Origin: a virus
Direction: 5' to 3' (one strand)
Virus record (IMG/VR): IMGVR_UViG_3300047510_000782
Span: 1-22,623 of that record
Length of the DNA: 22,623 nucleotides
In this document: positions 1-22,623 of the stretch, one piece after another
Position numbering within the stretch: position 1 is the stretch's first letter
How the letters are laid out: every line of letters starts with the position of its first letter
Made by a program: the position numbers and the translations under genes
Notes under the pieces: model-generated
Seen by the model: only the letters and a program-made list of their open reading frames with translations
What the model was told of the DNA's origin: nothing
The model's database searches: none

Positions 1-1
1 C

Positions 2-790
2 AGTGGAGGGTTAGATCGAATGACGCCTAGCACCGGAGGTAGCATTGGTAACTTGGTGAAAAATACCACATTTGCACTAGACAACACCGACTGGCACTAT
101 TACGAAGCCACAGTTCCCGCTAGTAGCTTTGTGCTTGGTGTGCCCGATAATGTAGCATCTAATAATCGTGGATACTTTGGTTACGGTGGTATTGGTGCTG
201 TAGGTAAAGCTGGTCCTAGTGGCAGCGGTACACAAGGCGCACTTAGCGTTTATTGGACCACTGCTTCAGAACCACCTAGTAACTGGAATCTAGTGCCGGG
301 TTTTCGAGAGCCTGCTGATGCTGTGTCTATATCAAACAGAACCATGTGGGCATATACTAATTTAAGTATATCATTCTATCGTAGTGGACAACTAGCTGTA
401 CCTGGCGCTACACCCTGGAACGCAGGTTACGAACTAGTGACCGACGAATACGGCAACGAATATTGGGCAGGAGTGCCTACATATTGGACAGTAACACCTA
501 CTCAATTCATTGGCAATCTATATCAAATACGTGCTACACTGGTAAGCAGCAGTCCCAATGGCAGCGTAGTAACTGGTAATTCACCACTGAGTACTTGGAT
601 AAACATGGATGCAAGTACACCAAGGACCTGGACTTTAACTGTGCCACCTGCGGAGTTTGTTACTCATACCGCAAATATATTAATTGAAATACGTGGCGTT
701 AATACGCAAACTATTTTTGACAGTGCCACTTATAGTTTACGCACAGAATTCTTGTATCAAGCGCCTGATTTTGGCGGCGGTCAAGAATAA
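2..790 (+). CDS. Virion/tail structural protein, C-terminal part (probably partial)
   Basis: This is the only plus-strand gene. The frame is open to the left window edge, so the protein probably begins outside the window. A local start is possible: the ATG at 20 has a GGAGG about 10 bases upstream, giving 256 aa. The sequence is rich in Gly, Ser, Thr, Asn and aromatics and poor in Lys. It has a glycine-rich stretch (GYFGYGGIGAVGKAGPSGSG, about residues 51-70 from that ATG) followed by beta-prone segments, and it ends in GGGQE. This composition is typical of phage tail fibre or other virion proteins, but I recognise no specific family. It converges on the minus-strand genes, with its stop 1 base from the stop of the opposing gene. 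Role inferred from composition only. Confidence 0.6.
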   Translation, partial: SGGLDRMTPSTGGSIGNLVKNTTFALDNTDWHYYEATVPASSFVLGVPDNVASNNRGYFGYGGIGAVGKAGPSGSGTQGALSVYWTTASEPPSNWNLVPGFREPADAVSISNRTMWAYTNLSISFYRSGQLAVPGATPWNAGYELVTDEYGNEYWAGVPTYWTVTPTQFIGNLYQIRATLVSSSPNGSVVTGNSPLSTWINMDASTPRTWTLTVPPAEFVTHTANILIEIRGVNTQTIFDSATYSLRTEFLYQAPDFGGGQE

Positions 791-791
791 T

Positions 792-1049
792 CTATTTGTA
801 CTTTAGCAGAAAGTAAGTGATATTCTGCTCGGTTAACCGAGCAGAAATCTTGTACTTATACCCATAGTACATTTGATCTATGACTCTTTGGTAGACGGGT
901 GTTTCCAGTGAGTGTTCAATAACCCACTGACCTTTTTCACTTTGTTGAAATTGCCATAATGGTTCGGCGGCATAGATATCGGGATCATCTACATCGCCCA
1001 TGGTGAATTCATGGACGACTTGCCACCGTCCTTTATCCAACGAATTCAC
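792..1049 (-). CDS. Small conserved phage protein of unknown function
   Basis: The reading frame is open from 1124, but its first 25 codons lie entirely inside thyX. The part that looks like a protein in its own right begins near the GTG at 1049 (85 aa), overlapping the thyX stop by 17 bases. An ATG at 1001 would give 69 aa. The body (HEFTMGDVDDPDIYAAEPLWQFQ, then a Trp/Glu-rich segment, then YGYKYKISARL) is acidic and aromatic-rich. It resembles, from memory, small uncharacterised proteins of T4-like phages. No catalytic motif is visible. The last codons contain a 24-bp palindrome (823-846). It is translationally coupled to thyX by overlap and ends the minus-strand transcript at the convergence point. 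Neither candidate start has a clear ribosome binding site. Confidence 0.55.
   Translation of the reverse strand: MNSLDKGRWQVVHEFTMGDVDDPDIYAAEPLWQFQQSEKGQWVIEHSLETPVYQRVIDQMYYGYKYKISARLTEQNITYFLLKYK
823..846. repeat. 24-bp perfect palindrome at convergent gene ends
   Basis: The half-site TTCTGCTCGGTT is followed directly by its exact reverse complement AACCGAGCAGAA. As RNA it would fold into a long hairpin on either strand. It lies 33 bases past the stop of the plus-strand structural gene and inside the last codons of the minus-strand gene. That position suits a bidirectional transcription stop or mRNA 3'-end protection. No U-tract follows on either strand, so it is not a canonical intrinsic terminator. 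A protein-binding site is the alternative. Confidence 0.7.
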
Positions 1050-1710
1050 TGGACATGGGGAAAATTTGGGCAATAGCGGCCGCACAGGCTCTAGCCACTT
1101 CGACATGCTCTTGCTGAGTGCCATGAGCGCTCCTTAGTTCGATATAGTGAATCCATGAACGCAAGGTACCGTTCATGTACAAGCGACTTTCTATAAGCCC
1201 TTCGGGTAACACAGCTCGAGCTTGCTCTTTAGCAATACCATTACGTATAGCCCACTCATAGGCATTCTTAGCTGCATCAATAACCTGTTGTTGTTTGATC
1301 TGCCAATGATTGGCCAAAACAGGATCATCAACAGCAATGCTATTTTGTCTATTGGTAGTATCTTGTAACCTAGATTCACGATAGACAAAATTGAGATCCT
1401 TTGTAGGATCGGCATATCGTTGACTAAATTCTTGAAAACTAAAACTACGATGTCTAAGTATTTGCCTAGCAATATCTCTGGTGGTAGTGATTTCCATGCA
1501 AGCTGAAACCATTTCCAATGGTGACCAATGCTGATGTTTAATTAAATATCTAATCAAGCGTTCACTGGTTTCGGTATTGAGTTGATTGCTAGGATTGCTA
1601 ACACGAGCGCAATAAGCAACAAGGTCTTGTAGGTCAGGTACGAGGTGCCGGTCATAATCCTCTAGCATGTCCTTGGCGGCCTGGCTATAACTAATTAATC
1701 TAACTTTCAT
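1033..1710 (-). CDS. thyX: Flavin-dependent thymidylate synthase ThyX
   Basis: ThyX methylates dUMP to dTMP using methylene-tetrahydrofolate and FAD/NADPH, supplying thymidine for phage DNA synthesis in the host cytoplasm. The 225-aa length is usual for the family. The signature RHR-x7-S-x-R is intact at residues 86-98 (RHRSFSFQEFSQR), and the following Tyr99 is also conserved. A C-terminal QQEHVEVARA segment (about residues 199-208) matches the conserved substrate-binding end of ThyX. The start at 1710 overlaps the upstream gene's stop as ATGA, indicating translational coupling. Its own ribosome site is weak. The next gene begins inside its 3' end. It replaces the ThyA-type enzyme found in T4 itself. 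Confidence 0.96.
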   Translation of the reverse strand: MKVRLISYSQAAKDMLEDYDRHLVPDLQDLVAYCARVSNPSNQLNTETSERLIRYLIKHQHWSPLEMVSACMEITTTRDIARQILRHRSFSFQEFSQRYADPTKDLNFVYRESRLQDTTNRQNSIAVDDPVLANHWQIKQQQVIDAAKNAYEWAIRNGIAKEQARAVLPEGLIESRLYMNGTLRSWIHYIELRSAHGTQQEHVEVARACAAAIAQIFPMSSEFVG

Positions 1711-2051
1711 AGGTCTTTTAAAATTTGATCAGTTATTGGTTGAACAGTATCTGCTACTTTGTCTATGCTTACGAAAAAGTCTATATCAACAATTATACTA
1801 TCAAGTGCTTGTAAACGTCTATCTAATAATTCTTCGATATAGTCCGGATCTGTGCCTTCGTCTAGTAGTTCTTTGATGTTGATATTGACCTTGGTACCAT
1901 CTATTAGATTAACGTTTAGTGCCAATAAAAGTGGAATAGGAATCTCTTCTTTGTCAATATCTTTGAGAATACTTTTCCACTTTTCCTTAGGTGATATGTT
2001 TATCTTTTTAGGCTTTGACTTTCGCCCTGACCTTTTTTGCGGGTTTGTCAT
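1707..2051 (-). CDS. Conserved phage protein, basic N-terminus, unknown function
   Basis: The product is 114 aa and not assigned to any family I can name. Residues 1-25 are strongly basic (KRSGRKSKPKK). The rest is acidic and leucine/isoleucine-rich, with a regular pattern (LLLALNVNLIDGT, then KELLDEGTDPDYIEELLDRRL) suggesting helices. The C-terminus VQPITDQILKDL looks amphipathic. It overlaps the end of the upstream 213-aa gene by 44 bases and the start of thyX by 4 bases, so it belongs to the same operon. No membrane segment or catalytic motif is visible. The overall look matches small uncharacterised genes common in T4-like environmental phages. Confidence 0.65.
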   Translation of the reverse strand: MTNPQKRSGRKSKPKKINISPKEKWKSILKDIDKEEIPIPLLLALNVNLIDGTKVNINIKELLDEGTDPDYIEELLDRRLQALDSIIVDIDFFVSIDKVADTVQPITDQILKDL

Positions 2052-2649
2052 TTGTTTTTACCGGATCCAATTTGTTGGCTTCTTCTACCAATAGTTCAGC
2101 CTCGCGCAATAACCTGGCAGCATCTGCCTTCATTGATTCCGCTTGTTGACGACGTTGGCGTGCTAGAGTAACGTCATCAAGTACACTATCTGCACTGGGC
2201 ATAGCAGCAGGCTCGCCTAGTTCACGGCCAGTGGTTTTAGTGTTACGTTTCTTTTTACTTTGTTCAGCATCTAGTTCAGCTAACCGTTTGACAGCATCTT
2301 TGCCTTGGGTCATTTGATCCAGTAACAGATTCAGCTCGTCTAATTTCACTGAGCTAACTGTGTTAGGTGTAATCGTAACCTGCTCAGTTTGAACCTTTTT
2401 GATCATGCCATTGCGATGCAGTGCTTCTAAACAATTTTGACCATCAGGTAAAATTGTTCTAAATAACACATCACTAAAACTTTCAGCTTGTTGTCCTGAG
2501 GCACTTTCTAATACCTTCATGATTTCGTCATGATACATTCTCGGTAGTAGATCACTGTAGATCACTAGACACATATGATCTTCATTGGGTACTTTTCTAT
2601 ACAATAAAACTATTTTCTTGCCGTTGTGTTTACCTACGTGTTTAAGCAT
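2008..2649 (-). CDS. Conserved phage protein with C-terminal coiled coil
   Basis: The product is 213 aa with no family I can name with confidence. The N-terminal half (residues 1-85) looks globular, with beta-rich starts (KKIVLLYRKV, HMCLVIYSDLLPRMY) and then a helical stretch about FSDVLFRTILPDGQNCLEALH. The C-terminal half is charged. From about residue 160 to 195 it is a Gln/Glu/Ala-rich heptad-like helix (LARQRRQQAESMKADAARLL and on), probably a coiled coil, followed by a Lys-rich tail. An AAGGAATAAT ribosome site precedes the ATG at 2649. It is two bases downstream of the preceding gene and overlaps the next by 44 bases. It could be a minor virion or assembly factor, which is inference from shape only. 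Confidence 0.7.
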   Translation of the reverse strand: MLKHVGKHNGKKIVLLYRKVPNEDHMCLVIYSDLLPRMYHDEIMKVLESASGQQAESFSDVLFRTILPDGQNCLEALHRNGMIKKVQTEQVTITPNTVSSVKLDELNLLLDQMTQGKDAVKRLAELDAEQSKKKRNTKTTGRELGEPAAMPSADSVLDDVTLARQRRQQAESMKADAARLLREAELLVEEANKLDPVKTNDKPAKKVRAKVKA

Positions 2650-2651
2650 GA

Positions 2652-2873
2652 TTATTCCTTATCTGTGGTCATAGCGCCATCTTGACCACTGTTTGGGTTA
2701 ACACCAGCGGCGCTGAGAAAAGACATCATACGATCATACAAGATACCCACGGTGCTGAGTTCTTCGGGTTTCCAGGTACTGCGTTCAGTGGCAACTTGTA
2801 TGACCTGCACCATGGCAGCGATATCTTGCAGTGTAAGATTGGGTTTTTTGTCTTCTGATTGCTCTTCGGACAT
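2652..2873 (-). CDS. Small acidic phage protein, unknown function
   Basis: The product is 73 aa. A short acidic, disordered N-terminus (SEEQSEDKKP) leads into two predicted helices (LTLQDIAAMVQVIQVATERS and TVGILYDRMMSFLSAAG), and the C-terminus is polar. The pattern of a short helical pair between charged ends is common among small conserved genes of T4-like phages, and I cannot assign a role. GGAG lies just upstream of the ATG at 2873. It is the first gene of the block running down to thyX, with a candidate TAAATA-type promoter about 27 bases upstream. Confidence 0.65.
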   Translation of the reverse strand: MSEEQSEDKKPNLTLQDIAAMVQVIQVATERSTWKPEELSTVGILYDRMMSFLSAAGVNPNSGQDGAMTTDKE

Positions 2874-2899
2874 AGTTGATCTCCAGTTAAATATAAACT

Positions 2900-2907
2900 T
2901 ATTTAAG
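2900..2907 (-). promoter_or_regulatory. Candidate late promoter (CTTAAATA)
   Basis: On the minus strand the octamer CTTAAATA lies 27 bases upstream of the ATG at 2873, in one of the few AT-rich gaps. It resembles the T4 late -10 element TATAAATA and the looser NATAAATA of other T4-like phages, but only in its TAAATA core. Weak on its own; supported by similar octamers in front of other genes in the window. Confidence 0.3.
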
Positions 2908-2933
2908 CTGGGGATCGTGGTGTATAAAATTTA

Positions 2934-3209
2934 TCAAAATACCAGACTGCTATGATTAAGCTCTGGCAGTACCATGGCAAAATAGCTGGCTTCGCCGTGT
3001 ATCTCAAAAGCAGCACGTTTGCATATTGTTTGCCGGCCTTGCTTCATAAGCAATACATCGCCAAGATAATATCTGCCGTGAAGATGTTCATAGATCCAAT
3101 CACTGATGCGTTTAGCTTGTACTTTGCAGTCAAAGTCCACCGCGAAAAAGTGCGGTGGACAGTGTTCTACAATACGCAGATCAAACAGGTTGAGCGGATT
3201 TATTTGCAT
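2934..3209 (-). CDS. Small conserved phage protein of unknown function
   Basis: The frame is open from 3248, but the likely start is the internal ATG at 3209, giving 91 aa starting MQINPLNLFDLR. This overlaps the upstream gene's stop by 29 bases; an ATG at 3221 is possible. The protein looks compact: a beta segment (HFFAVDFDCK), a helix ending in WIYEHLHGRYYLGD, and a hydrophobic end (YFAMVLPEL). No catalytic motif is visible. The codons for CPPHFFAVD contain a 9-bp GC-rich inverted repeat (3135-3160). It ends the small operon that begins with the VWA gene. Confidence 0.6.
   Translation of the reverse strand: MQINPLNLFDLRIVEHCPPHFFAVDFDCKVQAKRISDWIYEHLHGRYYLGDVLLMKQGRQTICKRAAFEIHGEASYFAMVLPELNHSSLVF
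3135..3160. repeat. Strong stem-loop inside a coding region
   Basis: Perfect 9-bp arms GTCCACCGC and GCGGTGGAC flank an 8-base A-rich loop within the 2934-3209 gene. The arms are much more GC-rich than the surroundings. In mRNA it would form a stable hairpin about 50 codons into... strictly, within the middle of the short gene. It could affect mRNA processing or stability, or be a chance result of codon choice. Confidence 0.65.
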
Positions 3210-3477
3210 GAGCACGATCATCTTCAATGATGATGTTAGGACGGTCAAGATCCTCTTGTGATACTTCGGGCATGGTCAAACGGTCCTCAAGGCACACTTG
3301 CGCGGCTTCAACAAATGTCTGCATCAAATGCGTCTGTTTGGTAATGTCGGCGATTTCAGCTGAACGAGCTAGATCATCTAAGGCCTGCTCGCACTTGAAC
3401 AGACGCTTTTGCAAGTCTAGGATAAGTTCACGAGCCTCTTTAATCTTCTTAACTGACTTGGGATTAATAATTTCCAT
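3181..3477 (-). CDS. Small helical phage protein, unknown function
   Basis: The product is 98 aa. Residues 1-70 are predicted to be mainly helical with heptad-like spacing (KKIKEARELILDLQKRLFKCEQALDDLARSAEI in three short pieces), suggesting a coiled coil or helical bundle. The C-terminus is acidic and probably disordered (EDLDRPNIIIEDDRAHANK). Its ATG overlaps the stop of the VWA gene as TAATG, so the two are translationally coupled and the product may work with the VWA/MoxR pair. No motif identifies a function. Confidence 0.65.
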   Translation of the reverse strand: MEIINPKSVKKIKEARELILDLQKRLFKCEQALDDLARSAEIADITKQTHLMQTFVEAAQVCLEDRLTMPEVSQEDLDRPNIIIEDDRAHANKSAQPV

Positions 3478-4739
3478 TAGTGTGCCTTTTTAGCGTCTTC
3501 GTAATGTGCCCAAATACCAAAGGGCGGTTCAGCATGTTTATTACCTTTAATAATCCATACAGTGTCGCAGTAGTTCTCGTCACCCCATGAACCATACGGC
3601 ATGCCATCAGTGAACACAATAAACTTCTTGGGCTCAATGCCTTGATCTTTCATGTATTCCCAATTAGCCATAAAGTCAGTGCCACCACCACCTTTGGGCT
3701 CGTAGTTAGCAATAGAGTCCATGTTCTCACTAGTAAACAACTGATCATTGTAGACACTAGTATCAAAGCTCCACACACGAATCCGATACTCCTCGTAACT
3801 TTCCATGATACCTTGAATCTCACTCAAGAAGATCTTGAGTTCAGTCTCACCGATGCTACCAGAAGTATCAATAGCTACACAGATATCAATCTGCTCACCT
3901 GGCTTCATGCCAGGCAAAATGGCATCCATATGCCAACTACGACGACTGGGCTTGAGCCAGGTGTAGTCTTGCTTGATGGTGCTTTGAATTTGTTGTAGCA
4001 ACAATTCACGCCAGTCAATCACCGACTCAGTCATGTCCTGGATTAGTCGCTTGACACCAGCAGGAACATTACCTGCGCCTGCGGCTTGAGCTGCTTGTAA
4101 TACAGCATCTTTGATCTCGTCGCGCAGTTCCTTGGCTAGTTTTTTGCCAATTCGCGGTCGGCCGCCTTCACCATCCTCATTCTCACCTTCGCCTTCACCA
4201 TCCATGTCCAGGTGCTCATCTAGCACCTGCTTCATGAGCTCGCTTAGTGGAATCTTCTCTGCGTTTTGGTACAGGAGATCGTAGACTTCTTCAAAGCTCA
4301 TACCGCGGTACTTGGTGTTTAACAAGATAGGTACCTTGGTAATCTTGGTACCAATATTGTGATCTACCAAGTCTTGGTTAACGCAATAGTCTGCGGCAAT
4401 GTTACTGAGAATAGGGTCACGATGTTCACGACGGCTAAGGTGATCATAGACTACGTGCAAGACTTCATGTCCAAACAAGAATTCACACTCGCGTAGACTA
4501 AGCGAATTGATAAAGTTGCTGTTATACCAAAAATGACGTCCATCAGTGGCAGCAGTGGCGCACCACTCATCTGCGTTCTTGAGCTTGAGACGAGTAGCCA
4601 AGTTACCAAAGAATCCCGCCTTGAGCAAGAGACCCACACGAGCAGTAATCAACTTCTCTAGTGCGGCTGCGTTGACTTTGGGGTCGGTAACAGTTTTCTT
4701 AGCAGACTTTTCTGCTACAGTAGTATCTTCACGTGCCAT
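3477..4739 (-). CDS. Metallopeptidase-like protein with C-terminal VWA domain
   Basis: The 420-aa protein has two parts. The N-terminal half carries a zincin-type HExxH motif with a further His (HEVLHVVYDH, residues 91-100), as in the DUF2201-N/putative metallopeptidase family. The C-terminal half is a von Willebrand A domain with an intact metal site: DTSGS at 291-295, GGGTDF at 351-356 and FTDG at 376-379. A Gly/Glu-rich acidic linker lies at about 178-193. The MoxR-type AAA+ gene is directly upstream, and MoxR ATPases commonly act with VWA partners as remodelling chaperones. The pair is known in T4-like environmental phages, where its role is unsettled. An AAGGAG lies 5 bases before the ATG at 4739, and a near-consensus sigma70 promoter precedes it. 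Confidence 0.9.
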   Translation of the reverse strand: MAREDTTVAEKSAKKTVTDPKVNAAALEKLITARVGLLLKAGFFGNLATRLKLKNADEWCATAATDGRHFWYNSNFINSLSLRECEFLFGHEVLHVVYDHLSRREHRDPILSNIAADYCVNQDLVDHNIGTKITKVPILLNTKYRGMSFEEVYDLLYQNAEKIPLSELMKQVLDEHLDMDGEGEGENEDGEGGRPRIGKKLAKELRDEIKDAVLQAAQAAGAGNVPAGVKRLIQDMTESVIDWRELLLQQIQSTIKQDYTWLKPSRRSWHMDAILPGMKPGEQIDICVAIDTSGSIGETELKIFLSEIQGIMESYEEYRIRVWSFDTSVYNDQLFTSENMDSIANYEPKGGGGTDFMANWEYMKDQGIEPKKFIVFTDGMPYGSWGDENYCDTVWIIKGNKHAEPPFGIWAHYEDAKKAH

Positions 4740-4762
4740 ACATGCTCCTTTGTGATATTTAC

Positions 4763-4791
4763 ATTATATGCGATAACCAAAAGGCAGTCAA
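4763..4791 (-). promoter_or_regulatory. Sigma70-like early promoter of the VWA gene
   Basis: On the minus strand, TTGACT (4791-4786) and TATAAT (4768-4763) are separated by exactly 17 bases, near-consensus for host sigma70. The predicted start is about 15 bases before the AAGGAG of the gene at 4739. A stem-loop sits 3 bases upstream of the -35, giving a stem-loop/promoter cassette. Confidence 0.88.
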
Positions 4792-4794
4792 CTT

Positions 4795-4810
4795 GGGGGC
4801 CGAAGCCCCC
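4795..4810 (-). terminator. UUCG-capped GC hairpin between the MoxR and VWA genes
   Basis: Arms GGGGGC and GCCCCC enclose TTCG as read on the minus strand, the extra-stable cUUCGg tetraloop. It begins 7 bases after the MoxR stop. No U-tract follows on the minus strand (AAGTTGACT), so termination may be partial. Its other likely role is as the stem-loop of a promoter cassette. Read on the plus strand it is followed by TTTT. Confidence 0.75.
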
Positions 4811-4817
4811 TTTTGGA

Positions 4818-5918
4818 CTAGTTAGCATTGCTAACAGCGGCTACCACGTACTTGCCAAAACGCTTGTGAAACTCATCAAAATGCTTGAGTTTGCCAGGCA
4901 CAAACGGAATGTTGTAGGTAGTAATTGCAACACGAGCCGCCATAACTACAAGCTCAGTATTGAAATTATCCATAATGAAACGGAAGAAGTTATCGGCCAT
5001 TCCATTCCACTTGTCCAACTTGCCATTGGCCTTGTCGTAGGCATCCTTAAGCTCGTAGCACAGGCTAATAGTCAGCGAGTACATAGCAGACACTTCTTTG
5101 ACTTTGAGCTCGGTGACCTTGCCATTTAGTACTTCAATAGGATCGGGCATCTGTCCACTTACCTTGCGGTGAGCCATAAACTTGACCGCCATACCTTCGC
5201 CAACAGCACCAGCCACTAAGTCAGTAAGACCGGCGTCATTGTCCTCGTCAAGTAACTCACTGACAAAGGTCCAGCTACGCGGAGTAGCAAAACTACGACC
5301 TGCTGAACGCGGGTCAAAGTCAAACAAGTCGCCTTTAGCAAAACTCAAGTAGCCAACTACATCTTTATGGATCCGATTGTTCACAGCCCAAGTCTGCCAA
5401 GAGTCAAAGTCCACACGCATTTCTAAGTGAACAAAACGATTAGCAAGAGGACTTGGCATACGATAAGTAACACCTTTGTCGCTGTCGCGATTACCTGCTG
5501 CCACCATAACTACATTGTCAGGTAGCACATACTTGCCTACACGACGATTCAAAATCAGCTGATAAGCCGCAGCCTGGGTAGCCGGAGGAGCCGAATTCAT
5601 CTCGTCCATAAACAGTACCACGATGGGATACTGGCTAGCAGTCTCAGCGTCGGGCAGTTCGATCGGGGGAGCCCAATCCATTTTGCCATTGTCTTTGTTG
5701 TAGAACGGGATACCACGCAGGTCGGTGGGCTCCATCTGACTCAAACGAATATCAATCATGAGACCGCCAAGATCTTCGGCAATGCCAGCAACTAATTCTG
5801 ACTTGCCAATACCCGGAGGCCCCCAAAGAAAAACGGGACGTTGACGCTTGAAGCAACGAAGTAAAGCACGACGAGCTTCTACACTAGTAACTGTACGATT
5901 TTCGCTTACTACTGCCAT
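4818..5918 (-). CDS. MoxR/CobS-like AAA+ ATPase
   Basis: The 366-aa protein is an AAA+ ATPase of the MoxR type. Walker A is GPPGIGKS (33-40), Walker B is VLFMDE (101-106), sensor 1 is AGN (141-143) and a likely arginine finger is in PSPLANRF (Arg161). After the core (about 10-250) comes a helical C-terminal region. Such phage proteins are often annotated cobS from similarity to the cobaltochelatase ATPase, but the VWA/metallopeptidase gene next door points to a MoxR-VWA remodelling pair. Its target is unknown. AAGGAG lies 6 bases before the ATG at 5918. The 11 bases CACAAAGGAGC before the start are shared with the leader of the VWA gene. A consensus-like promoter precedes it. Confidence 0.92.
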   Translation of the reverse strand: MAVVSENRTVTSVEARRALLRCFKRQRPVFLWGPPGIGKSELVAGIAEDLGGLMIDIRLSQMEPTDLRGIPFYNKDNGKMDWAPPIELPDAETASQYPIVVLFMDEMNSAPPATQAAAYQLILNRRVGKYVLPDNVVMVAAGNRDSDKGVTYRMPSPLANRFVHLEMRVDFDSWQTWAVNNRIHKDVVGYLSFAKGDLFDFDPRSAGRSFATPRSWTFVSELLDEDNDAGLTDLVAGAVGEGMAVKFMAHRKVSGQMPDPIEVLNGKVTELKVKEVSAMYSLTISLCYELKDAYDKANGKLDKWNGMADNFFRFIMDNFNTELVVMAARVAITTYNIPFVPGKLKHFDEFHKRFGKYVVAAVSNAN

Positions 5919-5947
5919 TTAAGGCTCCTTTGTGTTAATGAACAACT

Positions 5948-5985
5948 ATTATAGAACAGATCTCAACCACAGTCAAATTGCTGTG
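5948..5985 (-). promoter_or_regulatory. Sigma70-like early promoter of the MoxR gene, with stem-loop
   Basis: On the minus strand, TTGACT (5976-5971) and TATAAT (5953-5948) are 17 bases apart. A short inverted repeat, CACAG/CTGTG (5985-5981 and 5972-5968), has its 8-base loop partly over the -35 box, so hairpin and promoter interlock. It lies in the 68-base gap before the MoxR gene. Confidence 0.85.
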
Positions 5986-5986
5986 A

Positions 5987-6205
5987 TTAAATGGATTCGC
6001 AAAACCAATGCTCACGCTCGATCTTGCGACGTGCTGAGAGCATGGTATTACGCAATTTACGCACTTCTAGGGTATTGGGAGCATGAATGCCACCTAATGC
6101 TTTGAGTTTGAGCAGAGCAGCATCACGACGCTGATAAGTTTTAACAGCAGCCTCGGGCACTAAAAACTTAGCATTTACGGCAGGACTAGTATAAACTACA
6201 CGCAT
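5987..6205 (-). CDS. Small basic phage protein, unknown function
   Basis: The product is 72 aa, rich in Arg and Lys (net basic), with predicted helices at KTYQRRDAALLKLKALGG and in LEVRKLRNTMLSARRKIERE. The basic helical character would suit nucleic-acid binding, but no recognised motif is present. The ATG at 6205 has a GGAG six bases upstream. It is a single-gene unit: its own stem-loop promoter lies upstream and that of the MoxR gene just downstream. I do not recognise the family. Confidence 0.6.
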   Translation of the reverse strand: MRVVYTSPAVNAKFLVPEAAVKTYQRRDAALLKLKALGGIHAPNTLEVRKLRNTMLSARRKIEREHWFCESI

Positions 6206-6234
6206 TTCGCACTCCGTTTCGTTACTGTACCACT

Positions 6235-6273
6235 ATTATAGCAGGAATCAATAACCCTAGCAAGTCTAGGGTT
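6235..6273 (-). promoter_or_regulatory. Sigma70-like promoter interlocked with a stem-loop
   Basis: On the minus strand, TTGCTA (6263-6258) and TATAAT (6240-6235) are 17 bases apart. An 8-bp inverted repeat AACCCTAG/CTAGGGTT (6273-6266 and 6260-6253) overlaps the -35 box. The hairpin begins 10 bases past the stop of the 6283 gene, so it may also end that transcript. The downstream TGGTACAGTAA leader piece nearly repeats that of the next promoter cassette. Confidence 0.8.
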
Positions 6274-6282
6274 GTTGCGCTT

Positions 6283-6486
6283 TTACAACACTCGGCCGTT
6301 GCGATCAAACTGCACAGGTGCACTAAACTCAGGGAAATGCAGGCCAAGTGGAGCCAAATATTCGGCGACTCTTAGTAGGGTGATGCCTAGAATTTCTGCA
6401 ATGTCCTCGGGCTCAAAATTATTAATGTACAGCTCATTGATATTCCAATCAAGTGATTTTGTAGTATCAACATGCTTAACAGGCAT
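6283..6486 (-). CDS. Small protein with helix-turn-helix-like segment
   Basis: The frame opens with a GTG at 6516, but that lies just beside the -10 box. The ATG at 6486, with GGAG six bases upstream, is the credible start, giving 67 aa from MPVKHVDTTKSL. Residues about 25-45 (EPEDIAEILGITLLRVAEYL) read like a helix-turn-helix of the sigma-region-4 or resolvase kind, with Ala and Gly in the turn region. It could be a small DNA-binding regulator. This is inference from pattern; no family was recognised. It is a monocistronic unit with its own promoter cassette and a hairpin just after the stop. Confidence 0.6.
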   Translation of the reverse strand: MPVKHVDTTKSLDWNINELYINNFEPEDIAEILGITLLRVAEYLAPLGLHFPEFSAPVQFDRNGRVL

Positions 6487-6516
6487 TACTGACTCCTTGT
6501 TGTTTACTGTACCCAC

Positions 6517-6557
6517 ATTATAGCAAAAATGGATAACCCAGTCAAACGTCGGGTTAT
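6517..6557 (-). promoter_or_regulatory. Sigma70-like promoter interlocked with a stem-loop
   Basis: On the minus strand, TTGACT (6545-6540) and TATAAT (6522-6517) are 17 bases apart. A 7-bp inverted repeat ATAACCC/GGGTTAT (6557-6551 and 6539-6533) places the -35 box in its 11-base loop. It drives the small gene starting at 6486. Its spacer and leader share GGTTAT and GGTACAGTAA blocks with the cassette at 6235-6273. Confidence 0.88.
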
Positions 6558-6582
6558 TCTGGTGTGTTGCAGGAAAACAACA

Positions 6583-6609
6583 ACAAAAAACCCTGCTCTA
6601 AGCAGGGTT
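6583..6609 (-). terminator. Intrinsic terminator after the 6631-6906 gene
   Basis: On the minus strand AACCCTGCT and AGCAGGGTT form a perfect 9-bp stem with a TAG loop. It is followed by a T-rich run (TTTTGTTG). It lies 22 bases past the stop at 6631 and just upstream of the next promoter. This is the clearest rho-independent terminator in the window. Confidence 0.88.
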
Positions 6610-6630
6610 GTGCCTGTTTTTTAAGCAGAA

Positions 6631-6906
6631 TTATCGGCTTTTTGGGGTGGCCGCGTTGACAAAACTGTACATCTTTTCTGCTGTGGCAAGCACTTGATCA
6701 AGACCGGGGAACTCAGGCATACCGACTTTGGTAGTGACATTGCCCTGGTTATCTTTGGTCACACTTAGTTCCCAACCGTGAAACTTGCTATGGTATTCTT
6801 CTGCTACCAAGTCTTTGGCCATTTTGAGAATTTCTGTGCGGATTTCGTATCCGTTCTTGTTGAATTTGACTTCAGGGGCCTTGGGTAGTTGAAAGTTGTC
6901 AGACAT
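6631..6906 (-). CDS. Conserved T4-like phage protein, unknown function
   Basis: The product is 91 aa: a short polar start, then a helix (GYEIRTEILKMAKDLVAEEY), a beta segment (HGWELSVTKDNQGN), the motif GMPEFPGLDQVL and a closing helix (ATAEKMYSFVN). The pattern of a helix followed by a Trp-containing strand and a PxFPGxDxVL block is, from memory, common in small genes of T4-like phages, with no known function. GGAG lies 8-9 bases before the ATG at 6906. It is followed by a strong intrinsic terminator and preceded by a promoter carrying both sigma70-type boxes and a CATAAATA octamer. This suggests expression both early and late, perhaps at high level. Confidence 0.75.
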   Translation of the reverse strand: MSDNFQLPKAPEVKFNKNGYEIRTEILKMAKDLVAEEYHSKFHGWELSVTKDNQGNVTTKVGMPEFPGLDQVLATAEKMYSFVNAATPKSR

Positions 6907-6937
6907 TTTGTTTCTCCTTAGTGTGTGAATGTGTCTA

Positions 6938-6967
6938 ATACTACAAAATTATTTATGAAACAGTCAA
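6938..6967 (-). promoter_or_regulatory. Composite promoter: sigma70 boxes with CATAAATA in the spacer
   Basis: On the minus strand, TTGACT (6967-6962) and TAGTAT (6943-6938) are 18 bases apart. The octamer CATAAATA, matching the NATAAATA form of T4-type late promoters, lies inside the spacer (6957-6950). The TGA stop of the upstream small gene (6966-6964) is embedded in the -35 box. It would serve the gene starting at 6906. Confidence 0.7.
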
Positions 6968-7104
6968 GTCTTACGGCGGGTATTTGGGGTGATGAAATCC
7001 CATTCTTCGCCCAAAACTTGTCTGCGTTCCAACATTTCGTCTATGGCTACTACTGCACATAAAAAGGTCAGTAAGCCAAATGTGGCTAATAGTTCAGGTT
7101 CCAT
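6964..7104 (-). CDS. Tiny single-span membrane protein
   Basis: A 46-codon ORF starting MEPELLATFG at 7104. Residues 5-21 (LLATFGLLTFLCAVVAI) form one hydrophobic segment long enough to span a membrane. A charged tail follows (DEMLERRQVLGEEWDF and a basic NTRRKT end). It follows the preceding tiny ORF after a 2-base gap, and its stop lies inside the next promoter's -35 box. No clear ribosome site is visible, so it may depend on coupling. It could be a small inner-membrane modulator; function unknown. Confidence 0.55.
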   Translation of the reverse strand: MEPELLATFGLLTFLCAVVAIDEMLERRQVLGEEWDFITPNTRRKT

Positions 7105-7106
7105 AG

Positions 7107-7214
7107 TTATCGATTCATCAGTCGAGTAGCACTCTGCCATTTACCGCGGCGAGTAAGTTGAGCAGCCAATAGTCCTTGACACCATACAGTGTATAACATT
7201 TTTAGAAAAGTCAT
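7107..7214 (-). CDS. Tiny basic phage ORF
   Basis: A 35-codon ORF starting MTFLKMLYTVW at 7214 and ending in a basic tail (LTRRGKWQSATRLMNR). The ATG overlaps the stop of the upstream ORF as ATGA, and AGGAG lies 7 bases before it. An in-frame ATG at 7220 is also possible. The hydrophobic start with a basic tail resembles a very small membrane-associated or DNA-associated peptide. Support comes from the chain of overlapping starts and ribosome sites, not from similarity. Confidence 0.5.
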   Translation of the reverse strand: MTFLKMLYTVWCQGLLAAQLTRRGKWQSATRLMNR

Positions 7215-7324
7215 TGCCATGCTCCTGGGTTATGGTTGCTTAAGTATCTGCGGGCACGAGCTTGACCGCTGGCTTCTAAGGCCAGAAAAATTTTATGAAA
7301 TACTGCTAATACGTAAGTGATCAT
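7211..7324 (-). CDS. Tiny phage ORF
   Basis: A 37-codon ORF starting MITYVLAVFH at 7324 and ending in HNPGAWQ. Its ATG overlaps the upstream ORF's stop (ATGA), and its own stop overlaps the next start. The first half is hydrophobic (ITYVLAVFHKIFLALEA) and the second half basic (QARARRYLSN), a layout shared with the next ORF. Coding is supported by the tight four-gene overlap chain; the function is unknown. Confidence 0.5.
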   Translation of the reverse strand: MITYVLAVFHKIFLALEASGQARARRYLSNHNPGAWQ

Positions 7325-7500
7325 TTATAATATTCCTTGTGAGAATGGTATTCAAACTCTTTGATGTAGTTATCTAGAGTAGCCGCATCAGTTATACTGC
7401 GGCGTGCCAAATATGCTTCTAAGCGTGATTGGTAACCATCTTGCGGAAACATTTCGGCTAGACGCTCAAGGATGTTGAGCATGAATTGTGAAATAAACAT
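7321..7500 (-). CDS. Small protein, possibly DUF3563-like
   Basis: A 59-codon ORF starting MFISQFMLNI at 7500 with AGAGGA just upstream. An amphipathic N-terminal helix is followed by SRLEAYLARRSITDAATLDNYIKEFE in two pieces. The order LExYLA, then D or T plus a Leu-rich helix ending near an acidic pair, recalls the small DUF3563 family of phage and bacterial proteins; this assignment is tentative. It heads a run of four overlapping tiny genes and has a GATAAATA octamer 42 bases upstream, suggesting late expression. Confidence 0.6.
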   Translation of the reverse strand: MFISQFMLNILERLAEMFPQDGYQSRLEAYLARRSITDAATLDNYIKEFEYHSHKEYYK

Positions 7501-7520
7501 TTTTATCCTCTGTAAATGTG

Positions 7521-7539
7521 TATGCTGCTATGCAGCATA
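7521..7539. repeat. Short hairpin after the 7541-7933 gene
   Basis: Perfect 8-bp arms TATGCTGC/GCAGCATA with a 3-base loop lie directly behind the TAA at 7541. No U-tract follows on the minus strand. It is a likely transcript-end or mRNA-protecting stem between two genes. Confidence 0.6.
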
Positions 7540-7540
7540 A

Positions 7541-7933
7541 TTATTTATCGAGTTCAGTGTTATTGTCTAAGTACTTTTGTAAGTCGTTACCGTATAAACT
7601 CAGGGTCACACTAGTAGCTTGATCAAATATTCTAAGTTCATTGTGATAACTTATATAGTAGGGAGCAGGAAAATATTTCTCCATCTGTAGGAGTGTTTTT
7701 GGTAGTAAAACCATATCAATGGCATGTCTATAATGCTGAATTTCAGCATTCTTGGTGCAAAATTGAAAGCCAGTCTTAGTAAGACGCATGCTAGCCGCAT
7801 TCAAGGGATTAAAGAACCAAACTTTACGAAAGTGATCTATGCTATCTTTTACACTGCCATAGAAAGGACTGTTAGCATATAAACTGCTATTATCAATAAG
7901 CCAACGAACAAAAGTTGGTTGATCTAGGCGCAC
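7541..7933 (-). CDS. Conserved phage protein of unknown function
   Basis: The product is 130 aa, starting with GTG at 7933 in a TAGTG overlap with the preceding stop. Aromatic-rich blocks (FVRWLIDNSSLYANSPFYGSV, HFRKVWFFNPLNAASMRLT) are followed by a helical segment (VLLPKTLLQMEKYFPAPYYI) and an acidic end. Several clusters look like a tightly packed, conserved fold, but no catalytic signature is visible. Coupled to the 96-aa gene upstream. The type resembles uncharacterised conserved proteins of T4-like phages. Confidence 0.7.
   Translation of the reverse strand: MRLDQPTFVRWLIDNSSLYANSPFYGSVKDSIDHFRKVWFFNPLNAASMRLTKTGFQFCTKNAEIQHYRHAIDMVLLPKTLLQMEKYFPAPYYISYHNELRIFDQATSVTLSLYGNDLQKYLDNNTELDK
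7542..7549 (-). promoter_or_regulatory. Candidate late promoter (GATAAATA)
   Basis: The minus-strand octamer GATAAATA matches NATAAATA. It overlaps the last codons and TAA stop of the 7541-7933 gene and lies 42 bases upstream of the tiny-gene run starting at 7500. No -35 box is needed for T4-type late promoters. Because it also encodes Asp-Lys-stop, coincidence cannot be excluded. Confidence 0.4.
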
Positions 7934-8223
7934 TATTGTTGGTAAATAACCGAACCTTGATTTAACAAGACCACTGTAAACTTATCGGTCTTAAATTGAC
8001 TGTTTAACTTTTTAGCTAAACTGATTGCGTGGCCAGGGTTCGAAAAGCTGACCTTGCGATACTTGGGACCAGGGTAGCTAACTAGAATATTCTGTGTCTT
8101 TAGGTTTACTGGACGCCCGTTATAGTAAACAGCCCAAATACCTTCGCTGGCCAACACTTGATCGCATTTATAACTGGATTTATCCAGTGTTTCTAGAATC
8201 ACTGTAGGTTTGGGTCTGCTCAT
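7933..8223 (-). CDS. Small conserved phage protein of unknown function
   Basis: The product is 96 aa. A polar basic start (SRPKPTVILETLD) leads to GIWAVYYNGRPVNLKTQNIL and VSYPGPKYRKVSFSNPGHAI, then a helix (SLAKKLNSQFKTDKF) and a beta-prone end. The central Tyr/Pro/Gly-rich block looks conserved in type, but I cannot name the family. AAGGAAG lies upstream of the ATG at 8223, and a CATAAATA octamer lies 24 bases before it. It shares a stop/start overlap with the next gene. Confidence 0.68.
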   Translation of the reverse strand: MSRPKPTVILETLDKSSYKCDQVLASEGIWAVYYNGRPVNLKTQNILVSYPGPKYRKVSFSNPGHAISLAKKLNSQFKTDKFTVVLLNQGSVIYQQ

Positions 8224-8246
8224 TCAACTTCCTTGATATACATTGT

Positions 8247-8254
8247 TATTTATG
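8247..8254 (-). promoter_or_regulatory. Candidate late promoter (CATAAATA)
   Basis: The minus-strand octamer CATAAATA matches the NATAAATA late-promoter form of T4-like phages. It lies in the 36-base gap upstream of the gene starting at 8223, 24 bases before the ATG. It would separate the two-gene unit 8223-7541 from the RNase H operon upstream. Confidence 0.55.
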
Positions 8255-8259
8255 AGTAG

Positions 8260-8721
8260 TTAACGGTGATTTTCATTTAAAACCTGTGCCATTTGCTCTC
8301 GACTCCGGAATGGTCCTAGAAATTTATTGCGTGTAAGTATGATCTTTTTAGGACAGAATTCTTCAACCCATTGCGAATCTATGCATACTAGATAATATCC
8401 GGCACAGCGATAACTGCGACTTTTACGACTGGTAGTATATAATGGCAATCGTAACCTAAGATCGTAAATGGCATTGTACGGCACAGTCCGACATGGGTAG
8501 TCATAAACCGAGTCTATTGACGCTGTCTGAGCCCTCTGCCCACGCACAAATCGGATATTGTGAGCAGTGCCCAACACCTTGATGCTGGGATATTTAAGTC
8601 TACGATTATCCTGTACCAATACAACACCATCTTCTGCGGCTTGTATAGTACCGACTTTACGACCATCGTCTTCAACGATCCAATATTTATTTTTAACTAC
8701 GGGTTTGGCTTCTATAGTCAT
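8260..8721 (-). CDS. Conserved phage protein of unknown function
   Basis: The product is 153 aa. It opens with a beta-rich, SH3-like-looking stretch (KYWIVEDDGRKVGTIQAAEDGVVLVQD in two pieces). The middle contains PYNAIYDLRLRLPLYTTSRKSRSYRCAGYYLV, which is basic and aromatic. The end is WVEEFCPKKIILTRNKFLGPF. Three or more Cys occur but no clear zinc motif. Its ATG overlaps the RNase H stop (ATGA), so it is translated with that replication nuclease and may be part of the replication set. A nucleic-acid-associated role is possible but unproven. Confidence 0.7.
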   Translation of the reverse strand: MTIEAKPVVKNKYWIVEDDGRKVGTIQAAEDGVVLVQDNRRLKYPSIKVLGTAHNIRFVRGQRAQTASIDSVYDYPCRTVPYNAIYDLRLRLPLYTTSRKSRSYRCAGYYLVCIDSQWVEEFCPKKIILTRNKFLGPFRSREQMAQVLNENHR

Positions 8722-9716
8722 TGTTTATCCTTATAAGCGGCACTAAAAATCTCAGCGAAATTTTGGCTGTTTTCACTTAGTTTTTGTAGATCAAACTTTC
8801 CACAGAACTTAAGGAATTGAGCACCAATCATGGGACGAGTGCGTTCTACAGATCCTTGCGTGATGGTTTCTGCAATTTTGGCTTTGATTTCATCTGGTTG
8901 TGCCTTCAAGTCAATTAAAATACGATTGCGATTATAATCGTCAAGTACACGGTGTTCATGACCTTCATGGTCGGTCCAACGCTGTAACATGAGATTATTC
9001 CAATTGAATCCACGGCTGCGACGGTCTTCATATGCTTCTAGCAAGCCTACCTTATTGCGTGATCCTTTTACACGAACACCAGGATAAGCACTAAACACAT
9101 TGTCTGTGGGATCACCGCGCATGCACTTTTCAAACAGGATCCATTCAGGATCGGGTATTACTTTAGGTTCTTTGGTTTTTTTGTCGACGACTAACTTTCC
9201 TCGACGATCGAAGATGCCTTCTAGTGTATGAAGTTCATCCATGACGCCATTGTATTGTTTAACATTAGTGGCTAGCAATTGATGAAAGTCACTGTCAGTG
9301 CTAACAATAATGTTCATATCATTGGGATGAGCTTGTATCCATCCTGATATCAAGTCATCAGCTTCTAATTCTGGATGACGCAATACTGTACAATTGGTGC
9401 GTGTATCTAGAAAATCTTTAAGCGCATCTAGGCCTTCCCAAAACGCACGGTCTTCTTCTGCTTCCTTTTCAGTTAAGGCAGCACGACCTTCGGCCCGGTT
9501 ACGCTTGTAAGCGGGATAAAAGTCTTTGCGCCAGCTACGACCCTCATTGAAAAATACAACATGATCACCACGTTGATCACGCCAGCATTTGTTTACGCTA
9601 CTCAGTGTGACATGAATAGCAAAAGCCACCTTTTCTTCAGCACTGGTTGCACGGTGGGCCGAATGACGAGCACGAAAATACATGTTCGCCAGATCAATAA
9701 GTAGATATGTTTTCAT
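8718..9716 (-). CDS. rnh: T4 RNase H-like 5'-3' exonuclease
   Basis: The 332-aa protein belongs to the FEN/T4 RNase H family, which removes RNA primers and flaps from lagging strands. Visible active-site blocks are DLANMYFRA (8-16), the Arg/Lys-rich RKDFYPAYKRNR (63-74), EADD (118-121), STDSDF (139-144) and GDPTDN (201-206), the metal-binding acidic residues of the family. It is slightly longer than T4 RNase H (305 aa). The start at 9716 is required to keep the first Asp. No ribosome site precedes it, and the -10 box of the upstream promoter ends only 7 bases before the ATG, so the message may be leaderless. The next gene is coupled by ATGA. Confidence 0.93.
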   Translation of the reverse strand: MKTYLLIDLANMYFRARHSAHRATSAEEKVAFAIHVTLSSVNKCWRDQRGDHVVFFNEGRSWRKDFYPAYKRNRAEGRAALTEKEAEEDRAFWEGLDALKDFLDTRTNCTVLRHPELEADDLISGWIQAHPNDMNIIVSTDSDFHQLLATNVKQYNGVMDELHTLEGIFDRRGKLVVDKKTKEPKVIPDPEWILFEKCMRGDPTDNVFSAYPGVRVKGSRNKVGLLEAYEDRRSRGFNWNNLMLQRWTDHEGHEHRVLDDYNRNRILIDLKAQPDEIKAKIAETITQGSVERTRPMIGAQFLKFCGKFDLQKLSENSQNFAEIFSAAYKDKQ

Positions 9717-9722
9717 GTCGTT

Positions 9723-9752
9723 ATATTAGCAGTTAACGACTTGGATTGTCAA
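9723..9752 (-). promoter_or_regulatory. Sigma70-like promoter of the RNase H gene
   Basis: On the minus strand, TTGACA (9752-9747) is a perfect -35 and TAATAT (9728-9723) a good -10, 18 bases apart. The predicted start falls at or within a base or two of the ATG at 9716, implying little or no leader. The box overlaps the last codons of the upstream gene. Confidence 0.65.
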
Positions 9753-10180
9753 CTAATTTCGGTTCTACCGTCACCCAAATTTTTTCTATTTAATCTACGC
9801 ACATCCGGATCGGCTTGCTCTTGTTCATAGTATTCCAAAACTACACTACGGCAAATTTCCTGAAACCAACGATCCACAATGTCAGATTCGGGCTCATTGG
9901 CCTGACGTTGATAGCCAGCTCTAACCAAATTGGCAATGAACTTGTCATTCCAATCTAGTTCAAATGCGCCAGACCTTAGATCATCAGGGTCCAAGCTAAA
10001 ACTAACTATGGTAACATATGGTTCACCTTGCTGAGTGGCCAATTCCTTGGCACTCAAGGTCTGTTTTGACCGACGCGGTGTTTTGGGTTTTGGTTTCGAC
10101 TCAGCAGGCAACGGTGTAGGGTGTTCAAGCCCTTGCGATCCTACGTTTAGTGCTCGTACTAGACGATCGAAAAAGCTCAT
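9749..10180 (-). CDS. Conserved T4-like phage protein, unknown function
   Basis: The product is 143 aa starting MSFFDRLVRAL at 10180, in an ATGA overlap with the queE stop; an upstream in-frame ATG at 10189 is less likely. Residues about 15-45 are Pro/Lys-rich and probably disordered. The folded part contains LATQQGEPYVTIVSFSLDP, then GAFELDWNDKFIANLVRAGY, then DIVDRWFQEICR and EYYEQEQADPD, and ends GDGRTEIS. This arrangement matches, from memory, an uncharacterised protein widespread in T4-like environmental phages. No active-site motif is evident. It ends the metabolic operon, directly before the RNase H promoter. Confidence 0.75.
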   Translation of the reverse strand: MSFFDRLVRALNVGSQGLEHPTPLPAESKPKPKTPRRSKQTLSAKELATQQGEPYVTIVSFSLDPDDLRSGAFELDWNDKFIANLVRAGYQRQANEPESDIVDRWFQEICRSVVLEYYEQEQADPDVRRLNRKNLGDGRTEIS

Positions 10181-11034
10181 GTTCCCCACTCGTTCTTAAA
10201 GAGCGGCACCTGAAGTCGATCACTGTATCGTAAGCCATGTTTCATGCAAGCTAGTGCCACGTTCTTGTTGTTCAAGCTATATACACTTTCAACACCGCCC
10301 ACTGGCATTAGATATACTTCGCCGTTAAAACCTGCGTTTCTGAATTCCATGGTAGCACGTAAGGCATCTTGTATGTCTTGTTCTGTGGCTACTACAAACT
10401 TGAGATAACACCAACCTATCTCTTGGTATTGGCATACAATGTCGGGTTTGATGGCATCTTCCCAACGCTCACCACTGGCAGGCAATTTTGCACTGATACT
10501 AAAAGTCAGGCAATCGCGTGAACGATCAGGATTGCGATTGGTCCATGCTATTAAATAGCGTTTAAAATCTGGTGTTAACTGTTGAGTACCATTGGTTTCA
10601 AAGGTTATTTCTTTGAGCCCCTGCATAAACTCATGCTCGAGCAAGTCTGGAAAAGCACGTTGCCAACCTAGCAAGGGTTCGCCGCCGGTAATAACTAAGT
10701 GTTCCCGGGTCCATTTATGAAACGGTAAGAGTTCTTTGATGCGTTCGACGATCGCCTCTGTTGTAAGTAACGGTGAAAGGTCCTTGAACCTAGGATCCCA
10801 ACTAGCGTAAGAATCACAACCGGTACTAACAAGTGGGAGATCTCGATACTGCTTAAACTCTGCAATACGATCTGCAACTTGGTTTCGCTCATTTGATTTT
10901 TCTCCTCGTGGCATTCCGAATCCGTCACAAGTGAAATTGCATCCAAATGTTCTTAGGAATACGCTAGGTACCCCCATGTATCGGCCTTCCCCTTGTACGC
11001 TATAGAATAGCTCACTTATTTTGATCTTGCTCAT
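10177..11034 (-). CDS. queE: 7-carboxy-7-deazaguanine synthase QueE (radical SAM)
   Basis: QueE converts 6-carboxy-tetrahydropterin to 7-carboxy-7-deazaguanine (CDG) with SAM and a 4Fe-4S cluster. The start ELFYSVQGEGRYMGVPSVFL, the GGEP motif (117-120), FETNGTQ and ISAKLP are all typical. The likely start is the ATG at 11034 (285 aa), four codons inside the longest frame. Its cluster motif is unusual: FGCNFTC supplies Cys32 and Cys36, but the third cysteine, in TGCDSYASW (Cys73, equivalent to the WCDT position), comes 36 residues later. The insert explains the length beyond the roughly 220 aa of typical QueE. It is coupled to its downstream neighbour by ATGA and overlaps the upstream gene by 23 bases. 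It works with FolE and QueD encoded upstream. Confidence 0.93.
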   Translation of the reverse strand: MSKIKISELFYSVQGEGRYMGVPSVFLRTFGCNFTCDGFGMPRGEKSNERNQVADRIAEFKQYRDLPLVSTGCDSYASWDPRFKDLSPLLTTEAIVERIKELLPFHKWTREHLVITGGEPLLGWQRAFPDLLEHEFMQGLKEITFETNGTQQLTPDFKRYLIAWTNRNPDRSRDCLTFSISAKLPASGERWEDAIKPDIVCQYQEIGWCYLKFVVATEQDIQDALRATMEFRNAGFNGEVYLMPVGGVESVYSLNNKNVALACMKHGLRYSDRLQVPLFKNEWGT

Positions 11035-11230
11035 TATTGATTCCAAAATGATTGATTATGTATGATCCAGGCGTATATGCTGGACATTGGTAATTCATAA
11101 CTGGACTATGATTTACCACACGAGCACATTCTAGCACAACTAATTCAATAAGTCTACGACTACGCTCGGGTTCGTATGTTCGACTGAACCCGGCTTGTGC
11201 TATAAGTTGTTGAGCAAGTTCGTTATTCAT
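11012..11230 (-). CDS. Small conserved phage protein of unknown function
   Basis: The product is 72 aa. A helical pattern NELAQQLIAQAGF, then RRLIELVVLECARVV, then a C-terminal GSYIINHFGI resembles a small family common in T4-like phages (elements: AQQAGF, then L-x-ExVxxECAxV, then IxxHFG). The function is unknown. It starts inside the end of the upstream 70-aa gene (8-base overlap) and runs 23 bases into queE, so all three are probably co-translated. The C-terminus is polar (NNEQDQNK). Confidence 0.72.
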   Translation of the reverse strand: MNNELAQQLIAQAGFSRTYEPERSRRLIELVVLECARVVNHSPVMNYQCPAYTPGSYIINHFGINNEQDQNK

Positions 11231-11435
11231 TTTTGAAATACAGCTCCAGTACTTCTAATTTATCATGATAGTCACTAATGTGTGCTAATTCTGCTTCGAT
11301 AGCTGCCATGATGTCAGTATGCTCGGGTATAGCAATGGGATTAGCCAGCATGACTTCTACATTGGTTACATGCTTGGTAACGTGGCTTTTAAGATGTTCT
11401 CGGGTGGCTTCTAATAATCGTTTACGCATTTTCAT
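11223..11435 (-). CDS. Small conserved phage protein of unknown function
   Basis: The product is 70 aa, nearly all helical. It starts MKMRKRLLEATREHLKSHV (an ATG two codons later is also possible), followed by NVEVMLANPIAIPEHTDIM and a closing helix ELAHISDYHDKLEVLELYF. The pattern RxxLLxAxRxHLxxHxxKHxxNVEVxLxNP is one I recall from many T4-like and other phages, annotated only as hypothetical. No ribosome site is obvious; it overlaps the end of the MazG-like gene by 14 bases, suggesting coupled translation. Confidence 0.75.
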   Translation of the reverse strand: MKMRKRLLEATREHLKSHVTKHVTNVEVMLANPIAIPEHTDIMAAIEAELAHISDYHDKLEVLELYFKNE

Positions 11436-11700
11436 ATATATTTGACCATTGTTTAAGTTTTAGTTTTTTGGCTGCTGTAGCAGCAACCAAGCGATCTCTG
11501 TCAACAATGCCTTGTTCTACCAGAATATCAATCATGGCTAATACATCTCCAATCTCTACTTCTAGGTGTTCGGCATTGGTAGCAGGTTTACCGGGTTTGA
11601 AGTTATCTAGGCCAAATCTAAAACATTTACTAACTGCCTGTGTAACTTCGGCGCATTCTTCTTGTAAAATTAACAGCGTTTCTCTAACTCGAGTATCCAT
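11422..11700 (-). CDS. mazG: MazG-like nucleotide pyrophosphohydrolase
   Basis: MazG-type enzymes split NTPs or dNTPs to monophosphate and pyrophosphate, and phage versions may adjust nucleotide pools or alarmones. The frame is open from 11784, but the recognisable domain starts at the ATG at 11700 (92 aa). The metal-binding pattern is present: EECAE (14-18, ExxE type) and EIGD (49-52, ExxD), in two helices separated by a Gly/Pro-rich loop (GLDNFKPGKPA). At 92 aa it is a single-domain protein of about the usual phage size. It overlaps the DadA-like gene's end by 17 bases and is in the middle of the deazaguanine operon. The substrate is unknown. Confidence 0.85.
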   Translation of the reverse strand: MDTRVRETLLILQEECAEVTQAVSKCFRFGLDNFKPGKPATNAEHLEVEIGDVLAMIDILVEQGIVDRDRLVAATAAKKLKLKQWSNIYENA

Positions 11701-12874
11701 TTGTAATCTCTTGTGTGATTTGTTTAGCAGTAAATGGAGCCAAGGTCCAACCAAGGTGTCCATGTCCAGTGTTATAGTATACACGTGAATTGCGTTGACT
11801 GCGACCTACTCGGGGCATCATGTTAGGTGTCATTGGTCGTAAACAAGCCCAACTTGAATGATCACTGGCGTCAATCTTGGGAAAGTTTTGATGTACCCAA
11901 CGCAGCAACGGTTCAATTCGGTCACGCCTGATATCATAATTTTCGCCAGCTAATTCAGCTGTACCAGCTACCCTGAATCGTCCACCAAAGTTAGCCGACA
12001 CAATCTTGGCTTGATCATCAAGCAGACTAGTTCTAGGCATGGCAGCATGTGAAGCTGCATCTTTGATGTTAATGGTAACACTATAGCCTTTTACTGGATA
12101 AATGTCTAATCTGTCGCCTATGCTACGAGCCAATGGTTCACTGCCAACGCCGGCACTGATTACTATACAATCGTGATAAAGAGACAGATCTTTAATGTCT
12201 GCTGTGTAACTGTATCTAAAAGTAGCATGATATTTGGTTTCTAGTATTGTTGCTAATTTGGTACAGAATTTGTGTATGTCACCGGTCCAATCTGATTCTG
12301 TATAAGCACCGCCTAGAATACTTTGACAATTATATAGAGTGGGTTCAATTTCACAAACAGCTCGTTGATCTAGAATTTCCCATTCGCAGCCATTGGCTCG
12401 GTACATTTCTTGTACCACAGTGGCTGCCTGCATGTATTCAGGATCTCGATAGATGTGTAGTATGCCGGAACGCATACGATCAAATTCAATGCCTTCGTCG
12501 CGAATAATTTCTTCATATAGATCTCTAGCTGCAAGACCCATGCGAATGGTTTCACCGGTATTTCGAGCATGATCATTGTTGGCGGTATGGTAGAGAAATT
12601 TAAACACCCAACGCAGTTGATCGGGATCTATACCGGGTCTAATCAATAATGGAGCGTCCTTTTTCAGCAACCACTTGACACCTTTGATGACATTGCCCCA
12701 GGTATTCCAAGTTTCACTGTTGCTTACACTAATTTGTCCGCCATTGGCATAACTAGTGCGCTGAGCAGGATATCTTTCCTGTTCGTAAACAGTGACTTGA
12801 CAGCCTGCTCTAGCTAGATAATATGCTGTGGTAAGGCCGGTTATCCCGGCCCCTACTACTGCTACTTGAGTCAT
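11684..12874 (-). CDS. dadA: DadA-like FAD-dependent amino-acid oxidoreductase
   Basis: The 396-aa protein matches D-amino acid dehydrogenase DadA (DAO family), which deaminates D-amino acids to 2-oxo acids. The FAD-binding GAGITG is at 8-13. YANGGQISVSNSETW, the WLLKKDAPLLIRP block, RPMTPNMMPRVG near the C-terminus and NTGHGHLGWTLA are all characteristic. Length is slightly below the bacterial enzyme (about 430). It is unusual as a phage gene. It is coupled by ATGA to the YhhQ gene and lies between yhhQ/queD/folE and mazG/queE, so it may modify the deazaguanine base or an amine substituent, or simply affect host amino-acid metabolism. The family is clear; the phage role and substrate are not. 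Confidence 0.88.
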   Translation of the reverse strand: MTQVAVVGAGITGLTTAYYLARAGCQVTVYEQERYPAQRTSYANGGQISVSNSETWNTWGNVIKGVKWLLKKDAPLLIRPGIDPDQLRWVFKFLYHTANNDHARNTGETIRMGLAARDLYEEIIRDEGIEFDRMRSGILHIYRDPEYMQAATVVQEMYRANGCEWEILDQRAVCEIEPTLYNCQSILGGAYTESDWTGDIHKFCTKLATILETKYHATFRYSYTADIKDLSLYHDCIVISAGVGSEPLARSIGDRLDIYPVKGYSVTINIKDAASHAAMPRTSLLDDQAKIVSANFGGRFRVAGTAELAGENYDIRRDRIEPLLRWVHQNFPKIDASDHSSWACLRPMTPNMMPRVGRSQRNSRVYYNTGHGHLGWTLAPFTAKQITQEITNGYSS

Positions 12875-13497
12875 TTTGCCTCTACTGGAGATTCAACAAG
12901 TTTCTTTTGAAGATGATTTAGTAACAGACCATAAGCTGGTAAGATCACTAACAAGCTAACAATGACTTTGCTAATCGAATTATTAGTAGCCACAATGTGC
13001 CAATTAGCAGCCATGAACTCGTTCTCTCCACCAGCAAATGCTGTGAAGAAGAATACATAAGTGTCAATAAATGTGCTGGCAATTGAACTCAATGCTGGTG
13101 CGATCCACCATGTGGTGTAACGCTCACGGAAGTATTGAAACACATATACATCAAGTAGATTACTGATAAAGTAAGCCATACCAGATCCTAGGCCAATTCT
13201 AAATGCCACAGAGTCCGGCGCTCCGCCTGCTTTGACTACCACCATACTGACCACAATGGCTGGAATAAACGCAAGAGCAATAACAGCACGCCCGGTTTCC
13301 TTGCCTAATAATCGTACAGTAAGGTCAGTTAGAACTACCACCAGTGGAAAGGTAAACGCTGCTGCTGCCAGAGGTGCACCAAACACTGTGAATTTGAATT
13401 GTACGATATAATTGCTAACAGCAATAATAATGATGTGTAGTAACATTAGTTTGTAGGCTAATGTACGATCCACACCTGCTAACATACGATCAAACAT
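12871..13497 (-). CDS. yhhQ: YhhQ-type queuosine-precursor transporter (VUT family)
   Basis: The 208-aa integral membrane protein fits the Vut_1/YhhQ family, which imports preQ0 and preQ1. About six hydrophobic spans are visible (near residues 15-32, 38-58, 70-90, 100-121, 128-152, 172-192). Characteristic blocks are the polar FTFPLVVVLTDLTVRLLGKETGRAV, SGMAYFISNLLDVYVFQYFRER and SSIASTFIDTYVFF (with conserved Asp, Asn and Thr in membrane). The family is found in other phages with deazaguanine DNA. GGAG is six bases before the ATG at 13497. It is coupled to the next gene by ATGA and separated from queD by 12 bases. It offers a salvage route alongside FolE-QueD-QueE. Confidence 0.9.
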   Translation of the reverse strand: MFDRMLAGVDRTLAYKLMLLHIIIIAVSNYIVQFKFTVFGAPLAAAAFTFPLVVVLTDLTVRLLGKETGRAVIALAFIPAIVVSMVVVKAGGAPDSVAFRIGLGSGMAYFISNLLDVYVFQYFRERYTTWWIAPALSSIASTFIDTYVFFFTAFAGGENEFMAANWHIVATNNSISKVIVSLLVILPAYGLLLNHLQKKLVESPVEAK

Positions 13498-13509
13498 GAT
13501 TTCTCCTTG

Positions 13510-14022
13510 TTATAGGCCTTCGAAAAGGTCTTCGTTCCATTCTCTATGACCTTCTCTGAAAGCCATATTACTCTGTGTCTCTCTTACTTCTACACGATAA
13601 CACCATAAACGATTGTGCTCGCCCAGTCCCCACATTTCGGGAATGTAAACACCATTGACATACTTGTAAAGCATGTCGGCTAAGCCTTCACAACCTAACT
13701 TAGGCAGTACTGTGAGTTTAGCAAGTTTCTTTGATTCCAGCAACTTGAATGTTTCGAACTCAGGGTCATCGCGGCTGACCAGTAAGGTATGATCAAATTG
13801 GTCTTCTAAGATCTTTTTGAGTTCCTTAAGGCCACCATAATCGGCAGCCCAATTGCGTACATCTAAGTCGTTGGTACCAAAGTAAAACTTCATTGAAAAA
13901 CTATAACCGTGTATCATGTTACAGTGACTATCTGCTCGCCACTGTCGATACGCACATGGAAAAGCATCGTGATACTCTTTAGTGCTGGTATATTTGTATA
14001 CTACTGGTTCAAACTTGGTCAT
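13510..14022 (-). CDS. queD: 6-carboxy-tetrahydropterin synthase QueD (T-fold)
   Basis: QueD turns dihydroneopterin triphosphate (made by FolE) into 6-carboxy-tetrahydropterin. The 170-aa protein has the pattern of a known QueD subfamily: FPCAYRQWRADSHCNMIHGYSFSMKF, then WAADYGGLKELKKILEDQFDHTLLV, then VLPKLGCEGLADMLYKYV, then a VRETQSNMA end. The catalytic Cys34 and His38 (CxxxH) are present, with Asp77/His78 in the DH pair. The usual HGH is HGY here (Tyr40), so the third zinc ligand is unclear; HGY is typical of this subfamily as I recall it. GGAG lies upstream of the ATG at 14022. A TCTAAATA candidate late promoter lies 43 bases before it. Confidence 0.92.
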   Translation of the reverse strand: MTKFEPVVYKYTSTKEYHDAFPCAYRQWRADSHCNMIHGYSFSMKFYFGTNDLDVRNWAADYGGLKELKKILEDQFDHTLLVSRDDPEFETFKLLESKKLAKLTVLPKLGCEGLADMLYKYVNGVYIPEMWGLGEHNRLWCYRVEVRETQSNMAFREGHREWNEDLFEGL

Positions 14023-14064
14023 CTCTTGCCTCCTTGTTTTGAGTAAGTTTGATGACTTGCAGAA

Positions 14065-14072
14065 TATTTAGA
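14065..14072 (-). promoter_or_regulatory. Candidate late promoter (TCTAAATA) upstream of queD
   Basis: The minus-strand octamer TCTAAATA lies in the 80-base gap between the AKP-rich gene and queD, 43 bases before the queD ATG. The same octamer occurs in the folE and clamp promoters. No convincing -35/-10 pair accompanies it here. Confidence 0.45.
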
Positions 14073-14102
14073 GTGGGATGAAAGCCAAAGTCCACTTACT
14101 AC

Positions 14103-14411
14103 TTAAACAGTTTTCATATGCTCTCGCAACTTATCCCAATCGATGTCAAAGGTAACTTTACCATCGTTGTCTACTGTGCGTACACTGTAGTTGCCTACAT
14201 GTACGCCAGGTTCTTCGGGTTTGACATCAAACACCTCAGTTTTAACCTTAGTAGGTTTTTTAGCCTTGGGTGCTGACTCTTGAACCTTTTGAGCAGTTTT
14301 CTTAGATACTGGACCATCGTCCTTGGGATAGTCGGTTTTAGCAGGTTTCTTGGCTGGAGCCTTAGCAGCAGGCTTTGCTGATGCTTTAGCAGCAGGTTTC
14401 TTAGTTGCCAT
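14103..14411 (-). CDS. AKP-rich histone H1-like phage protein
   Basis: The product is 102 aa from the ATG at 14411, which overlaps the folE stop as TAATG and has AAGGA upstream; the longer open frame from 14438 lies inside folE. Residues 2-30 are almost only Ala, Lys and Pro (KKPAAKASAKPAAKAPAKKP), like the tail of histone H1 or bacterial HU/AlgP-type proteins. A second Lys-rich stretch follows at about 40-60. The C-terminal part (GVHVGNYSVRTVDNDGKVTFDIDWDKLREHM) looks folded and acidic. Binding to DNA through the basic tail is likely from composition. Its place between folE and queD suggests it is made with the modification enzymes. Confidence 0.75.
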   Translation of the reverse strand: MATKKPAAKASAKPAAKAPAKKPAKTDYPKDDGPVSKKTAQKVQESAPKAKKPTKVKTEVFDVKPEEPGVHVGNYSVRTVDNDGKVTFDIDWDKLREHMKTV

Positions 14412-15157
14412 TATCCATGTCCTTTCATTGATAAGCAAATGTCGTAAAACTCTTTCTTCAGTGCTGGGTCTGACTCAAAAGCACCTAACATGATAGCAGT
14501 GGTCATGTCTGACTCATGCTCACGTACTCCACGCATGGTCATACAATGATGTTCAGCCTTCACTACGACGGCAATATTTTCGGTCTTGGCATAATCGCGG
14601 AGTGCAGACGCAATCTGTGTGGTCATTTCCTCCTGTATCTGCGGTCTCTCGCAGATGTGATGCACGAGCCTGTTGAATTTGCTCAAACCAATTACTTCGC
14701 CTTCGGGCACTATCCCCACCCAGCATCGTCCAACGATATTTTGAAAATGGTGAGCGCATGTTGATCTGATACTAATTGGTCCTGTGGTATAAAGGCTTTT
14801 ATAGCCCAAGTTGGGAAATGCTGTGACTTTAGGAACTGAACGATACCGTCCACTAAAAGTCTCACGTACAAACATCTTAGCCACACGCCTTGCAGTGTCT
14901 TGCGTGTTATGATCATTAACAGTGTCGATTACTAAACTATTTAGTACACCCTGAAATTGACCAGCTACCTCATCAACCAAGCGATTGATTTCTTCGTCGC
15001 TGTTGATGTAGTCTGCGATGTTGTCGTTAGCGTGGAATCTGGCTCCTGCTTGGCGGATCCTGTCACGAATTACTTCGCTCATGGGTCTACCAAATACAGC
15101 ACCTTCATAGCCAGGATGGTAAGGTGCTTCTTCTACTAGTTGTTGATTGTGATTCAT
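14411..15157 (-). CDS. folE: GTP cyclohydrolase I (FolE)
   Basis: FolE opens GTP to 7,8-dihydroneopterin triphosphate, the first step toward deazaguanine as well as folate. The 248-aa protein carries the zinc ligands: Cys134 and His137 in STCAHHF and Cys205 in EHHCMTMRGV, which correspond to Cys110, His113 and Cys181 of the E. coli enzyme. The block GIVPEGEVIGLSKFNRLV is diagnostic. The N-terminal 55 residues are longer than usual and variable. It is the first gene of the operon running to queE, after a sigma70-like promoter with an internal TCTAAATA. No strong ribosome site precedes the ATG at 15157 (GGAG lies about 5-8 bases upstream as CGGAG). Confidence 0.95.
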   Translation of the reverse strand: MNHNQQLVEEAPYHPGYEGAVFGRPMSEVIRDRIRQAGARFHANDNIADYINSDEEINRLVDEVAGQFQGVLNSLVIDTVNDHNTQDTARRVAKMFVRETFSGRYRSVPKVTAFPNLGYKSLYTTGPISIRSTCAHHFQNIVGRCWVGIVPEGEVIGLSKFNRLVHHICERPQIQEEMTTQIASALRDYAKTENIAVVVKAEHHCMTMRGVREHESDMTTAIMLGAFESDPALKKEFYDICLSMKGHG

Positions 15158-15201
15158 TTATTCTCCGAGTTATAAAGGACGAGGATGTCCTATATTGTGT
15201 A

Positions 15202-15230
15202 AGTGTACTGTATTTAGACAGATTTGTCAA
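15202..15230 (-). promoter_or_regulatory. Sigma70-like promoter of the folE operon with TCTAAATA in its spacer
   Basis: On the minus strand, TTGACA (15230-15225) is a perfect -35 and TACACT (15207-15202) a moderate -10, with 17 bases between. TCTAAATA (15218-15211) lies inside the spacer, flanked by CTGT/ACAG. The -35 box overlaps the galE stop codon. It gives the FolE operon a start separate from galE. Confidence 0.72.
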
Positions 15231-16216
15231 TTGTTATAATAGGTGTTTTTAAACCAATTAAATGTGGTACTGGCAATGTCTGCTATACTACTGTGGCGAG
15301 GACGCCAGGCTGTATCTTGCATGAACCTACGTGGATCTGCATATAATTGGTCTGGGTCACCCTCACGCCTTGGACCAAAACGCCAATTTAATTTGACACC
15401 AGCATAAGCAGCAACCTGTTCTAAGACTTCTTGATTGGTAAATCCACGTCCGGTGCCTAAGTTGTAGCTACGATGTTCACCTGCTTTAAAACCTTCTGCT
15501 AAACATACTGCTTCTAGATGAGCATCAGCTAAGTCAGAAACATGTATGTAATCACGCACACAGGTACCATCTTTGGTATCATAGTCATTGCCATTAATAA
15601 CAATTTCTCGACCACTTAGTGTACCATCTACCACACGGGTAAACAAGTGAGTTCCGTCTTGGGCTGAGCCCATGCGACCCTCAGGATCGCAGCCGGCAGC
15701 ATTAAAATAACGCAGACTGATACCTTTGAAACCCGATGCTCTACAATGATCTGCAATCACACGCTCAGTCATTAGCTTTGACCAACCATAGGGATTGATA
15801 GGCAACGATGAGTATGCAGAGCTTTCGCTTATTGGACAGTGTGCATAACTGCCATATACTGCGGCTGAACTACTAAACACAATACTACCAGACCAACCTT
15901 TACTGGCCAACCATCCTAGCATGCGATTGGTTTTAGCAGTATTATTGTTGTAGTACTCGCCAGGATCTGATATGCTTGGACCAACTAAACTAGTGCCTGC
16001 ACAGTGAATAATAGCACCGGCTTCTCTAAGTGGGGCACAGTAATCTACTATGTCCACAAAGTCGGTGCACAGAAATTCATCCAGGAAATTCACGCTGGCT
16101 GGGATAGTAACTGTGCGATCTACGCCGATTACTGTATAGCCTGCTTGTTTGAAACGTAAGGCAGTGTGCCCACCTACATAACCAGTGGCACCTGTGATAA
16201 TGATTGTTTTTGACAT
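15227..16216 (-). CDS. galE: UDP-glucose 4-epimerase-like protein (GalE)
   Basis: The 329-aa protein is an extended short-chain dehydrogenase of the GalE type, interconverting UDP-glucose and UDP-galactose with bound NAD. The Rossmann motif GATGYVG is at 9-15, the active-site Ser in FSSSAAVYG at 114-122, and Tyr143/Lys147 in PYGWSK. SLRYFNAAGCDPEGRMG, RDYIHVSDLADAH and YNLGTGRG fit GalE rather than dehydratases. Length is close to the usual 330-340. GGAGG lies four bases before the ATG at 16216. Its neighbour two genes upstream is a glycosyltransferase-like gene, so it may supply UDP-galactose (or GalNAc) for phage or host surface, or for DNA decoration. Confidence 0.92.
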   Translation of the reverse strand: MSKTIIITGATGYVGGHTALRFKQAGYTVIGVDRTVTIPASVNFLDEFLCTDFVDIVDYCAPLREAGAIIHCAGTSLVGPSISDPGEYYNNNTAKTNRMLGWLASKGWSGSIVFSSSAAVYGSYAHCPISESSAYSSLPINPYGWSKLMTERVIADHCRASGFKGISLRYFNAAGCDPEGRMGSAQDGTHLFTRVVDGTLSGREIVINGNDYDTKDGTCVRDYIHVSDLADAHLEAVCLAEGFKAGEHRSYNLGTGRGFTNQEVLEQVAAYAGVKLNWRFGPRREGDPDQLYADPRRFMQDTAWRPRHSSIADIASTTFNWFKNTYYNN

Positions 16217-16258
16217 TGAACCTCCGCCCTGTCTTGGGCTTGTTGATTATCTAATTAC

Positions 16259-16576
16259 TTATTGCTGAGTGCAGGTACGCTCTTGAATTATGCGACCATC
16301 TTCAGTACGCACTTCACGCCACTCTGTACAAATAGGAGCAGCTCGTTGCGCTGGTACAGTCTCTACATAAACCACAGGTGGATTGGCATAATGATGTAGT
16401 GCAGCACCGGCAATAACACCACCTACAATAGCAGGACCTACCCAATAATTTCTATATACTGGAGGTGCGTGGTGCCACCCTCTTGCTACCATATGTCTGT
16501 TTCCATGCGCTTCTACTGGCATAGCCACAGTTAATAGACTGGCTGCAATCATACTAGTAATAAAGGTACGCATCAT
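16259..16576 (-). CDS. Small exported protein with signal peptide
   Basis: The frame is open from 16594, but an AGGAGG (16585-16580) points to the ATG pair at 16576/16573, giving 104-105 aa. Residues 1-24 form a classic signal peptide: positive start (MMRT), hydrophobic core (FITSMIAASLLTVAM) and a cleavage-like PVEA before HGN. The mature part is His/Tyr/Pro-rich. It has a glycine-rich hydrophobic stretch (VGPAIVGGVIAGAALHH, glycine-zipper-like) and ends in CTEWREVRTEDGRIIQERTCTQ, with two Cys that could form a disulfide. It resembles small periplasmic or outer-membrane proteins of bacteria. Its role in infection is unknown. Confidence 0.8.
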   Translation of the reverse strand: MMRTFITSMIAASLLTVAMPVEAHGNRHMVARGWHHAPPVYRNYWVGPAIVGGVIAGAALHHYANPPVVYVETVPAQRAAPICTEWREVRTEDGRIIQERTCTQQ

Positions 16577-16590
16577 ACACCTCCTATATA

Positions 16591-17781
16591 TCAATATTTA
16601 GCTGGTGCCAGGTGCTTTCTATAGTCCTTGGTCATACGCAGCATATGCTCGCCTTTGCCTTCTAAGATATCACAGATACGATCGATGGTACCATCGTTGT
16701 AGTCACTGATCCGTCCCATGTTTTTATGTGGATGACGCAGCAGTGGAATTAACTTTTGTACAGCATCATCTAGGCTCCAAGGTACATAAAGTCGTTCGTG
16801 ATCATTGGCAAAAGTTTCAGGAAAGCTGCGATAAGCAGGATACAGAACATTAGCGCCAAGTGTGTCGGCTTCACTAACTGTGTTTGACACCCAATCTTGT
16901 AGAGCACAATTAAAAAGAACCCTAGTATCATTAAGTAGATCATAGTAGTCATTCTTTTCTAAGTCCTCATAAATGACCAATTTACCCTCTGCTTGTAACT
17001 TTCTAGTACGTTCCATATAACTTGCGTTATTACTACGTAGTTTGGCACCAGAAAACACAGCGAATTCTACCCAAGGCAAATAATCTAGGGTATCAGCAAG
17101 TGCATGATAGCGTTCGATTAGATCCATATAAAAGTCGGGCTGTTTTTCTTGATCCCAACGTGCCGCAAAGCCTACACGAAACGCACGATCTTCAAATGGT
17201 TTAAGTGGTCCTAGTACACGACCACGTACTTCATTCTTGCCAAATGCCAGACCAGAAATATTGTAGATTGGCGCCGACCAACCTGCAATCTTCATGTGTG
17301 CTACCATTTCTTCATTAGTGGCCAGCACACCTGTAACAAAGGAATTAACCATGTGCTCATAACAAGCCATCCAGCCTTCCATATTCCATACATGAACGAA
17401 GTCATCAGGGTCAATGGCTTGTGCAAGACAACGCACAAATATCCTAGGGCGATGAGTGGCGTCAACTTGATCGAGAATGTAAGGTAAGCTCTCGATGCCT
17501 GGTTGAAAAAGGTCTTCAAAGTAGATAACATCGTCACTGGTTACTGCTCCTGCTTTCATTAACTTGACCAAGTTCATCATTTGGCTCATGCCAAAGTAAC
17601 TGCGTCCGTGTGCGTCTAGCACCTGTCCAGTTACAATGGCTTGATCATTACTCAATGTTTCTCCCTCAACAATCAAGTAATTGATCCCTCTACGTTCAAA
17701 CACCGACCGATTCCACTCTTGTAATTGTAGAGTGTAACGAGCCTTATAGGGCTCTAGTCCCATGTAGAATAACCTACGCAT
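16591..17781 (-). CDS. Glycosyltransferase-like protein (probable GT-B fold)
   Basis: The first 42 codons of the longest frame lie inside the upstream gene; the likely start is the ATG at 17781 (MRRLFYMGLEPYKARYTL), giving 396 aa and an 8-base overlap. The N-terminal half has alternating strands and helices, with an IYFEDLFQPGIESLPYIL segment and HVWNMEGWM. The C-terminal half (VGFAARWDQEKQPDFYMDLI, then FNCALQDWVSNTVSEADTLGANVLYP) resembles the donor-binding half of GT-B glycosyltransferases, where a Glu in the SEA segment contacts the sugar nucleotide. I recall similar proteins in T4-like environmental phages annotated as glycosyltransferases. Donor and acceptor are unknown; galE nearby suggests UDP-galactose. 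Confidence 0.72.
   Translation of the reverse strand: MRRLFYMGLEPYKARYTLQLQEWNRSVFERRGINYLIVEGETLSNDQAIVTGQVLDAHGRSYFGMSQMMNLVKLMKAGAVTSDDVIYFEDLFQPGIESLPYILDQVDATHRPRIFVRCLAQAIDPDDFVHVWNMEGWMACYEHMVNSFVTGVLATNEEMVAHMKIAGWSAPIYNISGLAFGKNEVRGRVLGPLKPFEDRAFRVGFAARWDQEKQPDFYMDLIERYHALADTLDYLPWVEFAVFSGAKLRSNNASYMERTRKLQAEGKLVIYEDLEKNDYYDLLNDTRVLFNCALQDWVSNTVSEADTLGANVLYPAYRSFPETFANDHERLYVPWSLDDAVQKLIPLLRHPHKNMGRISDYNDGTIDRICDILEGKGEHMLRMTKDYRKHLAPAKY
16595..16602 (-). promoter_or_regulatory. Candidate late promoter (GCTAAATA)
   Basis: The minus-strand octamer GCTAAATA overlaps the last codons of the glycosyltransferase-like gene, about 20 bases before the ATG of the exported-protein gene. It shares the CTAAATA core seen upstream of folE, queD and the clamp gene. 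It encodes Ala-Lys-Tyr in the upstream gene, so coincidence is possible. Confidence 0.35.
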
Positions 17782-18004
17782 AGCGTCGGGCCTGCTTGAT
17801 AGCGTAACCCCAGTTATCGCGTGGGTACTTACCAGCTTGGTAACGCTGGAAATCAGCGTAAGGGCTGTGGTTGTTGCCAAGATGTGCTTCATTAAACACA
17901 TAGCCAAACTCGCGACAGAAGTCGCGATAACGATCTAACTCGTCAAAGATGCGTGTGACTTCGGGTTTGAATTGCAAATACTTCTTGATGCCTTTTCTAG
18001 ACAT
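17774..18004 (-). CDS. Small conserved phage protein of unknown function
   Basis: The product is 76 aa, basic and aromatic-rich. RKGIKKYLQFK is followed by a helix EVTRIFDELDRYRDFCREFG, then YVFNEAHLGN, SPYADFQRYQAGKYP and a basic C-terminus (YAIKQARRYA). The block LDRYRDFCREFGYxFxE followed by a Y-x-xFxxYxxGK pattern is one I remember from small genes in T4-like phages, with no function assigned. AAGGAA lies upstream of the ATG at 18004. It overlaps the glycosyltransferase-like gene by 8 bases and follows the T-fold gene after 11 bases. Confidence 0.7.
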   Translation of the reverse strand: MSRKGIKKYLQFKPEVTRIFDELDRYRDFCREFGYVFNEAHLGNNHSPYADFQRYQAGKYPRDNWGYAIKQARRYA

Positions 18005-18015
18005 TTCATTGTTCC

Positions 18016-18471
18016 TTATACTGAGATAAGTTGTGGTTGAGATTTATTATATGCGATTGTGGCACCATTCTCTCCGTCTTCGGCCACGGTGATTTCGATG
18101 TCACGATTGGGATAACGACTAGCAATGGCCTCATAAAGGTCATCACTGATCATTTCACAACTCTTGTAGTTTAGTTCCAACGTCCCGCCAGCATACAACT
18201 TTTCTAGCCAGCGTTTGAATTGGATAAACTCAATATCCCTGTCGTTGTGAAATACTTCAATAGCTACTGTAAAGTGAAAGATGTGTCTGTGTGGTGTTCC
18301 TAAGAACGAGACATCGTACTCGTCGCCAGTGGCTAAAGCCGGGTCTGTAGCTGCCGCTGGATATTTGTGAATACCTTCCTTGCGAAAAGTAACCCAAATC
18401 ATGCGACGAGCACGATCTCGAATACGAGCTCGTTGTTCTGTTAATGCCTGGTTTCGTTGTTGATTATCCAT
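18016..18471 (-). CDS. Second T-fold (QueD/6-pyruvoyl-tetrahydropterin synthase-like) protein
   Basis: The product is 151 aa. It follows the QueD plan: an early His in EGIHKYP (His35), an HxH pair in PHRHIFHFTVAIEV (His61, His63), an acidic strand-helix DIEFIQFKRWLEKLY, SCEMISDDLYEAI, and a C-terminal ITVAEDGENGATIAY. The three His could bind zinc as in QueD. The catalytic Cys of QueD that normally precedes the HxH pair is not visible, so the reaction may differ, or the protein may bind a pterin or nucleotide without QueD chemistry. Residues 1-25 are a basic helical extension. It is the last of four overlapping genes headed by dpdA (8-base overlap with the nuclease gene). Fold assignment is inference from pattern. 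Confidence 0.65.
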   Translation of the reverse strand: MDNQQRNQALTEQRARIRDRARRMIWVTFRKEGIHKYPAAATDPALATGDEYDVSFLGTPHRHIFHFTVAIEVFHNDRDIEFIQFKRWLEKLYAGGTLELNYKSCEMISDDLYEAIASRYPNRDIEITVAEDGENGATIAYNKSQPQLISV

Positions 18472-19027
18472 AAATTACAAGGTCTCTAAAGGTTGATGTA
18501 CTAGCGTTAATGATATTGATCATAGCTTTCTTGCTTAGTCTAATTTTATACGATTCTGTATCTTTATGCAACTCTGCATAGCAATATTGAGTTCCGTAAA
18601 TTGAGTCTGGTAATTTACAAGTCACATCTAATTTCCTGGCTTTATTTTGAATTTCTTCATAGCCAGTTTTAACCATGTCTTGAATAAAGTCAGGTGTGAA
18701 ATCATATACATCTACTGCTGTTACCACACTGTTTTCGTCAACTGTGACACGTATTTGATATTGTAATTTTGCTGCTACTAAACTATCTTTAAATGGAACC
18801 GTACACAAATCATAAAAATTCATCGAACCAATGGTATGACCGGATGTGGCATTGATGCGTCTTGATTTTAATTCAACTGCATATTCAGGAAAATCAGCTC
18901 CTGGGCCTCGATTAAGAGGCCAACCTTCTGATTCGAAATAATTGTGAATAAACACACCTCTAGCAGCATCATCACGAGGCATTTGTCGACCTATTAGGCC
19001 TGTTTTTACAGATTTAAGTTTTAGCAT
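18464..19027 (-). CDS. MutH/Sau3AI-like endonuclease
   Basis: The product is 187 aa. Residues 43-54 (GADFPEYAVELK) reproduce the catalytic core of MutH, where E. coli has a DFP-x-LGVELK sequence: Asp45, Glu52 and Lys54 have the same spacing as Asp70, Glu77 and Lys79. This is the PD-(D/E)xK nuclease site of the MutH/Sau3AI group, which cuts at GATC. The remainder has strands and helices with a Lys-rich C-terminus (YKIRLSKKAMINII), but no known DNA-recognition signature I can confirm. It is shorter than MutH (229 aa). It overlaps its neighbours on both sides within the dpdA operon. A role in degrading unmodified host DNA is inference; GATC specificity is not shown. Confidence 0.75.
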   Translation of the reverse strand: MLKLKSVKTGLIGRQMPRDDAARGVFIHNYFESEGWPLNRGPGADFPEYAVELKSRRINATSGHTIGSMNFYDLCTVPFKDSLVAAKLQYQIRVTVDENSVVTAVDVYDFTPDFIQDMVKTGYEEIQNKARKLDVTCKLPDSIYGTQYCYAELHKDTESYKIRLSKKAMINIINASTSTFRDLVIYG

Positions 19028-19521
19028 ACTTGATCTTTAGTGTATTGATCCCAGTCGGTGAAATGTTTAGAGTTCATTAAATCATGTACTCTATGACACC
19101 ATACACCAGGGTTGGTTGCTTCGAAATCTCGGTCGTCGATCTTTAATACTGCATTATAATTTAGTAACTCTATGTATGGTAGTTTAGCACTAATCATAGG
19201 AATAAATCTACGATATTCGCATAGGCCACCGTCATGAAATTCTTCCAAAGCTGATATATCTAGATCTAAAGTACACCAATACCCAGCATCTAGAAAAGGT
19301 TTTATCATAGTCTCCCAACTGCGCCAGGTATCAACTTCGGGCTTTTTCGGAAAACTTTGATTTGCGCCAAAGTAAATATGCTCACAACCTAGTAGGTGAG
19401 TTTTGATTTCATCAACAGGTTGTACACCTATAACAAATAAAGTCTGTTTGCCCAGGGCTGGAGTATGTTCTACTTCAATGCCATGGAAAAATTTCACCGT
19501 GTCAAATCCGGGTCTGTCCAT
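19021..19521 (-). CDS. Conserved protein of unknown function in the dpdA operon
   Basis: The product is 166 aa from the ATG at 19521, one base after the dpdA stop; the longer frame from 19563 lies within dpdA. It has a strand-rich layout: DTVKFFHGIEVEHTPALGK, TLFVIGVQPVDEI, GCEHIYFGANQSFP, YWCTLDLDISALEEF, FIPMISAKLPYIELL, NYNAVLKIDDRDF and NPGVWCHRVHDL. Several conserved-looking acidic and Cys residues could bind metal, and the alternation recalls half of a TIM-barrel, but I cannot assign a family. I remember similar hypothetical proteins in T4-like phages. Its position between DpdA and the nuclease makes a part in base exchange, target choice or immunity plausible, not shown. Confidence 0.75.
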   Translation of the reverse strand: MDRPGFDTVKFFHGIEVEHTPALGKQTLFVIGVQPVDEIKTHLLGCEHIYFGANQSFPKKPEVDTWRSWETMIKPFLDAGYWCTLDLDISALEEFHDGGLCEYRRFIPMISAKLPYIELLNYNAVLKIDDRDFEATNPGVWCHRVHDLMNSKHFTDWDQYTKDQVC

Positions 19522-19522
19522 G

Positions 19523-21073
19523 TTAAATCTCAAATAGTGAAGTGTTAAGGTCAGGTTCGGCACGTTCTTTCTTTACACGATCCACTGAAACTGAACCTTC
19601 AATTTCAATGTGTTGATCTGCTTGTGTGCGAGAATTCAGTGCCTTCTTGCCAGCGAAACCACGAGTACCTACAATCTGCATCCAGTATTTGTGATAGCCG
19701 GCGATAATAGCTTCGGACTCCTGTCTAGTAGGTGCAGCGAAAATAGCCTCTACAATATCTTCAAAATGATCGGCACCGGGCGCTTCATATTCCATCATGC
19801 GCGGTCTTGTTCCGGAATCAAATCTACGATTGGCTTCTTGCACTGCGGTAATATGCATCCAAACATTGTGTGACATCAGTAAACAATAACTGAAACTATC
19901 CCAACTGGTTCGACCTTCTTTGCCGTTTTTATTGAGATCCCCGGGCTTATAGTAACATATATCACGCATGGTGAGCAAGCTACTAATTGGACTATCCTGC
20001 CAACTTTCGAATATTTTGTCAGCTAGTACCCCAGTACTCCACTGACGTGTATCGGTTGCATATCGCTTATCGTCGGCACTAGGCGCCATTCGATAACTCC
20101 ATTTGTCCAAGTTGGGATAAGTGTTTTCGTAATAGACCTGGCCGTTAGCGGTTGCCAAGAATGGACTAGCACAGTCAAAGCTGATGGTGAAGTTGGGGTT
20201 TGCGTACTTGCGTATTGCTCGCTGTATGACTGTAAGTAATACCGCCCATTCGAGTTTACTGGTTCCCAAAAAGTGCATCCAATCATGTATACCCTCCTGT
20301 AATAATCCATCGTATTTAAGTGCAACTAGCCTTTTGAGAATAAGTTCAACGTCGCACATGTTTTGACCGCCCATGGCCCAACCATCAAAATGGCGTCCTG
20401 GGTATTGCTTGGGATCTGAGTAGTGCTTCATGATTTGATACCATGATTCGGCACTGGTATGGTTATCACCTTGTAATACATTGAGAAAACGTGCACCACC
20501 ATTGGCCACACCGCGACGATTATTGATAAAATATTCGTTGTTGAACTTGGTAGCATCCACAGCTTCGGTTAGTGTGCTGATTTTGCAAGCAGCACTGGCC
20601 TTTTTATCATGAATAACCCAGGTAGGAATATCTAAAATCATGCCATAGTCCGAAATGCTGTCAAGCCATTTCAACACTGACTCGCGTTTGTGCTGTGCTC
20701 GAGCACATCCAGAATTGGCTTTCCAATCACCTTCCCAAAGTCCTTTGGCAATCTGGAACCCACCCGAATCACCTAGCATGAATGTGCCTGATGCTCGATT
20801 ACGTACCATGTCCTCAGACCAATCCTGTTTGGTTAAATCCAAGTTGGCATGGCCTCCTGAATACAAACTCCACTGATATGTATACAGACCTTGTTGAGCA
20901 TTTAACCAATTTAGCTGCTCCATGTCTGTGAGCCCTTGTGGAAAACGTGCAGGATCCACATAAGGACCTGTTACAGGATCACGCTGTTTCCCTATAAAGG
21001 TAGCATAGAAACCAGAAATAGCCGGCAGAAACACGGCATAGTCCTTTTGTTTAGCTGTTAGATTGTCTTGCAT
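19523..21073 (-). CDS. dpdA: DpdA, 7-deazaguanine DNA transglycosylase (TGT family)
   Basis: DpdA exchanges guanine in DNA for a 7-deazaguanine base; it is related to tRNA-guanine transglycosylase (TGT). In this 516-aa protein the TGT landmarks are visible in order: GDSGGFQ (101-107, base-binding Asp102), ILDIP (Asp148), VLQG (Gln201), GWAMGG (231-236) and SFDCASP (298-304) with the nucleophile-position Asp300. The CxCxxC zinc motif of TGT is not seen, and the C-terminal 200 residues are unlike TGT, as in a DNA-acting enzyme. AGGAAG lies upstream of the ATG at 21073; the start overlaps the previous gene by 23 bases. It is followed after one base by an unknown gene and then the MutH-like nuclease. 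Which deazaguanine it inserts is unknown. Confidence 0.9.
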   Translation of the reverse strand: MQDNLTAKQKDYAVFLPAISGFYATFIGKQRDPVTGPYVDPARFPQGLTDMEQLNWLNAQQGLYTYQWSLYSGGHANLDLTKQDWSEDMVRNRASGTFMLGDSGGFQIAKGLWEGDWKANSGCARAQHKRESVLKWLDSISDYGMILDIPTWVIHDKKASAACKISTLTEAVDATKFNNEYFINNRRGVANGGARFLNVLQGDNHTSAESWYQIMKHYSDPKQYPGRHFDGWAMGGQNMCDVELILKRLVALKYDGLLQEGIHDWMHFLGTSKLEWAVLLTVIQRAIRKYANPNFTISFDCASPFLATANGQVYYENTYPNLDKWSYRMAPSADDKRYATDTRQWSTGVLADKIFESWQDSPISSLLTMRDICYYKPGDLNKNGKEGRTSWDSFSYCLLMSHNVWMHITAVQEANRRFDSGTRPRMMEYEAPGADHFEDIVEAIFAAPTRQESEAIIAGYHKYWMQIVGTRGFAGKKALNSRTQADQHIEIEGSVSVDRVKKERAEPDLNTSLFEI

Positions 21074-21407
21074 CTTCTTCCTGACATAGTGCTTCCATTA
21101 TTTTAAACTTTTCCCAGGTGTCACGCAAGCCAGGATGACGCTGTATACGCTCATTTAGTTCACGTTCTTGTTGCATCTTGGTCATTGCCCAGCTTAGTGC
21201 ATCTTGTGCTTCTGTGGTTAGTGCAATGGAGGTATTATTAGCATTTAGGCTACGCCAACTTACACCATCATTGACTTCCATGTCATTGATGTTGGTGTTC
21301 CAACGTAGCTGTCCTGCGCCAACAGCACCCGGGCTCATATATGGATAGTTGTTGTATCCACCGTTAACAACAAGGTATGGACCTTGTGAAACCAGGCTTT
21401 TAATCAT
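21051..21407 (-). CDS. Small phage protein with tail-fibre-like N-terminus and coiled-coil C-terminus
   Basis: The product is 118 aa. Residues 1-55 contain a virion-like segment (GQLRWNTNINDMEVNDGVSWRSL), a pattern common in phage fibre and other surface proteins. From about residue 63 on it is helical and charged (EAQDALSWAMTKMQQERELNERI and on), probably a coiled coil ending in a Glu-rich tail. The mix suggests a small structural or scaffold-like protein; I recall similar hypothetical proteins in T4-like phages. Its ATG overlaps the clamp stop (ATGA), and its own 3' end overlaps the dpdA start by 23 bases. Confidence 0.68.
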   Translation of the reverse strand: MIKSLVSQGPYLVVNGGYNNYPYMSPGAVGAGQLRWNTNINDMEVNDGVSWRSLNANNTSIALTTEAQDALSWAMTKMQQERELNERIQRHPGLRDTWEKFKIMEALCQEEDARQSNS

Positions 21408-22135
21408 TTCTGTAGTGCAGGAATAGTATAGCTGTACAACGCCAGACCCGAATCAACTGTGATTTGTGCAGCACCTTGATCGCTGAACCGCAACATTTTG
21501 TCACCGGGTAATGCTAAAATGGTGTTAAACACTGCCACTGGCCATACACGATTAGCATTTAATTTACCCGAGATACCTTGATGAAACACAAAGTCTCCGG
21601 CATGACTGCTTTTGTCACCAAAGTGAAACTCTAGTTTGTTGCCATTGGTTTTGGCAATAAAGCTGGTTTCTTCGCTGTTGGCTTGGCTTTGGAATCGCAT
21701 GCGTTGAATACTGCTTACAGCAGGTTCAATTTCAATATCCCAAGGCACACCACGGAATTTAACTGATTTGAGCTTTTCGTTGATCACGCTGGCTACCATG
21801 AAACGATAGTTGTTCTTGAAGTCACCATCGCGATTTTCAAAGTCAATGCCGCAGGGAATCATATCGCCATTGGCGTCTTTCTGACGAGCAATGCTAAGTC
21901 TAGCATCTTCTTTGTACTCAGGAATGTTTAAGATAACATTTAGCTTGCTGAGATTGGGCATACCAAATACGCCAACAAAGTCTGCAATAGCATGGTGCAG
22001 GCGTGCATCTAAAATCACGCTGCGATCATCAGCCACAGCATTAATCATGGTATCTTTGTCGTCACCGGTGACCTTTAATAACTCAATGCCTAGTCCATTG
22101 GTGTGTTGAACTATGTCATGTAGTGCGTCTTTCAT
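21404..22135 (-). CDS. 45: gp45-like DNA sliding clamp
   Basis: The 243-aa protein is close in length to T4 gp45 (228 aa), the trimeric clamp that tethers the polymerase and, in T4, activates late transcription. Repeating beta-rich segments are visible: NAVADDRSVILDARL, then a helix AIADFVGVFGMPNLSKLNVILN matching the gp45 layout, then RMRFQSQANSEETSFIAKTNGNKLEFHFG and ANRVWPVAVFNTILALPGDKMLRFSD, ending SGLALYSYTIPALQ. It sits directly downstream of a gp43-type polymerase gene, which strongly supports the call. AAGGATCAAAC precedes the ATG at 22135, and a promoter with an internal palindrome precedes it. Identity is from pattern and context. Confidence 0.8.
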   Translation of the reverse strand: MKDALHDIVQHTNGLGIELLKVTGDDKDTMINAVADDRSVILDARLHHAIADFVGVFGMPNLSKLNVILNIPEYKEDARLSIARQKDANGDMIPCGIDFENRDGDFKNNYRFMVASVINEKLKSVKFRGVPWDIEIEPAVSSIQRMRFQSQANSEETSFIAKTNGNKLEFHFGDKSSHAGDFVFHQGISGKLNANRVWPVAVFNTILALPGDKMLRFSDQGAAQITVDSGLALYSYTIPALQK

Positions 22136-22158
22136 GTTTGATCCTTGTAAATAGTTGT

Positions 22159-22187
22159 AGTATACAAAATCTATTTAGATTTTGCAA
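22159..22187 (-). promoter_or_regulatory. Sigma70-like promoter of the clamp gene with palindromic TCTAAATA spacer
   Basis: On the minus strand, TTGCAA (22187-22182) and TATACT (22164-22159) are 17 bases apart. The spacer with its edges is an inverted repeat CAAAATCTA/TAGATTTTG (22184-22176 and 22173-22165) with a 2-base loop, and it contains TCTAAATA. It could act as an early promoter, a late promoter and a stem-loop or operator. Confidence 0.72.
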
Positions 22188-22205
22188 TAGGTTTGCGTAT
22201 TTTTA

Positions 22206-22623
22206 TTATTCAAAAGTAAACAGTTGGTCAAATGTGGTCTTGATACTGGTATGCTCGGCAATACTCCAACCAAGTACACCTAATAGGTTTTCCACTTTCT
22301 GATCCACAATGGTATCTTCCATAAGCCCATCATCAAAAGGTAAATCTTTAAACCACTGCGGTATATGGGTTTCGTCAGTAGGATAGCCCACAGATGTATA
22401 GCCCAAAGGATTAGATCGCAGTTTGCACACAATGGTTTTCATACCATCCACAATTTGCATGCTGTAGTTGTCTGAGTGCATACGACGCAGAGTATTCCAG
22501 TTCAGTGCAGCTCGAACGTGCCCGGGCATGTTGGCTCGACCTTTCTTGTTTTCTAGCTCACCATAATGAGTAAGATTGTTCACACGTTTCGGTGTACCCT
22601 TCTCCCAGGCCGGGCGTTTCTGG
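22206..22623 (-). CDS. 43: DNA polymerase gp43 (family B), C-terminal part
   Basis: This is the 3' end of a T4-type family B DNA polymerase; the 5' part is beyond the right edge. The frame is open to the window end and reads KRPAWEKGTPKRVNNLTHYGEL before the first ATG-like codon, which is an internal GTG (22583) and not a real start. The block MPGHVRAALNWN, then IVDGMKTIVCKLRSNPLGYTSVGYPTDE, IPQWFKDLPFD and IVDQKVENLLGVLGW follows the thumb and C-terminus of T4/RB69 gp43, where VDGDKVxVxPLREGNxxGxKCIAWPSG appears in the same order. The last residues TTFDQLFTFE resemble the gp43 C-terminal peptide that binds the clamp. The clamp gene follows after 70 bases. Confidence 0.9.
   Translation of the reverse strand, partial: QKRPAWEKGTPKRVNNLTHYGELENKKGRANMPGHVRAALNWNTLRRMHSDNYSMQIVDGMKTIVCKLRSNPLGYTSVGYPTDETHIPQWFKDLPFDDGLMEDTIVDQKVENLLGVLGWSIAEHTSIKTTFDQLFTFE

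Follow-up and report, generated by a model that had tools for sequence, protein, structure and literature searches.

A DpdA-like DNA-guanine transglycosylase, a 166-aa protein, a QueD-like protein, a 76-aa open reading frame (ORF) and a GT-B glycosyltransferase form a conserved core whose members co-occur in aquatic phage contigs, and in a minority of cassettes a gene for a predicted nuclease of the MutH/Sau3AI type lies within this core. The window, by which we mean the whole stretch of DNA analyzed, spans a virus record of 22,623 bases; dpdA and the 166-aa, nuclease and QueD-like genes all lie on its minus strand (Table 1). There is close to an even chance that the locus is a DNA hypermodification cassette whose accessory nuclease spares base-exchanged DNA and cuts unmarked DNA, in analogy to DenA/DenB of phage T4. 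Precedents exist separately for deazaguanine marking of DNA, for nucleases with the MutH fold and for phage nucleases that leave modified DNA intact. The literature on phage DpdA, with a key 2023 paper and a 2024 review outside the scope of our search, yielded neither a pairing of DpdA with a MutH-type nuclease nor a description of the nuclease family. Phages with deazaguanine marks are known to be protected from host restriction; a dedicated nuclease within a marking cassette would imply that the mark also serves some phages for attack. Further candidates for study in the cassette are a protein that may replace QueC, an apparent DNA glycosyltransferase, and the 166-aa protein, which is found with this type of DpdA in nearly all of the aquatic phage contigs examined.

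Organization of the DpdA cassette

The gene positions and junctions given by an earlier, sequence-only reading of the locus were reproduced exactly: dpdA and the 166-aa gene are separated by a 1-base gap (19522), the 166-aa and nuclease genes overlap by 7 bases, and the nuclease and 151-aa QueD-like genes overlap by 8 bases. The start codon of the 166-aa ORF is taken as the ATG at 19521; initiation at a GTG further upstream would yield 180 aa. Among the 80 best related viral loci, dpdA was followed by the 166-aa gene in 78 and the 151-aa gene was present in 70, which argues that the arrangement is not due to chance; loci without the 166-aa or 151-aa gene mostly stop at a contig edge. The proposal of a four-gene unit was correct as to order and junctions but too narrow, since the conserved unit extends further, to the 76-aa ORF and the glycosyltransferase gene (16591-18004), which come next in most DpdA cassettes. 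Elsewhere in the window, an ORF for a D-amino acid dehydrogenase-like flavoenzyme (11684-12874; NF009074, E=2.5e-136), an unusual cargo for a phage, lies between the transporter gene and a MazG-like ORF.

Table 1. Coordinates and assignments of the window features discussed in the text
Feature	Position	Strand	Remarks
Sliding-clamp-like gene	21404-22135		Upstream of dpdA; resemblance to T4-type clamps
dpdA, DpdA-like DNA-guanine transglycosylase, 516 aa	19523..21073	-	TGT-type motifs DSGGFQ and FDCASP
166-aa conserved protein	19021..19521	-	Adjoins DpdA in 78/80 loci
MutH/Sau3AI-fold endonuclease, 187 aa, ADFPEYAVELKSR	18464..19027	-	Predicted fold and active site; optional, variable slot
QueD-related 151-aa protein (phrog_17812)	18016..18471	-	Candidate CDG decarboxylase (DpdL)
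76-aa conserved ORF	17774..18004	-	Between QueD-like gene and glycosyltransferase gene
GT-B (GT4-like) glycosyltransferase	16591..17781	-	Conserved cassette partner
NAD-dependent sugar epimerase (GalE-like)	15227..16216	-	Possible donor supply for glycosyltransferase
FolE, GTP cyclohydrolase I	14411..15157	-	
QueD (CPH4 synthase)	13510..14022	-	Catalytic Cys and DHT motif present
YhhQ-like 7-deazaguanine precursor transporter	12871..13497	-	
QueE radical-SAM CDG synthase	10177..11034	-	

DpdA and the deazaguanine pathway

The DSGGFQ and FDCxxP motifs, which contain the catalytic Asp residues of the TGT family (the second being the nucleophile), were conserved in the alignment of the DpdA family, and the FDCASP region aligned at low confidence with the FDCVMPT nucleophile region of E. 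coli Tgt (hhalign E=0.0015, probability 17%). The 516-aa protein received no assignment from Pfam (including TGT), PHROG or NCBIfam and no profile match in the PDB. Its search matched 563 viral contigs, and relatives with 28-36% identity were encoded by Pseudomonas phages of the PA5oct/Paride group, Vibrio phage 2.275.O and Sinorhizobium phage Phosso.

FolE, QueD, QueE and a YhhQ-type transporter were encoded in the same window as DpdA, and QueE was found in 19 of 22 related phage records. Several distinct radical-SAM-like ORFs per genome were seen in records G002-G006, an unusually large number; one contig of 332 kb had as many as eight in addition to QueE. The phage pathways described previously likewise have FolE, QueD, QueE, YhhQ and a DpdA-type transglycosylase in one region (Hutinet et al., 2019; PMC6884629). 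The phage studied here differs from them in that a QueD-like protein is present and QueC was not found, and in the addition of a GT-B glycosyltransferase, the 166-aa protein and, sometimes, a MutH-fold nuclease. Phage DNA that carries a DpdA modification is protected from restriction enzymes (PMC6884629).

Judged from the protein families, FolE, QueD and QueE would make 7-carboxy-7-deazaguanine, from which the QueD-like protein, acting in place of QueC, would most likely remove the carboxyl group. DpdA, according to its motifs and gene context, would then swap guanine in the phage DNA for the product, and the GT-B glycosyltransferase may decorate that product further.

A QueD-related protein in place of QueC

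The 151-aa protein is a member of phrog_17812 and had no match in Pfam. The sequence-only reading had called it a second QueD-like T-fold protein. Similarity of its profile to QueD was confined to 41 C-terminal columns (hhalign probability 83%), which lends the T-fold label weak support; three His and one Glu that resemble the zinc and substrate ligands of QueD are kept in the family. The identification as a second QueD was rejected, since the 151-aa family lacks the catalytic Cys and Asp-His of QueD, whereas the family of the QueD that the phage also encodes has them.

The protein was present in 21 of the 22 phage records, many of which are fragments, and the sole record with a full-length QueC match, that of Vibrio phage 2.275.O, was without it; partial or weak matches to the QueC profile were obtained in three records (G008, W07 and G018). 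The 151-aa protein is more likely to be a QueC replacement that makes the base than a second QueD, as its residues and distribution suggest. It co-occurs with FolE, QueD and QueE and without QueC, as is the case for DpdL, a QueD-like protein of QueC-less phages that make CDG. DpdL was reportedly proposed by Cui et al. in 2023 as a CDG decarboxylase that yields 7-deazaguanine. The 151-aa protein fits this description and is a candidate DpdL.

Glycosyltransferase, sugar genes and the 166-aa protein

Glycos_transf_1 was matched by 8 of 11 members of the glycosyltransferase family (best E=8e-12), the family profile matched a solved group-1 glycosyltransferase (E=8e-4), and in 16 of 20 records the gene adjoined either dpdA or the gene for the QueD-like protein. 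The conservation of this gene suggests a glycosylated deazaguanine product; plain 7-deazaguanine as the base would offer the sugar no obvious attachment point.

Homologues of the 166-aa protein are encoded by Pseudomonas phage Paride and Acidovorax phage ACP17. A fold search of the PDB gave no convincing match, and a search of a viral library matched the ACP17 homologue alone. Genes of the Gfo/Idh/MocA and alcohol dehydrogenase types were located directly upstream of the 166-aa gene in loci L139, L135, L115, L143 and L186, and the same dehydrogenase pair precedes the 166-aa gene of Paride (L089) in a separate locus, hinting that the 166-aa protein is part of a sugar pathway. At locus L064 (G005:69554-69952), the 166-aa gene was matched as two adjacent pieces in one 145-aa frame, with the middle missing.

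Predicted fold and active site of the nuclease

The AlphaFold model of the 187-aa protein (pLDDT 89.5, pTM 0.82) matched MutH-DNA complexes in Foldseek (best 2aoq, E=9.4e-7, probability 1.00, TM 0.65) and Sau3AI (7xm0, probability 0.98-0.99), with DpnI among the weaker matches. The active site, D45-x6-E52-x-K54-S-R, has the spacing of MutH, and 16 of the 17 relatives in the alignment retained the pattern D-x6-[E/D]-x-K-[S/T]-R, whereas the remaining one (L118) had a variant spacing. The fold and the D-x6-E-x-K site are thus shared with MutH and Sau3AI, whereas identity is low (13-16% to MutH and 10-11% to Sau3AI). The gathering score of Pfam MutH was not reached by any member; three of the 17 gave weak matches (best E=0.019) and the 187-aa protein itself gave none. 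According to the model and the conserved site, the protein is a PD-(D/E)xK nuclease of the MutH/Sau3AI type. The sequence-only prediction of a MutH-type nuclease, which the lack of such a fold would have contradicted, was borne out.

GATC is the target of both MutH and Sau3AI, which cut it where Dam methylation is incomplete or regardless of Dam methylation; DpnI needs methylated GATC. A nuclease that, like the Type IV enzymes, cuts differently modified DNA such as that of rival phages, and not unmodified DNA, would be at home as a mobile accessory among phages with modified DNA and would agree with the match to DpnI. This role is distinctly improbable, as the strongest fold matches are to the two enzymes that do not need methylation and such a nuclease would have to leave DNA with the phage's own marks uncut.

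MutH is a strand-discriminating nickase, and its being the closest fold raises the alternative of a replication or repair enzyme that nicks new strands before base exchange, in mismatch repair, recombination or packaging. Base exchange after replication would leave new strands briefly unmarked, as such an enzyme would require. We consider this function improbable, given that the nuclease occurs in a small minority of cassettes and that neither MutS nor MutL was noticed among the window ORFs. Nor was a cognate methyltransferase found among the scanned window proteins or noticed beside unlinked nuclease relatives, so that the phage nuclease, unlike MutH and Sau3AI, was seen without a MutS/MutL or methyltransferase partner. 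Classical Type II restriction-modification systems, in contrast, have a cognate methyltransferase beside the nuclease. Pattern scans and single-sequence tblastn found no relatives of the nuclease in annotated phage records, in plasmids (one query) or in cellular genomes.

Linkage of the nuclease to the cassette

The nuclease was present in 4 of 70 complete dpdA loci, representing three lineages, and always between the 166-aa and QueD-like genes. The same slot in other dpdA loci was empty or was occupied by a ~100-aa protein (19 loci), radical-SAM proteins (8 loci), a methyltransferase, an SDR or other proteins. A search that started from the nuclease rather than DpdA gave 86 loci, which formed 35 clusters at 90% identity. 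Of these, 29 occupied the slot described above within a DpdA cassette, with the nuclease gene immediately following the 166-aa gene in 26. The 29 of 35 represent enrichment and not a population estimate because the loci are fragments and the searches began from a cassette member. The linkage is one-sided: the nuclease is optional in the cassette, yet it is mostly found in that slot. A survey of gene neighborhoods therefore upholds the proposed linkage when viewed from the nuclease and not when viewed from DpdA. The fixed four-gene operon of the sequence-only reading was abandoned, the nuclease being an optional insert at a position where unrelated cargo is otherwise found. The idea that the nuclease is random cargo was weakened by the placement of most clusters in one slot. 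The preference for this slot in most carrier lineages suggests that the enzyme may cut DNA without the mark.

Selection, exchange and site avoidance

Values of dN/dS for near pairs of the nuclease were about 0.06 to 0.33, well below 1, which indicates that the coding sequence is under purifying selection. Pairwise distances of the nuclease tracked those of DpdA weakly (Mantel r=0.28, p=0.002, compared with 0.59 for the 166-aa protein), and in several pairs the synonymous divergence of the nuclease was far below that of the neighboring gene. The weak tracking implies that the nuclease moves between cassettes and, together with purifying selection, that it is functional but partly swapped among them.

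These patterns also bear on the main rival reading, a slot-specific mobile or homing nuclease, which would cut empty cassettes, be copied by recombination into the space that separates the 166-aa gene from the QueD-like gene and have no part in DNA marking. Presence/absence polymorphism at one exact position, the variable cargo found there, the weak co-inheritance and the pairs with low synonymous divergence all fit such an element, which accounts for presence/absence and swapping about as well as a self-sparing nuclease does. Homing is nonetheless rather unlikely: the fold and motif are typical of restriction and repair enzymes, no significant match to a homing family was obtained in Pfam or PHROGs, and relatives outside the cassette adjoin unrelated genes instead of this slot.

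GATC was not avoided in the window (126 sites found, 96 expected), and nuclease carriers and non-carriers were alike in this respect (1.11 vs. 1.14). Protection by site avoidance was unsupported, as nuclease carriers showed no marked shortage of any palindromic tetramer relative to the comparison group. If GATC is the target, the phage would need another form of protection, and guanine exchange would be the first to consider.

Possible role as a self-sparing nuclease

In the proposed scheme, the nuclease, translated between the 166-aa and QueD-like proteins, would cut a G-containing site unless the guanine has been exchanged, and it would degrade host or competing-phage DNA while the phage's own DNA is spared. 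In phage T4, DenA and DenB cut host DNA, and phage DNA modified with hydroxymethylcytosine is spared. The two systems would work alike, although the protein families are unrelated as far as known, and T4 incorporates a modified nucleotide, whereas the DpdA cassette would exchange the base after synthesis. More tentatively, the cassette may be a compact phage restriction-modification system in which self is marked by conversion of guanine to a (possibly glycosylated) 7-deazaguanine rather than by methylation and one small MutH/Sau3AI-fold enzyme destroys unmarked DNA. The bacterial dpd island, as far as it is described in PMC12707154, is restriction-associated with 7-deazaguanine as the mark (Thiaville, 2016). 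By the same description it is a multi-gene system with a separate restriction cluster, in contrast to a phage cassette with one small nuclease.

A self-sparing nuclease is supported by the fold and site, the 29 of 35 clusters in the slot, the low dN/dS, the fact that no methyltransferase gene was seen adjoining it in the window, the QueC replacement and the glycosyltransferase. The negative scans for nuclease relatives among annotated phages, plasmids (one query) and cells also favor it, as do the abundance of GATC in the window and the protection from restriction enzymes that the DpdA mark confers (PMC6884629). It is weakened by the lack of the nuclease in most DpdA cassettes, the acceptance of unrelated cargo by the slot, the low Mantel correlation, the six clusters without DpdA, the equal non-avoidance of GATC in phages without the nuclease and the weak homology between the DpdA and TGT profiles.

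Nuclease relatives outside the cassette

The six nuclease clusters without DpdA on the DNA examined all lie on fragments; three have a MazG-like gene as a neighbor, and in two the neighbor is ParB-like. Nuclease relatives in L124, L191 and L197, contigs on which no DpdA was detected, directly follow the MazG-like gene and precede a structural gene. A ParB-like protein precedes the nuclease relative in L116 (4039-6040) and L118 (4504-6585), and in L116 an HNH-type ORF comes after it.

Follow-up and report, generated by a model that had tools for sequence, protein, structure and literature searches.

A MutH-fold nuclease gene located in a predicted 7-deazaguanine DNA modification module of phages

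The window, i.e., the whole 22.6-kb IMG/VR virus contig analyzed here, carries a series of genes on its minus strand in the order DpdA-like, X180, nuclease, P151, glycosyltransferase-like, FolE, QueD, YhhQ-type transporter, and QueE. The DpdA-like gene (19523..21073) encodes a putative base-exchange enzyme with a DSGGFQ motif; hhalign indicates a remote relationship to the TGT family (E = 5.7e-5 to a TGT-like protein of Acidovorax phage ACP17 and E = 1.7e-3 to E. coli TGT), and no Pfam match or PDB sequence match was obtained. "DpdA" is used here as a working name for a protein that appears remotely TGT-like. X180 (19021..19563), the conserved partner directly upstream of the nuclease gene, has 116 relatives in viral contigs, and most of the best 80 of these adjoin a DpdA-like gene; relatives are also found in PA5oct-like phages and in ACP17. 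X180 homologues align from Met15, so that translation probably starts at 19521. P151 (18016..18471; phrog_17812, E = 3.7e-34), the conserved partner directly downstream of the nuclease gene, has relatives in 26 phage records, including the deazaguanine clusters of PA5oct and ACP17. The glycosyltransferase-like module gene (16591..17907) carries this similarity label in most loci, and its relative in PA5oct matches PF00534 (E = 1.1e-3). The remaining genes encode FolE, a GTP cyclohydrolase I (14411..15157; PF01227, E = 3.8e-46), a QueD-like protein of the PTPS family (13510..14022; PF01242, E = 3.1e-16; TIGR03367, E = 1.4e-8, below cut-off), a YhhQ-type precursor transporter (12871..13497; PF02592, E = 2.1e-22), and a QueE-like radical SAM enzyme (10177..11046; TIGR03365, E = 4.2e-14, below cut-off; PF04055, E = 7.3e-7).

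These genes are predicted to form a module for 7-deazaguanine DNA modification, which would replace guanine in the phage's own DNA. FolE, QueD, QueE, and a TGT-family base-exchange enzyme are likewise components of the deazaguanine pathways of phages 9g, nt-1, and CAjan (PMC6884629); the 9g pathway differs in that the DpdA-like protein of the window presented no match to 9g DpdA. In ACP17, relatives of X180 and P151 adjoin deazaguanine genes, while in Pseudomonas phage PA5oct the DpdA-like, glycosyltransferase-like, P151, and QueE genes are found together and X180 is located elsewhere. Sequence motifs of preQ0 in CAjan have reportedly been described. The window (16591-17907), PA5oct (L183, 9626-10687), and ACP17 (L242, 7721-8749) each have a glycosyltransferase-like gene next to either the DpdA-like gene or P151, and the retention of this gene hints at a glycosylated base. 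The deazaguanine region also contains, between the transporter gene and a MazG gene, a gene for an FAD-dependent oxidoreductase of the DAO family (11684-12874), which may have an aminomethyl side chain as its substrate.

A 72-kb contig, IMGVR_UViG_3300042554_001676 (G001), matches the window from position 17770 to the window end with 98.8% nucleotide identity and 99% protein identity. Pfam searches did not find QueC in G001, nor was it found among the subset of window proteins scanned. At 17770-17772, the two contigs drop in identity (98.8% to 93.5%) at precisely the point where G001 carries an extra gene (L003, 4620-5613) encoding a 305-aa protein with zinc-finger-like domains (DUF4379 and DUF723), perhaps a homing endonuclease. 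In G001, FolE is also directly followed by a SegE-type GIY-YIG gene (L003, 359-1213), which is absent from that place in the window.

The nuclease gene (18464..19027, minus strand) is an exact open frame of 187 codons for amino acids with an ATG start. The encoded protein contains D45, E52, and K54 (GADFPEYAVELK), and the spacing of this D-x6-E-x-K motif is identical to that of D70, E77, and K79 in E. coli MutH, as the earlier note had claimed. The motif by itself carries little weight (3/90 window ORFs of at least 50 aa contain it); it is fold, family, and conservation that lift the nuclease above chance. Relatives were found inside loci that had been retrieved by similarity to neighboring genes (22 homologous ORFs, 13 of them distinct), and a 16-row alignment of the window protein and 15 relatives yielded an AlphaFold2 model with a pLDDT of 88.7 and a pTM of 0.81; a single-sequence model of the window protein (pLDDT 43.7) was too poor for use. 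Foldseek searches with the AlphaFold2 model placed five MutH chains at the top (best E = 2.1e-7) and Sau3AI sixth. MutH-DNA complexes were the best matches among solved structures, with a VIA-align Z score of 14.2 over 173 residues at 3.2 Å, i.e., over nearly the whole length of the protein (MutH, PF02976; PDB 2aoq, 2aor, and 1azo). Sau3AI and its C-terminal domain followed (Z = 11.0, 9.9, and 9.0 for PDB 4pxg, 7xm0, and 2reu), as did the MutH-like monomeric enzymes BcnI (PDB 2odi, Z = 9.0) and MvaI (PDB 2oaa, Z = 8.8), both weaker matches than MutH. By hhalign, the family profile matched a profile of E. coli MutH and two phage MutH/Sau3AI-like proteins (92%, E = 5.8e-7) in an alignment covering both the catalytic Asp-Glu-Lys residues and the Ser-x-Val-x-x-Lys motif, to which MutH K116 belongs; the match to E. 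coli MutH alone was weak (E = 0.011). The previous call of a MutH/Sau3AI-type nuclease is therefore well supported with regard to fold, and this ORF is a genuine gene for a MutH-fold nuclease.

Searches with the window nuclease in Pfam, PHROGs, NCBIfam, and PDB sequences provided no useful match, nor did PADLOC run on it and three relatives; the same was true for INPHARED phages queried with the window nuclease and two relatives, for bacterial and archaeal genome contigs queried with module members only (query A3), and for PA5oct queried with one relative (query A2). A further INPHARED search presented chance-level matches alone (E of 2 or worse). The best BFVD match was a protein of Synechococcus phage S-CAM7 (TM 0.66); a profile search of two S-CAM7 isolates, with KU686212 scanned in full, showed no relative at E < 0.5 among the matches listed. 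One relative's contig matches PF02976 with E = 4.9e-4 and 14.7 bits, below the cut-off of 23. Judged by these comparisons, the nuclease is part of a phage family outside every library model. It is built on a MutH chassis and is not filed here as a member of the MutH/Sau3AI family, because it lies below the Pfam cut-off, has no Lys at the position of MutH K48, and in the window protein has His at the position of MutH E56.

The family comprises 31 distinct members found within and outside the module. Asp45, Lys54, Arg56, Lys87 (the counterpart of MutH K116), Gln91, Ile115, Gln116, and Arg163 are invariant in 31/31 members, and position 52 is Glu in 29 and Asp in two. Position 28, which corresponds to MutH E56, is Glu in 27/31 members, Asp in one, and His in three, i.e., the window protein, G001, and L198; His28 calls for caution as to whether the window protein itself would be active. 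Nine of ten nuclease pairs presented dN/dS values between 0.06 and 0.23 (the tenth pair was saturated), and the family is therefore under purifying selection.

Similarity to the nuclease alone retrieved 42 contigs, a count that includes near-copies; the gene occupies the module slot in 34 of these, in some of which the contig end truncates the module, and lies elsewhere in eight. Query A3 consisted of module members only and favors module members in retrieval, and the loci fetched through module genes, namely the best 80 of 563 and the best 80 of 116, are skewed toward relatives of genes in the window itself. The previously proposed link between nuclease and deazaguanine thus stands as far as residence in a DpdA-like module is concerned, without its GATC part. 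The eight outside contigs, all fragments, of which six distinct rows were kept, present phage-genome neighbors such as a UvsW-like helicase (identified by eye), MazG, and a T5orf172-domain gene; no DpdA-like gene, FolE, or QueC was found in them. In one outside phage (L211), a gene for QueD (9887-10390; 353 bits to the window QueD) lies about 4 kb from the MutH-like gene, and no DpdA-like gene was detected in its 90-kb fragment. ParB/DGQHR-like genes, recognized by eye, lie one to three genes upstream of the nuclease gene in three outside relatives (L211, 3049-4092; L213, 3341-4480; L214, 1072-2274), with one weak ParB PHROG match and one DUF6551 match among them.

Module genes retrieved 102 distinct X180-P151 junctions; the nuclease gene is present in 13 of these, so that most modified relatives manage without it. 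Many of the remaining junctions hold other cargo, mostly not nuclease, and empty junctions exist as well. Across L007-L165, the X180-P151 interval presents itself as a hypervariable cargo slot, with genes (classified by eye) for a 99-133 aa family and for radical SAM, methyltransferase-like, and sugar-nucleotide-enzyme-like proteins. Where the nuclease gene is present, it mostly begins within the end of X180, with an overlap of 4 nt in 17/24 junctions and of 7 nt in two (the window and G001); the five junctions that depart from this partly reflect the use of the longest-ORF start. Divergence of the nuclease is faster than that of its neighbors but parallels it (Mantel r = 0.43 with the DpdA-like protein, 0.59 with X180, 0.42 with P151, and 0.61 with g12062, as compared to 0.47-0.68 among module genes), and 24/25 module members form one group in the tree (support 91/93). 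The other module member, L053, groups with outside members on a long branch.

Long residence in the module, catalytic conservation, and co-divergence favor an activity that can coexist with modified phage DNA and probably complements it. We therefore propose, with a probability of roughly 45%, that the MutH-fold nuclease attacks unmodified DNA and spares the phage DNA modified by the module. According to this proposal, a small PD-(D/E)XK endonuclease or nickase of MutH fold, whose family resides mainly in the 7-deazaguanine module, would cut or nick DNA that does not carry the phage's modified guanine, be it that of the host chromosome, of rival phages, or of plasmids or satellites; DNA on which the DpdA-like enzyme has acted would escape. 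Starting from the observed fold, family, conserved catalytic residues, module location, and purifying selection, we infer the catalytic activity, the sparing of modified DNA, and the biological target. The nuclease is kept beside a base-replacement system that would probably protect phage DNA, a functional link that we likewise infer. Nucleases of phage T4 attack DNA whose cytosine is unmodified, and T4 endonucleases II and IV together with hydroxymethylcytosine illustrate the principle proposed here, a phage nuclease sparing its own modified DNA; these enzymes have other folds and act with another base. Counting against the proposed role are the eight of 42 contigs in which the gene lies outside the module, the 13/102 junctions, the His28 of the window protein, and the only remote TGT likeness of the DpdA-like protein. 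Phage deazaguanines protect against host restriction (PMC6884629). No description of a MutH-like nuclease alongside 9g-, nt-1-, or CAjan-type deazaguanine pathways was found in the literature searched, and no report of a phage nuclease/deazaguanine pair was recognized among the open-licence papers searched.

More tentatively, the arrangement might constitute a restriction system carried by phages, with a DpdA-like base replacer in place of a methyltransferase and the MutH-fold nuclease as the enzyme that destroys DNA in which guanine has not been replaced; the specificity of the nuclease would possibly change between phages as it outpaces the evolution of the module. Sau3AI resembles this arrangement in its MutH fold and in being a nuclease beside a protecting modification (putative here); it differs in having two domains, as compared to one short domain in the window nuclease, and in that the partner here is DpdA-like and not a methyltransferase. 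With regard to the gene coupling of type II restriction-modification, the nuclease gene lies in the DpdA-like module in 34/42 contigs and elsewhere in eight, and most modules have no nuclease. Where the nuclease is present in the cluster, the deazaguanine shield would become part of a weapon, with host or rival DNA cleared without self-harm.

The main rival, which we consider somewhat unlikely, is that the nuclease is a mobile accessory endonuclease of the homing type in large T4-like phages, which would cut related phages that do not have the gene and spread into their insertion slot, with the modification genes as bystanders. The sporadic presence of the gene in a hypervariable slot, the occurrence of relatives at other phage sites (in one of which the gene overlaps the T5orf172-domain gene upstream), the possibility that L053 represents a second entry into the slot, and the putative homing endonucleases nearby in G001 all agree with such mobility. 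However, the single group formed by 24 of the 25 module members and their divergence in step with the module genes argue for long residence and not for frequent jumps, and the remaining slot cargo is mostly not nuclease; we know of no homing enzyme with a MutH fold.

An unlikely alternative is a nickase that has a part in replication, recombination, repair, or packaging of the phage itself and is unrelated to modified bases. MutH nicks DNA during repair, the module adjoins the phage polymerase gene in relatives, and one outside relative lies by the UvsW-like helicase gene; however, most close relatives of the phage do not have the nuclease gene, unlike what is seen for a core replication function.

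It is more improbable still that the nuclease is a GATC-specific enzyme of the Sau3AI/MutH type from which deazaguanine protects the GATC sites of the phage, as the earlier note had suggested. The shared fold and catalytic spacing, the likely correspondence between R163 and MutH R184, and the frequency of GATC in phage DNA are consistent with this suggestion; the other DNA-reading residues do not support it. In a published assay (PMC10940147), each of the MutH substitutions K48A, R184A, and Y212S abolished MutH-dependent editing at GATC. Among the 31 family members, none has Lys at the K48 position. R163, present in 31/31, was paired with R184 by eye on a strand-then-helix pattern, since the hhalign alignment stops short of this region, and it is followed by 24 residues to the end of the window protein, as compared to 45 residues after R184 in MutH, so that the segment holding MutH Y212 is apparently missing. 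As far as these alignments indicate, only R184 of the three residues has a likely counterpart, and GATC specificity is therefore not transferable from MutH. BcnI and MvaI recognize CCSGG and CCWGG, so that a protein of MutH fold need not read GATC; GATC would thus not be the default expectation for the recognition sequence of the nuclease, which further differs from MutH in being phage-borne and inside a modification module.

The window contains 126 GATC sites, as compared to 84.5 expected from mononucleotide composition, 95.9 from a maximal-order Markov model (1.31-fold, z = 4.0), and 64.5 from dinucleotide shuffles; coding sequence (18,975 bases) presented 109 sites versus 85.8 expected from synonymous-codon shuffles (1.27-fold, z = 3.9), and G001 370 sites versus 266 and 297 expected. 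GATC is thus frequent and not avoided, as had been stated, but over-represented across the window under every null model tried and not merely near chance; the first 1.41 kb holds seven sites (5.4 expected) where six had been listed, position 1297 having been overlooked. Ratios to Markov expectation were alike in 17 nuclease-positive (1.10) and 127 nuclease-negative (1.14) loci, which were retrieved by DpdA-like or X180 similarity, exceed 9 kb, overlap, and in some cases repeat a contig; missing GATC avoidance is therefore not diagnostic of the nuclease, and GATC statistics were rejected as evidence on cleavage at GATC. No D12- or N6/N4-class methyltransferase that could provide Dam-type protection was found in G000, G001, G012, and G013, all of which are fragments. 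TGCA and AGCT are depleted and CATG is enriched relative to Markov expectation in the window and G001 and, alike, in nuclease-positive and nuclease-negative relatives; TGCA/AGCT depletion was rejected as a hint of a recognition site as it is present in both sets.

A modification-dependent nuclease directed against the modified DNA of other phages, suggested by the location in a modification module, is highly improbable, since such an enzyme would also turn on the DNA of the phage that encodes it unless the rival carried a different base, and the AlphaFold2 model of this 187-aa, one-domain protein presents no separate base-reading domain.

Apart from the proposed attack on unmodified DNA, the family adds to the MutH fold dozens of natural variants with altered DNA-reading parts, which may be useful for studies of how fold and specificity are related. 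Elsewhere in the window (3477-5918), a gene for an AAA ATPase adjoins one for a DUF2201 metallopeptidase/VWA protein, resembling a MoxR-VWA-like pair.
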